Assembly (NCBI GenBank): GCA_030949945.1
Contig: JAUZRZ010000025.1
Coordinates: forward strand, 62,001-126,000
Origin: Sulfurimonas sp.
GTDB lineage: Bacteria > Campylobacterota > Campylobacteria > Campylobacterales > Sulfurimonadaceae
Reading direction: 5' to 3'
Length of the DNA: 64,000 nt
Each line of letters starts with the position of its first letter. Positions within the stretch are counted from its first letter, which is position 1. Made by a program: the position numbers and the translations under genes. Shown here piece by piece: positions 1-64,000 of the stretch. The notes under the pieces are model-generated. The model was not told where the DNA came from. It saw nothing but the letters and a program-made list of their open reading frames with translations, and did no database searches.

Positions 1-913
1 ATCTCTGAAAGAGGGTCAAAACATAGATGGTTATACACTTACAGTAAATCCCTTATTCAAAATGATAGAACTTGGCTAGTCCATAAGAAAACAAAGGATT
101 ATGTACTCAAATTTGCTCCTTTGGAAGCTATAGATGATGAAGTAAGCTTAGACCTTTTTGTTAAAGAAGCTTGGAATGCTAAACGATTAAAGGCTGACTT
201 TTTTCCAAAAGCAGTTATCCCAAAAAATCGCTCGGCACGCTACTATGTAATGCAACTCTTCAAAGGCGAGAACCTAGATACCTATCTCAGTCATAAACAG
301 ATAACTATTGATGATTCAATTGAGTTAGCCAATACTCTTTTAAAAATGTCACAGTATCTAGTCAGATATGACCTAGTTCACGGTGATATTAAACCACCAA
401 ATATTATGATAGCTAAAGATGATGATGAAAACCTTGAGTTTAAGATTATTGATTATGGAAGTATAACAGAGATATTTTCTATAAACTCACAAGAAGGAAC
501 ACCTAGTTTTATAGCTCCTGAACGCTTTTTAGGTGAGGCAATAAGTGAGACAACAGAGATATTTTCTATCGGTGTTACACTCTACTTAGCTCTAACAGGA
601 AAGTATCCATATGGGGAGATAGAACCTTTTCAAAATCCTAGTTTTAAAGAAGCCAAACCTGGCAAGTTTTTATAATAAAAACATTCCTAACTGGCTAGAC
701 TCTATTATTATGCGTTCCATTGCCATAGATAAAGAGCAGCGATACTCTCACTACTCTGAGATGAATTTTGAGTTACATAACCCAACAAAAGTAAAACCCT
801 ATTTTATTAAGAGTGCCTCTTTAATAGAGAAATCTCCCTTACTTTTTTATAAGATTGGTTTTTCAGTTATGACTTTATTAAACTTTGTACTTTTATATTT
901 ACTGCTAAAATAG
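1..913 (+). CDS. Ser/Thr protein kinase, C-terminal part (frameshifted, 5' end outside window)
   Basis: The kinase domain carries a catalytic loop HGDIKPPN (HRDLKPEN in typical kinases), the metal-binding IIDYGS, and GTPSFIAPERF as the activation and APE region. A single transmembrane helix near the C-terminus (FSVMTLLNFVLLYLLLK) would anchor it with the kinase in the cytoplasm. The reading frame breaks twice: at A4 59-62, where adding one A joins the N-terminal frame to LIQNDRTWLV, and at T5 667-671, where removing one T continues into YNKNIPNWLDSIIMRSI. Both lie in homopolymers, so sequencing error is likely. Related Campylobacterota proteins often carry an N-terminal PP2C phosphatase domain, but that part lies outside the window. 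It probably shares a job with the next two genes, which follow on the same strand. Confidence 0.8.
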
Positions 914-945
914 AGAAAAAAAGATACATTTTAAGACTCTTTTAC

Positions 946-951
946 TATAAT
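946..951 (+). promoter_or_regulatory. -10 box abutting the annotated ATG of the next gene
   Basis: A perfect TATAAT directly abuts the ATG at 952. Transcription from it would start near 958, inside the longest frame. If the promoter is used, translation would begin at the in-frame ATG at 976, which has an AAGTGAG stretch just upstream. Confidence 0.4.
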
Positions 952-2292
952 ATGTTTAAAAATACAAGTGAGTTTATGAGCTGGTTTAATCTATTTAAGG
1001 CACCACAAAACAACTGTTCTCTACGGTTTGGAAGAGGCATCAATGCTTCATTAGCTCCTGATGAAGAAGAACTTTTCAAAAAGTCTCACGAGGCTTTTGA
1101 AAAAAACGACATTTTAAATGCCTATGAGTTCTTTTTCAAGTCACTTATAAACTTTACAAACAACTCTTCAAATGAAAATATAGTTTTAAATAAAACAGAT
1201 AAAGAACTTCATTTTGAGATTTACCAAGGTCTTGCTAAAATTTCTGGAACAGTAACCCCTGAGACTCTATATGCCCAGATAGACATCATTCACACAGCAG
1301 AGTCCACTGTTGCAATTAAACGTTATCTTTTAGAGAGAAACTATCAACTTACCTATGTAAACTACTTTAGTGATGAGAGTTCTATTAAACTCAAACTCTA
1401 TCAGGATAATATTTCTCTCTCTCCTCAAAAAATATTTTTTCCCCTTCGTGAGTTAGCACTTAATGGTGAACATGATAAAGAGCATATAAAAAGTGAGTTT
1501 TCAAACATAAAACTTCAAGATACAGACCACTTAGAAAAAGTAGATGAAAAACAACTCAAAGTCAAGTACAAATATTTAATGTTATGGATAGAAGAACTAG
1601 AACAAAAAGTTCTTACCCTACCCTCAAACGACAATACAGGAATGCAATCTTTTTTATACCTAAACATACTCTTTAAAATCGATTACCTATTTTCTATCAA
1701 ATGTAAAATAAGTCATAAACTATCTAAAAAATTGCTTGAGTATTTTTCAAATGAGAACTCTACTCTTGAGTCAAAAAATGAAGAACTACAAAAATATACA
1801 CTTGAACTCAAGAAACTTACATATGAAGAGTTTAGCAAAAGTTTTTACAATGCAAAATATACATTTGACCCTATAGATAAATCATCTTATGATGAGATAG
1901 TTCTCTTTATCAATGAATCGCAGAATAAAATACGTTGGTATAAAAACAATCGCTACTCACAAGTTATTCCAACTGTTTATAACTATATTGCTTTTTATTC
2001 ACTCTATAACTATGGAATGAACTCGGTTTTAAAAGCCCTTTTTCATATTCTAGTAGAAGTACAAAATAGCTCTTTTTTTAAAGATTTAGATTGCGATGAA
2101 CTTTACAATACACAAACAAAGAAATTTTCTAAACGCAGCATACTCAACAAAATAAAAAAAATCGAGCAAGAGTCAACACAAGTTTATACATCTCTGAATA
2201 TTCCAAGTGAGAGTTTAAATTTTTCATCTCTTGATGAATTTTCCAACTCTTACTATATCATGTTAAAAAATCTCGATTTTGAGGAGGTTTAA
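952..2292 (+). CDS. Protein of unknown function between kinase and serine protease
   Basis: A 446-residue protein that I do not recognise by name. It is soluble, with no signal peptide or membrane segment, and rich in K, E, N and S. Residues about 85-175 have a rhythm that resembles the YbjN/type III chaperone-like fold (a helix, then strands ending in IFFPLRELALNG). This is tentative. The next gene has a much clearer domain of that kind. The rest is predicted mainly helical. The likely start is ATG 976 (MSWFNLFK) rather than 952, because a TATAAT sits directly against 952. Its last codons contain the GAGGAGG ribosome-binding site of the protease gene, so the two are probably translationally coupled. 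Confidence 0.6.
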   Translation: MFKNTSEFMSWFNLFKAPQNNCSLRFGRGINASLAPDEEELFKKSHEAFEKNDILNAYEFFFKSLINFTNNSSNENIVLNKTDKELHFEIYQGLAKISGTVTPETLYAQIDIIHTAESTVAIKRYLLERNYQLTYVNYFSDESSIKLKLYQDNISLSPQKIFFPLRELALNGEHDKEHIKSEFSNIKLQDTDHLEKVDEKQLKVKYKYLMLWIEELEQKVLTLPSNDNTGMQSFLYLNILFKIDYLFSIKCKISHKLSKKLLEYFSNENSTLESKNEELQKYTLELKKLTYEEFSKSFYNAKYTFDPIDKSSYDEIVLFINESQNKIRWYKNNRYSQVIPTVYNYIAFYSLYNYGMNSVLKALFHILVEVQNSSFFKDLDCDELYNTQTKKFSKRSILNKIKKIEQESTQVYTSLNIPSESLNFSSLDEFSNSYYIMLKNLDFEEV

Positions 2293-2295
2293 AGT

Positions 2296-3384
2296 ATGAA
2301 TACACAAATTATTCTCGAAAAACAGATAGAAAATATAATGCAGATAATGACTCCTTATGGGAGTGGTACTGGCTTTGTTATAGATGATATAATTATCACT
2401 AACTCACATGTTGTAAGTGGACTCAAAGAGGTAGTTGTAAGTGCAAAAAAGCTTCCACGAACCATTGCTAAGGTCGTTTATGATGACCCATTTTTTGACT
2501 TAGCTTTTATTAAATGTGAATTTAAACGCTCAAATATTGATTTAGTATTAGCAGATGAACTTGTAAATGATGGAGATACTGTTGTAGCAATAGGTCATCC
2601 TTATGGACTCAACTATACAGCCACTGAAGGTATTGTTTCACGTGCATCAAGACTCCAAGATGATTTAGAATATATACAAATTGATGCTGCTATTAACCCT
2701 GGAAATAGTGGTGGTCCCTTACTTAATAGTGTTGGAAAACTTGTTGGAGTAAACACTTTTATCATTCAAAATGCAAACAACCTTGGTTTTGCACTTCCAT
2801 CACGATACCTTGAAGATGCACTCACTGCATTTAAAGCTCAAAAACATGAAAATATCATCAAATGTCCCTCATGTAAAAATCTTATAGAAGAAAAAAATAT
2901 TAACCATGATTACTGTCCTGAATGTGGTGTCAAACTTGAAGTTGCAAGGCTAAGACGCAAGGGATATAACCCAATAGGTCCAACAAAAACGATAGAAGAT
3001 ATTCTTACTGCACTAGATATAAATGTAACTCTAGCACGTCGCTCCATTGCTTCATGGAGGGTTGATGAGGGGACGGCTAGAATAGATATAAACTACTATG
3101 AAAATGGTGTCATTATTGGAGATGCAAAACTTTGTGCAATACCTGGGAATAATATAGATAAAATATATGACTATCTACTCAAAGAGAATGAAAAACTATC
3201 CTATTTACAGTTTTCTATAAATGAAAACAGCATCTACCTCTCCTACTTAATTGTAGACTCTTCTTTAACATTTGATAAGGGAAAAATAGCGATTCAAAGA
3301 CTCATTAAACTCTCAAATAAGTATGATGATATTTTAATAAATGAGTATGGTGCTATAGTACAAAAACGCGATGAAGAAGATTAA
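2296..3384 (+). CDS. Trypsin-like (HtrA-type) serine protease with zinc ribbon and YbjN-like domain
   Basis: The 362-residue protein begins with a chymotrypsin-fold protease domain. The catalytic triad is visible as H38 (TNSHVV), D68 (DPFFDLAF) and S138 (NPGNSGGP). A four-cysteine zinc ribbon follows (CPSC at 190-193, CPEC at 207-210). Residues about 225-362 look like a YbjN/CesT-type chaperone fold (signs include ENEKLSYLQFSINENSIYLSYL). There is no signal peptide and no PDZ domain, so it is probably cytoplasmic, unlike DegP/DegS. A strong GAGGAGGT ribosome-binding site sits 5 bases after the previous gene's coding end. The triad is intact, so activity is expected. The substrate is unknown, and the kinase and the unknown protein just upstream are the natural candidates for partners. 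Confidence 0.82.
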   Translation: MNTQIILEKQIENIMQIMTPYGSGTGFVIDDIIITNSHVVSGLKEVVVSAKKLPRTIAKVVYDDPFFDLAFIKCEFKRSNIDLVLADELVNDGDTVVAIGHPYGLNYTATEGIVSRASRLQDDLEYIQIDAAINPGNSGGPLLNSVGKLVGVNTFIIQNANNLGFALPSRYLEDALTAFKAQKHENIIKCPSCKNLIEEKNINHDYCPECGVKLEVARLRRKGYNPIGPTKTIEDILTALDINVTLARRSIASWRVDEGTARIDINYYENGVIIGDAKLCAIPGNNIDKIYDYLLKENEKLSYLQFSINENSIYLSYLIVDSSLTFDKGKIAIQRLIKLSNKYDDILINEYGAIVQKRDEED

Positions 3385-3407
3385 TAAAACAAAAGGAATA
3401 AATAATT

Positions 3408-5359
3408 ATGTCAAAATTTTTACAATTTACATGTAACTTAGATAGCTTTATAGACGATCTAAAAGAGATACTAGAATCAAACACAAAAAAAGTTGAGGAC
3501 TTACTCAAACAAGAGAATAAAACATATAGTTCATTTGTAAAACCCTTGCAGATGATGGATGAGAGATTAGAACATTTCTTCACTCCACTTTCGCACTTAA
3601 ACGCAGTGAACAATTCAAAAAAGACTCAAGAAGTTTATACAAAAAGTCTTCCAATAATCACAGAGTACTCAACAAAACTTTCACAAAACATAGAGATATA
3701 TAAAGCTTATAAAGAGATACAAAAAAATGAAGAAAAATCTCTTAACTATGAGCAAAAAAGAGTTATCGCTTTAAATATTCAACACTTCGAACTAAGCGGA
3801 GCTCACTTAGATGATAAAACAAAAAAAAGGCTCGAAGAGATAAACATTAAAAAAAGTGAACTGACAAATAACTTCTCTCAAAATCTCCTCGATGCTACAA
3901 CTGCATATGAGTATATTATCACGGATGAGAAAGATATAGAAGGTTTGCCTAGTAGTGAGATAGAGAATGCAAAGCTCAGTAGCGAAGATAAAGAAGTAAA
4001 ATATAAGTTTACACTACAAATGCCTTCATATATAGCTTATATGACATATGGGAAAAATGAAAAAATCCGTGAAGCACTTTATAGAGCTTATGTCACTCGT
4101 GCACCAGAAAATGAAAAAATCATAGAAGAGTTGCTAGCCCTTAAGAGTGAAATGAGTCAACTATTAGGTTTTACTAACTATGTAGAGTACTCCCTCTCTA
4201 GTAAAATGGCAAAAAATGAAGAGGAGGTTTTGAACTTTTACAAAACCTACTAAAAAATTCAAAAAAACAAGCAGCAAATGAACTCAGTGAGTTACAAAAA
4301 AGTGCACCAAAAAAGTTAGAGAGTTTTGATACAGCCTTTTATAGTGAACTCCTTAAAAAAGAACAGTATGATATTAATGAAGAGGAATATAGACCCTATT
4401 TTGAGCAAAAAAATGTAGTAGAGGGGATGTTTACTTTCTTAGATAAGCTTTTTGGGATTGAATTTCGTAAAGTAGAAGAAAAATTATGGCATGAGAAAGC
4501 TTTTTCATATGATTTATATGTAGCAGATAAATTAAGAGCAAGAATATATCTTGACCTAGAGGCTAGAGAGTCTAAACGCGGTGGGGCTTGGATGCACAAC
4601 TATCAAACACACTGCTTAAACGAAGAAGGTGAAGAACAACTTGCATCTGCATTTGTCGTTTGTAACTTTCCAGCATCTAGTGATACTAACCCATCGCTAC
4701 TGCGCCATGATGATGTAGTAACTCTTTTTCATGAAATGGGTCATGCTATCCATCACCTGCTATCGAGTGTCCAAGAGAACGAAGTAAGTGGGGTAAATGG
4801 TGTGGAGTGGGATGCAGTTGAATTTCCTTCACAGTTTTTAGAAAACTTTGCTTATGAGCCACAGGTTTTAAAAATGTTTGCATCTCATTACAAAACTAAA
4901 GAGATAATTTCTGATAGTATGATAGATAAACTAGTTCGTAGTAAAAACTTTCTCTCTGCAATGGGGATGATTAGACAACTAGAGTTTTCAATTTTTGACT
5001 TAAAAGTGCATAATGGGGCTTACTCTCAAAATGAAGTTCAAGAGATACTTGATAGTATTAGAAAAGAAACTAGCCTGATAAAAACACCCGAGTATAATAA
5101 ATTTCAGAATGGATTTGCACATATATTTGCTGGTGGTTATGCAGCTGGTTATTATAGTTATAAATGGGCAGAGGTTTTAAGTGCAGATGTATTTTACTCT
5201 GTAGTTGATGAGGGTATATTTGACTCAAGAACTGCAAAAGAGTACTCAAACATTATCTTAAAAAGTGGTGGTGCAAAAAGTATGCAAGAGCTATTTAAAG
5301 AGCTTATGAGTCGGGATCCAGATACAAGTAAATTACTGCGTTTAAACGGAATAAGTTAG
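3408..5359 (+). CDS. M3-family oligopeptidase (oligopeptidase A/PepF type), frameshifted
   Basis: A cytoplasmic zinc metallopeptidase that degrades short peptides. The first piece, to 4253, is the helical N-terminal domain. The second holds the catalytic HEMGH motif (codons from 4730) and the downstream glutamate region VEWDAVEFPSQFLENF. The two frames join if one T is added to the T4 run at 4236-4239, giving continuous NFLQNLLKNSKKQ. The corrected length of about 650 residues is normal for the family. An AAAAGGA ribosome-binding site precedes the ATG. The stop TAG overlaps the GTG start of the next gene. The split is judged a sequencing error, because both halves are well conserved and complete. 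Confidence 0.88.
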
Positions 5360-6363
5360 TGAGATATGTTGCTATTTTCATTCTATTTATATCCATACTC
5401 CAAGGAGCACAAACATTGAAAATAGCAACATATAATGTAGAAAATCTTTTTGACTTACAAAGAAGTGGACATGAGTACAAAGAGTATATACCTAACTCCT
5501 ATTCTAAGTGGAATCAAAAAAACTATGCAATTAAATTAAAAAATATAGCAAAAGTTATTTATGAAATAGATGCCGATATTATTGCACTCCAAGAGATTGA
5601 ATCCATAACTGCACTCAAAGATTTAAGGTTTGAGCTAAAAAGACTAGGTCTATATTACAGGTACTATAAAATTGCTAACTATAAGCAGACAACTATCAAA
5701 GTAGCACTACTGAGTAAAATTCCTTTTGTATATACTCATGAAATTGCCGTCAAAGCATCTTATAAATATCGAAATATTTTAGAAGCTAAGTTTATAGTAA
5801 ACAATCAAGAATTTTTTGTTTTAGTAAATCACTGGAAATCAAAGGCTGGTCCAGAGAGTATGAGAATTGTTTCAGCAAAAAAAGTCCTCAAACGCATGCA
5901 AGAACTCGGTTTAGATAAAAATATAATTGTTCTAGGAGATTTTAATTCTCACTATGAAGAGTATATACTCTTTAAAAGAAAAAGAAAACATAATGATACA
6001 GATGGAAAAACAGGTATAAACCATATACTAAACACGATAGAGCATACTAAAATAGCTGCAAAAACAGACCTACCTTATGGAGAATTTTATAATCTCTGGT
6101 ATGATATAGATAAAGAAAACAGATACTCTTATATCTATAGAGGGAAAAAGGAAGCCTTAGACAACATACTAATATCACCATCTCTTTTAAATAGATCAGG
6201 AATAGAGTATAAAAGTAGCAGTATTCATGCATATAAACAAAAGTATCTTTTTAATGGTAAGAGTATAAATAGATGGAAAATGAGCCGTAAAAGACCTCGT
6301 ACACATAAAGGAAAAGGATATTCAGATCATTTAGCTGTTATAGCAGAGTTCCTTGTCCACTAA
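5359..6363 (+). CDS. Endonuclease/exonuclease/phosphatase family protein, exported
   Basis: A 334-residue protein of the DNase I-like fold. Visible family motifs are KIATYNVENLFD, LQEIES, NHWKSK, LGDFNSH and YSDHLAV, which hold the metal and phosphate ligands. The first 17 or so residues (MRYVAIFILFISILQGA) form a signal peptide, so it acts in the periplasm or outside. GTG start at 5359 overlaps the stop of the peptidase gene by one base, so the two are probably co-transcribed. Its 3' end overlaps the convergent ung gene by 26 bp. The substrate is not known. Extracellular nuclease or phosphodiesterase are both possible. Confidence 0.83.
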   Translation: MRYVAIFILFISILQGAQTLKIATYNVENLFDLQRSGHEYKEYIPNSYSKWNQKNYAIKLKNIAKVIYEIDADIIALQEIESITALKDLRFELKRLGLYYRYYKIANYKQTTIKVALLSKIPFVYTHEIAVKASYKYRNILEAKFIVNNQEFFVLVNHWKSKAGPESMRIVSAKKVLKRMQELGLDKNIIVLGDFNSHYEEYILFKRKRKHNDTDGKTGINHILNTIEHTKIAAKTDLPYGEFYNLWYDIDKENRYSYIYRGKKEALDNILISPSLLNRSGIEYKSSSIHAYKQKYLFNGKSINRWKMSRKRPRTHKGKGYSDHLAVIAEFLVH

Positions 6364-7021
6364 GACACCAGTCAATCTCTTTTTTTTTATGAACTCTAAG
6401 GTATTCATTTGTTTTAGAGAATGGTTTTGAATTAAAGAAACCTCTATAAGAAGAGAGCGGTGAAGGATGTGGAGCCTTTAAAACTAAATGTTTTGTAGCA
6501 TCAATCAGTATTTCCTTTTTTTTTGAAGAACTGCCCCACAAAATAAAAACTATATTTTCATATTTATAAGACAAACTTTTAATAATAGTATCTGTAAATA
6601 TTTCCCAACCCTTATTTTTGTGAGAATGAGGCATAGAGTCCTGAACTGTTAAAACACTATTAATAAGTAATACACCTTGTGTAGCCCATTTAGTGAGATT
6701 ACCATCTTTGGGTGTAGAACAACCAATATCATCAATCAACTCTTTATATATATTTTTAAGCGAAGGTGGCATTTTAACAGAAGAAGCAACAGAAAATGCT
6801 AAACCATTTGCTTGATTTAAACCATGATATGGATCCTGACCTATAATTACAACTTTTACCTCACTTAATGGAAGTAAATTAAAAGCTCTAAATATATCTT
6901 CATACTTTGGATAGATAGTTTTTGTTCTGTATTCATTTTTTATAAATAATAGTAAGTTTTTAAAGTAGTCTTTTTGTAATTCTAAATCTAAAAATTCAGA
7001 CCAGTCATTAGCTAAATTCAT
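6338..7021 (-). CDS. ung: Uracil-DNA glycosylase
   Basis: Family 1 uracil-DNA glycosylase of 227 residues, the usual length. It removes uracil from DNA to start base-excision repair. The catalytic motif GQDPYHG lies at residues 61-67, and the DNA-intercalation loop HPSPLS is near the C-terminus. A TATAAT -10 box on the minus strand at 7049-7054 lies about 28 bases upstream of the ATG, so the gene appears to have its own promoter just downstream of the 5S gene. It is convergent with, and overlaps, the preceding nuclease-like gene. Confidence 0.96.
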   Translation of the reverse strand: MNLANDWSEFLDLELQKDYFKNLLLFIKNEYRTKTIYPKYEDIFRAFNLLPLSEVKVVIIGQDPYHGLNQANGLAFSVASSVKMPPSLKNIYKELIDDIGCSTPKDGNLTKWATQGVLLINSVLTVQDSMPHSHKNKGWEIFTDTIIKSLSYKYENIVFILWGSSSKKKEILIDATKHLVLKAPHPSPLSSYRGFFNSKPFSKTNEYLRVHKKKEIDWCLSGQGTLL

Positions 7022-7048
7022 AAAAATCCTAAAATTGTATCTATAGTT

Positions 7049-7054
7049 ATTATA
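7049..7054 (-). promoter_or_regulatory. -10 box of ung
   Basis: TATAAT on the minus strand, about 28 bases before the ung ATG, in an AT-rich spacer after the 5S rRNA gene. No convincing -35 hexamer was seen, which is usual for sigma-70 promoters in this phylum. Confidence 0.45.
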
Positions 7055-7106
7055 ATGTTTATTTGTAAAAAAGTTAAGAGATATAATAGTAAAAGTAAAA
7101 ACAACT

Positions 7107-7223
7107 AACTAGGCAACGACCTACATTTCCAATCCTGAAAGGATAAGTATTATCAGCGAAGAGGGGCTTAGCTTCTGGGTTCGGAATGGGACCAGGCGTT
7201 TCCCCCTCTCTATAGCCACCTAG
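7107..7223 (-). rRNA. rrf: 5S ribosomal RNA
   Basis: About 117 nt, recognised from the conserved 5S core on the minus strand (CGCCTGGTCCCATTCCGAAC and the CCGAACCCAGAAG region). The ends CTAGGTGGC and GTCGTTGCCTAG form the terminal stem. It is the last gene of the rRNA operon. The transcript then runs into T-rich sequence (GTTTTTACTTTTAC), with no strong separate terminator hairpin. Confidence 0.95.
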
Positions 7224-7296
7224 ACAAGTTGGGTTTAAAGACACCTAAATGTGTTTAGATCCAACTTGAGTAGTTGTTTGAGGGTTAATGAATAGA

Positions 7297-7344
7297 ATTC
7301 ATTAATTAAAACTGTTAAAGTCAACGTTATTTACTAAATAACTA
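7297..7344 (-). other. 3' arm of the pre-23S processing stem
   Basis: The minus-strand transcript here is complementary to sequence before the 23S gene at about 10494-10558. The best blocks are TAGTTATTTAGT and GTTGACTTTAACA followed by an AT-rich stretch. The arms would pair across the 23S rRNA and present an RNase III-type processing stem. Pairing is interrupted by an extra loop in the 5' arm. Confidence 0.55.
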
Positions 7345-7436
7345 TAATTCAAATCTCTTATTGTTGTATTCGCTGTTAAGCTAATACACTAAATAAGGTA
7401 GTGAACGAATTGTGTTCATTTAAGAACTGGTTAAAA

Positions 7437-10345
<2,909 letters not shown>

Positions 10346-10719
10346 GCGTTCACTACCTTATTTAATGTACTATTGATAGTCCCATTAAGAAGCAAAGCTC
10401 CTTAATTCCGCTTGCACCGCTGTGGTGACTAAAGAGAAACTTTACAGTTTCTGGAATATCATACAAAAAATAAGATGAATGATCTGTTTATTGTAGTTAT
10501 TTAGTTTAATAATATTTCTATTATTAAGTTGTTGACTTTAACAATTATAATTTAATGAACAAGACTAGTATGTAATAAAAGTCTAATTTAAATTCTTTGT
10601 TTAAGAACTTAAATTAAAGTTTTATACACTCAATGTTTTTGGTGCTAGTTGTGCTTAAAGAAGAAGCGAAGCATACATCAAGTATGTGAGTTTTTTTTAA
10701 GTGCAAATACTGCAAAAAA
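10346..10719 (-). other. 16S-23S internal spacer, tRNA-Ala to 23S segment
   Basis: About 370 bases without a gene. It holds the 5' arm of the pre-23S processing stem (10494-10558). It also holds a hairpin at 10384-10406 (ATTAAG/CTTAAT arms around GCAAAGC) and a 12-bp inverted repeat between about 10651 and 10704. No tRNA-Ile gene was found here, although many relatives carry one in this spacer. Confidence 0.6.
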
Positions 10720-10795
10720 TGGTGGAGAATAACAGGATCGAACTGTTGACCTTCTACGTGCAAGGCAGACGCTCTCCCAGCTGAGCTAATCCCCC
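10720..10795 (-). tRNA. tRNA-Ala (anticodon TGC)
   Basis: 76 nt including encoded CCA. The acceptor strands GGGGGAT and ATTCTCC pair with two G-U wobbles, and ACCA follows. The D-arm is TAGCTCAGCTGGGAGAGC. The anticodon loop is centred on TGC (CTTGCAC), and the T-arm contains GTTCGATCC. It lies in the spacer between 16S and 23S, as usual, and is released by processing of the rRNA transcript. Confidence 0.95.
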
Positions 10796-10828
10796 CACTC
10801 TTTTGTAATCATATGTCAAATGAACACA

Positions 10829-10855
10829 GATCACTGAAAACTAAGCAAGTAAGAA
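10829..10855 (-). other. 3' arm of the pre-16S processing stem
   Basis: 27 nt complementary, with one G-U wobble, to 12720-12746 on the far side of the 16S gene. The shared core is GAAAACTAAGCAAGTAAGAA. In the precursor the two arms would form a long duplex enclosing 16S rRNA, the expected substrate for RNase III. Confidence 0.75.
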
Positions 10856-10935
10856 ATACTTATAGTAACTAATAAAACGTATCTCTCGTGAGATTTTCTT
10901 TGTAAGAATTTCAATCGAATGAAATCTCTTTACTC

Positions 10936-12455
<1,520 letters not shown>

Positions 12456-12915
12456 TTATGTAAAGTACTTATCTCTAAGTATTACTGATCTTTTGCCCAA
12501 GAATTAAAATTCATTGGCTTTGTTTTTACTCGTATCTAAACTGCTTAAAGTCTTTAGTCAGAGCTTCTAATACTAATTTGACTTAGTATTAGAGTATAGT
12601 TATCTATACTATTTAGGGAACTTAAATAATAAATTATCTAAGAATTCAAATAGAATAGACGGTTGTTGTTTTATTAGTTATTTCTAAGTAATATAAACTA
12701 TTGTCGTTAAACTTTAGTCTTCTTACTTGCTTAGTTTTCAATGATCTCAAACTGATCTCTTAACTCTTCAACATGAAGGGTTCGTATCCTCGTTTTAAAC
12801 AAGGTGTCTCTGTTTGTGGATGGGAATTATAGGGGGTTGTGGCTTAGAGATTGCTTAAAGTTTAGAGAATTTTAAATATTTGTTTTGTTTGTTTTTATTG
12901 AATGGTAGATAGTGA
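12456..12915 (-). promoter_or_regulatory. rRNA operon leader and promoter region
   Basis: 460 bases without a protein gene between mnmA and 16S. A TATAAT -10 box lies at 12826-12831 on the minus strand (CCCCCTATAATTCCC context), without an obvious TTGACA. This fits rRNA transcription starting near 12819. Further downstream lies the 5' arm of the pre-16S processing stem (12720-12746). No tRNA or other RNA gene was recognised in the leader. Confidence 0.6.
12720..12746 (-). other. 5' arm of the pre-16S processing stem
   Basis: Pairs with 10829-10855 across the 16S gene: 26 Watson-Crick pairs and one G-U pair over 27 nt. It sits in the leader between the promoter and mature 16S. Confidence 0.75.
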
Positions 12916-13941
12916 CTAGGATTCACAAATCCAGCCACCACCAATAAGTTTATTATCATCATAAAACACTGCAGCTTGTCCTACTGCTACACCAAACACA
13001 CCATCTTCTAAACTCACTACTGCTTTATCATTTTGGATAATCACATGGCATTTGACTGCCGTTGTTCTATACCTTAGTTTCACCGTTGTATCAAACTCAG
13101 TAGCATCATTAAACATATTGAGATTATCTAAAACAACTCTATAGCATGCTAAATCATCTTTTTTACCTACAACAATTTGGTTTTTCTCTGGATTTATACT
13201 CAATACAAAATGTGGTTCATGTGCACCATTAACTGTAAATCCTTTTCGTTTTCCAATTGTATAATGCATATAACCTTTATGCTCACCTACAACATTACCC
13301 TCTTTGTCTAATACATCACCAGGCATATCAACTTCAACATGTTTTTTTAAGACATCTGTATATGTTGTCTCAACAAAACATATTTCACTTGATTCTGCTT
13401 GCGATGAAAATGATTCCAGTCCTTCAATAGAAGCTGCTTTTGCTTTGATATCTTTTTTATGAAGTTCACCCAATGGAAATTTCAACCTTGGTAAAATCTC
13501 TTTTTTTACATAAAATAAAAAATAGCTTTGATCCTTAGTGTCATCTTCAGCTTGATAAAAATACTCACCATCAGTTTTAATATAGTGCCCAGTTGCTAAA
13601 TAGTGTGCACCGATTTTATCTGCAAAATTTATCATCTCGCCAAATTTCATCGTACGATTACAAAGTGCACACGGATTGGGTGTTTTACCCTCTGCATAAG
13701 TATCTATAAATGGTCTATACACATTTTCATTAAACTCTTTTTGTAAATCTAATACATGTAATTTTACACCTATTTTATCGGCAGCTTTTTGTGCACGAGC
13801 TTGATGAATCTCGTGATATCCAGGTTTTGAATGAAGCTTCATATATAAACCCTCTACCTCATAACCCTCTTCTTTTAACATTAATGTTGTGATAGTAGAG
13901 TCAACTCCACCACTCATTCCAACTAGTACTTTTTCTTTCAT
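12916..13941 (-). CDS. mnmA: tRNA-specific 2-thiouridylase MnmA
   Basis: 341 residues, the normal length. It makes 2-thiouridine at position 34 of tRNA Lys, Glu and Gln, using ATP and a sulfur relay. The PP-loop GMSGGVDST lies at residues 8-16. The catalytic cysteines are in NPCALCNRTMKFG and in SSEICFVE. ATG overlaps the stop of the upstream LOG gene (TAATG). It is the last gene of a long minus-strand run that begins at aroQ, and the rRNA operon follows. Confidence 0.96.
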   Translation of the reverse strand: MKEKVLVGMSGGVDSTITTLMLKEEGYEVEGLYMKLHSKPGYHEIHQARAQKAADKIGVKLHVLDLQKEFNENVYRPFIDTYAEGKTPNPCALCNRTMKFGEMINFADKIGAHYLATGHYIKTDGEYFYQAEDDTKDQSYFLFYVKKEILPRLKFPLGELHKKDIKAKAASIEGLESFSSQAESSEICFVETTYTDVLKKHVEVDMPGDVLDKEGNVVGEHKGYMHYTIGKRKGFTVNGAHEPHFVLSINPEKNQIVVGKKDDLACYRVVLDNLNMFNDATEFDTTVKLRYRTTAVKCHVIIQNDKAVVSLEDGVFGVAVGQAAVFYDDNKLIGGGWICES

Positions 13942-14677
13942 TATTTCCTCAAACTTGATAAAGACTTGTAGTATGTAGTATCTGACAATCCTGCATCTTC
14001 AAGTACTTCTATTTGTTTTTCTAAAGATATATCAATTTCATCAGCAACACACTTAAAATCATCTGTTAGCCACATCATATCTAAATCTTCTTTTTCAATC
14101 ATATTCTCTGCAAGCAAGCTTGTTTTCTATAAACTCTAAAAGTGGTTTATAAAAGTCAGTTCCAATTATAAATATTTTAACACCTGTAACTTTTCTTGTT
14201 TGTACTAAAGTTAAAGCTTCAAATAGCTCATCTAAAGTTCCAAATCCACCTGGAAAAATTACATAAGCCATTGAATACTTCACTAACATCACTTTTCGCG
14301 AAAAGAAATAGTCAAATGTTAGGTCTTTTGTGGTGTAGGGATTTTTTTCTGCTCATGTGACAAATCAATATTTAAACCAATTGATTCAACATCTTTAAAG
14401 GATGCACCATTATTTGCAGCTTCCATAATACCGGGACCACCACCTGTCATTATATTATAACCACGACTAGCTAAAAGTTTTGCTAAGTCTGTAGCCTGCT
14501 TATAATATATGTTCTTCTTATCAGTTCTAGCACTACCAAAAATTGTAACTGTTGGACCTAGATTCCGAGTTCATCAAAACCTTTCACAAAATCAGCAATA
14601 ATTTTAAAAACACTCCATACATCAGCTGACTTAATATCTTTAATGTATTTTTTCGTTAATTCTCTATCTTTATTCAT
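13941..14677 (-). CDS. LOG-family protein (TIGR00730, lysine decarboxylase-like Rossmann fold), three frameshifts
   Basis: Rebuilt from fragments in three frames. It starts MNKDRELTKKYIKDIK, then has GPTVTIFGSARTDKK, GGGPGIMEAANNGA, and the family signature PGGFGTLDELFEALTLVQ, ending LSSLRK. Members of this family are nucleoside monophosphate phosphoribohydrolases (cytokinin-activating in plants). The bacterial role is less certain. Frame breaks lie near 14563 (one A short), in the run of seven T at 14342-14348 (one short), and near 14111-14118 (one base extra). The corrected length of about 245 residues is typical. The stop overlaps the mnmA start, and fliY lies 4 bases upstream, so it is inside the operon. 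The breaks are probably sequencing errors. A decaying gene is possible, since three breaks fall in 740 bp. Confidence 0.8.
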
Positions 14678-14681
14678 AATT

Positions 14682-15554
14682 TTAGGACTTTAACTGTGTT
14701 AATCGCTCTTTTTTTGTTCCAATTGTTGTAATTTGAACACCGAAATTTCCATCCACAATCACAACTTCACCCTCTGCTATAACATGGTTATCTACTAAGA
14801 TTTCAAGAGGATCATTTGCTAATTGATTTAATTCAATTACTGAACCTATATCCATATTTAAAACATCTTTTAAGAGCATTCTTTTTTTACCAATGCGAAC
14901 TCTTACAGGAAGTTTTACATCCATGATTAAAGCTATATTATTTAATTCATCGTTATTTAAGTGTACATCTTCAGCTGGCTCAGCACTAATAAACTCAGAA
15001 TGATTACTCTCTTTAATAACCGCTTCTTCATCACTTGAAGAGTTCCCATCAAGTAGATTACTCAGCTTTTCATCAATTATAAACATTAAAAGAGAGTTTA
15101 ATGACTCCAAAGAAAATTTATAAACATACATTTTAGCAAAGTTCTCTAAACTTACATCCTCTGCATCACCCATATTTTCAACGCTGGAGACACTAAAAGA
15201 GAGAGCTGGTATCTCTTTTTGTCCAGAAAGAGAGTTGGAGATAGCACCAAATATATTTGACACTATCTCTTTAGTAGCATCAATATCATCTTCATTTACA
15301 TCTTCTCTATCACTTGCCTCTTCACCCATCATCATGTCAGATAATGATGCAGCTAAATTTGGAGGTAGCGCAATCATAGCCTCAGCATCGACAGCACCAC
15401 TAACACTTAACTTTACTAAAACGATAGGAGGAACAATATTTGAAATGATACTTAACTCTTGTTCTTCTTTTAATTCTAAAGATGGAGCAACCCCAACAAG
15501 TGCTTCTATCGTTGCCGTTGTTTCATCCTCAAATAGTTTCATAAATTCACTCAT
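14682..15554 (-). CDS. fliY: Flagellar motor switch protein FliY
   Basis: 290 residues. The N-terminal part is CheC-like (MMGEEASDREDVNEDDIDA and EIVSNIFGAISNSL). The C-terminal 75 residues form a SpoA/FliN domain (LMDVKLPVRVRIGKKR ... VIAEGEVVIVDGNFGVQIT). FliY sits in the C-ring of the flagellar switch and may act on CheY-P. Its start overlaps the end of fliM by 8 bp, so the two are translationally coupled. A separate FliN is not in this window. Confidence 0.93.
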   Translation of the reverse strand: MSEFMKLFEDETTATIEALVGVAPSLELKEEQELSIISNIVPPIVLVKLSVSGAVDAEAMIALPPNLAASLSDMMMGEEASDREDVNEDDIDATKEIVSNIFGAISNSLSGQKEIPALSFSVSSVENMGDAEDVSLENFAKMYVYKFSLESLNSLLMFIIDEKLSNLLDGNSSSDEEAVIKESNHSEFISAEPAEDVHLNNDELNNIALIMDVKLPVRVRIGKKRMLLKDVLNMDIGSVIELNQLANDPLEILVDNHVIAEGEVVIVDGNFGVQITTIGTKKERLTQLKS

Positions 15555-16653
15555 TATCCGACCCCTTCAAATCATCATCATTTTCAATATCATCTATAAT
15601 TTCTCTTACACCCGATATTTTTTCATGGCGTAACTGCTCAAAATTTTCTAGAGCACGTTTGACTGCATCTTTTTCTGTATCTATAATTTCGGTAATTGCT
15701 ATAGATTTCCTAAAACGGCGCAAACCTATTTCACCGCGAAACCTCTCTTTACCATCTACACTCACTGTAACAATATCATCTGCAGCACTTGAGAGTCTTA
15801 AAACATCACCAACATGTAACTCTAAAACATCTCCTAATGTTAAATCAGCATTACCCAAATTTGCTTCAATATCAACCTTGGCACCACCTAAAAGTACTTG
15901 CAACTCTGTATTTCTACTTTTTTTAGAACTTGTCTCATTAAGCATCAAATCACGAGATGCAAGTTTTGGAAGTACTGGTTCTAATGCAATAACAGGATAA
16001 CATATATTCATCATACCAGAACTATGCCCAATAATAATTTCCATAACAACCATAACAACAATTTCATTTTGTGCAACAATTTGAACAACATTAGGACTAG
16101 ACTCTTTGGACTCAATAGTAGGATAAATATCCATAACAGGTCCCCATGCCTCTTTAAGTGTACTCATCATAACCCGTAAAATAGTCTCAAACAGTGAAAG
16201 TTCAATATCTGAGAATTCTCGTGAAGCATCAAAAGGTTCTCCCTTCCCACCTAGCAAACGGTCAAGCATTGGAAATGCAATAGATGGATTAATCTCAATA
16301 ACTCCACTTCCTTCAAGAGGTTTAACAGAAAAAACATTAAATGAAGTTGGATTTGGTAAAGACATCAAAAACTCACCATATGTCATTTGATCTACTGAAT
16401 GAAGCTGTATCTCAACAATAGAACGCATAATTGCAGAAATTTGAGAAGCCAAACTTCTTGCCATTTTATCATGTACACCACGAAAGGCACGAAGTTGTTC
16501 TTTTGAAACTCGATTTGGACGTTTAAAATCATAAAGTGTTACTTGTCTTTGAGGGAGAAGTCCTTCATCACCACTTTCTAAGACATCATCACCCTCATCT
16601 TCTACAACATCGAGTAGTGCATCAATCTCTTCTTGTGAAAGTATGTCTGCCAT
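15547..16653 (-). CDS. fliM: Flagellar motor switch protein FliM
   Basis: 368 residues, starting with the CheY-binding type N-terminus (ILSQEEIDALL). A CheC-like middle domain follows (VDQMTYGEFLMSLPNPTSF ... MLDRLLGGKG), then a C-terminal SpoA domain (ELQVLLGGAKVDIEANLGNADLTLGDVLEL). It forms the C-ring with FliG and FliY and receives CheY-P. It starts 1 base after the fliA stop and overlaps fliY. Confidence 0.95.
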   Translation of the reverse strand: MADILSQEEIDALLDVVEDEGDDVLESGDEGLLPQRQVTLYDFKRPNRVSKEQLRAFRGVHDKMARSLASQISAIMRSIVEIQLHSVDQMTYGEFLMSLPNPTSFNVFSVKPLEGSGVIEINPSIAFPMLDRLLGGKGEPFDASREFSDIELSLFETILRVMMSTLKEAWGPVMDIYPTIESKESSPNVVQIVAQNEIVVMVVMEIIIGHSSGMMNICYPVIALEPVLPKLASRDLMLNETSSKKSRNTELQVLLGGAKVDIEANLGNADLTLGDVLELHVGDVLRLSSAADDIVTVSVDGKERFRGEIGLRRFRKSIAITEIIDTEKDAVKRALENFEQLRHEKISGVREIIDDIENDDDLKGSDNE

Positions 16654-16654
16654 T

Positions 16655-17341
16655 TTAAGCTCCTATACTTTCTTTGATTTTTTGTATAACTGATTTATGA
16701 ATTTGTGAGATACGAGACTCTGTTATATCCAAAATATTGCTAATTTCTTTGAGTGTTAGCTCTTCAAAATAATAGAGTTGAATAATCATCTGTTCTCTCT
16801 CTTTGTATGCACTTAATATTTTTTTTATCACCTCAACAAGTTGATCTTTTTCTACCTGGGCTAATGCTGCCCCTTCATCGCCTACTTGCAGTTGATCATG
16901 TAAGGGCATAACAGTATAAATACTCGAAGCAATACGTGCATCATGGACTTTTTCAACACTCTCTTCTAGCAACTCAGCTAACTCAACATCACTTGGCTCT
17001 TCATCATGTGTTAAAAGGTGCTCCTCAACTGCATAGTCTATTGCTTTAACCAGTTTACGGCTAGCACGACTCAATATATCTAAACTTCTGAGATAATCTA
17101 GCATCGCACCATATACTCTCTTCTTTGCATATCCCCAAAAAGAATCATTAAGTGCTTCATCGTAACGGCGAGCAAGTCGTACCAGTTCTTCAGTTCCAAT
17201 AGCACTAAGATCTGAGAAATCAACACTACTTGGAAGTCTCTCTTTGAGCCTGTATGCCATACCTTTTACTGCAGGAAGATATGCAATAGCTAGTTCATCC
17301 TCTTTATGTTTTAACTCATCTGTATAGGCATTAGCACTCAT
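16655..17341 (-). CDS. fliA: RNA polymerase sigma-28 factor FliA
   Basis: 228 residues. Region 2 contains VDFSDLSAIGTEELVRLARRYD, and region 4 has the helix-turn-helix LTLKEISNILDITESRISQIHKSVIQKIKESI. It directs transcription of late flagellar genes and is normally held by the anti-sigma factor FlgM, which is not seen here. It overlaps the upstream small membrane protein gene by 4 bp. Confidence 0.95.
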   Translation of the reverse strand: MSANAYTDELKHKEDELAIAYLPAVKGMAYRLKERLPSSVDFSDLSAIGTEELVRLARRYDEALNDSFWGYAKKRVYGAMLDYLRSLDILSRASRKLVKAIDYAVEEHLLTHDEEPSDVELAELLEESVEKVHDARIASSIYTVMPLHDQLQVGDEGAALAQVEKDQLVEVIKKILSAYKEREQMIIQLYYFEELTLKEISNILDITESRISQIHKSVIQKIKESIGA

Positions 17342-17673
17342 GCTGGGAGTCCATCATTATCATCTGAGTTCATTTTCATAGCGGCATCTGTAATTTTAAT
17401 AGCCGAGTCAATCAAACGTTCACGTTTGTTAATCTCTTTAACAAAAACATCTAAATCACCCTCATGTCTATCTCTTGGAAAGTCATATGATCTTGCCGTT
17501 AAAGTTTTATAGTATAGTGCAATTATGATGTGAGAGAACAGATAAAAGAAAATTGTTATTAGGGATGTATATATAAATAGACCACTAGCATCAAAGGATT
17601 TTAAAATTCCAAAGATTATTCCGACAAAGAATCCTTGAACTGTAAAAAAATAGACATAATTTTCACCTAACAT
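17338..17673 (-). CDS. Small membrane protein between flhG and fliA
   Basis: 111 residues with two predicted membrane segments (YVYFFTVQGFFVGIIFGIL and GLFIYTSLITIFFYLFSHII), then a cytoplasmic charged tail (FVKEINKRERLIDSAIKI). A protein of this size at this position is, from memory, conserved in Campylobacter flagellar operons (Cj0062c position). Its function is not established. It overlaps fliA by 4 bp, so it is part of the flagellar transcription unit. Confidence 0.8.
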   Translation of the reverse strand: MLGENYVYFFTVQGFFVGIIFGILKSFDASGLFIYTSLITIFFYLFSHIIIALYYKTLTARSYDFPRDRHEGDLDVFVKEINKRERLIDSAIKITDAAMKMNSDDNDGLPA

Positions 17674-17691
17674 TTACTACCCCAAACTCTA

Positions 17692-18576
17692 TTAAAAATG
17701 TTGTATTAGTCTCTTAAATAGACCAGAGAGACCACTTTCATTGGAACTAACCAGCACATTTCGTTCCAGCTTATGCACTATTTTCATAGCGATGACTTCA
17801 ATATCCCTAGCTGGGACAGAAGCTGGGTACTGTGAACAAAACAGTGCTCTTTGTTTAACAGAAGAAGAAACCTTAATATCTGCATTTATTTTACCCATAA
17901 GTTGTAAGTTAAGATTTGACTTGATATTAGAACTAGCAACTTTTTTAATCTTCTCAAAAACTGCAGTAGCCTCTCTCTCATTTTTCACTTGATTCATTAT
18001 CATACTTACATCATCACGAAGTGTAGCTATTGTTTTGATAGTTGCATAGGCATCTGTAATTGCCGCAGGATCAGGTACAGTCACAACAACAACATCATCT
18101 GCTGCATTTAAGAACATCTGTATATGCTCTCCTATTCCAGCACCAGTATCAATAATCATTACATCAAGTTTATCTAAAATCTTTGCTTCTTCCATAAATC
18201 GCTCAAAGAGTGCTAAGTCTGAATACTTTAATATCTCATCACCACTCTCCCCCGGAATAAGAATCAAATTTCTTGTAATAGGAATTAATATATCACTTAC
18301 AGTTGCTTCACCTTTAAGTACATGTAAAATATTTTTTTTTATTTTAACATTAAACATCACATCAAGATTAGCAAGCCCTATATCTGCATCAAATATCCCA
18401 ACATTGAGCCCTTTTTGTGAAAGTGTATATGCAAGGTTTGAACTAATTGTACTTTTTCCTACACCACCCTTACCACTTGTAATAGCAATAAAGCGTGTTT
18501 TTTTAGATGTTGTCTTAACACCATCACTATTGGATGCAACGAGCTCTTCTAATTTTTGAGCCTGATGACCTATCAT
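17692..18576 (-). CDS. flhG: MinD-like ATPase FlhG (YlxH), flagellar number regulator
   Basis: 294 residues of the MinD/ParA type. The deviant Walker A GKGGVGKSTISSNLA is near residue 35. The switch regions FDADIGLANLDVMF and DVMIIDTGAGIGEHIQMFL follow. With FlhF it sets flagellar number and position, and in this phylum it also affects division site placement. It overlaps flhF by 4 bp. The 15-base gap to the next gene is short, so it lies in the same operon. Confidence 0.95.
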   Translation of the reverse strand: MIGHQAQKLEELVASNSDGVKTTSKKTRFIAITSGKGGVGKSTISSNLAYTLSQKGLNVGIFDADIGLANLDVMFNVKIKKNILHVLKGEATVSDILIPITRNLILIPGESGDEILKYSDLALFERFMEEAKILDKLDVMIIDTGAGIGEHIQMFLNAADDVVVVTVPDPAAITDAYATIKTIATLRDDVSMIMNQVKNEREATAVFEKIKKVASSNIKSNLNLQLMGKINADIKVSSSVKQRALFCSQYPASVPARDIEVIAMKIVHKLERNVLVSSNESGLSGLFKRLIQHF

Positions 18577-19862
18577 GCTTTACTCCTATTAAATCCATTA
18601 AGTAAACACTCAACTAAAAAATCACTACTTGCACAGACTAAGTCTTCGGGCACTTCTTGTCCAACTGAAAAGTAAGCTATAGGCTTTTTAATTTCATAGC
18701 CTAGTGAAAAAATATTACCAAAACCCATAGTCTCATCTAATTTTGTAAACATAAGACTATCTACTCCTAAGGTTGAAAAGTTATCATATGTAACTTTTAA
18801 GTCTTCATATTTTATAGAACTCGGCATTACGAGTACTACTTCTACTTCAAACTCTGTACTATTATTATTTAAGCATTCATGTATTTTTTCTATTTTTCCT
18901 TTATCATAAGGAGATGATCCCATAGTATCAATAAGAATATAATCACAATAACGAAGAGAATCTAAGGCACTTGTAAATTCAGGAGGGTCAACAACAGTTT
19001 CTATCCCTAACTTCATCATTCTTGCATACTGCATAAGTTGCTCAACTGCACCAATCCTGTAGGTATCTAATACAACTAAACCGACCTTATATTTTTTTTG
19101 CATTAAAAAAGAGTAACGTGCTGCAAGTTTTGCGATGCTAGTTGTTTTTCCAACACCAGTTGGTCCAACAAGCATAATAACTTTTTTTGTACCAATCTTA
19201 AGGAGTGGTTCTCTTCGTATTGGAACCATCTTTCTAAGTATAGTTTGAAAATAACGTTTAACAGTTACAGAGTTTTCACGCATTTTAAAAGGCATATGCT
19301 CTAAGGTAATCTTCATTAGCTCGTCAAGATGTTTTTTATTCATACCACTCTGAGAGGCCAGTCTATAGATCTCTGCAAATTCTGATGGAATTTGACTCTC
19401 TATATCTGGTGATTTTTCATCCCAAAACATATTTTGAATAATTTTCACTTTGTCAGTAAGTTTATTTATTTCTGATTTTATCTCTTTGAGTTCTCTTGGT
19501 TCAGGGAGTGGAGTAACTGGTGTGTGACTCTGTCTAGGTGGCACCATATATTGAGCTATTGGGTCATCTGTTACACGAGAAACTTTTGCAATCTGTTCCG
19601 CTGCATTAGAGAGGTCAAAAAGAACATCTTCGCTCTCTTGTTTTAAGGGTCTTTGCTCTGAGAGTGGTATAGAAGACTTCTTATAATTTGAGGGCAGCAT
19701 ATCCTCTTCTATCCCAATTATAATCTCATAGAGTCCCTCTTTACCAAAAGATTTTTTACGAACTTCTTTCGTCTCTATAAGCATACCCTCATCACCAATT
19801 TCAAGCTTTGCTTTTTTAAGTGCAGCAGATGGAGTAGCACCTGTAAATGTTAATATTTTCAT
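18573..19862 (-). CDS. flhF: SRP-type GTPase FlhF
   Basis: 429 residues. The N-terminal B domain is variable. The NG domain has the P-loop GPTGVGKTTSIAKLAARY, DTYRIGAVEQL, DTMGSSPYD and TKLDET. It places the polar flagellum and is needed for flagellar gene expression in Campylobacterota. Overlaps on both sides (4 bp each with flhG and folK) show tight coupling. Confidence 0.95.
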   Translation of the reverse strand: MKILTFTGATPSAALKKAKLEIGDEGMLIETKEVRKKSFGKEGLYEIIIGIEEDMLPSNYKKSSIPLSEQRPLKQESEDVLFDLSNAAEQIAKVSRVTDDPIAQYMVPPRQSHTPVTPLPEPRELKEIKSEINKLTDKVKIIQNMFWDEKSPDIESQIPSEFAEIYRLASQSGMNKKHLDELMKITLEHMPFKMRENSVTVKRYFQTILRKMVPIRREPLLKIGTKKVIMLVGPTGVGKTTSIAKLAARYSFLMQKKYKVGLVVLDTYRIGAVEQLMQYARMMKLGIETVVDPPEFTSALDSLRYCDYILIDTMGSSPYDKGKIEKIHECLNNNSTEFEVEVVLVMPSSIKYEDLKVTYDNFSTLGVDSLMFTKLDETMGFGNIFSLGYEIKKPIAYFSVGQEVPEDLVCASSDFLVECLLNGFNRSKA

Positions 19863-20347
19863 AAACGCAGACCTGAGAGTGGGATAAGAACACTTTCACG
19901 CTCAGACCAAGCAGGATGAGGAAGTGTTAACTTATCTGTATTCATAACTAAGTTATCAAAAAATATAATATCCAAATCTAAGGTCCTTGGTGCATTAGCA
20001 AAACTTCTTTTTCTACCAAATTTTTTTTCTAGTCTCATGAGGTAGTCTAAAAAAACCTTGGCATTCATTGATGTTTTTATCAGTATTGTTGTATTTAAAA
20101 AATCCTCTTGCTCTGTAAAACCAAAAGGAGGATTTTTCAAAATCAACGATGTTTGTATTATTACTACTCTTTTATCTTTTTGAATTTCAAAAAAGAGATG
20201 TTCAAAACGCCGCTGAACATCTCCAACATTTCCACCAACACCTATCACAACTTTATGTCTATGTGTAGAAGTTTTTCTACGAGTCCATGGAAAATGTTTA
20301 GATGAGTAAACACTCAATGTTTCACTTAGAGAGTGTTTTAAGGGCAT
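19859..20347 (-). CDS. folK: 6-hydroxymethyl-7,8-dihydropterin pyrophosphokinase (HPPK)
   Basis: 162 residues. Motifs are GVGGNVGDVQRRFEHLF near residue 38 and RTLDLDIIFFDN near residue 122. It transfers pyrophosphate from ATP to the pterin in folate synthesis. About 28 residues precede the usual start of the fold (MPLKHSLSETLSVYSSKHFP), an N-terminal extension also seen in relatives. It overlaps flhF. FolB, the preceding enzyme of the pathway, is encoded at 44275. Confidence 0.93.
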   Translation of the reverse strand: MPLKHSLSETLSVYSSKHFPWTRRKTSTHRHKVVIGVGGNVGDVQRRFEHLFFEIQKDKRVVIIQTSLILKNPPFGFTEQEDFLNTTILIKTSMNAKVFLDYLMRLEKKFGRKRSFANAPRTLDLDIIFFDNLVMNTDKLTLPHPAWSERESVLIPLSGLRL

Positions 20348-20351
20348 TTTG

Positions 20352-20822
20352 CTAGGCTTGCTTTTGCTGAGCTTCTTGTGCTGCTTTTATCTCATTCATA
20401 ATTTGAAGCATTCCCATCATTGCTAAGTGGTATCCAAAAGGACCAAAACCTATAATAGATGAAGAACATACAGGTGCTAACATATTCTCTTTTCTAAACT
20501 CTTCGCGTCTATGAATGTTTGAAATGTGTACCTCAATAGTTGGAATACTTACAGCACTAATCGCATCACGAATAGCGATTGAAGTGTGAGTATATGCAGC
20601 AGCATTAATGATAATACCTTGTGCTTCACCATAACACTCTTGAACCTTATCAACAAGTTCACCCTCTAAATTGCTTTGAAAAAATTCAATCTCTACACCA
20701 TTTTGACTTGCTACATCTTTCATTTGAGCATGTATTTGCTCTAGCTTCATTGGACCATAAATATTTGTCTCTCTAACACCGAGCATGTTTAAATTAGGAC
20801 CTTGAATAACTACTATTTTCAT
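20352..20822 (-). CDS. aroQ: Type II 3-dehydroquinate dehydratase
   Basis: 156 residues, the usual length of the dodecameric type II enzyme of the shikimate pathway. Motifs are [13 protein letters not shown] at the N-terminus (catalytic Tyr in the flexible loop, NIYGP), [15 protein letters not shown], and [14 protein letters not shown] with the catalytic histidine. It is the first gene of the minus-strand unit that runs to mnmA. Its upstream region is shared divergently with the next gene. Confidence 0.95.
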
Positions 20823-20877
20823 TAATTAACCTTTATATAGATATAAAGCCATTTTATCGAAATTAATATTAAAAGTG

Positions 20878-20883
20878 TATAAT
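20878..20883 (+). promoter_or_regulatory. -10 box of the amidohydrolase-sppA unit
   Basis: TATAAT in an 84-bp divergent intergenic region, 24 bases before the first ATG (20907) of the + strand gene. The aroQ promoter must lie in the same region on the other strand, where TAAAAT and TATAT stretches are candidates. Confidence 0.5.
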
Positions 20884-20906
20884 CAAACTTATATATTCAA
20901 ATAAAG

Positions 20907-22137
20907 ATGAGACAGATGCAAATAATAACACCACATTTTATATATTTTAGAGATAGAATTAGTACAAACCTATCAGTTGCTTTTGATAAAACCATAAAAA
21001 AAATCGCTCCTATTGAAGAACTCAGAGAAGAGTTCCCAAATGCAGAAATAACTACCTTGAGAGAAAACTCACTCCTTATGCCAGGGTTTATAAATGCCCA
21101 TGTTCATATAGAATTTTCAGCAAATAAAACACAACTAAGTTATGGAGATTTTATGTCGTGGCTTTATAGTGTAATAGAAAACCGTGAGGATCTTATTGGT
21201 GGTTGCGACAATGAGTGTATGAGTAAGGCAATAGATACTATGCTCACAAATGGTATCACGACATTTGGTGCTATTAGTTCACATGGTATGGATCTTGATG
21301 CCTGTGCAAATGCCAAACAAAATGTTGTCTTTTTTAATGAGTTAATCGGTTCACAAGCAACTATGGCTGACACCCTTTTTACAGATTTTTTATCGCGTTT
21401 AGATGCAAGTAAAAGTATTAAACGCAGTGGGTTTCAAGCAGGAGTTGCAATTCATTCTCCTTATGCGGTGCATCCTGTACTCATAAAAAAAGCCATTAAC
21501 ATAGTAAAAAATGAGAACTTAGCACTTACTGCTCACTTTATGGAAAGTTTAGCTGAGAGAGATTGGCTTGATTCAAGTGATGGAGAGTTTAAAAAGTTTT
21601 TTATCGACTTACTAAAACAAGAACAAAATGTTAGCGATGCAAAAGAGTTTTTAACACACTTCGATGGTGTAAAAGCTTCACTCACACATGTTACAAATGC
21701 AAGTCAAAGCGAGCTTGAGACACTTTCTAAAAATGGGCATATAGTAATTCACTGCCCAATCTCTAATCGTCTCCTTGGTAACCCAACACTCAATATAGAA
21801 GAGCTAAATAAGAAAAACATAAAATGGATTGTCGCAACAGACGGTCTGAGTTCAAACTATAAACTTGACCTTTTTGAAGAGATGAAGGTATCTCTTTTTA
21901 TGCATGCGGATGCTCCCTTGCTTGGTTTTGCTAAAGCTCTTATAGACGGAGTTACACTAAATGCAGCGGAGGCACTTGGAGTAAACGCAGGCGAAATTGC
22001 ACTAGGGTAAAAATGCAGACATGATTGTACTTGACTTAGATGCCCAGCCAACAGAGGAGTTAGCCATTCATTTAATACTGCATCGCTACAATATATCAAA
22101 AGTTTACATTCAGGGTAAACTAGAAAAGGAAAACTAA
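20907..22137 (+). CDS. Aminofutalosine deaminase-like metal-dependent hydrolase, frameshifted near 3' end
   Basis: Amidohydrolase-superfamily enzyme of about 410 residues. Metal and substrate motifs are MPGFINAHVHIEFS (HxH), GVAIHSPYAVHP, LTAHFMESLAERDW, and ATDGLSSN with the catalytic Asp. Its position before sppA matches the futalosine-pathway deaminase annotated in relatives, so a role in menaquinone synthesis is likely but not proved by motifs alone. Removing one G from GGG 22005-22007 restores GKNADMIVLDLDAQPTEE through to TAA at 22135. Starts at 20907 and 20916 are both possible. The second gives MQIITPHFIYFRD. The sppA ATG follows after one base. Confidence 0.82.
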
Positions 22138-22138
22138 G

Positions 22139-23008
22139 ATGGACACCATTAAAAAGATATTTTTACCAATAACACTACCACTAAAATTTATTCAAGAACA
22201 TTTCAAAGCAATGCTCTTTTTGCTACTCCTTTTTCTGCTCTTCGCACCACAGAGTGAACAAGACTTACAGCCCCACAATCTTCAAGAAATTTTTCTAGTA
22301 GGTCCTATTATGGATGCAACTGAAGTAGTTCAACAGATAGATAATGCTGCAAATAATAAAGATATTAAAGGTGTCTTACTGACCATAGACTCTCCTGGTG
22401 GTGCTGTCGCTCCATCTATTGAAATAGCCTATGCTATAAAACGGCTCAAGAAGGTAAAACCTGTTGTTGCCTATGCTAAAGGAACTATTGCGAGTGGAAG
22501 TTATTATGCGAGTATCTGGGCAGATGAAATTATTGCTAACCCTGGAAGTATGGTTGGAAGTATTGGAGTTATTATGCAAGGAGCTGATTTAAGTGGTATT
22601 ATGCAAAAAATTGGTATCAAAACGCAGTCAGTAAAAGCAGGAAAATATAAACAAATAGGTACACCAGATAGACAATGGGCTGACTTTGAAGTCAATGAGT
22701 TAAACAAGGTTATACAAGGAACTTACGATATGTTTAGCAAAGATGTAGCCGATGCCAGAGGTTTAGACATCAAAAAACGCGACTTCTTTGCTAATGCACA
22801 TATATTTACAGCAGCACAAGCTAAAGAGGTTGGACTTATTGATTCTTTAGGTGTTGGATTTGATGCAAAAGCCAAACTAGTAGAACTAACCGCTGTAGCT
22901 AATCCAGTCTGGAATAAAGAAGATAAGTTTGATAAACTTATCAAAAAGCTATCTGCTTCAACAGCCATAACTCTTCACACATACTTTCCGAGTATGGTAC
23001 TAAAATAA
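22139..23008 (+). CDS. sppA: Signal peptide peptidase SppA
   Basis: 289 residues, the short single-domain form. A membrane anchor lies near residues 20-38 (HFKAMLFLLLLFLLFAP). The S49 core follows, with LTIDSPGGAVAPS, the nucleophile region AKGTIASGSYYAS, GSIGVI and SVKAGKYKQIG (catalytic Lys region). It digests leftover signal peptides in the inner membrane. It is co-directional and nearly contiguous with the hydrolase gene upstream. Confidence 0.95.
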   Translation: MDTIKKIFLPITLPLKFIQEHFKAMLFLLLLFLLFAPQSEQDLQPHNLQEIFLVGPIMDATEVVQQIDNAANNKDIKGVLLTIDSPGGAVAPSIEIAYAIKRLKKVKPVVAYAKGTIASGSYYASIWADEIIANPGSMVGSIGVIMQGADLSGIMQKIGIKTQSVKAGKYKQIGTPDRQWADFEVNELNKVIQGTYDMFSKDVADARGLDIKKRDFFANAHIFTAAQAKEVGLIDSLGVGFDAKAKLVELTAVANPVWNKEDKFDKLIKKLSASTAITLHTYFPSMVLK

Positions 23009-23017
23009 ACGGGCTTA

Positions 23018-23288
23018 TAAGTGCCTGACAAGAATAAATGCCATAATTCAATGAGAAAAGAAGCTATAATATGTGAGGCAAAAAGACGCAGGAGCTACTA
23101 GTAGCTTCAAGTATTTTTAACGAAGCAGATTGTAGCTTCTTGTCTCACCCGTAGGGGCAATCTTTTAAAAGGCTTACCTTCTGTGTTAAACTTCATTCAA
23201 TAATACTAGTATCGCCAAATAAAGTTTGCCTTGAATCTAAACCTTTTAAAGATTGTTGAATATGACATTTATTCTTGTCAGGCACTTA
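23018..23288 (+). repeat. 271-bp noncoding element with 23-bp perfect terminal inverted repeats (MITE-like)
   Basis: The left arm 23018-23040 and right arm 23266-23288 are perfect inverted copies over 23 bp (core GTGCCTGACAAGAATAAATG). The interior has further nested pairings: CAATCTTTTAAAAGG near 23158 with CCTTTTAAAGATTG near 23242, the palindrome ATACTAGTAT, and GTGAGGCAAAAAG with CTTCTTGTCTCAC, which would enclose a GAGCTACTAGTAGCTTC hairpin. A TATAAT at about 23066-23071 precedes the last. No protein frame is present. The right arm overlaps the last codons and stop of the minus-strand gene ending at 23278. It fits a non-autonomous transposon relic or a structured intergenic RNA element. 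No transposase is nearby. Confidence 0.7.
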
Positions 23289-23883
23289 GCTCATTTACTT
23301 CTACAACTACTTCTATGTTTTCAAAAATTCTTTGTACTCTCTCTTGCCAAAGTTCACCAAACTCTTTAACATCAGTATCTGTTGCATCCCCTGAACTTAA
23401 CTTTTTCATAAGTTTCATCATTTTTGGATTTGCTTTTATTGGCTCTGGATTATAAGTCACATCAACACTTTTAGAATTATCCAATCGTGTAAAACGAGCT
23501 GAAGATTGTATATCTGCACTGAAATACATTAAAGAGTGACGTGCAAACTGTCCCTGCAGTCCTTTAAAACCACTCTTATCTGTAGCACCAGTAATCTGTG
23601 CTATAACATTTGATATAACACCAGCTACACCATCTTCTAATGCCTCTTCAAACTCTACTTTTATATTACCTCTCACTGCCCTCTCATTTGGATAAAGCAC
23701 CTTTAATGCTTCATTCGTGATGATGTATGCACCTGCTACTGTAGGACAAGAGTGTCCCGCTGATTTTACTATTTCTAAATAAGAAAACTCATATTCACCC
23801 ATAAAAAATGCACCTAAAACCTGAGAGAGAGGGTCTTTTACTTTTATGGTCTCTATTGTGTCAAAAAAACTTGGGTACTTCAT
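23278..23883 (-). CDS. FmdE-like protein (GHxCP motif), function unknown
   Basis: 201 residues, soluble. The segment KSAGHSCPTVAGAYIITNEAL resembles the N-terminal GHxCPg motif of FmdE-type (molybdenum formylmethanofuran dehydrogenase operon) proteins, whose Cys and His bind metal. The rest (RGNIKVEFEEALEDGVAGVISNVI) fits such a fold loosely. There is no methanogenesis context, so the function is unknown and the family call is tentative. Its last codons (LSA and stop) are read from the terminal inverted repeat of the adjacent 271-bp element, which suggests the element inserted into or next to the original 3' end. Its start overlaps the xseA stop by one base. Confidence 0.6.
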   Translation of the reverse strand: MKYPSFFDTIETIKVKDPLSQVLGAFFMGEYEFSYLEIVKSAGHSCPTVAGAYIITNEALKVLYPNERAVRGNIKVEFEEALEDGVAGVISNVIAQITGATDKSGFKGLQGQFARHSLMYFSADIQSSARFTRLDNSKSVDVTYNPEPIKANPKMMKLMKKLSSGDATDTDVKEFGELWQERVQRIFENIEVVVEVNELSA

Positions 23884-25133
23884 TATATATGCTCCTTGTG
23901 TATTACTTTTGCTTTTATAAAAACAGTATCACTCTGTAAATTAAACTCTGAATCTACTTCAAGTGAATCTATATCTATAACTTTACTATTTTTTGAGAGT
24001 TGTGCAAAACCTGTTTTTGTTTTATATTTTGGGTTATTGAGTTGGAGTGTTTTTTCTACTCCAAGGAGTTGCTCCTCTGCAAAATGCAGCTGTCTGTCTA
24101 TCGCTTGAGGTAACTGTTGCTTTAAACTTTGAAGCTCTCTCTCGTAACCTTTTATATTAAAGCTGATTGCCCCAAAAAAATTCTCTTTAAGTTGTTGTAT
24201 CTCATCTTCTCTAGCTTGCAGTTTTTTCTCAACTGAGTGTTGTACAAATGAATTTCTCAAATGTTCTAACTCTTGAGATTTTGTATGAATTTTTTGTTTA
24301 AAAAGTTGTTCTATCTGAGTTGAAAGTGAATCAATATACTGATAAAGCTCATTCACATCAGGTAAACAAATCTCCATAGCAGCACTTGGAGTAGCAGCTC
24401 TTACATCTGCAACAAAATCACTAATAACCCAATCTATCTCATGACCAACTGCAGAAATAATGGGAGTCTTTGCATGAAAAATCACATCTGCAACTCGCTC
24501 TTCATTAAAAGCCCACAAATCTTCGATACTACCTCCACCACGACCAAGAACTAAAATATCATATGCTCTTGTATCTGCTAATTGCACTGCGTTTACTATT
24601 GCCCCACTAGCACTATCGCCTTGAACTAAAACATCATATATATCTATCTCTATATTTTTATATCTACTGTTTGCAACTCTAAGCATATCTTGCAATGCTG
24701 CCCCTGTAGCCGAAGTTATTAGAGCTATACGAGATGGAAACTTGGGAAGTTGTTTTTTTATCTCACTACTGAAGTAACCTTGAGCGGAGAGTTTTTGTTT
24801 TAACTGCTCATAAGCCAGAGCTAATGCACCTTGACCAGATGGCTCAATGCTAAAACAGTTTAGTTGATAAGACCCACGAGGCTTATAAAGTGTTAATGCT
24901 GCATTTAAGACAACTTTCATACCCTCTTCTAGGCGAAACTTTAACTTTGAAGCATTTCCTCTAAACATTACACAACTAATGACCGAAGAGCTATCTTTAA
25001 GTGTAAAGTATATATGCCCTGAATTATGAAAAGTGATACGCGAGAGTTCACCTTCTACAAAAACTTGTGTAAAGCTTGTCTCTAAAAGACCTTTTATCTG
25101 TTCGTTTAATCCCGATACAGAGAGTGTAAACAT
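23883..25133 (-). CDS. xseA: Exodeoxyribonuclease VII large subunit
   Basis: 416 residues. An N-terminal OB-fold (TFHNSGHIYFTLKDSSSVISCVMF) is followed by the catalytic domain (IALITSATGAALQDML, LVLGRGGGSIEDLWAFN, AVGHEIDWVISDFVADVRAATPSAA) and a long coiled coil (residues about 270-360). It degrades single-stranded DNA together with the small subunit XseB, which is not in this window. Confidence 0.95.
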   Translation of the reverse strand: MFTLSVSGLNEQIKGLLETSFTQVFVEGELSRITFHNSGHIYFTLKDSSSVISCVMFRGNASKLKFRLEEGMKVVLNAALTLYKPRGSYQLNCFSIEPSGQGALALAYEQLKQKLSAQGYFSSEIKKQLPKFPSRIALITSATGAALQDMLRVANSRYKNIEIDIYDVLVQGDSASGAIVNAVQLADTRAYDILVLGRGGGSIEDLWAFNEERVADVIFHAKTPIISAVGHEIDWVISDFVADVRAATPSAAMEICLPDVNELYQYIDSLSTQIEQLFKQKIHTKSQELEHLRNSFVQHSVEKKLQAREDEIQQLKENFFGAISFNIKGYERELQSLKQQLPQAIDRQLHFAEEQLLGVEKTLQLNNPKYKTKTGFAQLSKNSKVIDIDSLEVDSEFNLQSDTVFIKAKVIHKEHI

Positions 25134-25140
25134 AAAAGAG

Positions 25141-25875
25141 TTACTTTTTACGAGCGATTAGGAGTGTAGATATATCCATAGAAAAACTTTTAGTATAAAG
25201 CATCTCAAAACCTGCATTTTCTAGTTCATCTTGCATATTTTTTACTGTTGAAAAATTCTCAATTGAGTTTGGTAAGTACTCATATGCTTCTAAGTTTTTA
25301 GAGATAAAGCCCCCTACTTTTGGAAGTATCTTATTTGTATAAAAGTTCATAATTTTACTCAAAAATGAAGGATTCTCATTTTTCATAAACTCTAAAATAA
25401 CAACAAGCCCATCTTTTTTTAGTACACGATTAAACTCATCAAGTGCTTCTTTTCTCTCAACAACATTTCGAATACCGTATGTAATACTCAAAATATCTGC
25501 ATCTTCATTCTCAAGGGGAATTTGTGTAGCCTTTGCTATATGATAAGTAAACTTAGGATATTTTTTTCTTGCAACATTCACCATCCCATTTGATGGATCA
25601 ACTCCAACTATTTCACCTATTGCTATACCAGATTTTTCAGCACGATCTCGCCAAAACTCCATCATATCTCCAGTTCCACAAGCGATATCAACAATTTTAT
25701 CAAGGGAATCTTTTCCTGTGTAACGATATGCTAAATCACAAGCTTTTCTTCTCCATGACTTATCTATTCCCATACTCATAATACGATTTGCTGTATCATA
25801 TGTTGGTGCAATATCATCAAACATATCTACTATTTTTTCTTGTTTAGCCCTATCTTTTTTACCCTGAGAACTCAT
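25141..25875 (-). CDS. ubiE: Demethylmenaquinone methyltransferase (UbiE/MenG)
   Basis: 244 residues. The SAM-binding motif DIACGTGDMMEFW is near residue 64, with GVDPSNGMV, ITYGIRNVVERKEALDEFNRVLKKDG and the C-terminal SFSMDISTLLIARKK typical of UbiE. In Campylobacterota, which use menaquinone, it would do the final methylation of demethylmenaquinone. It lies 7 bases from xseA and directly follows ribD. Confidence 0.94.
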   Translation of the reverse strand: MSSQGKKDRAKQEKIVDMFDDIAPTYDTANRIMSMGIDKSWRRKACDLAYRYTGKDSLDKIVDIACGTGDMMEFWRDRAEKSGIAIGEIVGVDPSNGMVNVARKKYPKFTYHIAKATQIPLENEDADILSITYGIRNVVERKEALDEFNRVLKKDGLVVILEFMKNENPSFLSKIMNFYTNKILPKVGGFISKNLEAYEYLPNSIENFSTVKNMQDELENAGFEMLYTKSFSMDISTLLIARKK

Positions 25876-26883
25876 CTATATCCTTTTCATCCACATAATT
25901 ATATCTTCACTTTCTTGAGTGACATTTAAAATATCAAACTTATCTCCGCAGACATCAAAACTCTTTGAACCACCAAAACTAGGCGAAAGATAACAGAGAT
26001 AATAATCAACAATATCACGAGTCATCATATACATCGTATCAGTCCCCTCTATCATAACATTTTTATAATTTTTGACTCTTTTAAAATCACTCTCTATAAA
26101 AATTTCTCTTCCCTCTACATTAAATAGAGCAATTGTTTTATCAAACTCTTTTTCTCTTGAATAGATTAAAATATCAGGAGCTTTCCCATCTACTAGCCTA
26201 GCATCAAGTTTTGGTCTATCTTCTCGTACTGTGTTGCCACCAATGACTAGCAAGTCACATACATCTCGCTTAGCATGAACATCAGTTCTTGACTCTAATG
26301 AACTCACATTTCCATCATCTGTAGTCCCGTTGAGTCTTTGTGCCCATTTAAAATAGACAAAATTTTCTTCTAAACTCCGTTTAAAGGGTAAAAGTAAAGC
26401 ATCACACTCTTTAGCTAATAATTTTGTATAAACACTACATCCATTATTAGTTAAAATATCCTTCCCATTCTGAGCTAATACATTTGTATCAGGCGAACCA
26501 ACATACACCTCTTTAATCCCAAGTTCATATATTAGTGAAGCACATGAAGGAGTTTTTCCATGATGAGAACAAGGTTCAAGTGTTGTAAAAAGTTTTGTTT
26601 TTGTAAAAATATTATTATGATTTAATAGTAGGTAGTTATGAATATCAGCAGAATCTGCTAATGATAAAATGGATTTATCATTTGTTAGTTTGTAGTATGC
26701 AGATTGAAGTGCATTCACTTCAGCATGAGGTGCACCAGCTTTTTGGTGTGCCTCAACTGCTAAAATTTCAGAGCTTTTACCAACTATTGTGCAGCCAACC
26801 GCTGGATTTGGATAGGTCAAACCTTGATACTTCCAAGCCTCATTTAGGGCTAGGTTCATATAAAAGTTATTGTCTATAATCAT
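25876..26883 (-). CDS. ribD: Riboflavin biosynthesis protein RibD (deaminase/reductase)
   Basis: 335 residues. The N-terminal deaminase domain has NPAVGCTIV, the zinc motif HAEVNAL and TTLEPCSHHGKTPSCASL. The C-terminal reductase domain is shorter and less typical (RDVCDLLVIGGNTVREDRPKLDAR, then FNVEGREIFIESDF). It carries out two steps from the GTP-derived pyrimidine to the ribitylamino intermediate. It starts 11 bases after rimP and abuts ubiE. Confidence 0.92.
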   Translation of the reverse strand: MIIDNNFYMNLALNEAWKYQGLTYPNPAVGCTIVGKSSEILAVEAHQKAGAPHAEVNALQSAYYKLTNDKSILSLADSADIHNYLLLNHNNIFTKTKLFTTLEPCSHHGKTPSCASLIYELGIKEVYVGSPDTNVLAQNGKDILTNNGCSVYTKLLAKECDALLLPFKRSLEENFVYFKWAQRLNGTTDDGNVSSLESRTDVHAKRDVCDLLVIGGNTVREDRPKLDARLVDGKAPDILIYSREKEFDKTIALFNVEGREIFIESDFKRVKNYKNVMIEGTDTMYMMTRDIVDYYLCYLSPSFGGSKSFDVCGDKFDILNVTQESEDIIMWMKRI

Positions 26884-26894
26884 CTAAAAGTATC

Positions 26895-27344
26895 TTACCA
26901 CTCAAAATATGTTTTAGCTTTTATGATGTCATTAAACTCAACTTCTACAGTCTCATCATCAGTCTCTACAAAAACTTTTGTGCCTTCTACTTTTACTAAT
27001 ACACCTCTAGCTTTCTCTTTCCCACTATGAAGAAGAGATACTTTTTCACCAACACTTTTTTTGAAGTGTCCAATGTTCATAAGTTTACGCTCAATGCCAG
27101 CTGTTCCAACTTCAAGTCTATAGTCTCCTGAAACAGGAGGTGTAACATCTAAGAGTGGAGAAATCATATGAGTAAGTTCCACACAAGTATCTAAACTAAC
27201 ACCCTTACGTTTTGCATCCTCAACTTCTTTTGAGATAATACTAATACGATAAATAGTCTCATCATTTTCGCTCACAATTACTGCATCGTAAAGCTCTAAG
27301 TCAACTGATTTTATTATAGACTCTATATCACTTTGTAGGCTCAT
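26895..27344 (-). CDS. rimP: Ribosome maturation factor RimP
   Basis: 149 residues. Family motifs are VSLDTCVELTHMISPLLD, SGDYRLEVGTAGIERKL and the C-terminal Sm-like domain (KARGVLVKVEGTKVFVE). It assists 30S subunit maturation. It overlaps rbfA by 4 bp in a ribosome-biogenesis run ylxR-infB-rbfA-rimP. Confidence 0.93.
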   Translation of the reverse strand: MSLQSDIESIIKSVDLELYDAVIVSENDETIYRISIISKEVEDAKRKGVSLDTCVELTHMISPLLDVTPPVSGDYRLEVGTAGIERKLMNIGHFKKSVGEKVSLLHSGKEKARGVLVKVEGTKVFVETDDETVEVEFNDIIKAKTYFEW

Positions 27345-27712
27345 ACTTCTTCCTCATCTTTATTTCTTTTTGCAATTTTGCTAAAAAGCTCATTTATGTT
27401 TTTTGACTTTTCAAGCTGTTCATCAAACTCAAAAGTAAAAGTAGGACATCTGTACCAGCCCTGATCTTTTAAACAGTAAGTCTCAACAATTGGACGTGCT
27501 TTTCTAAGAAGTCTAAGATACTCATTTTTTTGAGCTTGCGTTAATTCATGAGGGTTAATATAAACTTTTGCATCACTTTTACCACGAGAACATTTGACTT
27601 CAATAATATCTAACTCATGAAGTCTTTTGTCATTCATTTGACCTAATGCTTGAGGGACCAACTCTAAAAGGATAGATTCAGTCCTTTTGAGTTTTATTTG
27701 TGCTTCTGTCAT
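27341..27712 (-). CDS. rbfA: Ribosome-binding factor A
   Basis: 123 residues. It has the KH-like fold of RbfA (IKLKRTESILLELVPQALGQM, DIIEVKCSRGKSDAKVYINP). It binds 16S rRNA late in 30S assembly and in the cold. It lies 5 bases after infB and overlaps rimP. Confidence 0.9.
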   Translation of the reverse strand: MTEAQIKLKRTESILLELVPQALGQMNDKRLHELDIIEVKCSRGKSDAKVYINPHELTQAQKNEYLRLLRKARPIVETYCLKDQGWYRCPTFTFEFDEQLEKSKNINELFSKIAKRNKDEEEV

Positions 27713-27717
27713 AAGAA

Positions 27718-30334
27718 TTACAGACTTACTTTCTGCTCAACTTTTCTAAATGTTTCAAGAACATCGCCTGGTATAACATCATCATAACCACTGATAACAA
27801 CACCACATTCATAACCGTTCCCGATTTCATCAACATCATCTTTAAAACGTTTAAGTGAAGTAAGCTCACCTTCATAATGAACAACACCATCACGAATAAC
27901 ACGAACCATTCCACCACGTATAAGACGACCATCAACAACAACACAACCAGCAACAAGACCTTTAGGTATTTTAAACACCTCTTTAACTTCTGCCTGACCT
28001 GTATTTTCTTCAGTATATTTTGGAGACATCATACCAGTTAACATACCAGTTACATCATCAATTAGTTGATAGATAATTGAGTAAGTCTTAATCTCAACAC
28101 CTTTTTGTTTCGCTGCTGCTTTAACGGCACCAGTTGGACGGACATTAAATCCAAGAAGAATACAGTTTTCAGAGTTATTAACAAGTTCAACATCATTTTC
28201 AGTAATTCCACCAACACCAGAAGAGATAATGTTTACTTTAACTTCATCATTACGTAGTGCTGTAATAGAATTTTTAATAGCCTCAAGAGTACCATGAACA
28301 TCAGTTTTAAGTACTACTTTAAGAGATTTAAGTTTACCCTCAGCAATCATTGCTGTCATATCTTCTAGTGAAGATTTTGTAGAGATTGAGAGTTCTTTAT
28401 GTCTATCATACTCATGACGTTTTAAAGCAAACTCTTTTGCAGCTTTTTCATCTTCCATCACTATCATAACTTCGCCAGATGCTGGAACTTCATTGAGCCC
28501 AGCGATAACTGCAGTATGAGAAGGTAAAAGAGACTTAATTTGCTTATTATGTTCATCAATCATTGCTTTAACACGACCATAAGCCGCACCACAAACAACA
28601 TAATCTCCAACTTTAAGAGTACCATTTTGAACGATAACTGTAGCAACTGGACCACGGCCTTTTTCTAAAGAAGACTCGATAACAGCAGCTTTTGCAAGTG
28701 TGTTTTTATTTGCTTTAAGTTCTAGTATCTCCGCAGTTGTAAGAATATTTTCTAGTAAATCATCAATACCCATACCAGATTTTCGCAGAAACAGGAACAA
28801 ATTCCACATCTCCACCCCAGTCAACAGGGTTAATACCATGTTCTGCCATTTGACCTTTTACCATATCAGGTTGTGCTGTCTCTTTATCCATTTTATTTAA
28901 TGCAACGATAATAGGAACACCTGATTCTTTTGCCATTTTAATAACTTCAAGAGTTTGTGGTTTTACACCATCATCAGCAGCAACAACGATAACAATAATA
29001 TCTGTAATATCAGTACCTTTTTGACGCATATGACTAAATGCAGCATGTCCCGGTGTATCGATAAATGTAATTGCTTTACCTGCTTGCTCGATTGTATAAG
29101 CACCGATATGCTGAGTAATACCACCCGCTTCACCCTCTGTTACTTTTGCTTTACGAATAGCATCAAGAAGTGAAGTTTTACCATGGTCAACATGACCCAT
29201 AATAGTAATAATTGGAGCTCTCTCAGTAGCATCTGGATCAGCTTCAATATCTTCAACTTCTTGAGTAAACTCATCTTTAGGATCGATAATAGTTACTTCA
29301 ACTTCAAACTCTTCTGAAAGAATCTCTATTTCATCATTTCCTAAGAAATCATTCTTAGTCATCATCATACCAAGATCAAAAAGAACCTTGATAATATCAG
29401 ACATTGGACGCTTAAGTGCTTCTGCAAACTCATAAACACGAATATCTTCTGGAATTTCTACATGAGTAACAATCTCTTCTTCTTGAGTCACTTTTGCATA
29501 TTTTTTACGTTTATCTTTACGTACTTTTCTTCCACGTGGGGCTGCTTTTGTTAGCATTTCTACCTGCTGGTTTAGGAGCACGAGGTTTTCTTGGTGCTTC
29601 ATCAGGTAAAGGAGCTCTCTCAGTAGCATTTAAATCTAGAAGTGTAACTTGGTCGTCCATATCCATTGATACATCTGACATAGCACCACCAAAGATTTCC
29701 ATTCTTCTACCTTGATCTTGCTTTCTTGCAGTAGAACTACTTGATCTTGATTTTTTCTTTTGTGCTAACTCTTCTAAAACTTCAGCACTCATCTTTCCGT
29801 AAGAAGATACCGAGGCTTGTTTTTGTGGAAGGTTATAGTTCTCTACTACTTTTGGCTTTTTCTTTTTTACAATCTTTAAACCAGATCTTTTGAGAGCTGG
29901 TCTAGTTGAAGGAGAAACAACTCTTAAAGTAGATGTAGGTTTTTTAATCTCAGGCTCTTTTTTCACTTCTTGGGCAGGAGTTTCACTTTTTGTTTCACTC
30001 GCTACTTCTGTTTGCGCTGGAACTTCTTGCATTTTTTGTTTTCACTAGTAGTCTCTACTACTTTTTCCTCTTCAACAACAACTTCTTTTTCTATCGGTTT
30101 AACTGCTGGAGTATCATCTTTAGCTTTTTTTACAACTGTAGGTTTTGGTGCAGGAGTAGGTTTATCATCTTCACCATTCATAATATAGTTTGCAATTTTT
30201 TCTGCTTCTTCCATACTTACTTTACTCAGTGCAGCCTTAACTTCTATTCCCATGCTCTTAGCTTTTTCCAAGACATCTTTTGAAGCTATACCTAATTCGT
30301 CTGCAATTTCTTTAACGCTAACTTTATCTGTCAT
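27718..30334 (-). CDS. infB: Translation initiation factor IF-2 (three frameshifts)
   Basis: Pieced together from frames covering about 873 residues. The N-terminal domain ([22 protein letters not shown]) is followed by a charged linker. The G domain has [27 protein letters not shown] and NKMD. Domains II-IV end in EQKVSL. The frame breaks lie in T6 30032-30037 (one short), T4 29546-29549 (one extra) and T4 28780-28783 (one extra, giving [17 protein letters not shown] when fixed). All are homopolymers on the plus strand. IF-2 is essential, so these are almost certainly sequence errors. The start overlaps ylxR by 11 bp. Confidence 0.95.
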
Positions 30335-30581
30335 CAGTGATGATCTCCTTTAGTTTATTCATAAGTTGTTCCCTCTTATTTGTGCGACACTGTCGCATAA
30401 GAGCCTTCGGTAGTTTCTTGCCGTCATCTAAGCAAGTTTGACATAAGTAAAAACTTCTACCTATTCCATTAAATGAATTTAACTCTCCATCAACACACTG
30501 TAGTCTAATTAAATCAGACTGAATGCTTCTTTCTCTACAAGAGATACACATTCTAGTTGGTTGATGAAAATTTTGTGACAT
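30324..30581 (-). CDS. YlxR-family (DUF448) nucleic acid-binding protein
   Basis: 85 residues. Four cysteines (CISCRERS near the N-terminus, CQTCLDDGKKLPKAL in the middle) and basic residues fit the YlxR RNA-binding fold usually encoded just before infB. It overlaps infB by 11 bp. The exact role in relatives is unsettled. Confidence 0.88.
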   Translation of the reverse strand: MSQNFHQPTRMCISCRERSIQSDLIRLQCVDGELNSFNGIGRSFYLCQTCLDDGKKLPKALMRQCRTNKREQLMNKLKEIITDDR

Positions 30582-30612
30582 TATATCTAAATATTGCTTT
30601 ATTTAATAGGCT

Positions 30613-31495
30613 TTATCGCTCTATTATCAGCCCATTATTATCAAAGTCCAAAATTTTCACATTAAAGTCTGGAAATTTCTGTGTAAACTTATTTGCTATC
30701 ATAGATGAGTCTTCATCATATACGAGGGAAAAAAATGTACTTCCACTCCCTGAAAGTGTACTCATAAGAGCACCTGACTCATAAGCTACTTTTTGTACAG
30801 CAAAAAGTTCATGGAAGTGTTTTCATTCTAACTTTTTGATGAAATCTATCTTGAGCTGCAAGCTTTAACATTTCCCAATCTTCATTAAAAAATGCAGCAA
30901 CTGTTAAAGCAGTATGTGAAAGGTTATACACTGCATTCTCTTTTGAGTATGACTTTGGTAAAACAGTTCTTGACTTTGATGTATTCATCTGTTTATTAGG
31001 GATTACAACAACAGCTTTTAGATAATCAGGAAGATGTTTTCTTTGTGAAAAAACTTTATTTTTTTCCACTGTTGCCGCATTAAATCCACCCATAACAGCT
31101 GGTGTGATGTTATCAGGATGAGACTCATAAACAAGAGCATGATTTAATATACGGCGTTTGCTTACCCTTATTCCTGCTGCTTCATGTGCTGAAACAATTG
31201 CAGATACTATTACAGCAGAAGAACTGCCAAGTCCACGAGACATAGGAATAGAGTTATAAAATGTAAATTTAAAATTCTGTTTTTTCTTTGTTAAACGCGA
31301 GTAATGGTCATTAAAGATAGATATAAAAAGGTTATTACCCTTTAGTCGTGGATTGTTTTCACCCTCACCTTTTATACTAACACTAAAAAATTTAGATGGA
31401 TGAAATTCAACTCTATTGCGAAGATCTACTGCTAAACCTAGAGAGTCAAATCCTGGCCCTAAATTAGCTGAAGTTGCTGGAACACTTACTATCAA
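30613..31495 (-). CDS. thrB: Homoserine kinase (frameshifted)
   Basis: GHMP kinase of threonine synthesis. Motifs are [20 protein letters not shown], the phosphate loop [14 protein letters not shown], and a C-terminal [21 protein letters not shown]. The frame breaks near 30811, where one extra base turns [14 protein letters not shown] into a stop. The corrected gene ends at TAA 30613-30615 and encodes about 293 residues. The start is TTG (31493-31495) with AGGAAG 5 bases upstream, overlapping the tsaB stop region. Confidence 0.92.
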
Positions 31496-31503
31496 ATTAC
31501 TTC

Positions 31504-31967
31504 CTATTGTCCAACAGCTCCTATCATATATAAAGGTGCTGCATCTGTACTAAACTCATTATAATCAAGCACATCAGGAAGAGTAAAAATAACTTCAGGT
31601 GCTGTTTCTAATTTTTGAGTTTTTATTTCTGATGCAATCTTAACGAAATGTAACTTACCAATGGCTTTTATTGGCTCATTATTATTAAAATAAAAAGCAT
31701 CTGTTGCAAAAGTGGAATGTTTTTCAAAATACTCAAAGATTTTAAAAAGATATATGCAACTTTAATCGCCATAAAGCTTCCTGGACCATTTGCATAGAAT
31801 AGTTTTTTTAACACGTATTTTTTTTGCAAATCTCTAAAAATAAGTGGTAAAACATCTGAACTTTTATCACTAGACTCTATAGTCTCAAGGAGTTTTTCAT
31901 TTTCATACACCCCTATCTTTATAGGACTCGTTAGTGTAATTAAAAGTATATCGACCTCTTTAAGCAT
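31504..31967 (-). CDS. tsaB: TsaB-like protein (tRNA t6A synthesis), frameshifted
   Basis: About 154 residues after correction, short for TsaB but similar to other Campylobacterota forms. Recognisable parts are [23 protein letters not shown] and [24 protein letters not shown] (the TsaB GPGSFTGlR region). Adding one base to A4 31708-31711 continues [20 protein letters not shown] to TAG at 31504. TsaB partners TsaD and TsaE in making threonylcarbamoyl-adenosine in tRNA. The ATG lies within the last codons of lpxC (8-bp overlap), and thrB follows. Confidence 0.82.
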
Positions 31968-32843
31968 ATGCTTTTTCTAACTCTCTAGTTTTTTCTCCAA
32001 CAAGTTCTACCACCTCATAGTTCTCTGAATCTGCTAGTAGTGCGAGTGTGAGCTTATGGTTTAAATCATGACTTCCAGCTAAGGCCTCATAGTTTCCTAT
32101 AAAGTTCATCCCTATAAGAGCACATATCTCCTATGGCATCAAGAATTTTATGACGAACAAACTCATCTGGATAACGTAGACCCTCGGGGTTAAGTATCTT
32201 TTTTTCATCTAAAACTATGGCATTTTCAAGTGAACCACCAAGTGCTAAACCTTTTGAACGCAGATACTGTACTTCATGTAAAAAACCAAAAGTTCTAGCA
32301 CGTGAGATCTCTTTTTTGTAAGTCTCTTTTGTAAATTTTAGCACATACTCCTGTGTTTTAATTGCTGGATGAGGAAACTTAATAGTAAAATCATATTGTA
32401 AATCAGGAGATGGAGAGAGTTTTACATACTTTTCACCCTCTTGCACTATTACCTCTTTTTTAATACGCATAACTTTTTTAGGTACATCTTGCTGGACTAC
32501 TTGAGCTTCATCTAAAAGGATGCAGTAACTAGCACTACTCCCATCCATAACAGGAACTTCATCCCCATCAACAATAACACGAAGGTTATCTATACCATAT
32601 GCATAAACAGCCGAAAGTAAGTGCTCAATCGTAGAGATGAGATGCCCATCTTTACCTATAACAGTAGCCATCTTTGTATCTACTACATTTTGAGGTACAA
32701 GAGGAATAGAGACATCAACATCTGAGCGATAAAAGACTATCCCGCTACCTGTCTCTAAGGGTTCTAAACGCAGCTTTACAGGCGAACCTTTATGTAGCCC
32801 TATTCCAACAAGTTCAACACTCTTTTTAATAGTTGTTTGACAC
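31960..32843 (-). CDS. lpxC: UDP-3-O-acyl-N-acetylglucosamine deacetylase LpxC (frameshifted)
   Basis: The committed step of lipid A synthesis. The sequence [17 protein letters not shown] opens the fold. [17 protein letters not shown] holds a zinc His, and [11 protein letters not shown] holds the other ligands. Two breaks are seen. Near 32119-32122 an extra base disrupts [27 protein letters not shown]. At the 5' end a GTG (32841-32843) with a perfect AAGGAG upstream is one base out of frame with TTIKKSVEL. The corrected protein has about 294 residues. It is an essential gene, so sequence error is likely. Confidence 0.93.
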
Positions 32844-32916
32844 TTGTCTCCTTCTAAAAGGTGTGAATTCTTATCATTTTATTAAGTTTTGCCTTACAGC
32901 AAAAAACACTTCACTT

Positions 32917-34281
32917 TTAGTTTCTATCTATAATCTTTTTAGCATTTTTAATAACATTAGTTATATTTAACTTAATCCACTGCTTATCCATCCACTCTTG
33001 AGGACGGACTTCTATACCTTGAACTAAAACACCAAAGTGTAAATGATCACCCATAGCATAACCACTTTTTCCAGTATGTGCAATTATCTCTTTTTTCGTA
33101 ACTCTGTCCCCACTGTTTACTTTAACACTTGAACAGTGTCCATAAAGAGTATAAAGACCAAGCCCATGATGAATCAAGGGCATATTTCCATATAGTCCAT
33201 TATAGTTGCTAAAAACAACTTCCCCTCCATTTTGAGGCTTTATGCTAGCCATAGCACTTGAAGCTAAGTCTAGTCCTAAGTGATACGATTGGCTAATATA
33301 CTCGCCATTATATAAATACTTTCTATGATCCCCAAAAGTTGCTACAACTTGTGCATTTTTTAGTGGATACATTTTATTTATTTTAAAGTTATCTATTTTT
33401 TTTGTTTGAACTTTTGATGTAATTTCATGTATAAGTAGCTCATTTTTTGCTCTAACATCTTCGTTTATTATCTTAAACTGTTCTAAAGAGTTATCAACAC
33501 CTTGTGTCTCTACAAACTCCTCTGCTAAATCTGCAATTTTTCCTTTCAAAAATTTATCACTTATTTTTATACGTGAGACTTTATAATTTTTTTGTTTAAG
33601 ATAGAGAGGAATATATGCTTTTGAGACATTACCTGCCTTATCTTTGGCTACTACAGTCGCTTTAAAATCATTATCTACAACGGGCCAAGCTAAAAGTGAG
33701 ATAAAATAACCATCTTTATAAAACGGCTGTGCTATAAATTTTTTCTCACTATTTCCTTGTATATAGACACTCTCAAGGTTTTCATCTTCAACCTTAAAGA
33801 TAACAAGAGCTGAACCACCACGAGAAATTTTATAAGAGTTACTTACAATACTTAAACGCGGTCTTTTTTTATCTATCTTAAATGTAAAAACTTGTTTCAC
33901 TGCATTACCATTAAGAAAATTCCATTTACTTACATCATTTGCTTGGACAACAATCTGTATCTCTTTATCTTTCATAGCATATGTGCTTCTAGGTGGTGCT
34001 ACTTCAAGGTTTAAAAGTTTCTCTGGAGTGATTAACTGCTCATACTGTAGTGTCTTCTCTTCTGATGCAGTTTTGAGTCTGATTTTATATGACTTAATTC
34101 CACTTTCATCTTCAATTTTAATATGAAGTGCCTGCTTTAAATTCCAATAATCACTCTCTTTCATCGTAACAAGAGGTGCAGATCTTTCAAAAATTGAAGA
34201 GAAGTACACAAATAGTGAGCCTCCTACAATTAAAAGCATTATAAATAGTGTAACTATTGAAGAGTTGTTCTTTTTTCTCAA
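32917..34281 (-). CDS. M23-family peptidoglycan endopeptidase, membrane-anchored
   Basis: 454 residues. One N-terminal membrane helix (IVTLFIMLLIVGGSLFVYFSSIF) is followed by a periplasmic beta-rich region with Ig-like features (ERSAPLVTMKESDYWNLKQALHI). A C-terminal LytM domain carries zinc ligands in SQSYHLGLDLAS and GDHLHFGV. It should cut peptide cross-links in the cell wall. Shape-determining M23 enzymes in this phylum (Csd1 to Csd3, Pgp3) are the closest idea, but this cannot be assigned to one of them from motifs. It abuts the next gene by one base. Confidence 0.88.
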   Translation of the reverse strand: MRKKNNSSIVTLFIMLLIVGGSLFVYFSSIFERSAPLVTMKESDYWNLKQALHIKIEDESGIKSYKIRLKTASEEKTLQYEQLITPEKLLNLEVAPPRSTYAMKDKEIQIVVQANDVSKWNFLNGNAVKQVFTFKIDKKRPRLSIVSNSYKISRGGSALVIFKVEDENLESVYIQGNSEKKFIAQPFYKDGYFISLLAWPVVDNDFKATVVAKDKAGNVSKAYIPLYLKQKNYKVSRIKISDKFLKGKIADLAEEFVETQGVDNSLEQFKIINEDVRAKNELLIHEITSKVQTKKIDNFKINKMYPLKNAQVVATFGDHRKYLYNGEYISQSYHLGLDLASSAMASIKPQNGGEVVFSNYNGLYGNMPLIHHGLGLYTLYGHCSSVKVNSGDRVTKKEIIAHTGKSGYAMGDHLHFGVLVQGIEVRPQEWMDKQWIKLNITNVIKNAKKIIDRN

Positions 34282-34282
34282 A

Positions 34283-34944
34283 TTATATTTCCTTAATTAT
34301 TTTATTGTTTTCATCACTTTTTAAAAGTGTCACTTTTTCTACATGCACTATCGTTAAAAATTCTTTTATAATTATGCATGCATCACTAAGTTGTGTATTT
34401 GAACTTCTTAAATCATCATCACATATACTCACAAGTGCATGTTTTGCATCATCCTTTAAAACAAGACTTTTTAACAGTCTCTCTTTTAAACGCATATGAG
34501 CTAGGGGACTCTTTGAAGTAAAAACTCATGGCATAACTGTTTTTGTATATTATACCCTAAGAGTTTGCTGACAAGAGCAAAAATTGTACTATCACAATCA
34601 CTACTTAAAAAATTATCATAACGACTCAGTAGCCCTGCATAAAGAGCTGTCGCAATTTTTTGATTTATCTTAAAAGTATTTTGAGTCAAGAAATTATACA
34701 GTTCTAAAGTGTCAATATTTACCTCAATAAGATAATCAGCAGTAGAGGGTCTATTTGTACGACTCTTTTCAAACCAAGGTAAAAATGATAACTTCACATC
34801 TAAAGACTCGGTATTTTGCAAAGAAACCTTTTTGTGTAAGGTCAATATAGCACTGTAGAGTGCACTTGCATTAGCAAACGAAGCACTATCTGTAATAATC
34901 AAAATATGTTGTGCATTTTTAATTTTTTCTATATCTATTTGCAT
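34283..34944 (-). CDS. DHH-like phosphoesterase-related protein (degenerate), frameshifted
   Basis: Joining two pieces by adding one base in G4 34504-34507 gives a continuous protein of about 220 residues (CHEFLLQRVPLAHMRLKERLL). The pattern ILIITDSASFANASALYSAIL, ADYLIEVN and QKIATALYAGLLSRYDNF resembles the DHH/DHHA1 layout, but the DHH metal motif itself is not visible, so catalysis is doubtful. It lies directly before the M23 peptidase gene on the same strand. Confidence 0.6.
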
Positions 34945-34967
34945 ATTTCTTCTTTAGAAATTATATA

Positions 34968-35346
34968 CTATTTTTGATTTATAAGTTTATAGTTTTCATG
35001 AATATCTGCAATAAAGCCTTCCGTAAACATTCCTATAAGCTCCTCATCGGGATGCTCTTCATCATAATGGTACTCAACAAATCCAAAAAAATCTTCAGGA
35101 GTTATTTCATACTCAATCAACTTCTCTATACCCTGTGTAATATCGTTTTGATAAAAAAGTTTGGCTACATCTTCTCCTTGCAAAGAACCTGCAGTCTGTT
35201 TACTAGCTTTAAAAGCATTTTCTTTAAATAGCTCTTCTTCTAAACTATCAATAGCCAATCCCCTCTTCTTCAGTCACTGAGCCATTTTTTAAAATACGCA
35301 TTACTAATTCTTGAATATCCGCTATTATTTTTGTTTGTTCACTCAT
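34968..35346 (-). CDS. Small acidic protein of unknown function (frameshifted)
   Basis: A 32-residue frame (MSEQTKIIADIQELVMRILK ...) and a 96-residue frame (LAIDSLEEELFKENAFKASK ...) join cleanly if one base is removed from C4 35260-35263, giving EEEGLAIDSLEEELFKE and a protein of about 126 residues. A GGGGGAAAT ribosome-binding site precedes ATG 35344-35346. It is acidic and soluble, with no family recognised. If the split is real, the second frame would use a TTG start inside the first. It lies between the methyltransferase gene and the DHH-like gene. Confidence 0.6.
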
Positions 35347-35404
35347 TATTTCCCCCTATTATATTTTTAAAATCTTATCTAAAAGTACCTAAAGAAAGTA
35401 TATT

Positions 35405-36446
35405 TTATCTTGGCATGGTTGATAAGAGCTGATCTATGAGCTTCGGTGGAACACCTTCTCCAATCACTTGTCTTATTAAGTTTTCACTTGCCCACTCAGG
35501 TGGAGTCCAACTATCTGGCAAACCTGTTAGTATAAATATCTCTTTAAGTGTTAAAACACGAGCATCACTATATGTACCATCCTCTTTTAAGCGACCAGGG
35601 TGTACATTGTTTTGGCTAGAAACTGAACCATTCGCCATAGTTATAGTCGGTGCAGGTTTATCCCACTCTATGCGTTTATAAGTCGTATCATAACCTTTTG
35701 ATTCGAGTACCATCAACTTTTTTGGGATAGTGAATTTTATTATGTAATGCTGTTTTACCCGTTGGTGTTTTCTTTAAAAAAGATATATGTCTATCGTTAT
35801 GAACTTTAGCTCTATGAAACTTTACAGGTGATGCTTCTCCACTCTCTAAACTTGGAAGATACTCTATCATATCTCGTACTGTTATTTTTTCTTGCTTAGG
35901 AGGTAGTTCCCATTTATGTACTTTTGAGATAAGATATATAGCACGCTTTCGGCTTTGTGGAGTTGCATAATCACTAGCATCTACAACTACAGGATTTATA
36001 ATATATCCTAATGGCTCTAACTCATTTTTAATGTAGTCTGTAATTTTAATCTGTGTACCATTGTGAATAAGATATGTCTTTAAAACTTTGGGAACATTTT
36101 CTATTAAAATATTTGTAGGTTGTAATTCGCATGCTAGTTTTATTACATACTTTATAAGAGAGTTTCTTGGATCATCCTCTTGCATTCTTCCTGCAATACT
36201 CATACCTTGACAAGGAGGTGTAGCTATTAAAAAGTCACATTTGTGCTTCTTTGCACTACTTAATACTCTACTAAACACATCATCATTTGTAATATCACCT
36301 TGAATCATCTCACACTTTTTATGCATCTCTTGGTAAAATTTTGCACGATTGTCCAAAAGTTCGTTTGCAACAACAATTTCTATTTTATGTTGCTTAATAT
36401 ATGTTTCTGCAATTCCAACATTTGCAAATAATGATACACCCTTCAA
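35405..36446 (-). CDS. C5-cytosine DNA methyltransferase, solitary (frameshifted)
   Basis: The motifs of the family are present in order: I (VSLFANVGIAETY), IV with the catalytic Cys (ATPPCQGMSIAG), VI (ILIENVPKVL), VIII (TPQSRKRAIYLIS), then the target-recognition region and motif X (RQVIGEGVPPKLIDQLL). Removing one base from T4 35696-35699 joins the pieces as DGTRIKGYDTTYKRIEWDKP. The corrected length is about 346 residues. The start is TTG 36444-36446. No restriction endonuclease gene is adjacent, so it seems to be an orphan or regulatory methyltransferase. The recognition site cannot be read from sequence. Confidence 0.9.
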
Positions 36447-36498
36447 TAATTAGTCCTAAATTTTTTAGAAATTATATCCTAACTTGCATAAAATGGCT

Positions 36499-37552
36499 CT
36501 ATTTCTTATTCATTTTATAGACATATGCAAGAACTTCAGCAACTGCACCAAAAAGTGCTTCTGGTATTGGCTTTTCAATCTCAACCTCAGAATAAAGTGA
36601 ACGAGCAAGAGGAGGATTTTGTACGATATGTACATCATTTTCTCTTGCTATTTTTTTGATTTGTTGGGCTATATGATCCATACCTTTAGCTACAACCACA
36701 GGTGCTCTTGTTTTTTCTTCATCATACTTTATAGCTACTGCATAATGGGTTGGATTTGTAATGATTACATCTGCATTTGGCACTTCAGACATCATACGTT
36801 GGCGTGATATTTCCATCTGTTTTTGTTTAATTTTTGATTTTATAAGAGGGTCACCCTCCATATTTTTCATCTCATCTTTTATCTCTTGCTTAGTCATTTT
36901 AAGTCCATCAAAATACTGTTTACGCACTATTACGATATCTATAAGTGCAAAAACAAATATAACTAGCAACATTACAAAAGCAAGAATTATCATCTTATCT
37001 TTTAACCACTCAAGCTGATCATGTAATCCAAATAGTGCTACAGTGGGTAACTCTTCTATAAACAAAAAGAAAAAAATAAAACCTACACCTAAGGTAATAT
37101 GTGACTTAAAAGTTATCTTAACACCCTCTATAACTTTTTTCATACTAAAGAGATTTTTTGTTCCCTTAATCGGGTCAATCTTTTTAAAATCTGGTACAAG
37201 AGACTTAGTTGTAAATAAAAATCCAAACTGTGCTACTGCAGCGATTATTCCAGCAATAGCTACAGCAACAGATAAAGGAATAACCATTAAAAGAACTTCT
37301 CTAAAGGTCACCACTAGCAATATCAAGCATAAATGATTTATCTAAGGGAGTACCAACAAGAGAAAAATAGTACTTAAATAGTGCTAACATATGTTTAGCT
37401 ATAAAAGGAAATAGCATTAAAACAGCTAAAATTGCGACAAATAGAGTTATAACACCCGATGTATCTTGAGATTTAGGAACATTACCCTCTTTTCGGGCAT
37501 CCTCAATCTTTTTGTCGGTGGGTTCTTCTGTTTTTTCGCCATCATCAGCCAT
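36499..37552 (-). CDS. flhB: Flagellar export switch protein FlhB (frameshifted)
   Basis: About 350 residues after correction. N-terminal EKTEEPTDKKIEDARKEGNV is followed by four membrane segments and the cytoplasmic domain with the autocleavage motif NPTHYAVAIKY. It switches export specificity of the flagellar type III system. The two pieces join if one base is removed from A3 37303-37305 (FMLDIASGDLREVLLMVIPL). It is flanked by accessory genes on both sides (methyltransferase downstream, DUF1566 fragment and toxin-antitoxin upstream) and not by flagellar genes. Confidence 0.94.
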
Positions 37553-37559
37553 CTATATT

Positions 37560-37661
37560 CTACAACCTCGGTTTTGTTACAACTTTCAGTGTTGTAAAGT
37601 TTTTATCATTTAGAAACTCTATGAGAAAGTCAAATTTTTTGTACTTCTCTTCATTTATCAC
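37560..37661 (-). CDS. Short frame or gene tail directly upstream of flhB
   Basis: A 33-residue frame (GTG start; ends KNFTTLKVVTKPRL) that overlaps the stop of the DUF1566 fragment by 4 bp and ends 7 bases before the flhB ATG. It reads like the C-terminal end of a normal protein rather than a random frame. It may be the tail of a gene that once preceded flhB and lost its front part when the DUF1566/toxin-antitoxin block arrived. No family is recognised. Confidence 0.3.
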   Translation of the reverse strand: MINEEKYKKFDFLIEFLNDKNFTTLKVVTKPRL

Positions 37662-37933
37662 TCTAGTTCACTTATGCTCGGTACATGCCAGTCATCATAG
37701 CCAGTAAAGTTCAAACTTTTACAATACTTTTTCGCCCCACTCCAATCTCTCTTCACATTTTTAGCACGACTATCATCTTGCCACATAAAACCCGTAACAC
37801 TATCACTCACTATCTCTTTTACATTATCTCTTGTAAATGTAGATATTTCTAACTTCTTTATAGTTTTATCTATAACTATCTCATATGAGAAAAGTGTTGT
37901 CAAAAGTAGTGTTGTTAGTAGTAGTTTTAGCAC
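37658..37933 (-). pseudogene. DUF1566 (Lcl) domain protein, truncated
   Basis: 91 residues. A signal peptide (MLKLLLTTLLLTTLFSYEI) is followed by the first part of a DUF1566 domain (DSVTGFMWQDDSRAKN and WSGAKKYCKSLNFTGYDDWHVPSISEL). The family normally continues for 60 or more residues after the W-x-PSxxEL motif. Here a stop follows at once, and the next frame does not resemble the missing part. It is therefore truncated, and any product would be a short exported protein. Confidence 0.65.
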
Positions 37934-37934
37934 T

Positions 37935-38216
37935 TTAATACTCTCTTTGTCTAAATATTGTTAATACATGAACTTTATAATCTATTATTTTAAAAACAGT
38001 TGTGTACTTTTTATAAATTAAATCATGTGTGTTTTCATCATCTGTGTAGTAGCTTTTTCTACACCTCATTGGCATCTCTGCTAGAGTTTTTATACTGTTT
38101 TTTAATTCAGATATAAATTGATTTGCTTTAGGAAGTGTATCTTGTTTTGTGATGTAAGTTTTAATATTTATTAAGTCTGAAAAAGCTTCTGGTTCAATGA
38201 TTACTTTATAAATCAT
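37935..38216 (-). CDS. RelE/ParE-family toxin
   Basis: 93 residues with the toxin fold pattern (YKVIIEPEAFSDLINIKTYI, EMPMRCRKSY, DLIYKKYTTVFKIIDYKVHVLTIFRQREY). Members either cleave ribosome-bound mRNA (RelE) or poison gyrase (ParE), and these cannot be told apart here. It starts one base after the antitoxin gene, which is the usual order. Confidence 0.87.
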   Translation of the reverse strand: MIYKVIIEPEAFSDLINIKTYITKQDTLPKANQFISELKNSIKTLAEMPMRCRKSYYTDDENTHDLIYKKYTTVFKIIDYKVHVLTIFRQREY

Positions 38217-38217
38217 C

Positions 38218-38439
38218 TTAAGAGTTCAGTACCTGCTCGAAGGCATCATCCATATCTATCCCACCATTAGTAGAAATATTATTTATAGCATTTTCAACTT
38301 TTGTTTGTGCATTTTCAAATGAGATAGAGTTATTGTCTAAGTCCTCTGACACTGATATTTTTTCTTTTGGTAAAATATCTAATAAGCCCATAAACTTATC
38401 AAAAATAGAATCATCAATCTTTAATTGTAAAGTATGCAT
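38218..38439 (-). CDS. Antitoxin of the RelE/ParE pair
   Basis: 73 residues, acidic. The first 35 residues (MHTLQLKIDDSIFDKFMGLL) are consistent with a DNA- or toxin-binding strand-helix, and the disordered C-terminal half would wrap the toxin. The class is not recognised. The call rests on size, charge and position just before the toxin gene. A promoter is expected in the 38440-38476 gap. Confidence 0.78.
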   Translation of the reverse strand: MHTLQLKIDDSIFDKFMGLLDILPKEKISVSEDLDNNSISFENAQTKVENAINNISTNGGIDMDDAFEQVLNS

Positions 38440-38476
38440 AAAAACCCCTTTCTATAATTATAGCACATAACAAACT

Positions 38477-39292
38477 TTAGTCCATCTTCATAGATAAATC
38501 AATCCAATTTGCCTGATGAATTAAAGAGCCAGAACTAATGGCATCTACACCACTCTTAGCATACGACTCTATTGTTTTTAAAGATATATTTCCACTTGCT
38601 TCTAAGAGTATATGAGGATGTTTTTCATCTCTAAACGCGACTATCTCTTTTATCTGAGTTGGTGTCATATTATCACACATAACTATGTCACATTCAGCTT
38701 CAAATGCTAGTTTTGCTATCTCGAATGTTTCTGCTTCTACTTCTATTTTTGCGGTAAAGGGGATTTTTGTTCTTGCGGTTTTTATGTAGGATTTTAAATC
38801 TTTTATGGTTTTGAGGTGGGTGTCTTTTATCATAAGGGAGTCATCAAGACCCATTCTATGATTTACTGCTCCACCTGTTCTTGTTGCATACTTCTCAAAA
38901 ACGCGAAGTAGTGGTCGTGTTTTTCTTGTGTCTAAAAGCTTTACACCGTAAGGCTCTATAATCTCTACATATTTTCTAGTCAAAGTAGCTATAGAACTTG
39001 CATGAAGTAGCATATCTAAAACGGTGCGTTCACATCTAAGAAGAGTATGAGAGTCTGCATTTAATGTAGCTAAAACATCACCTTTGAGAAAGCTCTCACC
39101 ATCATTTACTAGCCACTTAATTTCAAACTTTTCTATCTTGGCTAAAACATCTATGTATTTTACTCCAGCCACAACACCATCACTTTTTGCAACTATTTTT
39201 GCACTTGCATCTACTGCTCTCTCAACTAAAGCATACAAGTCGCCACGACCTACATCTTCTGCCAAAGCTGCTCGTACAAAAGCTTCTATCAT
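38477..39292 (-). CDS. nadC: Nicotinate-nucleotide pyrophosphorylase (carboxylating)
   Basis: 271 residues. Motifs are EDVGRGDLYAL at the N-terminus, LLDTRKTRPLLRVFEKYA, GGAVNHRMGLDDSLMIKD and EVEAETFEIAKLAFEAECDIVMCDN. It converts quinolinate to nicotinate mononucleotide. ATG overlaps the nadA stop (ATGA), so the last two steps of de novo NAD synthesis are coupled. Confidence 0.96.
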   Translation of the reverse strand: MIEAFVRAALAEDVGRGDLYALVERAVDASAKIVAKSDGVVAGVKYIDVLAKIEKFEIKWLVNDGESFLKGDVLATLNADSHTLLRCERTVLDMLLHASSIATLTRKYVEIIEPYGVKLLDTRKTRPLLRVFEKYATRTGGAVNHRMGLDDSLMIKDTHLKTIKDLKSYIKTARTKIPFTAKIEVEAETFEIAKLAFEAECDIVMCDNMTPTQIKEIVAFRDEKHPHILLEASGNISLKTIESYAKSGVDAISSGSLIHQANWIDLSMKMD

Positions 39293-40288
39293 AATGCCAA
39301 CATTCGCTCTAATGCTATTTTAGCCCACTTCTGTGTTTTTTCATCTATTTCTATCTCGTTAATCAGCTCACCATCATCTATAGCTTTGAGTGTTACATAA
39401 ACATCTTCTAGTGTAGTTTCATTCATAGTTGGACATTCTGGCTTTAGTTGAACTGAGGACATATGTATTCTTCTGGCGCAAGCGATTTACAAGGTTAAAC
39501 TCTGTTCCTACTGCTACTTTTTGCTCCTCGGGTAAATCTGCTATGTATTTGATAAGCTGAGAAGTAGAACCAACAAAATCACTTGCATCACAGATACTAG
39601 GATCACATTCAGGGTGTGTCGCAATTAGAATACCTGGAAATTTTTTACGATAAAATGCTATATCATCCACAGTAAATAGCTGATGTACCGAACAAAAACC
39701 ATCAAAGCATAAGATGTCACACTCTTGTGGATTTCCCTCAAGCCCAATAACCATAGACTTTAAGCCCATTTGATTTGCTATATTTTGTCCTAAACATCTA
39801 TCGGGAACAAAGAGGATTTTTTTACCCTCCTCTAGTGCTTTTGTGATGATGGTTTTTGCATTTGAACTAGTACAAACCATACCACCCATCTCACCAACTT
39901 TAGCTTTTACATCTGCATTGGAGTTAATATAGGTAATAGGAAGAATATCTTCACTTGGGATACCATTATCGTTCATAAATTTTATAGAGTCATCAAAATA
40001 AAGAGAGTCTATCATACGAGCCATAGCACAACATGCGATTTTAGGCATAACTACTCGTTTCTCAGGGCTTAAAACTTTTACACTTTGCCCCATAAAACCA
40101 ACACCACAAAAAAGGACGAACTTACTATCATCTGCTTTTGTGCGAATAGCTAGTTCTAGTGAATCACCTGTTATATCCGCTATCTCAAAAACTTCATCAC
40201 GCTGATAAAAGTGTGCAACAACAGTTACATCTAACTTGTTTTTTAATCTCTGTATTTCTACTTTTAATTCTTCATTACTTAATTGCAA
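39289..40288 (-). CDS. nadA: Quinolinate synthase NadA (frameshifted near 3' end)
   Basis: About 333 residues after correction. The [4Fe-4S] cysteines are in FVLFCGVGFMG, GGMVCTSSNA and LKPECPTM. Substrate motifs include AHFYQRDEVFE and ATHPECDPSI. Removing one base near 39451 restores YVLSQLKPECPTMNETTLEDVY to a stop overlapping nadC. The start is TTG 40286-40288 with AGGAT upstream. Confidence 0.93.
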
Positions 40289-40312
40289 AAAAATATCCTA
40301 CTTATTATCTTA

Positions 40313-40418
40313 TGTTACGGACTATAAGGAGCAAAGCCCCTTCTAGTCGCAGGGACAAAACTTGTCCCTACAACCCCCTAAAGCTATAAAAAGGGTTTTT
40401 TTAAGAAAAGTCGTAACA
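40313..40418 (+). repeat. 106-bp intergenic palindromic repeat, copy 1
   Basis: Terminal inverted repeats TGTTACGGACT and AGTCGTAACA bound a core shared with 51046-51153 (AAGGAGCAAAGCCCCTT, CGCAGGGACAAA, TGTCCCTACAACCCCCTAAA). Two internal hairpins are clear: ACTATAAGGAGC with GCCCCTTCTAGT, and AGGGACAA with TTGTCCCT. The 10-bp direct repeat TTATTATCTT occurs on each side (40302-40311 and 40423-40432), a possible target-site duplication. It lies between the cyd operon and nadA. Confidence 0.75.
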
Positions 40419-40468
40419 TCAGTTATTATCTTCATTTATTATGAGCGATATTATACCAAAGTTCTCTC

Positions 40469-40636
40469 TTATTGAGGATTTTGTGATTTCATATCTGCTG
40501 CATAACGAGCTTCAAGCTCTTCTAATCTTTCCATTCTTTTGTAGTGCTTTATGTTGAGATGCACAAAATTTACAGCTATCCCTATGACTATAGGCCATGA
40601 TAAATACCAAATAATACTTCCTAAAAACTCCATCAT
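40469..40636 (-). CDS. Small membrane protein of the cytochrome bd operon (CydX-like position)
   Basis: 55 residues. A single membrane helix (IIWYLSWPIVIGIAVNFVHL) is followed by a basic then acidic cytoplasmic tail (KHYKRMERLEELEARYAADM). It lies 15 bases after cydB on the same strand. Single-helix subunits such as CydX (about 37 residues) stabilise bd oxidases, and this gene may do the same, but sequence similarity to CydX is not evident. Two ATG codons (40636 and 40633) are adjacent, with an AGGAGA site upstream. Confidence 0.7.
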   Translation of the reverse strand: MMEFLGSIIWYLSWPIVIGIAVNFVHLNIKHYKRMERLEELEARYAADMKSQNPQ

Positions 40637-40651
40637 ACTCTCCTTTGTTTT

Positions 40652-41775
40652 TTAATAGTGGTGTGAATCATTTTGAATCTCTTCAACAGTTAACTGTGTT
40701 TTATCCATTGAACGCCATACTGCTACAATATATGCAAGAACAACAGGAACAAGTAAAGAAACGACAGCCATAACACTTAGGGTATAGTAACTTCCCGAAC
40801 TATTCTCAATACTTAAAGAACTTTGCATATCAGAGAGTGATGGATAAAATATTGAATTTTCTATACCTAAAATAAAAAGTAAAAATGTAACTGTAAGTAC
40901 AGTACCTGTTCCCGTAAAGAAAATTGCCTTTTTTGAAGATTTAAACACTGCCATGTATATACCAAAAAGGAGGGTAACAACACCCAGTAAAAAACCAAAA
41001 GAGAGACAATAGAGTTTAAAAATATATGTACAAACTTATACTCTACAACTGTAACAACTTTTGTACTTGCATCATAAACATAACCATCTTGAAGAAGCAC
41101 TGTTATGACTACATAGAGAAAAAGAACTAAAAATATTATAAAGTTTTTGCGTACAACACTCACAACTCTCTCTTCTATCGCTTTATTTGCTAAAGAGTTA
41201 TAAAAGTATAAGGCACCCTGAACACGTGCTAAGAAGACAAGCATAAAACCAAATGCAAGGTTAAAAGGGTTTAGGAGTGCTTCTAATCCATAACTCTCCT
41301 GTGTCCATCTTGAGAAATTATACTCATTTACTGTAAAGTTTCCTCCACTAAAAAGTGTTGCAAGGGCAACACCGATAAGAAAAATTCCTAATGTACCATT
41401 TATATATAAAAGTGTTTCATAGAACCTAGCACCATAAACATTATCTGGCTTTTTTCTATACTCATAAGCTACCGCTTGAATGATAAAACAAAAAAGTATT
41501 GCCATCCAAACATAATAAGCACCACCAAAACTCACGGCATAAAAGAGTGGAAATGCAGCAAATAGTGCTCCACCAAACATAACAAGAGCTGTAAAAGTTA
41601 GCTCCCATTTTCTTCCTAATGAGTTTACAAGAAGATCTCTCTCCTCCTCATTTTGTGCCAATGTATAAAGTAGAGTCTGTCCACCCTGTACAAATGTCAT
41701 AAATACAAATAATGCACCTATAATACTCACAAGTAACCACCAGTAAACCTGTAAACCGTATAATGTGATTTCCAT
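40652..41775 (-). CDS. cydB: Cytochrome bd oxidase subunit II (frameshifted)
   Basis: About 374 residues with 8 to 9 membrane helices. It starts MEITLYGLQVYWWLLVSIIGALFVFMTFVQGGQ, the usual CydB opening. Adding one base to A4 40997-41000 joins the pieces as IVSLLFGFLLGVVTLLFGIYMAVFKS. It partners CydA in the quinol oxidase that reduces oxygen at low concentration. It lies one base after cydA. Confidence 0.93.
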
Positions 41776-41776
41776 C

Positions 41777-43306
41777 TTAATGCTCCTCTGGACCTATTTT
41801 AATCTGTTTTAACATTATTTTTACTTCGGCTATAAGTAGTCCTGTAAAAAGCACTGCAAAAAGCCAAAATGTAATCATAACACTTGTTGATGATATATTT
41901 GATGCTGCCATACCTACTGGTAACATATCTTGTATCGCCCATGGCTGTCTTCCAGACTCAGCAACAATCCATCCTGCCTCTTGTGCAACATAACCTAGAG
42001 GAAGTGTAAATAGTGCTGCATATAAGAACCAGCGTTTCTTTTCAATCTCATTAATCATAGTAAAATAAAGTGCCATAAAGAAAATAAGCATAAAGAGTGA
42101 TCCTAAGCCAACCATAGTGTGAAAGCTGTAAAATGCTATAGCAACATTTGGAACTGCATCTTCTGGTTTGTCTAAATATCCATATCCCATAAAGTGTTGA
42201 TACTCTTCAAAAGTTTTTAGAGCTGCTGCTGTTTTTACTACATCACCCTCTTTTTTATACTGTTTATAATCTTTGAGTGCATTAACAGCTATTTTTCCCT
42301 GTCGCATTTTCTCGGGAATTGACATAACATGATGCTTTTCATTACCATAAATCATATCATCTATTCCTGGAACAAAGGCATCTATATCATGATAACCTAG
42401 AAAAGAGAGTGCTCCTGGAATCTCAAAACTAAAGTGAAAAGGGTCTTTACCATCCCCTATCTCTTTACTGTCATCTAAAAGACCAAAAGCGATAATCCCT
42501 GCTCTGCCCTCACCCTCATATAAACCTTCCATTGCTGCAAGTTTCATAGGTTGCGTTTGTGCTACTTGATGGGCTGCTTCATCTCCTGTTGCAAGTAAAA
42601 ATAGTGACGCTGTAAGACCAAAAGTTGCTGCTACTATTATACTTCTTCTTGCAAACTGAGTATCTCTTCTTTTTAAAAGATACCATGAGCTAATCGCAAC
42701 TACAAAAAGAGAAGCAAGAACATATCCACTTGAGACAGTATGTAAAAATTTACTTACTGCGTTTGGATTAAATAAAACTGCCCAAAAGTCAACCATCTCA
42801 TTTCTTGCGGTATCTGGGTTAAAGTGCATTCCAACTGGATGTTGCATCCATCCATTTGCTACTAAAATCCAAAGTGCTGAGAGATTTGAGCCTAATGCTA
42901 CTAGCCAAGTAGAGACTAAGTGCATTCTCTTACTTACCTTATCCCAACCAAAAAACATCACTGCAAAGAATGTTGACTCCATAAAGAATGCCATTAAACC
43001 CTCTATAGCCAGAGGTGCACCAAAAATATCACCAACTATCCATGAGTAATTTGACCAGTTAGTACCAAACTCAAACTCCATGATTATTCCTGTAGCGAGT
43101 CCAATAGCAAAGTTAATAGCTAAGAGTCCCATCCAGAACTTTGTAATTGTCTTCCATTTCATATCACCACTTCTTACATATATAGTCTCCATAATGGCAA
43201 CTATAAATGTTAAACCTAATGTAAGTGGGACAAAAAGCCAATGATAAAGTGCTGTAAGTGCAAACTGTGCACGGGACCAATCTATAAGTAAATCACTGTG
43301 TTCCAT
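41777..43306 (-). CDS. cydA: Cytochrome bd oxidase subunit I
   Basis: 509 residues, multi-spanning. The N-terminal WSRAQFALTALYHWLFVPLTLG holds a heme ligand His. EFGTNWSNYSW and the GWxxxExGRQPW signature (GWIVAESGRQPWAIQDML) are present. It is the heme-bearing subunit. Relatives often have the cyanide-insensitive type with a short Q-loop, but the loop here has not been measured against both classes. It is preceded by a DUF4492 gene, as is common in this phylum. Confidence 0.96.
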   Translation of the reverse strand: MEHSDLLIDWSRAQFALTALYHWLFVPLTLGLTFIVAIMETIYVRSGDMKWKTITKFWMGLLAINFAIGLATGIIMEFEFGTNWSNYSWIVGDIFGAPLAIEGLMAFFMESTFFAVMFFGWDKVSKRMHLVSTWLVALGSNLSALWILVANGWMQHPVGMHFNPDTARNEMVDFWAVLFNPNAVSKFLHTVSSGYVLASLFVVAISSWYLLKRRDTQFARRSIIVAATFGLTASLFLLATGDEAAHQVAQTQPMKLAAMEGLYEGEGRAGIIAFGLLDDSKEIGDGKDPFHFSFEIPGALSFLGYHDIDAFVPGIDDMIYGNEKHHVMSIPEKMRQGKIAVNALKDYKQYKKEGDVVKTAAALKTFEEYQHFMGYGYLDKPEDAVPNVAIAFYSFHTMVGLGSLFMLIFFMALYFTMINEIEKKRWFLYAALFTLPLGYVAQEAGWIVAESGRQPWAIQDMLPVGMAASNISSTSVMITFWLFAVLFTGLLIAEVKIMLKQIKIGPEEH

Positions 43307-43308
43307 AT

Positions 43309-43551
43309 TTATTCCTTAGTTAAATGTTGTATAACTGAAGATGCTCTCTGGGCATCTGTTTGAAAATTTTCTTTGAGTTGATTTGGAAAAAACAATACTT
43401 TTATAATTGCAAACATTACAAAAAGTTTTATAATTATAATAAGCCACAACTGTTTTCCCATTTTCATATTACGGAAACCATCATAATAAAAGTAGAAAAT
43501 TTTAACCAATATGTTTTTTGAATGAGTATTCATAGCTGACATAATACCCAT
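43309..43551 (-). CDS. DUF4492-family small membrane protein
   Basis: 80 residues with one helix (LWLIIIIKLFVMFAIIKVLFF) after a basic YYDGFRNMKMGKQ segment, which matches DUF4492. From memory this family sits next to cydA in Campylobacterota and Bacteroidota, suggesting a role in bd oxidase assembly, though none is proved. The start could be one of several Met residues (MGIM, MSAM, MNTH). It ends 2 bases before cydA. Confidence 0.75.
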   Translation of the reverse strand: MGIMSAMNTHSKNILVKIFYFYYDGFRNMKMGKQLWLIIIIKLFVMFAIIKVLFFPNQLKENFQTDAQRASSVIQHLTKE

Positions 43552-43660
43552 TTTGTCATAAACACAATATAAACATTTACAATTAAATTCATTTTTATTC
43601 CCAAAAGCTTCTTCTTAATATTTAAAGTGTAAAATTGCACTATCAACATTAAGGTTTATA

Positions 43661-44275
43661 ATGGATTTTTTATTTAATACAAATGCACAGTTTTTTATTG
43701 CTGCATATTTAGTAGGTGGTATTCCTTTTGGTTTACTTTTAGCAAAAAAGTTTGCAGGTGTAGATATAAAAGCAAGTGGTAGTGGTAGCATAGGTGCAAC
43801 AAATGTTCTTCGTGTTGTCAAAGAGAGTAACCCTTCTCTTGCTAAAAAACTCGGTATCGCAACACTAGCACTTGATGCACTCAAAGGTGTACTAGTCTTA
43901 CTCGTTGCTACGATGATGGGTATGAGTGAGTCAACTCTTTGGGCTATTGGTGTCTTAGCAGTAGTAGGTCACTGTTTCTCTCCTTATCTTGGTTTAGAGG
44001 GTGGCAAAGGTATTGCTACAGGTATGGGTGTTATGATGTTCATGCTCCCTCAAGAGACACTCATCGCCTTAGTTGTTTGGGGTGTGTTAGCTAAAACAAT
44101 TAAAATTTCTTCCATATCTTCACTTACGGCTGTTTTGATACTTCTCATCTCTAGCTTTATTATTCACCCTGATATGGCACATGCACCTGTAGTTTTTATA
44201 GTATTTATCCTTTACTATAAACATATTCCAAATATTATTCGCCTTTTTAGTGGTCAAGAAAAAGCTGTCGTTTGA
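43661..44275 (+). CDS. plsY: Acyl-phosphate:glycerol-3-phosphate acyltransferase PlsY
   Basis: 204 residues, five or so membrane helices. Signature motifs are GSGSIGATNVLR, LALDALKGVLVLL and GLEGGKGIATGMGV. It makes lysophosphatidic acid in the inner membrane. AAGG lies 7 bases before the ATG. Its stop overlaps the folB ATG (TGATG), so the two are coupled. Confidence 0.95.
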   Translation: MDFLFNTNAQFFIAAYLVGGIPFGLLLAKKFAGVDIKASGSGSIGATNVLRVVKESNPSLAKKLGIATLALDALKGVLVLLVATMMGMSESTLWAIGVLAVVGHCFSPYLGLEGGKGIATGMGVMMFMLPQETLIALVVWGVLAKTIKISSISSLTAVLILLISSFIIHPDMAHAPVVFIVFILYYKHIPNIIRLFSGQEKAVV

Positions 44276-44604
44276 TGAAAGTCCACATTGAAGATCTAAA
44301 ATTTCAAACAATAATTGGAATTTTAGACTTTGAGAGAATAAACCCACAAGATGTAATTATTAACCTAGTATTGGAGTATAACTATCAAGATGATTTTATA
44401 AACTATGCTAGCGTTAGTGAGCTTATTAAAAGAAGTATGCAAAGAGAAAAGTTTCTACTCATTGAAGATGCCCTTCTTTATTTAAGCGATATACTTAAAA
44501 AAGAATTTAACAAGATAAATACTCTTGAACTGAAAATAACAAAACCATCTATTCTCCCCGATTGTAAGGTAAGTGTTACTCTTCTAAAAGATTTCAATTC
44601 TTAA
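44275..44604 (+). CDS. folB: Dihydroneopterin aldolase
   Basis: 109 residues. It begins MKVHIEDLKFQTIIGILDFERINPQ, with the catalytic region and later LLIEDALLYLSDILKKEF, and LELKITKPSILPDCKVSVTL. It acts before FolK in folate synthesis. It is translated from the ATG overlapping the plsY stop. The protein is slightly short but complete. Confidence 0.88.
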   Translation: MKVHIEDLKFQTIIGILDFERINPQDVIINLVLEYNYQDDFINYASVSELIKRSMQREKFLLIEDALLYLSDILKKEFNKINTLELKITKPSILPDCKVSVTLLKDFNS

Positions 44605-44666
44605 TCCAAACTTCATTTTTTTTTAAAGAAAATTGAAAAAAACTTTAAATTAACCTAAAAGTACGC

Positions 44667-44672
44667 TATAAT
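44667..44672 (+). promoter_or_regulatory. -10 box of the CosR-like regulator gene
   Basis: TATAAT in ACGCTATAATTTCGCC, 33 bases before the ATG, with periodic A/T runs upstream, the usual sigma-70 promoter style in Campylobacterota. Confidence 0.6.
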
Positions 44673-44705
44673 TTCGCCAAAATATACACATATAGGAAAT
44701 TATTA

Positions 44706-45380
44706 ATGCGCATTCTTATCATTGAAGATGAAGTTACATTAAACAAAATGCTTGCTGAGGGACTTAAAGAGTTTGGTTACCAAAGTGATGTAGTTGAGTC
44801 ACTTAAAGATGGCGAATATTATCTTGATATTCGTAACTATGATTTAGTTCTTATGGACTGGATGTTACCTGATGGTAACTCAGTTGATATTATTGGTGAC
44901 ATCAAGTCAAACACACCCAAAACTGCAGTGGTTGTAATCTCAGCAAGAGATGACAATGAAAGCGAAATCGAAGCACTTCGTGCTGGTGCTGATGACTATA
45001 TTAGAAAACCTTTTGATTTTGATGTTCTTATTGCTCGTATTGAAGCTAGACTACGTTTTGGTGGTTCTAACATCATTGAAATCGAAGATTTAACTATTAA
45101 TCCTGAAGAAGAAAAAATCACATACAAAGAACAAGAGATAGAGCTTAAAGGGAAACCTTTTGAAGTACTAACTCACCTTGCACGTCACCGTGATCAAATT
45201 GTTTCTAAAGAACAACTTCTTGATGCTATTTGGGAAGAGCCAGAGCTTGTTACTCCAAATGTAATTGAAGTTGCAATCAATCAAATTAGACAAAAAATGG
45301 ATAAACCATTACAAATCACAACTATTGAGACTGTACGTCGTCGTGGTTATAGATTTTGTTTCCCTAAAGAGCTTTCATAA
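44706..45380 (+). CDS. OmpR-type response regulator, CosR/HsrA ortholog
   Basis: 224 residues. The receiver domain has E7-D8, phosphoacceptor D51 (LVLMDWMLPDG), S79 and K101, the full set for phosphorylation. The winged-helix domain (LTHLARHRDQIVSKEQLLDAIWEEPELVTPNVIEVAINQIRQKM, spread over residues about 150-200) is very close to what I recall of C. jejuni CosR. CosR and H. pylori HsrA are essential regulators of oxidative stress and growth genes and are described as atypical, with receivers that do not depend on phosphorylation. Here the Asp is present. The gene has its own promoter, and a sensor kinase gene follows 190 bases downstream. Confidence 0.85.
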   Translation: MRILIIEDEVTLNKMLAEGLKEFGYQSDVVESLKDGEYYLDIRNYDLVLMDWMLPDGNSVDIIGDIKSNTPKTAVVVISARDDNESEIEALRAGADDYIRKPFDFDVLIARIEARLRFGGSNIIEIEDLTINPEEEKITYKEQEIELKGKPFEVLTHLARHRDQIVSKEQLLDAIWEEPELVTPNVIEVAINQIRQKMDKPLQITTIETVRRRGYRFCFPKELS

Positions 45381-45475
45381 TCTTTCTCTTTTAAATTTTT
45401 AACCAAAATTATGCAATAGAGATTACTAAAGATTGCCTATGCTTGTACTTAAGGGATATTTAGTAAAAATTGTAA

Positions 45476-45505
45476 GCTACCTTATTGGTAGTGTCAATTT
45501 TTTAT
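45476..45505 (+). terminator. Possible terminator after the CosR-like gene
   Basis: CTACC-TTATT-GGTAG hairpin (45477-45491) followed after five bases by a run of T (about 45497-45503). The stem is short, so this is a weak candidate. It would separate the regulator gene from the kinase gene. Confidence 0.3.
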
Positions 45506-45539
45506 TTTATATTGAAAAATTTGGCTTTAATGATATAAT

Positions 45540-45560
45540 CTCAAATCTATAATATTTGAG
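45540..45560 (+). promoter_or_regulatory. Perfect inverted repeat upstream of the sensor kinase (possible operator)
   Basis: CTCAAAT-CTATAAT-ATTTGAG: two 7-bp arms with a 7-base spacer, just downstream of a TATAAT (45534-45539) and 9 bases before the ATG at 45570. Position and symmetry fit a regulator binding site or a short 5' hairpin covering the ribosome-binding site. Confidence 0.4.
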
Positions 45561-45569
45561 GTTGTACTC

Positions 45570-46871
45570 ATGTTCTCCAAACACAGTATTCGTAAAGATT
45601 TTTTAATTCAAATCGTAATATCTACACTAGCTCTTATTTTTACATTCTCTTTAATTTTATACTTTTTTATTGAAAAGTCAATTTATGATGAAAAACATGC
45701 CCAGCTACTCAAATATGCTCAAAATATATCTAACCACCAATCACTTTTTAAAGAAGATGAAAACTTTAGTGAAAACTTTTTTTCACTTACGGTTGAAATA
45801 GTTTATCTCAAAGATGAAAATGTAAGTATATCTGAGTATGAAAAAACAGTTGGACTACATACATATCTCACACTTATATATCCTTTTGATCTCAAAGAGA
45901 ATGCTTACCTTAGGATTACACAAGACATCTCAAGCACAAAACATTTACTACATATTATTCTAAAGTATATTTTCTTTATAAATATTGCTGGTTTTTTACT
46001 CGTAGTACTGTATGCCATAACTTTATCAAATATGCTTATCAGACCTATTAAGCACTTGAGTGCAAAGCTATCAAATATGAATGAGCACCTTTTAAAACCC
46101 ATTGATACAACTACACTTCCTAAAGAGTTTGAACCATTAGGCGAGATACTAAATCATCTTATCGCCCGCATACAAAATTTTGTCAAATATCAAAAAGAAC
46201 TTTTTATAGGTACTGCACATGAGCTCAAAACTCCTTTGGCAGTTATAAAACTAAAAAATCAAGTCACTCTGATTAAAAAACGTTCTCCTCAAGAGTATAT
46301 TGAAGCACTAAACAATACAAACAAAAGTGTTGATGAAATGAATATCATTGTCTCTAACATCTTAAATATTGGGCGTCAGGAGGGGGCACAGCTTGAGAAA
46401 CCAGTACAGGTTGATGTTATCTCTATCTTAAAACAAAAAGCTAATGACTTTAAGCTACTCGCTTCTCATGAAGGCAAAGAGTTAAAGATGAGTTTTGAAC
46501 CTAATGCTTTTATGGCGATGCTACAAGTAAGTCTCCTAAATCAAATAGTTCAAAATTTTCTACAAAATGCTTTAAAATTTACACCAAAAGATAAAACAGT
46601 AATTTTGAGGAGTTCACAAGATGATTATGGTTTACTTATTGAAGTTATAGATGAAGGTTGTGGAATTGATGATAGTGTTGACCTTTTTGCACCTTTTGTC
46701 AGACAGGGCAATAGACAGGGTGTTGGACTTGGACTTTTTCTTGCCCAAAGTGCCGCAGATGCACTAGGAGCGAAAATAAAAATTAGAAATAGAGAAGATG
46801 GTATTGATGGTACAGTTGCATCTCTACAGCTTAACTCTAAACTATCTTGCATAATTCCACGATATAAATAA
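45570..46871 (+). CDS. Sensor histidine kinase
   Basis: 433 residues. Membrane helices lie at about 11-34 and 128-156, with a periplasmic sensor segment of about 90 residues between them. A HAMP-like linker follows, then HisKA with phosphoacceptor H217 (GTAHELKTPLAVIK). The ATPase domain has LLNQIVQNFLQNALKFTP (N box), DEGCGID (G1) and GVGLGLFLAQSAA (G2). It could phosphorylate the CosR-like regulator encoded upstream, which keeps its Asp, but the genes are 190 bases apart with separate promoters. Confidence 0.9.
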   Translation: MFSKHSIRKDFLIQIVISTLALIFTFSLILYFFIEKSIYDEKHAQLLKYAQNISNHQSLFKEDENFSENFFSLTVEIVYLKDENVSISEYEKTVGLHTYLTLIYPFDLKENAYLRITQDISSTKHLLHIILKYIFFINIAGFLLVVLYAITLSNMLIRPIKHLSAKLSNMNEHLLKPIDTTTLPKEFEPLGEILNHLIARIQNFVKYQKELFIGTAHELKTPLAVIKLKNQVTLIKKRSPQEYIEALNNTNKSVDEMNIIVSNILNIGRQEGAQLEKPVQVDVISILKQKANDFKLLASHEGKELKMSFEPNAFMAMLQVSLLNQIVQNFLQNALKFTPKDKTVILRSSQDDYGLLIEVIDEGCGIDDSVDLFAPFVRQGNRQGVGLGLFLAQSAADALGAKIKIRNREDGIDGTVASLQLNSKLSCIIPRYK

Positions 46872-46951
46872 AGCGTTTAAAATAAAATAAAGCTTTATTT
46901 AGCTATAAATCGACATAGAAATAACATAAGTATAAAATATAAGGTTTTTTA

Positions 46952-47203
46952 ATGGCTCTGATAATAAATGATGAATGTATAGCGTGTGATGCTTGTCGAG
47001 AAGAATGTCCTACAATAGCAATAGAAGAGGGAGATCCAATCTACTATATCGACCCAGATCGTTGTACTGAATGTGTTGGTATATATGATGAACCAGCTTG
47101 TATCTCTGTTTGTCCTGTTGACTGTATTGTACCTGATAAAGATAATGTTGAGTCTATCGCAGAACTCCAGTTTAAAGCCAAACACTTAGAAATAGAAGAG
47201 TAG
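46952..47203 (+). CDS. Ferredoxin, 2[4Fe-4S], YfhL type
   Basis: 83 residues. Cluster motif 1 is CIACDACREECP. The second begins CTEC and continues, after an insertion (VGIYDEPACISVCPVDC), as in YfhL-type ferredoxins of Campylobacterota. It is a low-potential electron carrier in the cytoplasm. It lies 4 bases before ppx/gppA, in a conserved pairing in this phylum. Confidence 0.92.
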   Translation: MALIINDECIACDACREECPTIAIEEGDPIYYIDPDRCTECVGIYDEPACISVCPVDCIVPDKDNVESIAELQFKAKHLEIEE

Positions 47204-47207
47204 TATT

Positions 47208-48680
47208 TTGGCAAAGAGAGTTGCTGTCATAGATATAGGCTCTAACTCGATTAGAATGGCTGTTTATGAGAGGACTTCTCGTTTTGCCTTTCATCTGATA
47301 CACGAAGAAAAAAGCAGGGTTCGTATATCTGAAAATGCCTATAAGTACAAAGGTAACCTTCAAGCATTACCTATGCAACGTACATTTGATGCCCTCCATA
47401 ACTTTCTCCAAATTACACAATCTTTCAAAACAAGAAAACTACTCTGTGTGGCAACTTCAGCCCTTCGTGATGCTCCCAATGCCAAAGAGTTTCTTAAAAA
47501 AGTACAAAGTAAACTCGGCTGCAGTATAAAAATTATTAGTGGGGAAAAAGAGGCTTACCTAGGTGCTATTGCCTGTGCAAATCTCCTTCCTCAACAGACA
47601 GATGCTTTAAGTATTGATATTGGTGGTGGTTCAACAGAATTCAGCTCAATTCATAATGGAAATGTTACTGGTACTCTATCATTAGATTTAGGAACAGTAC
47701 GTCTTAAAGAGCTTTATTTTGATTCTAATAACATAAAAGGTGCTATTAAGTATATTGATAAAGAACTTGAGAAACTTCCTATAAAAACATATACAACACT
47801 TATAGGAATTGGTGGTACATTTAGAGCTCTCTCGGGTGCTATTATGAAAAGAGAATCTTATCAACTAAAAAAGATACATGCTTATACTTATAGTTGTGAT
47901 ACCTTAAGTAAGTTTATAGATGAAATACTAGCTTCTAAAACAAACTCCGAGCTTCAAGCACTCTACATCAAATCCAATCGTTATGATGTAATAAGACCTG
48001 GAACACTTATACTACAATGTTTACTAAAAAAGATTATATTTACAAAAATAGTTACTAGTGGAGTGGGTGTTAGAGAAGGTCTCTTTTTAGCCGATTTACT
48101 TAGAAACTCTCAACATAAGTTTCCTCATAATTATAATAGCTGTGTAAAGTATCTGCTAGATTCTCAGCTTAGTGATACAACATTTTCATCACAGTTAAAT
48201 GCTTTAAGTAAAAAGCTTTTTGATTTGAGTGCAGAGTATTTAAATATTGATGAGAAGTATAGATATGAGTTAGCACTTGCAGCAAAACTTTATCCAACTG
48301 GAAGCAATACTCATTTCTTCTCACAAAATAAACAAACATATTATCTCATACAAAATGCTTTAGAGTATGGTTTTACACATGAGAGCAATACTCTCATCGC
48401 AACAGTTTGCAAATATGCAAATAATAGACCAGCATCTAATAGACATCTCCAGAAGTATAGTGATTTACTCCCTCAAGAGAGAACTACTCAAACTTTAATT
48501 TATCTACTTTCACTGAGTCTTATTTTACTAAGTCACAGACCTAAAAATATCGACTTTTCTCTAAGCTTTAAAGGAAACAGTTTAAAAATATCAAGTAAAC
48601 AGAATCTTTATCTTGCAAAAGAGAAACTAAAAAAGCTAGAGCCATTAGAAAGAAAGATAAAAATCATCTTTGACTTTTAA
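47208..48680 (+). CDS. Ppx/GppA phosphatase family protein
   Basis: 490 residues. Phosphate motifs are VIDIGSNSIRMAVYE, CVATSALRDAPN, SGEKEAYLGAIA, SIDIGGGSTEFSSI and GIGGTFRAL, followed by an HD-like C-terminal region (GVREGLFLADLLR). It hydrolyses polyphosphate ends or pppGpp. The start is TTG at 47208. Its stop lies within the arm of an inverted repeat shared with the end of bamA. Confidence 0.92.
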   Translation: MAKRVAVIDIGSNSIRMAVYERTSRFAFHLIHEEKSRVRISENAYKYKGNLQALPMQRTFDALHNFLQITQSFKTRKLLCVATSALRDAPNAKEFLKKVQSKLGCSIKIISGEKEAYLGAIACANLLPQQTDALSIDIGGGSTEFSSIHNGNVTGTLSLDLGTVRLKELYFDSNNIKGAIKYIDKELEKLPIKTYTTLIGIGGTFRALSGAIMKRESYQLKKIHAYTYSCDTLSKFIDEILASKTNSELQALYIKSNRYDVIRPGTLILQCLLKKIIFTKIVTSGVGVREGLFLADLLRNSQHKFPHNYNSCVKYLLDSQLSDTTFSSQLNALSKKLFDLSAEYLNIDEKYRYELALAAKLYPTGSNTHFFSQNKQTYYLIQNALEYGFTHESNTLIATVCKYANNRPASNRHLQKYSDLLPQERTTQTLIYLLSLSLILLSHRPKNIDFSLSFKGNSLKISSKQNLYLAKEKLKKLEPLERKIKIIFDF

Positions 48681-48698
48681 ATAGCTACTTATTTAAAA
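48675..48698. terminator. Symmetrical palindrome between convergent ppx/gppA and bamA ends
   Basis: TTTTAAATA and TATTTAAAA flank a 6-base loop (GCTACT) in the 12-base gap between two converging genes. The arms include the ppx/gppA stop codon. It is fully A-T in the stem with T runs on both strands, consistent with a weak two-way terminator. Confidence 0.4.
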
Positions 48699-50946
48699 TC
48701 TTTGTCCCATTGTGAAGTCAAAGCTAGAAACTGTATCTGCCTGTCCTGGAATATTTCCATCATTAACATTTAATGGTGAAGAGAACATCAACTGAATTGG
48801 TCCAACTGGTGAGAACCACTCTAGCCCTGCTCCATATCCCCCACGTGAAATATCAGTAATTGAGTCATCCCCAATAAAACCCCAGTCTGCAAAGAAAACG
48901 ATACGCATTTTTGCTTTTGGTATTAATGGTACACTTAGCTCAAGAGAGTTTGAAAATGTTTTCTGCCCACCAACACGCCTTACAACACCATTATCATCAG
49001 TAACGACTGGAGATAAGGAAAAGGCTTGATACCCTCTAACACTACCTATTCCACCCATATAAAAATTCTCTGCTAATGGGATATAGCCGTTACTAATAAG
49101 AATATTTAGTTTAGCCTTATATCTAAAAATAGCATCAAATCCAATGTACTTTTCTAAACCAAGATACTTTCCAAAATTTGTTCTAGATTTCATATAATTC
49201 GCCTGAGCCCCTAATCCTGTTTTTTCAAAACTTTGCGATAAATCAAAACCCTGACGAGGTAAATAGAAGTCATCTGTATTATCCCATTTTGCACTAATGG
49301 TAATACCGCTTTTTGTAAAATCCTCAAAATAAAAAGTATCTATAACATTAAGGTCTATCGTATTATCGAATTCATAAGCATTACTTGAAAACCCATACCC
49401 TAAGTAGCCCTGTAATATAACGAGAGAACCTATGTCCAGTACCAATTGTTATACCATCTGAAAAAACAGAATAATCATTATAATCAAATGAAGATGTATA
49501 TATTGAAAAATTTCCACTAAAATCACTATCATTGAGTCTATTGTTGGAGACATTAAAAGAGTAGGACTCTGTAGTTTGTGACTTTTCTGCTTTTAGACCT
49601 ACATTAATTCCAGAACCCCAGATATTTCTATCGTTTATCCCTACACTAACCAAGAGTCCACCAAAAGAGCCATAACCACCACCAAGCTGAACATTCCCTG
49701 TTGGAGTCTCTTTAAGCTTTACAACTAAATCCATAGTTTGATTATCTACACGCTTTTCTTCAATTGTTGTACCTTCAAAGTAACCTAAACGACCCAAAGA
49801 GTTTCGTGAGTCTTTTAAGTCTGTCAATGAGTACATATCTCCTGGTCCTAGATAGAGTTCACGTCGTATTATTCTATCGAGTGTTCTTGTATTTCCTGAA
49901 ATAACTACATTTCTTATTCTCACTTTATCACCAGGTGCTATCTTAAAAACAACTTCAACTGTTTTATCTTCTTTGTTTTTCTTTAAATCTGGTATCACCT
50001 GCACAAAGGCATAGCTTCTATCTGCGATGAGTGTTTTAATCTTCTCTGCATCTTCACGAAAAGATTTAATATTAAAAACCTCTCCCTCTTTGAGTGATAT
50101 AATATTTCGAAGTAAATTTTCATCTACAACTTCCTTAGATTGAGAAAGTGTGACTTTACTAATGGTATACACTTCTCCCTCTTTTATTTGATAACTCATA
50201 TCTGCTGTATAGTGGTTAAAGTTTACACGAACAAAGGGCTCATTAACTTTTGCATCTAAGTAGCCATGCTGCATATATAAGTCACGAATACGAAGGTTAT
50301 CATATGCTAAGTCTGCAAGACTCATTTTTCCATCATTTTGACCCCAGAACCAACCCATAAAATCATGTTCTTTATTTGCAATAACTCCGTCAAACTCATC
50401 AGGGTCTAAACCATTAACACCACTGTATTGTAATTTATTTATAATTATCTCTTCACCCTCGTTTACAATAAAAGTTACTTTTATGCTTCCATTTTCAAGA
50501 TATGTTGTTTGTATCTCAACAACAGTGTCAAGTTTTCCCTCTTGTGAGATTGCTTCGACTATGCGTTTTTTCGCATCTTGGAGTATTTTTTCATCATAAA
50601 GAGAACCTTTTTTGATTTGGATAACGGCGTCTTGCACCTCTTCATCATTATCTTTCCAGCCTTTTAACTCTATTTTAGAGATAATCGCCTTTTCTTTAAA
50701 GAAAAATGTCAGCTCACCATTGTCAAGTTCTGCCCAAATATCATTAAAGTAGCCCTGTTTAAAATATTTTTTGATAGCATCATCTACCATCTTAACATTT
50801 ATATCATCACCTTTTTCAAATGAGAGCATACGCAAGGCAACGGGCTCAGAGATATGAACCATTCCTTCAAATTTAATAGAGTTAAGTGTTTGTGCAAAAA
50901 GATTTAATGTAGTAAATAATAAAAAAAGAGGTAAAAATATCTTCAT
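48693..50946 (-). CDS. bamA: Outer membrane protein assembly factor BamA (frameshifted)
   Basis: About 750 residues after correction. A signal peptide (MKIFLPLFLLFTTLNLFAQ) and five POTRA-type repeats (for example NSIKFEGMVHISEPVALRML and VRIRNVVISGNTRTLDRIIRREL) are followed by the 16-strand barrel ending in aromatic F (FTMGQRF). Removing one base from C3 49408-49410 joins RYITGYLGYGFSSNAYEF. It folds outer membrane proteins and is essential, so the break is probably a sequence error. Confidence 0.95.
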
Positions 50947-51045
50947 TGATGTTCCATAGTTAAAATTAGAAGTGATTTTATCCTTAATCTGATTAATAGA
51001 TTGTTAACTTTAAATTAAAATGTGTATAATTGTATAAATAACTGA

Positions 51046-51153
51046 TGTTATGTACTATAAGGAGCAAAGCCCCTTATAGTCGCAGGGACAAATCTGTCCC
51101 TACAACCCCCTAAAGCTATAAAAAAGAGACTTTTTTAAGAAAAGTCTGTAACA
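51046..51153 (+). repeat. 108-bp intergenic palindromic repeat, copy 2
   Basis: Same element as 40313-40418, bounded by TGTTATGTACT and AGTCTGTAACA. Its main hairpin is stronger than in copy 1: ACTATAAGGAGC with GCCCCTTATAGT pairs 11 of 12. The second hairpin AGGGACA-TGTCCCT is kept with a changed loop. A third hairpin GACTTTT-AAAAGTC is near the right end. It lies between bamA and tyrA, upstream of both. Confidence 0.75.
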
Positions 51154-51179
51154 TTAATAAATTAACATAAAGAATTTAA

Positions 51180-52011
51180 ATGAAAATTGCGATAATTGGA
51201 CTTGGACTTATGGGTGGCTCGCTTGCGATGAGCCTTAAAGAGCAAAAGTATGTAACAGATATTGTAGGGTATGATCATAATGAAGTTCATACGGCTCAAG
51301 CCATGGAATTAGGACTTGTAAACAGTATCGCTAGTTTTAGTGAAGTAAAAAAATGTGATGTTATTTTTTTAGCAATTCCTGTTGATGGCTTAATAGCAAC
51401 ACTGCATAACTTAACAGATGTCAGTGCCAATACTACCATCATCGACCTCGGAAGTACTAAAGAGAAGATAGTACAAAGTATTCCAAGGAAAATTCGTAAA
51501 AACTTTGTAGCAGCACACCCTATGACTGGAACTGAAAACTTTGGTCCACTCGCTGCAGTAAAAGGTCTTTATGAAGATAAAGTTGTAGTTTTATGTGACT
51601 TAGAAGATAGTGCCAAACATCAGGCTGATACAGCAAAAATGATTTTTTTCCTCTCTAAAGATGCGACTCACATTTATGCGAGCAAAAGAGCACGACCGTC
51701 ATGCTGCGTTTATCTCTCATATGCCCCATGCAGTCTCATATGCCATTGCAAACACGGTAATGCGACAAGAAAACAAACACAATATTTTAGCACTAGCCGC
51801 TGGTGGATACCGTTCTATGAGTCGTTTAGCCAAAAGTTCTCCTTATATGTGGGAAGACATTTTTAGACAAAACAAAACAAATCTTTTAGAGTCTATAACT
51901 CTATTTGAAGAAGAACTAGCACAGCTCAAATCTGCTATAGCGAGTGATGACTGGGAGAGAGTCCATCAAGAGATGCTTGATGCGAATAAGTTGCATGATA
52001 TTTTAGATTAA
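51180..52011 (+). CDS. tyrA: Prephenate dehydrogenase (frameshifted)
   Basis: About 276 residues. The NAD-binding motif is IIGLGLMGGSLAMSL. Later motifs are IDLGSTKEKIV, HPMTGTENFGP, and EHDRHAAFISHMPHAVSYAIA with substrate-binding residues. The frame breaks at T3 51673-51675 (one extra T), and the corrected frame reads DATHIMRAKEHDRHAAF. It makes the tyrosine precursor. Its stop overlaps the convergent batD stop by 4 bases. An intergenic repeat ends 26 bases upstream of the ATG. Confidence 0.93.
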
Positions 52012-53438
52012 GAAATATCATACTTTTTAAGTACCTCTTTTAACATTTTTTTATCGACACTAACTTTCTCTTTTGCATAAATATTATTTTCTAAAACATT
52101 CACTAACTCTTGAACATCCTTGTCACTATCTTTATATGGCATCAGCTTAATGAGTAAAACTTTTTCATCTTTCATATCAAATGTTTTACTCTTTTTAAGT
52201 GATATTTTTCCCCTTAAAAGCATCAAACCTATACCTATCACAACTCCAAGTAAAAATGCTAAAGAGAGATAAGCAGTGTTGTTTTTTTCTACAAGCACCA
52301 CTTTATCTACTTTTGAAACTTGAGGGCTACTCTCTTCATCACGAGTAATACTAAGCTCCTTTTTTGCTAAGTGCCCTTTAACTTTTATCTCTATTGGCTC
52401 TGTATATATTGTTTTAACTTTTTTTGTTTTTAAATCAAAATACTTTAATTTAAATGGCTCAATTGTAAAATCCCTATCGCTCACAAAAACTATCTTTTGA
52501 GTCAAAGAATTTTTTGATAGTTTAATTTTCTCATCAAAAACATTTACATCAGCTATAAAAGGTTTAAAACTCTCTATATCTTCAAAGTTACCTTTTCCTA
52601 CTATCTCTAGTTTTAAATTAACTGCTTCATTTGGATTTACTTCTTTTTTATCCACACTTGCTCTAATAGAAAAATCACCAATAATACTCACACCAGCAGG
52701 TAGTCCTTTAACATTAATACTCACCTCATTTGAGTAGTATGTTCTCCAACGAACTTGTGGGCTCATCATAGTAAAACGACTTGCACTGACTCTATGTGCC
52801 ACTTTAAGTTCAGCCGCTTCTATACTAAGGTTTCCTTCTCTTTGTGGTGCTAGCTCATACACAAGTTTAGTAGTCACATATTCGCCGTCTTGTGTTCTTT
52901 GTGGCTCACTCTCAGACTTAATCCAAAACCCTTTAAACTCAGGAGCTATAAATTTACTGTCAACTACTTGAACTCCTCTTTTTTGCTTTAGAAGTAGTGT
53001 TAAGCTAAAAGGTTCTCCTACATAAAGCTCCTTTGCTGAACTCTCAAACTCCAGAATAAAGTCTGCATTTTTATTTTGCGTTCGTGGAAGAACTGTAAGT
53101 TCAACACTATTTGAGTGTTGCGTTTGACCATCAATTTGGACTGATACACTCTCTACTGTACAACTTTTTTTTGGTGTAAATTGGTAAGATAACTGATAAC
53201 TCTTTTTATACTCTCCATTTATAGCCATTATACTTGTTTGTGAACTCGTTGCAGTTACATTATTACCACAAATATCACTTATTATAGGTTTTTTTATATC
53301 TGAACCTGTAATACTCAACTCATAAGTTACACTATCTCCTGCAAAAACATCTTTAGGTGTAATTGTAGCTGTCACACTTGCATGAAGTCCACTCAAAAAA
53401 AGTATTAATATTATTACTATTTTACCAAGGTTTTTCAT
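52008..53438 (-). CDS. BatD-family protein, copy 1
   Basis: 476 residues from the likely ATG at 53438 (MKNLGKIVIILILFLSGLHA signal peptide). A longer frame opens 30 bases earlier but lacks a signal-like start. The exported part consists of repeated beta domains (VTATITPKDVFAGDSVTYEL, LYVGEPFSLTLLLKQKRGVQV). A C-terminal membrane helix (TAYLSLAFLLGVVIGIGLMLL) and a cytoplasmic tail follow. BatD belongs to the Bacteroides aerotolerance set, in which MoxR, DUF58 and the vWA proteins BatA and BatB act with it at the membrane. The start overlaps the upstream gene's end by 17 bp. Confidence 0.87.
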   Translation of the reverse strand: MKNLGKIVIILILFLSGLHASVTATITPKDVFAGDSVTYELSITGSDIKKPIISDICGNNVTATSSQTSIMAINGEYKKSYQLSYQFTPKKSCTVESVSVQIDGQTQHSNSVELTVLPRTQNKNADFILEFESSAKELYVGEPFSLTLLLKQKRGVQVVDSKFIAPEFKGFWIKSESEPQRTQDGEYVTTKLVYELAPQREGNLSIEAAELKVAHRVSASRFTMMSPQVRWRTYYSNEVSINVKGLPAGVSIIGDFSIRASVDKKEVNPNEAVNLKLEIVGKGNFEDIESFKPFIADVNVFDEKIKLSKNSLTQKIVFVSDRDFTIEPFKLKYFDLKTKKVKTIYTEPIEIKVKGHLAKKELSITRDEESSPQVSKVDKVVLVEKNNTAYLSLAFLLGVVIGIGLMLLRGKISLKKSKTFDMKDEKVLLIKLMPYKDSDKDVQELVNVLENNIYAKEKVSVDKKMLKEVLKKYDIS

Positions 53439-55306
53439 CTGTGTTATCCTTAAATTTATTATTATCATTGAGCCTATAAAGAAAAGTACTCTGCTGTTTT
53501 GAGAGTTGTTTTAACCATTTTTTCTCTTCAGCATCACTCATCTCACCTTTTTTCATTTGTGCTTGACTCATCTCTTTTGAACTATTATTATCTTTTAGCT
53601 CTTTTGTCTTATCTTTTTTTTCATTTTTCTTCTCTTTATCTTTATTTGCTTTATCTTCTTCTTTATCTTTTTTTCCTTGCTCTTTGTTCTTCTCATCTTC
53701 ACTTTTTTTATCTGACTTTTTATCTTTGTTCTTTTCTGATTTCTCATCACCTTTTTCTTTCTTGTCATTTTTCTCAGAACTATCTGACTTATCCTTTTTC
53801 TTATCTTTATCAGACTTCTCTTTCTTGTCCTTGTTCTCTTCCTTGTCTTTTTTGTCCTTATTATCTTTGTTATTCTTTTGGTTCTTATCTTCTTTCTTTT
53901 CTTGCTCTTTAATAGCTTTTTTCACTGCTTCTAAGTTTTCTCTCACTTCTTTGTCTTCTCTTATTTTTAAAGAGTCTTCATAAGCTTTGAGTGCTTTTTG
54001 AAGTCCATCTTTTTCTTGTGACTTTACATAAGAGTTACCTAAGATTTGCATAGTTTTTTGCCTGCTTATCAGCTCCATCTAGTTTTAGTCCCTCATATAT
54101 TTTTTGTGCTTGCTTATACTTTTTTTGTTTATAAAGAGTATTGGCTCTATTATACTCTGCATCTGCACTTGGTCTCTCTTTTGCATACTCTTCATAAATC
54201 TTTTGAGCCTCTTCATAGTTGCGTGTTTTATATGCTTCTTCTGCCTTATCTAAAAGCATAAAGTCAGTTACTCCTGCTTTGGCATCCTCAGAAAAGACAA
54301 ACAGAGTACTCATAAAAAACATAAGCACTACATTTTTCTCTATTTTCTTATAAAATGAAGAGGTCGCAATTAGCAAAAGAAACAGTGCAAGAGCTAAAGG
54401 ATAATAAAAAAGTGCAATATAGCGATTTATCTCTTGAGACTTTAACTCTTTTTTCTCGCTATGTGCTTCTATCTCTTTGAGCATCGCTCGTATGTCTGCG
54501 TTTGAGTTAACACTCTTTATGTAAACGCCACCTGTTTTAGTCGCAAGAGTACTTATCTTGTCGTTGCGTTTAGATATTAAAATCTCTCCATTGTGTTTTA
54601 AAAATGAACCATCTTCTCTTTTTATAGGTGCACCCTTTGAAGTTCCTATCGCTAAAACAAATACAACAATTTTATGCTCCTTTGCATATGCAATCTCATC
54701 TCTAAAATCTTCACTATCCCCACCATCACTTAAAATAAGTAGATACTTTTTAGACTCTTTTTTTATACTTTTATCTACTACATTTAGCATTGAGAGAAAG
54801 TCTGTTCCCTTCTCTGTGATGGAGTCAGTTCGTAACTCTCTGAGTAAAAAAGCAACTGCATTTGTGTCAAAACTCAAAGGAGAAACCAAATAAGAGTTTT
54901 TTGCAAAACCTATCACACCTATGCGTTCATTTGGTGCTAGCTTTAAAAGCTCTAGTGCTTTTTGTTTTGCAAGTTTGAGTCGGTTAGGGTAAACATCCTC
55001 AGCTAGCATAGAGTCAGATATATCAAGTGCTATCATAATGTCAGCACTTTTAGCTTTTACCTCAACAACACCATCATTTATAACAGGACCACTCAAAGCA
55101 ATAAGTATCAAAACTCCCATCACTAAAAAAAGCCAATTTCTTACATTTAGTGTCAATGTATTGGCACTTACTCTAAGTTTTTCCATCACTTCACTACTAA
55201 AGTAAAGTTCCTCAGATGATTTTTTACTCAGGATTAGTCCAAACAGTAGTAGCATAGGAAGTAAAATATAGTATAAAAACTCTGGATATAAAAAACTCAT
55301 AATCAA
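53422..55306 (-). CDS. BatB-type vWA protein fused to TPR and lysine-rich region, copy 1 (frameshifted)
   Basis: About 627 residues after removing one base near 54040 (KNYANLGNSYVKSQEKDGLQ). The N-terminal part has a membrane helix, a vWA domain with MIDAS D95-S97-S99 (ALDISDSM) and a second helix pair (about 300-340). TPR repeats follow (AEYNRANTLYKQKKYKQAQ; LQKALKAYEDSLKIRED). Next comes about 100 residues of almost only K, E, D, N and S, then the conserved C-terminal end (TFLYRLNDNNKF ... TDEKPW). It combines BatB and BatC. The start overlaps batA by 4 bp. Confidence 0.88.
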
Positions 55307-56232
55307 TGACCTCCATCTCTATTTTTGAGGTATATATAAAGCATCAAAGCAAGAAAACCTATAAAAAGTGGATAAATATAATAATACTTTAGGTAAGTAT
55401 AAGTCTCGTTTTTTATCTCTACTTTTTCAAGTTCATCTATCTTATCATAAACTGCTTTTAACTCATCACCATTTGAAGCTCCAAATGCAACACCACCTGT
55501 CTCTTTAGCAATTTTTAGCAGTACTGCTGCGTTATACTCTTGTCTGTTTCCTATACCAATAGGATAAACTTTAACACCCTCTTTTTTTGCCATCTCTAAT
55601 GCAACATCAAGGGGAATTTTATCTACATTTGGAGATGAATACCCATCAGTGAGTAAAATTGCAATTTTGGACTTTGACTCACTCATTTTAAGTAGGTTAA
55701 CTCCCTGTGCCAATGACTCATAAAGTGCTGTATATTTTCCTGCCATACCAATCTGAAGCTGCCCAACGATGCGGGCTAAAATGTTTTCATCATAGGTAAG
55801 AGGTGAAGCAATAAACGAGTAAGCTCCAAACACTACAAGACCCATATTGTCAGTTTTTCTATTTTTTATAAAATCACTCACTATTAGTTTTACTACATCA
55901 AAACGTGTAATTCCAGGATTGTTTACATCAAATCCTCTTGCCTGCATTGACTGAGATGCATCTATTATGATGGCTATCTCATGTCCTTTTTTTGGCTCTA
56001 GCTCATAAGGCTCATCTTTAACAGGAGAACTTAATGCAAGTATCATCATTGTGATGCCTAACCACTTTAAAAAAAGTGGTAGCTTTGAAGTAGTGATACC
56101 TTTTTGCATAAACTGCGAAGCATGAGGAAAGTAGATAGAAGGGAGTCTCATCTTACAAAAAAACTCACAGATGAGAAAAACCACTACTATTAGAAAAAGA
56201 TAGGGATACTCAAAATAGATACCATCAAACAT
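55303..56232 (-). CDS. BatA-type vWA membrane protein
   Basis: 309 residues. N-terminal helices at about 9-26 and 53-69, then a vWA domain with the MIDAS D91-S93-S95 (IIDASQSMQARGF), and a C-terminal helix (YYIYPLFIGFLALMLYIYL). vWA domains bind metal and protein partners. It overlaps the neighbours on both sides (8 bp upstream, 4 bp downstream), so it is tightly coupled to the operon. Confidence 0.88.
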   Translation of the reverse strand: MFDGIYFEYPYLFLIVVVFLICEFFCKMRLPSIYFPHASQFMQKGITTSKLPLFLKWLGITMMILALSSPVKDEPYELEPKKGHEIAIIIDASQSMQARGFDVNNPGITRFDVVKLIVSDFIKNRKTDNMGLVVFGAYSFIASPLTYDENILARIVGQLQIGMAGKYTALYESLAQGVNLLKMSESKSKIAILLTDGYSSPNVDKIPLDVALEMAKKEGVKVYPIGIGNRQEYNAAVLLKIAKETGGVAFGASNGDELKAVYDKIDELEKVEIKNETYTYLKYYYIYPLFIGFLALMLYIYLKNRDGGH

Positions 56233-56623
56233 CTAACATTCCTACATAAGTTTCAATACGATTCTTTGTCTCCTCGCTAAAACTCTCAACACTTTTTTTA
56301 TACTTATACATCTCTAAGTCATGCACTAATGTCTCATAAGTCTTTGCATGGTTCTCACTATCATCTTTAAATGTAGCCCCATAAAGAGTAAGTTCATATG
56401 CTGCTTTTTTTGTATTACTTAAGTCAAGAGCTTTTAGTAGTTTTAAATGCTCAGCTCTAATGTTAAAACTATTTTTCTCTTTTATATACCTATAGAGAAG
56501 ATAGGAGAGAAGTAAAACTATTAGAGATACAAAAATCACAAGAGCACTAAAGTAGTACAAAGAGTACTCTTGTATCTCGATAAGAGGTTTAATATCATGA
56601 AGTGGTATATCTTTTGTTTGCAT
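56225..56623 (-). CDS. Membrane protein of the MoxR/Bat operon (DUF4381-like)
   Basis: 132 residues from the Met at 56623 (MQTKDIPLHDIKPLIEIQEY). A longer frame begins at 56638 inside the DUF58 gene. One membrane helix (FSALVIFVSLIVLLLSYLLYRYI) is followed by a cytoplasmic helical domain (LLKALDLSNTKKAAYELTLYG). Proteins of this layout occur between DUF58 and BatA in many Bat operons. The biochemical role is unknown. Confidence 0.72.
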   Translation of the reverse strand: MQTKDIPLHDIKPLIEIQEYSLYYFSALVIFVSLIVLLLSYLLYRYIKEKNSFNIRAEHLKLLKALDLSNTKKAAYELTLYGATFKDDSENHAKTYETLVHDLEMYKYKKSVESFSEETKNRIETYVGMLDV

Positions 56624-56624
56624 T

Positions 56625-57455
56625 TTATTTTCCCTCAAAAAGTCTACGAAGTGCTACACTAGCATTTGAATCTGTATAAATCTTTGTAAAACGTATCTTA
56701 TCTTTTTGTAACTGTTTATAGAGTCTTCTATCATGTGCATGTACCTTTGCAGCATAACTCTTTACACTAGAATCATTAAAGTCACCCTCTAGTGTAGCTC
56801 CACTCTCAGGGTCAACTAAAGATGCAAAACCCATTTTTGGTGGTTTCTCTTCTAAATGGTCACGTACGATAAGTGCTACTACCTCATGCTTTCTAGCTAA
56901 AAGTTTAAAATCAGGTATCTCGAAAAAATCACCTATCACTAAGATAAGAGATTTTCTTTTGAGCCTTTTAAACAGAGTGTTTGAGAGTGCTTGAAAGTCA
57001 AGTTTTTCTCCTATCGCATCAAAATTTAAAATCTCATCAACATTTTTTTGAATCTGATACAATTTTTTACTCGGTTTAGTTTGACTAATAAGCCTATCTG
57101 TAAATATATATGAGCTAAGTAAGTCCCCATTTTTGAGTGTAGAGTAACTAAGTAAAGCAGAAACTTCAGCAATAACTTCTTGTTTAAATTTTTTAGCTCC
57201 AAAATGCACACTACCATTAAGAACGGAGACTATAACGACATTTAACTCTCTCTCTTCACGGAATATTTTTATATAAGGCTTTTGTAGCTTTGCTGTGATA
57301 TTCCAATCAATATGACGAATATCATCACCTGGCATATACTCACGAAGTTCGATAAAGTCATAGCCTTCGCCTACAAAAATAGAGGGATTATTTCCCACCA
57401 TTTCAGAAAATACTTGGCGTCTAGCTCTGACTAAGATTTTTTGTAGTGTACTCAA
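56625..57455 (-). CDS. DUF58-family protein
   Basis: 276 residues with the DUF58 signature FIELREYMPGDDIRHIDWN near residue 35 and a vWA-like rest (LNVVIVSVLNGSVHFG; SLILVIGDFFEIPDF). The MIDAS is degenerate. It follows MoxR in the operon as expected. DUF58 proteins are thought to work with MoxR ATPases in envelope processes. Confidence 0.88.
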   Translation of the reverse strand: MSTLQKILVRARRQVFSEMVGNNPSIFVGEGYDFIELREYMPGDDIRHIDWNITAKLQKPYIKIFREERELNVVIVSVLNGSVHFGAKKFKQEVIAEVSALLSYSTLKNGDLLSSYIFTDRLISQTKPSKKLYQIQKNVDEILNFDAIGEKLDFQALSNTLFKRLKRKSLILVIGDFFEIPDFKLLARKHEVVALIVRDHLEEKPPKMGFASLVDPESGATLEGDFNDSSVKSYAAKVHAHDRRLYKQLQKDKIRFTKIYTDSNASVALRRLFEGK

Positions 57456-57465
57456 GAGACAAGCC

Positions 57466-58413
57466 TTATGGAATTGCTACAGTTTCTAGCACTTTTTGAA
57501 TGATTTCATCAGTTGTAACACCCTCTGCTTCTGCTTCATAAGTAAGGACTATACGGTGTCGCATCAACTCTTTAGCAATGTATGCAACATCTATAGGTGT
57601 CACAAAATCTTTAGCTCGCATAAACGCCATGGCTTTAACTGCTTTGAACATATCTATACTCACACGAGGACTCGCCCCAAACTGGATAAATTCAGCTATA
57701 GATTCAAGTCCATACTCTTTTGGGTTTCTTGTCGCGTTTACAAGCTCTATCATATACTCTTCAACCTCAGCATCTACATGAATGGCATTGATACTTGCTT
57801 TAATCTCCTCAAGTTCTGTAGGATTTAGTACTGCGTTTATCTTCTCAAACTTAGCACTTGATATTCGGCGTGCAATCTCTAGTTCTTCACTTTTAGTATT
57901 GTAATCCACAAGGACTTTGAGCATAAAACGATCTAGTTGTGCTTCTGGGAGCTGGTAAACACCCTCTTGTTCAACTGGGTTTTGTGTAGCCATAACAAAA
58001 AATGGAGGGTCTAGTTTAAAAGTAGTGTCACCTAAAGTTACTTGTTTTTCTTGCATCACTTCAAGCAGAGCCGACTGCACTTTTGCTGGAGCACGGTTAA
58101 TCTCATCAGCGAGTAGCAAGTTAGTAAAAATAGGACCTTTTTTGATTTTAAACTGATTGTTTTGGGGGTCATATATCTCCGCACCTAAAATATCTGATGG
58201 GAGTAAATCTGGTGTAAACTGAGCACGCTTAAAATTAAGTCCGAGAGCTTTACTCAGTGCATTAACAGTGGTAGTCTTTGCAAGACCTGGTACACCCTCT
58301 ATAAGAATATGCCCCTCACATAAAAGTGCTATCAAAAGAGAGTCTATCATCTTCTCTTGACCAACAACTACCTTTGCAACTTCATCTTTAACTTTTTGAA
58401 TTTTATTAATCAT
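57466..58413 (-). CDS. MoxR-family AAA+ ATPase
   Basis: 315 residues. Walker A is EGVPGLAKTTTVNAL, Walker B is LLLADEINRAPAKVQSALLEVMQE, sensor 1 is MATQNPVEQEGVYQLPEAQLDRF, and the C-terminal lid carries GASPRVSIDMFKAVKAMA. It is the chaperone-like ATPase of the Bat operon and the first gene of the unit. A TATTAT/TATAAT pair lies 5 to 35 bases before its ATG. Confidence 0.94.
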   Translation of the reverse strand: MINKIQKVKDEVAKVVVGQEKMIDSLLIALLCEGHILIEGVPGLAKTTTVNALSKALGLNFKRAQFTPDLLPSDILGAEIYDPQNNQFKIKKGPIFTNLLLADEINRAPAKVQSALLEVMQEKQVTLGDTTFKLDPPFFVMATQNPVEQEGVYQLPEAQLDRFMLKVLVDYNTKSEELEIARRISSAKFEKINAVLNPTELEEIKASINAIHVDAEVEEYMIELVNATRNPKEYGLESIAEFIQFGASPRVSIDMFKAVKAMAFMRAKDFVTPIDVAYIAKELMRHRIVLTYEAEAEGVTTDEIIQKVLETVAIP

Positions 58414-58418
58414 TTTTA

Positions 58419-58456
58419 TTATACCCTCTACAATTTTAACTACTGGGAGTATAATA
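58419..58456 (-). promoter_or_regulatory. Promoter region of the moxR-bat operon
   Basis: On the minus strand a TATTAT (AAAGTATTATACTCCC) lies about 35 bases before the moxR ATG. AGAGGG just before TATAATAAAAATG could act as the ribosome-binding site. The nearer TATAAT is only 5 bases from the ATG and would give an almost leaderless message, so the upstream box is preferred. Confidence 0.4.
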
Positions 58457-58486
58457 CTTTGTGGTTAATAGTTATTAAATATCTAT

Positions 58487-59488
58487 CTAAGATTTATCAA
58501 GATTTAAGTTAATTCCAATAGCTTTATTTATTCCCATAGAGTCTATTTCTTGCATAAAATGAATAGATGCATTTTTATATACATTACTTTCTGAAGAGCT
58601 ATATCGTTCTTTTATAATTATTGACTTTCCTCCTATATATTTTCCTGAGTCATATACAGATATTTTAATTGTAATTCTTACAATAGAGGAGTGACTTTTA
58701 TTCAGATTGTCTGTAGTAGATAGTTTCACTAGTATAGCAGACTTCTTTGATTGTGCAATATTAAAACTATTTTTAGCTAAATAGTTTTTAATCCCATCAA
58801 CAAACTTCATAGATTTTTTATCTCCAAAAATATAGAATTTTAAATTTTTATTAAGGAGGAGAAACTCATTTTGTATTTCTGATATAAAAGAAAGGTTTGA
58901 TTTTTTATCAAATTGTTTATCAAGCTCAGAGAGTATTAATATTGTTGGCATTAAGGCTTCAGCTTCTTTTTGTAAACTCTTTATACCATTATATTTTGTC
59001 AACATATCACTATTAGCAAGAGAATTTTTCTTTTGAACTATAGCACTCTTTCTAATTTCTAAGTCATCTCTTAGACCTTTTGCTAGTATCTGTTTATCTG
59101 TTTCGAGTAAAACTGCAAACTCTTTATAGTTGAGTCTATGTGATTTAATAACTTTGTAATTATTAATTTTTATTTTTGAAATATTTGCTTTAATAACACT
59201 TTTATCTGAAACTTTTAAATATGAGTGGGAAAATTTTTCACTACGTTCAAATGAAGACTCTATAGTAATTCCTAGTTTGGAAACCATATTATTCAAAGCC
59301 GCTTGAATCGCCGCTTCTCTATCTTTTCCTACAGCCAAACCAAATATTTTCTTATCATTATCAGGTAGAATAGAATATACCCATTTTGGAACAGGAGTCT
59401 TTTGTGTCACTGGAGTGGGGCTTGTTCCCCCACATCCAGATAATATCAATATTAGCAATGATACTATAGAAGTATTAAAAACACTCAT
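58487..59488 (-). CDS. LPP20-family lipoprotein, copy 1
   Basis: 333 residues. The lipobox LSGC places the lipid Cys at residue 19. The LPP20 domain is seen as PKWVYSILPDNDKKIFGLAVG and KDREAAIQAALNNMVSKLG. The rest is mixed alpha/beta with no recognised catalytic motif. It resembles the second LPP20 gene at 60726 in layout. It follows the CsgG-like gene by 4 bases. It is expected to sit in the outer or inner membrane leaflet facing the periplasm. Function unknown; H. pylori Lpp20 is a surface antigen. Confidence 0.83.
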   Translation of the reverse strand: MSVFNTSIVSLLILILSGCGGTSPTPVTQKTPVPKWVYSILPDNDKKIFGLAVGKDREAAIQAALNNMVSKLGITIESSFERSEKFSHSYLKVSDKSVIKANISKIKINNYKVIKSHRLNYKEFAVLLETDKQILAKGLRDDLEIRKSAIVQKKNSLANSDMLTKYNGIKSLQKEAEALMPTILILSELDKQFDKKSNLSFISEIQNEFLLLNKNLKFYIFGDKKSMKFVDGIKNYLAKNSFNIAQSKKSAILVKLSTTDNLNKSHSSIVRITIKISVYDSGKYIGGKSIIIKERYSSSESNVYKNASIHFMQEIDSMGINKAIGINLNLDKS

Positions 59489-59492
59489 TTTT

Positions 59493-60558
59493 CTATTTTG
59501 AGTTCATCTGTTTTTTAGCTTCTTCTCTTTTAGCAATTAATCCATCAATTCTATTAATTGCTAAATCAATTTCAGGCACTGGTTCTACAGTTAGTTCATC
59601 TGCAATCATATACAGCTCTTTTGCCTTATCAAACTCTCCTGTAGCCTCATTTGTCACACCATAGTTATATGCTACTGCATAACTCTTTGCATCAAAATCT
59701 CTCATCAGGTTTTCTAAAATCTTTTTAGCTTTGTCATAACGAGCTGCTGCTATATACTCTGATGCAATTGAGAAATTTTTCTTTTGAGCATCAGTTGCAT
59801 TGTCAAGTTCAATATCATCAATAAGTGTTACATTAAAATATATATAGTTTGGTGTTAATTTATATACAAATTCTGCAGCTATTTTTGAAGCTAATAAATT
59901 AAGAGCTTGTCCTTTAGAGAGTATCTGTTTTGGAGCACCTTGTATGCTTATTAGTCCAAGACTAGCAGTTCCTGCTTTACAAGAATCAGCACTATAATCT
60001 TTACTTATTGTATCTCCATAGATAATTGAACCCGTTTCAACATTTACTATGTTAATATTAGCTGACACTGTAGCTTGTGTTGTTTTACAAGTAACCTTAT
60101 AATATCTATATTTTGCACAACCACCGCCATCTTTATAGTAAGATAAACATTTTTCTCTATCTTCTTTATAAGAACCACTCTCTCCATCTGCAGAAGCTAT
60201 TTCACCATTAATAATAGCTTGAGCTCCGATAAGTTTACCAATTTTTGCACTTGTTTGCTCATCCATTAACTCTGAAGATTGTAGTTTCTGTTCAGCAACT
60301 ACCTTTGCCATATCTTTTCTACTCAAAACTGTAAAGTATCTCTTCTTGTCTAATTTTTTGTCTTGCTATCTCTGCTTCGATCTTACCAGAAAGACCTACT
60401 TTATCATTCTTAAAATTACTTACAGCAACTTTCTTTTTTGATGCCATCTCTCCAACTTCAGCTGGATTAAGTGCCTTAATACGTACTTTTTGAGCACATC
60501 CACTTATAAGTACTACAACTGCTGTAGCACCTAATACTAACTTAATACCATTATTCAT
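59493..60558 (-). CDS. CsgG/HfaB-like lipoprotein with C-terminal TPR region (frameshifted)
   Basis: About 354 residues after removing one base from T6 60354-60359 (ARQKLDKKRYFTVLSRKDMAKVV). The lipobox ISGC gives lipid Cys 21. The N-terminal part (KKVAVSNFKND; LSRKDMAKVVAEQKLQSSELMDEQTSAKIG) and IGKLIGAQAIINGEIAS fit a CsgG-like fold. Five cysteines (KCLSYYKDGGGCAKYRYYKVTC, ADSC) could form disulfides. The C-terminal 100 residues have TPR-like helices. CsgG is the outer-membrane secretion pore for curli subunits, but no curli genes are here, so export by this protein is only a possibility. Confidence 0.8.
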
Positions 60559-60725
60559 AACTATCCTTTGTTTTAATAAAAAGGATGATATTATGTTTAG
60601 TATTAATCTATTGTTAAAAACACTTTTTTCTTCATAATTTATTGATTTAAACTCTGTTTTTAAGGATAATAATAAGAATAAATTATACTGGACAACAACT
60701 ATTTATTTATTCCTAAGCTAAGGCT
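60559..60725 (-). promoter_or_regulatory. Intergenic region before the CsgG-like gene
   Basis: 167 AT-rich bases between the second LPP20 gene and the CsgG-like gene. On the minus strand CATAATATC is a -10 candidate, and AAAGGAT is a good ribosome-binding site 6 bases before the ATG. No other feature was recognised. Confidence 0.4.
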
Positions 60726-61727
60726 TTAAATATCCAACCCTAAAACTTTCCCTATACCTTCATTTTTTATCATCGTACTCAGTTTCAAGGCTACATTCTG
60801 TTTAGCAACTGCGAAACCTTGTGAGGATTGTCCTATGATTTGAAAACTATTTGAACCTACTATAATACCTCTATAGTCTTTTGTTTTAATGCTAACCTCA
60901 CAACGCAAGAGTAAAAAACCATAAGCATTTGTTTTTTCAATGCTAGCACTCACATAAACATTAAAATGATTAGCACCTTTTGTCTGTTTTATTTTGAGTC
61001 GTTTCTCACTAATGCCTTTTGCTATAGGTGCTTTGAGGTTTATAGCCTGCTTATTTGAATGTATCTCAAAACTTATACTTTGTCTTATATTTTGATAAGA
61101 TGATGCTATTAGCTGTGTTTTGTAGATGTACTCATCTCCTTCAAACGCAGGGTTTAAAGAGTTCATAACTATGAGAGTATTGGGGATGCTTTTTAAACTC
61201 TCTCTTTGCGTTTTATAAAAAAATAGTTTATCAAGTGCATTTGCATCTTTGAGGGATTTTTCTTCACTCTCTATGAGTGCGAACTTCTGCTTTAGGGCAT
61301 GTAACATACTTTGAAAAAGTTTTTCTTTATTTGACTTTATCAACACCGCATAATGTTTAAAACCTAAAGACTTAGCATCCACTACTTCATAACTGCTAAT
61401 TCGAAGCTCTTGTACCTTACTAGTTATATTACTTTTATATACTGCATCTGAACTATTTACACGACCTTCTCTCACCTCTGTGCGAGCATTAAAATTTGAA
61501 GAGATTGAGACACTTAGGCTTGAAGCCATAAGAGAGAGTGCTTCAGCTATCGCTTCTTTTTTATCTTTTCCCTCTCCTAGTGCATAAAGTTCTTTCTCGT
61601 TTGTCTGGGGAGGATTTATATACCATGAAGGAAGATCTTCTTTTTTTACATCCACCTGCGGTTTTGGACTACTACATCCACCTAAAATAAACACCATACT
61701 AACTACTGCTAAAAATATATAATTCAC
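60726..61727 (-). CDS. LPP20-family lipoprotein, copy 2
   Basis: 333 residues, the same length as copy 1. Lipobox LGGC with lipid Cys 18. The LPP20 part is LPSWYINPPQTNEKELYALGEG and KKEAIAEALSLMASSLSVSI. Identity with copy 1 is moderate by eye but runs the whole length (position of PxW, ALGxGKD and KEAIxEAL). It lies directly after the decayed CsgG-like gene, as copy 1 lies after the intact one, so the pair was duplicated as a unit. Confidence 0.82.
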   Translation of the reverse strand: MNYIFLAVVSMVFILGGCSSPKPQVDVKKEDLPSWYINPPQTNEKELYALGEGKDKKEAIAEALSLMASSLSVSISSNFNARTEVREGRVNSSDAVYKSNITSKVQELRISSYEVVDAKSLGFKHYAVLIKSNKEKLFQSMLHALKQKFALIESEEKSLKDANALDKLFFYKTQRESLKSIPNTLIVMNSLNPAFEGDEYIYKTQLIASSYQNIRQSISFEIHSNKQAINLKAPIAKGISEKRLKIKQTKGANHFNVYVSASIEKTNAYGFLLLRCEVSIKTKDYRGIIVGSNSFQIIGQSSQGFAVAKQNVALKLSTMIKNEGIGKVLGLDI

Positions 61728-61740
61728 TGTAAACCTTATC

Positions 61741-61955
61741 TGTTAATCTGTTCGTGCGTTTGACGACGCTTTACTATAAGCCTATCGATTCTTTTTATAG
61801 CCTCATTTATCTCTTCAAGTTGAGAGATTTTGAGTAAAATCACTTGCCTTCTTTCTTGCTAATCTTTGTGTAGCTATCTCAGTCGATGGTAATACTCTTT
61901 GGTCATCACTACAGTGTTTGTGCACTAATCTCTCACTCAAAGAGGTCTATTGTAG
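61741..61955 (-). pseudogene. Remnant of a CsgG-like gene
   Basis: Two short blocks in different frames match parts of the intact CsgG-like protein. VLPSTEIATQRLARKKASDF corresponds to the region that reads ILSKGQALNLLASKIAAEF in the intact gene. LEEINEAIKRIDRLIVKRRQ (ending at TAA 61741) corresponds to PEIDLAINRIDGLIAKREEA at its C-terminus. The TPR region between them and the whole N-terminal part are missing, so this is a deletion derivative and not a sequencing artefact. It lies immediately upstream of LPP20 copy 2, in the same arrangement as the intact pair. Confidence 0.7.
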
Positions 61956-61966
61956 TTAAGTTTCAT

Positions 61967-63067
61967 TTAACTACATATTAAGTTTTTCACTTCTTTTAAA
62001 GAGTTTAACTCTTTCTTCTCAATCTTAGAGATAATATCTTCATACTTTTTCACATCTTTTGTCACTAAAATAAAACTTATCTTTTCTAAAGAGTTAGCTT
62101 CTTTAATGCGATTACAAAACAGTTTTTCTTCTCTATCTTCATCTTCTTTTTTAGTAAACTTTATTTTTGAGACTAAAAAACCAGCAATAAAAGTTAAAAC
62201 ATAGTAAAAATACTTAGTATCCAACTCAAAACTTTTTTCTTCTGAGTCAAGGAGTTCTTCTTTTTTAAACTTTGGAGGGTTTATTTTTATATCTAAACCA
62301 TTAAAACGCAGAGTTTTTAGTTTTTTCTCTTTTAAGTCAAAGTACTGCGTTTGCATAGAGGGAATTGTAAAATTTTTATCACTTACAAATGCAAACTTCT
62401 TTTTCCAAGTGCCCCTGTAACCCTCAGCTGTTAAAACTATCTCTTCTTTAGCCTCTTCGCTAAAAACCTCAACACCTGCTATCTTATAGTCAACATCTTT
62501 AAAAACTTGAAAATCACCCACGCCACTTACTATAAACTCTAAATGATAAGGTGCATAAGCTTCAATCTCTCCCTCATCATATTTTACACTTAAACTAAAT
62601 TCACCCACCATATCACTTTGTGTCTCTAAAATATTTACTTCTATACTAGGCTGTTTATAGGGATACAGAGAAAACTCTTCATAGTTAGCATTATCACGAC
62701 CGAGCATTCCATTTTCTATTGAATCTTTATTTGTTTTTTTCATCAGAGTATCTAGTACTAGAGAAAAATGCCCCGCTTTTTTCACAAAAAGAACAAAATC
62801 ATACTCATTTATCTTTTTTCCATTTACTATTTTTTCATCTTCTCTTAGTATCTCTATCTTATAGTTTTCATTATCATCGCTTGGGTTAAACTCTATGACA
62901 TAAAGCTCGGCACTATCACTATACTGACAGCTAAAGTGGAGATGTATTGCCTCGTTTACATATGCCTCTTTTTTATTTACCTCAAGACTCCATTTGTATT
63001 CTGATGCTTGAAGTAGTGTCGTAAAAAAAAGAAGTAGTAGTATCACTTTACCAAGGTTTGTTTTCAT
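61967..63067 (-). CDS. BatD-family protein, copy 2
   Basis: 366 residues, shorter than copy 1. Signal peptide MKTNLGKVILLLLFFTTLLQA, then beta domains (VNKKEAYVNEAIHLHFSCQY; FSLSVKYDEGEIEAYAPYHLEF). The segment FVSDKNFTIPSMQTQYFDLK matches FVSDRDFTIEPFKLKYFDLK of copy 1. A C-terminal helix (YFYYVLTFIAGFLVSKIKF) and a cytoplasmic tail follow. It overlaps the upstream BatB/TPR gene by 20 bp, reading the same kind of overlap as copy 1. Confidence 0.85.
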   Translation of the reverse strand: MKTNLGKVILLLLFFTTLLQASEYKWSLEVNKKEAYVNEAIHLHFSCQYSDSAELYVIEFNPSDDNENYKIEILREDEKIVNGKKINEYDFVLFVKKAGHFSLVLDTLMKKTNKDSIENGMLGRDNANYEEFSLYPYKQPSIEVNILETQSDMVGEFSLSVKYDEGEIEAYAPYHLEFIVSGVGDFQVFKDVDYKIAGVEVFSEEAKEEIVLTAEGYRGTWKKKFAFVSDKNFTIPSMQTQYFDLKEKKLKTLRFNGLDIKINPPKFKKEELLDSEEKSFELDTKYFYYVLTFIAGFLVSKIKFTKKEDEDREEKLFCNRIKEANSLEKISFILVTKDVKKYEDIISKIEKKELNSLKEVKNLICS

Positions 63068-64000
63068 TTACCTGCCTTTTATTTATAAGCTCATACTGCT
63101 TAGAACTTAGTTTTGCTTTAGTAGCTTTGAGTGAGATACTTGATTCTTGTTTGCTCTTTTTGTTTTTCTTACTTGCACCATTACTAGCGGCTGCACTCAC
63201 TTTCATATTTGAACTCCCACCCTCTTTTTTCTTTTTTTGAGAGCTATCATTTTTTTTAGCCAACTTAGATTTCTTAGCACTTTTTTGTTGTCCCGTTATC
63301 ATCTGCTTGTTTTCATCTACACCACGAATGAACTTTAAATTCTCATCTGCTTCTTTTGTGTACTGCAGTGCTAAAGATTTTCTATAAGCCACCCTAGCTT
63401 TAGCAAACTCTTTTAAACGCACTAAAGAGTTTGCACTATTATAATAGACTACTGCTTTTATCTCTGCCTTATCTGATTTTACACTTCTAAACGCAGACAG
63501 AGCTTTCTCATACTCTCCATTTTTATAAAAATCCACCCCTCTCTCAAATGCCACTCTATTTTCATTTTTTACAAAGTCTAAAATATTTGCCTCAACTGAA
63601 ATACCAAAAAAGAGTAAAAGCATTGCGAGGTAGCGTTTAAGTCTGCTAACACTCAACAAAAATGTCAAAAGTGCTAAACCAACGAAGTAGTAAAAAAGCT
63701 CCCTATTTTGCACTATAGTTACATCACTTTTATACTCCTTTTCTCTTTGTGCATGTAGAGCAGAGATAATATCAGATAAGGAGTGCGTGTAAATCCCTCC
63801 ACTCGCTTTACTAATAATTTCTATAGCACTGTTTTCATGACTCACAACAATATCATCCATCTCATCTTTTAGGAGTTCCCCATTTTCTAGCTTCAGAGTT
63901 GCTCCTGTTTTTGTCGCTATCATCATGATGTTTACTTCTAAGTTGTTTTTCTTTGCATACTCTAGCTTCATCTTCATAGTTTAGCTCATCCCCGCCATCT
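63048..64000 (-). CDS. BatB-type vWA protein with TPR region, copy 2 (5' end outside window, frameshifted)
   Basis: Visible part: the end of the vWA domain (DGGDELNYEDE, ISKASGGIYTHSLSDIISAL), a helix pair (LFYYFVGLALLTFLLSV; YLAMLLLFFGISVEA), TPR repeats (AFERGVDFYKNGEYEKALSAF; NSLVRLKEFAKARVAYRKSLALQ), a lysine- and serine-rich linker, and the conserved end VNENKPW. One extra base near 63966 separates the first 11 codons from the rest. It is a paralog of the gene at 53422-55306, with a different and shorter charged linker. The gene continues beyond position 64000. Confidence 0.85.

Follow-up and report, generated by a model that had tools for sequence, protein, structure and literature searches.

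A 271-bp palindromic element in Sulfurimonas sp. interpreted as an IS630-type MITE of a candidate fold-conserved class in Campylobacterota

What is the 271-bp palindromic sequence lying between the convergent genes sppA and a minus-strand gene (23278-23883) in Sulfurimonas sp., and why is it so extensively self-paired? The preliminary description of the window, the whole 64-kb stretch of DNA analysed here, had offered a non-autonomous mobile element, a two-way terminator or a structured RNA. From sequence comparisons, we estimate with a probability of roughly 0.88 that it is a MITE of the IS630 type, moved by such a transposase, which belongs to a fold-conserved class of about 270 bp; for the fold itself, we infer a role.

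Layout and fold of the window element

The element is bounded by terminal inverted repeats (TIRs) at 23018-23045 (plus strand) and 23261-23288 (minus strand), which are 96% identical over 28 nt. Within them, the arms 23018-23040 and 23266-23288 match perfectly over 23 bp, the extent that had been reported before. This is the longest perfect inverted repeat of the window (span under 414), the runner-up having 17 bp. The first TA of the left TIR and the last TA of the right TIR are the two copies of a target duplication, and reconstruction of the empty site (below) leaves 267 bp (23020-23286) as the inserted element proper.

Inside the TIRs, two long stems enclose two hairpin modules. The outer stem A pairs 23052-23073 with 23126-23147 around module A (23074-23125, plus strand), which reads (T)GAGGC, a bulged hairpin and AACGAAG. 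The outer stem B pairs 23164-23181 with 23233-23250 around module B (23181-23233), which is inverted: CAAGGC is found on the minus strand and the AACG end is degenerate, reading AACACAG. The loop letters of the two modules are thus GAGGC/AACGAAG and CAAGGC/AACACAG. A central mini-hairpin, CCC-GTA-GGG, occupies 23148-23156, and a tip hairpin is found at 23188-23227. With two long stems and a tip hairpin, the earlier claim of at least three further interior pairings is borne out. The same holds for the claim that no protein is encoded, as no ORF of 80 aa is found within the element.

The predicted fold is very strong. The strand of the window element folds at -100.2 kcal/mol compared to -52.8 +/- 3.9 for shuffled sequences (z = -12.2), and a similar value is obtained under DNA parameters (z = -11.4). 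The TATAAT that had been pointed out in front of a folded segment is indeed present at 23065-23070 but is not conserved in the alignment of the other copies. It is therefore probably a chance occurrence, and we reject it as a promoter.

Insertion site, copies and related transposon ends

When the sequences flanking the element are joined with a single TA, they align with the relatives and restore a gene end ...VNEL*, the relatives having ...VSEL* or ...VNEL* at this end. Since the joined flanks match the empty site of the relatives, the TA was duplicated on insertion. In the window, the right TIR provides AGT GCC TGA to the minus-strand gene, so that the stop codon is shifted into the TIR and the C-terminus now reads ...VNELSA*, with two added residues; the last codons and stop had been attributed to the right arm from the start. 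None of the 29 relatives checked carries the element at this site, and some relatives have a small terminator-like repeat there.

The element is also repeated elsewhere. The host genome (2.33 Mb, 90 contigs) contains three full copies including the one in the window, the other two being 96% and 94% identical to it. It further contains one copy in which the body is flanked by other TIRs and a sister family with one hairpin module in common. Matches to the element are found in 18 of 60 relatives, nearly all of the same genus, and arms of class I are present in about a quarter of the genomes of the genus (33/135), with no match for a reversed control pattern. The preliminary description had stated that presence at the same place in all relatives, with drifting arms and no other copies, would speak against a mobile element; we find the opposite for the place and for the copies, together with the empty sites and additional copies it had proposed to look for.

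Copies are rarely placed between convergent genes. For the 29 copies with enough flanking sequence, 4 are found in this setting, 19 lie between tandem genes and 6 between divergent genes. No open frame is disrupted by any of these copies, and for many of them the end of a gene is only a few bases away.

The copies vary in their state of preservation. In one genome (G125:C24:7248-7700) the element has grown to 453 bp, with another hairpin-rich repeat inserted in its second module. At the other extreme, palindromes of 34-66 bp, which run from TIR to TIR with the whole body deleted, are found in several genomes, including a 34-bp one in the host genome (G000:C63:4982-5015) and others at G083:C1:1061657-1061703, G127:C44:3292-3350 and G105:C236:16948-16997. 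These are perhaps hairpin deletions or mini-elements.

We also found transposons with similar ends, answering the earlier call for a transposase with the same ends with near rather than exact matches. On contig C66 of the host genome there is a 1068-bp IS630 element whose TIR agrees with the window arm in 19 of 23 positions, and the following TGTCATATTC is also common to both. Likewise, several elements with the ends TAAGTGCCTAACCAAAATTAATG and a length of about 1066-1071 bp are present in another genome (G153); their ends agree with the window arm in 19/23 positions and continue with TGTCATATTC. These elements encode HTH and DDE_3 domains and are called IS630 by NCBIfam. Within the genus, IS630 fragments in three more genomes (G061, G139 and G018) have TIRs matching the arm at up to 21 of 23 positions. 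One class-II copy of the MITE immediately adjoins a fragment of an IS630 transposase gene and seems to lie within it (G061:C119:1-250).

Taken together, the copies, the empty site and the matching transposon ends lead us to a MITE of the IS630 type, which was the first of the earlier options. The transposase of the IS630 elements with near-matching ends would, judging from these ends, be the one that moves the window element. Nonetheless, some points weigh against the IS630 account: every complete IS630 copy read with matching ends is frameshifted (in draft genomes, where an intact copy may be missed), the ends match nearly but not exactly, and the movement itself is deduced from sequence. The frameshifts, one or more in each copy, are often located at homopolymer runs; decay, assembly error and programmed frameshifting are all candidate causes.

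Known systems provide precedents for such an origin. IS630/Tc1 elements are excised and then inserted at TA, which is duplicated (PMC2170065). ISY100 and other IS630/Tc1-mariner elements resemble the window element in their TA target duplication and their TIRs of about 24 bp but encode their own transposase with HTH and DDE domains, whereas the window element encodes nothing (PMC2170065). RUP of Streptococcus pneumoniae, associated with IS630-Spn1, is a precedent for an IS630-type MITE: it is short, without genes, inserted at TA and present in many copies mostly between genes, with IS630-like TIRs (PMC2229807, PMC3049150). It has been described as tightly folded with its TIRs paired (PMC2229807, PMC3049150) and, compared by its published description, measures 107 bp instead of 271 bp. 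Correia/NEMIS, Nezha, ERIC and QMITE are also bacterial MITEs with TIRs, several with TA-type ends, whose transcripts are predicted to form long hairpins (PMC10969869, PMC2229807); they differ from the window element in host, length and sequence, the sequences having been compared through Rfam.

A different origin would be that of a REP/BIME-type element mobilised by a tyrosine transposase of the Y1 (RAYT) type. REP/RAYT and the GTAG- or CGTC-tagged palindromes are, like the window element, palindromic intergenic repeats, and they are reported from Sulfurovum too (PMC3733652). Y1 genes are present in the host genome and in the genus, some with inverted ends of their own or with GTGCCTGAC repeat clusters. 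However, the known palindromes are units of 20-40 bp, either linked to Y1 transposases or without any linked transposase (PMC3733652), and have no association with the window arms; we found no Y1 locus with TAAGTGCCTGAC ends on both sides, and the TA duplication together with the DDE_3 elements with matching ends points to IS630. For some Y1 genes of Sulfurimonas these inverted ends are perfect; like the GTGCCTGAC clusters, they are unrelated to the window element. Because the Y1 loci of the genus bear other ends, we reject a RAYT/REP origin, which we regard as very improbable.

Covariation, strand tests and the RNA or terminator reading

The arms are matched within each copy and widely different between copies. 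In an alignment of 37 copies, 60 of the 97 pairs have undergone compensatory changes. Covariation alone cannot separate selection from templated repair of the palindrome. Because a structure predicted with RNA energies on one strand biases a plain G+U count to that strand, we used a strand-neutral count of stem substitutions and found 27 G-U compared to 28 A-C columns, that is, no strand preference. This lack of bias fits pairing at the DNA level, or templated repair of the arms, better than an RNA made from one strand, even if the reverse-complement symmetry of the layout weakens the test.

These results bear on the remaining options, in which the element would be a structured RNA or a two-way terminator between sppA and the gene at 23278. 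Its position between convergent genes, its very strong fold and two terminator-like sites on the plus strand, where 0.3 are expected, would fit such a function. Nevertheless, few of the flanked copies share this setting (4/29), the stem substitutions are without strand bias, and relatives have an empty site at this position, in some cases with the small terminator-like repeat. In addition, no family of the Rfam 15 covariance models reaches its gathering score, consistent with the initial impression that no known RNA family is involved. We therefore consider this reading improbable. The structured RNA option receives no positive support from the stems or from Rfam; such an RNA may still be an extra role of the element, and terminator activity a possible side effect.

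A 270-bp layout across Campylobacterota

The module found in both hairpin arms in inverted orientation, CAAGGC - hairpin - AACGAAG, is enriched in the host genome, where the pattern occurs 18 times compared to once for its reversed version. A covariance model of the module, built from 26 sequences, matches in 26 of the 298 genomes of the phylum, from 13 genera. Around 21 of the 30 module matches retrieved, we found TIR-bounded elements of 249-285 bp, a score reached by only 1 of 112 shifted positions in the control of the finder. Overall, five or more families of the phylum are represented in the class.

In 19 representatives the length is 270 +/- 5 bp. In most of them, the module is located at a distance of 53-57 bp from one end, and a CCC-NNN-GGG mini-hairpin is found at 128-132. 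The conserved letters of the module in part reflect the training of the model on these letters, whereas TIRs, length, mini-hairpin and second module did not enter the search. The 19 representatives fall into eight sequence groups without long similarity and with unrelated TIRs, and their predicted folds are nearly superimposable. The window element fits this layout: its length is 271 bp, module A lies at 56 and the mini-hairpin at 130, and module B is located at 55 when counted from the right end. For RUP, we are not aware of any description of two inverted hairpin modules in the interior, of a mini-hairpin or of a layout fixed across families, and neither Rfam nor the open papers that we searched yielded a description of such a class.

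The TIRs of other members resemble those of other DDE_3 elements of the genus (TACCAATCCC and TAAGTACCT). Members with AACTGA ends and the same layout are found in three genomes (G160, G283 and G039), and those of G160 and G283 appear not to be flanked by TA; IS630 may thus not serve the whole class. In two copies with AACTGA ends there is an apparent 5-bp target duplication (TAAAA, TTTAA). These members suggest the use of a transposase other than IS630.

Beyond the phylum, a pattern search of IMG/VR returned only two hairpin modules of unknown host. One IMG/VR contig of unknown host contains a 163-bp element (5830-6080) with a single CAAGGC...AACGCAG module and 19-bp inverted ends. In plasmid and phage collections searched with the element of G042, only a Sulfurovum mangrovi plasmid was found.

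The same length and the same predicted fold in spite of divergent sequences and ends suggest that the fold itself is what is kept. We tentatively propose a class defined by its fold instead of its sequence: a strictly 270-bp double-hairpin body, functional as DNA, that would be carried by many types of ends across Campylobacterota, the ends changing and the layout remaining. For an exchange of bodies between TIR classes, which we also considered, the tree speaks neither way: few changes are required on it, and its resolution is poor.

Alternatively, the element could be an ordinary MITE with a functionless interior, in which the hairpins are a by-product, each inverted half serves to correct the other as the DNA is replicated, and the layout goes back to a single ancestral MITE that was passed on by descent and horizontal transfer. 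The stems without strand preference are compatible with this scenario, as is the TIR class, which mostly follows the tree of the bodies. So is the conservation of the body in the Sulfurimonas family, where conservation is not higher at unpaired than at paired positions (0.78 vs 0.82); for the same reason we reject loop conservation as proof of function. Yet passive, decaying DNA would be expected to gain and lose length, whereas length and landmarks are fixed across the eight diverged groups. We see this scenario as unlikely, and such passive maintenance of a palindrome from a common ancestor as the main rival on how the fold is kept.

For an IS630-type MITE of the proposed class, the following course can be imagined. 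By analogy with ISY100 (PMC2170065), an IS630-type transposase would bind the TIRs, cut the element out and insert it at a TA, which is duplicated in the process. The near-complete self-pairing would act at the DNA level, a hairpin or cruciform bringing both ends together. One arm would template the repair of the other, so that both would stay matched even as they drift together, and the self-pairing would allow many types of transposases to carry the same body. Such a DNA hairpin or cruciform, pairing the ends and repairing the arms, is the account of fold upkeep that we infer and prefer.

MITEs are usually viewed as passive leftovers of insertion sequences. If it is true that length and fold stay fixed while ends and sequence change completely, the interior would have to do something, for example pair the ends, recruit a host factor or help the element to escape hairpin removal. 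A class of elements kept by their fold would also offer a way to study how non-autonomous elements change from one transposase to another. In genome annotation, the class explains many unannotated intergenic repeats in Sulfurimonas and its relatives, as well as altered C-termini such as that of the gene in the window.
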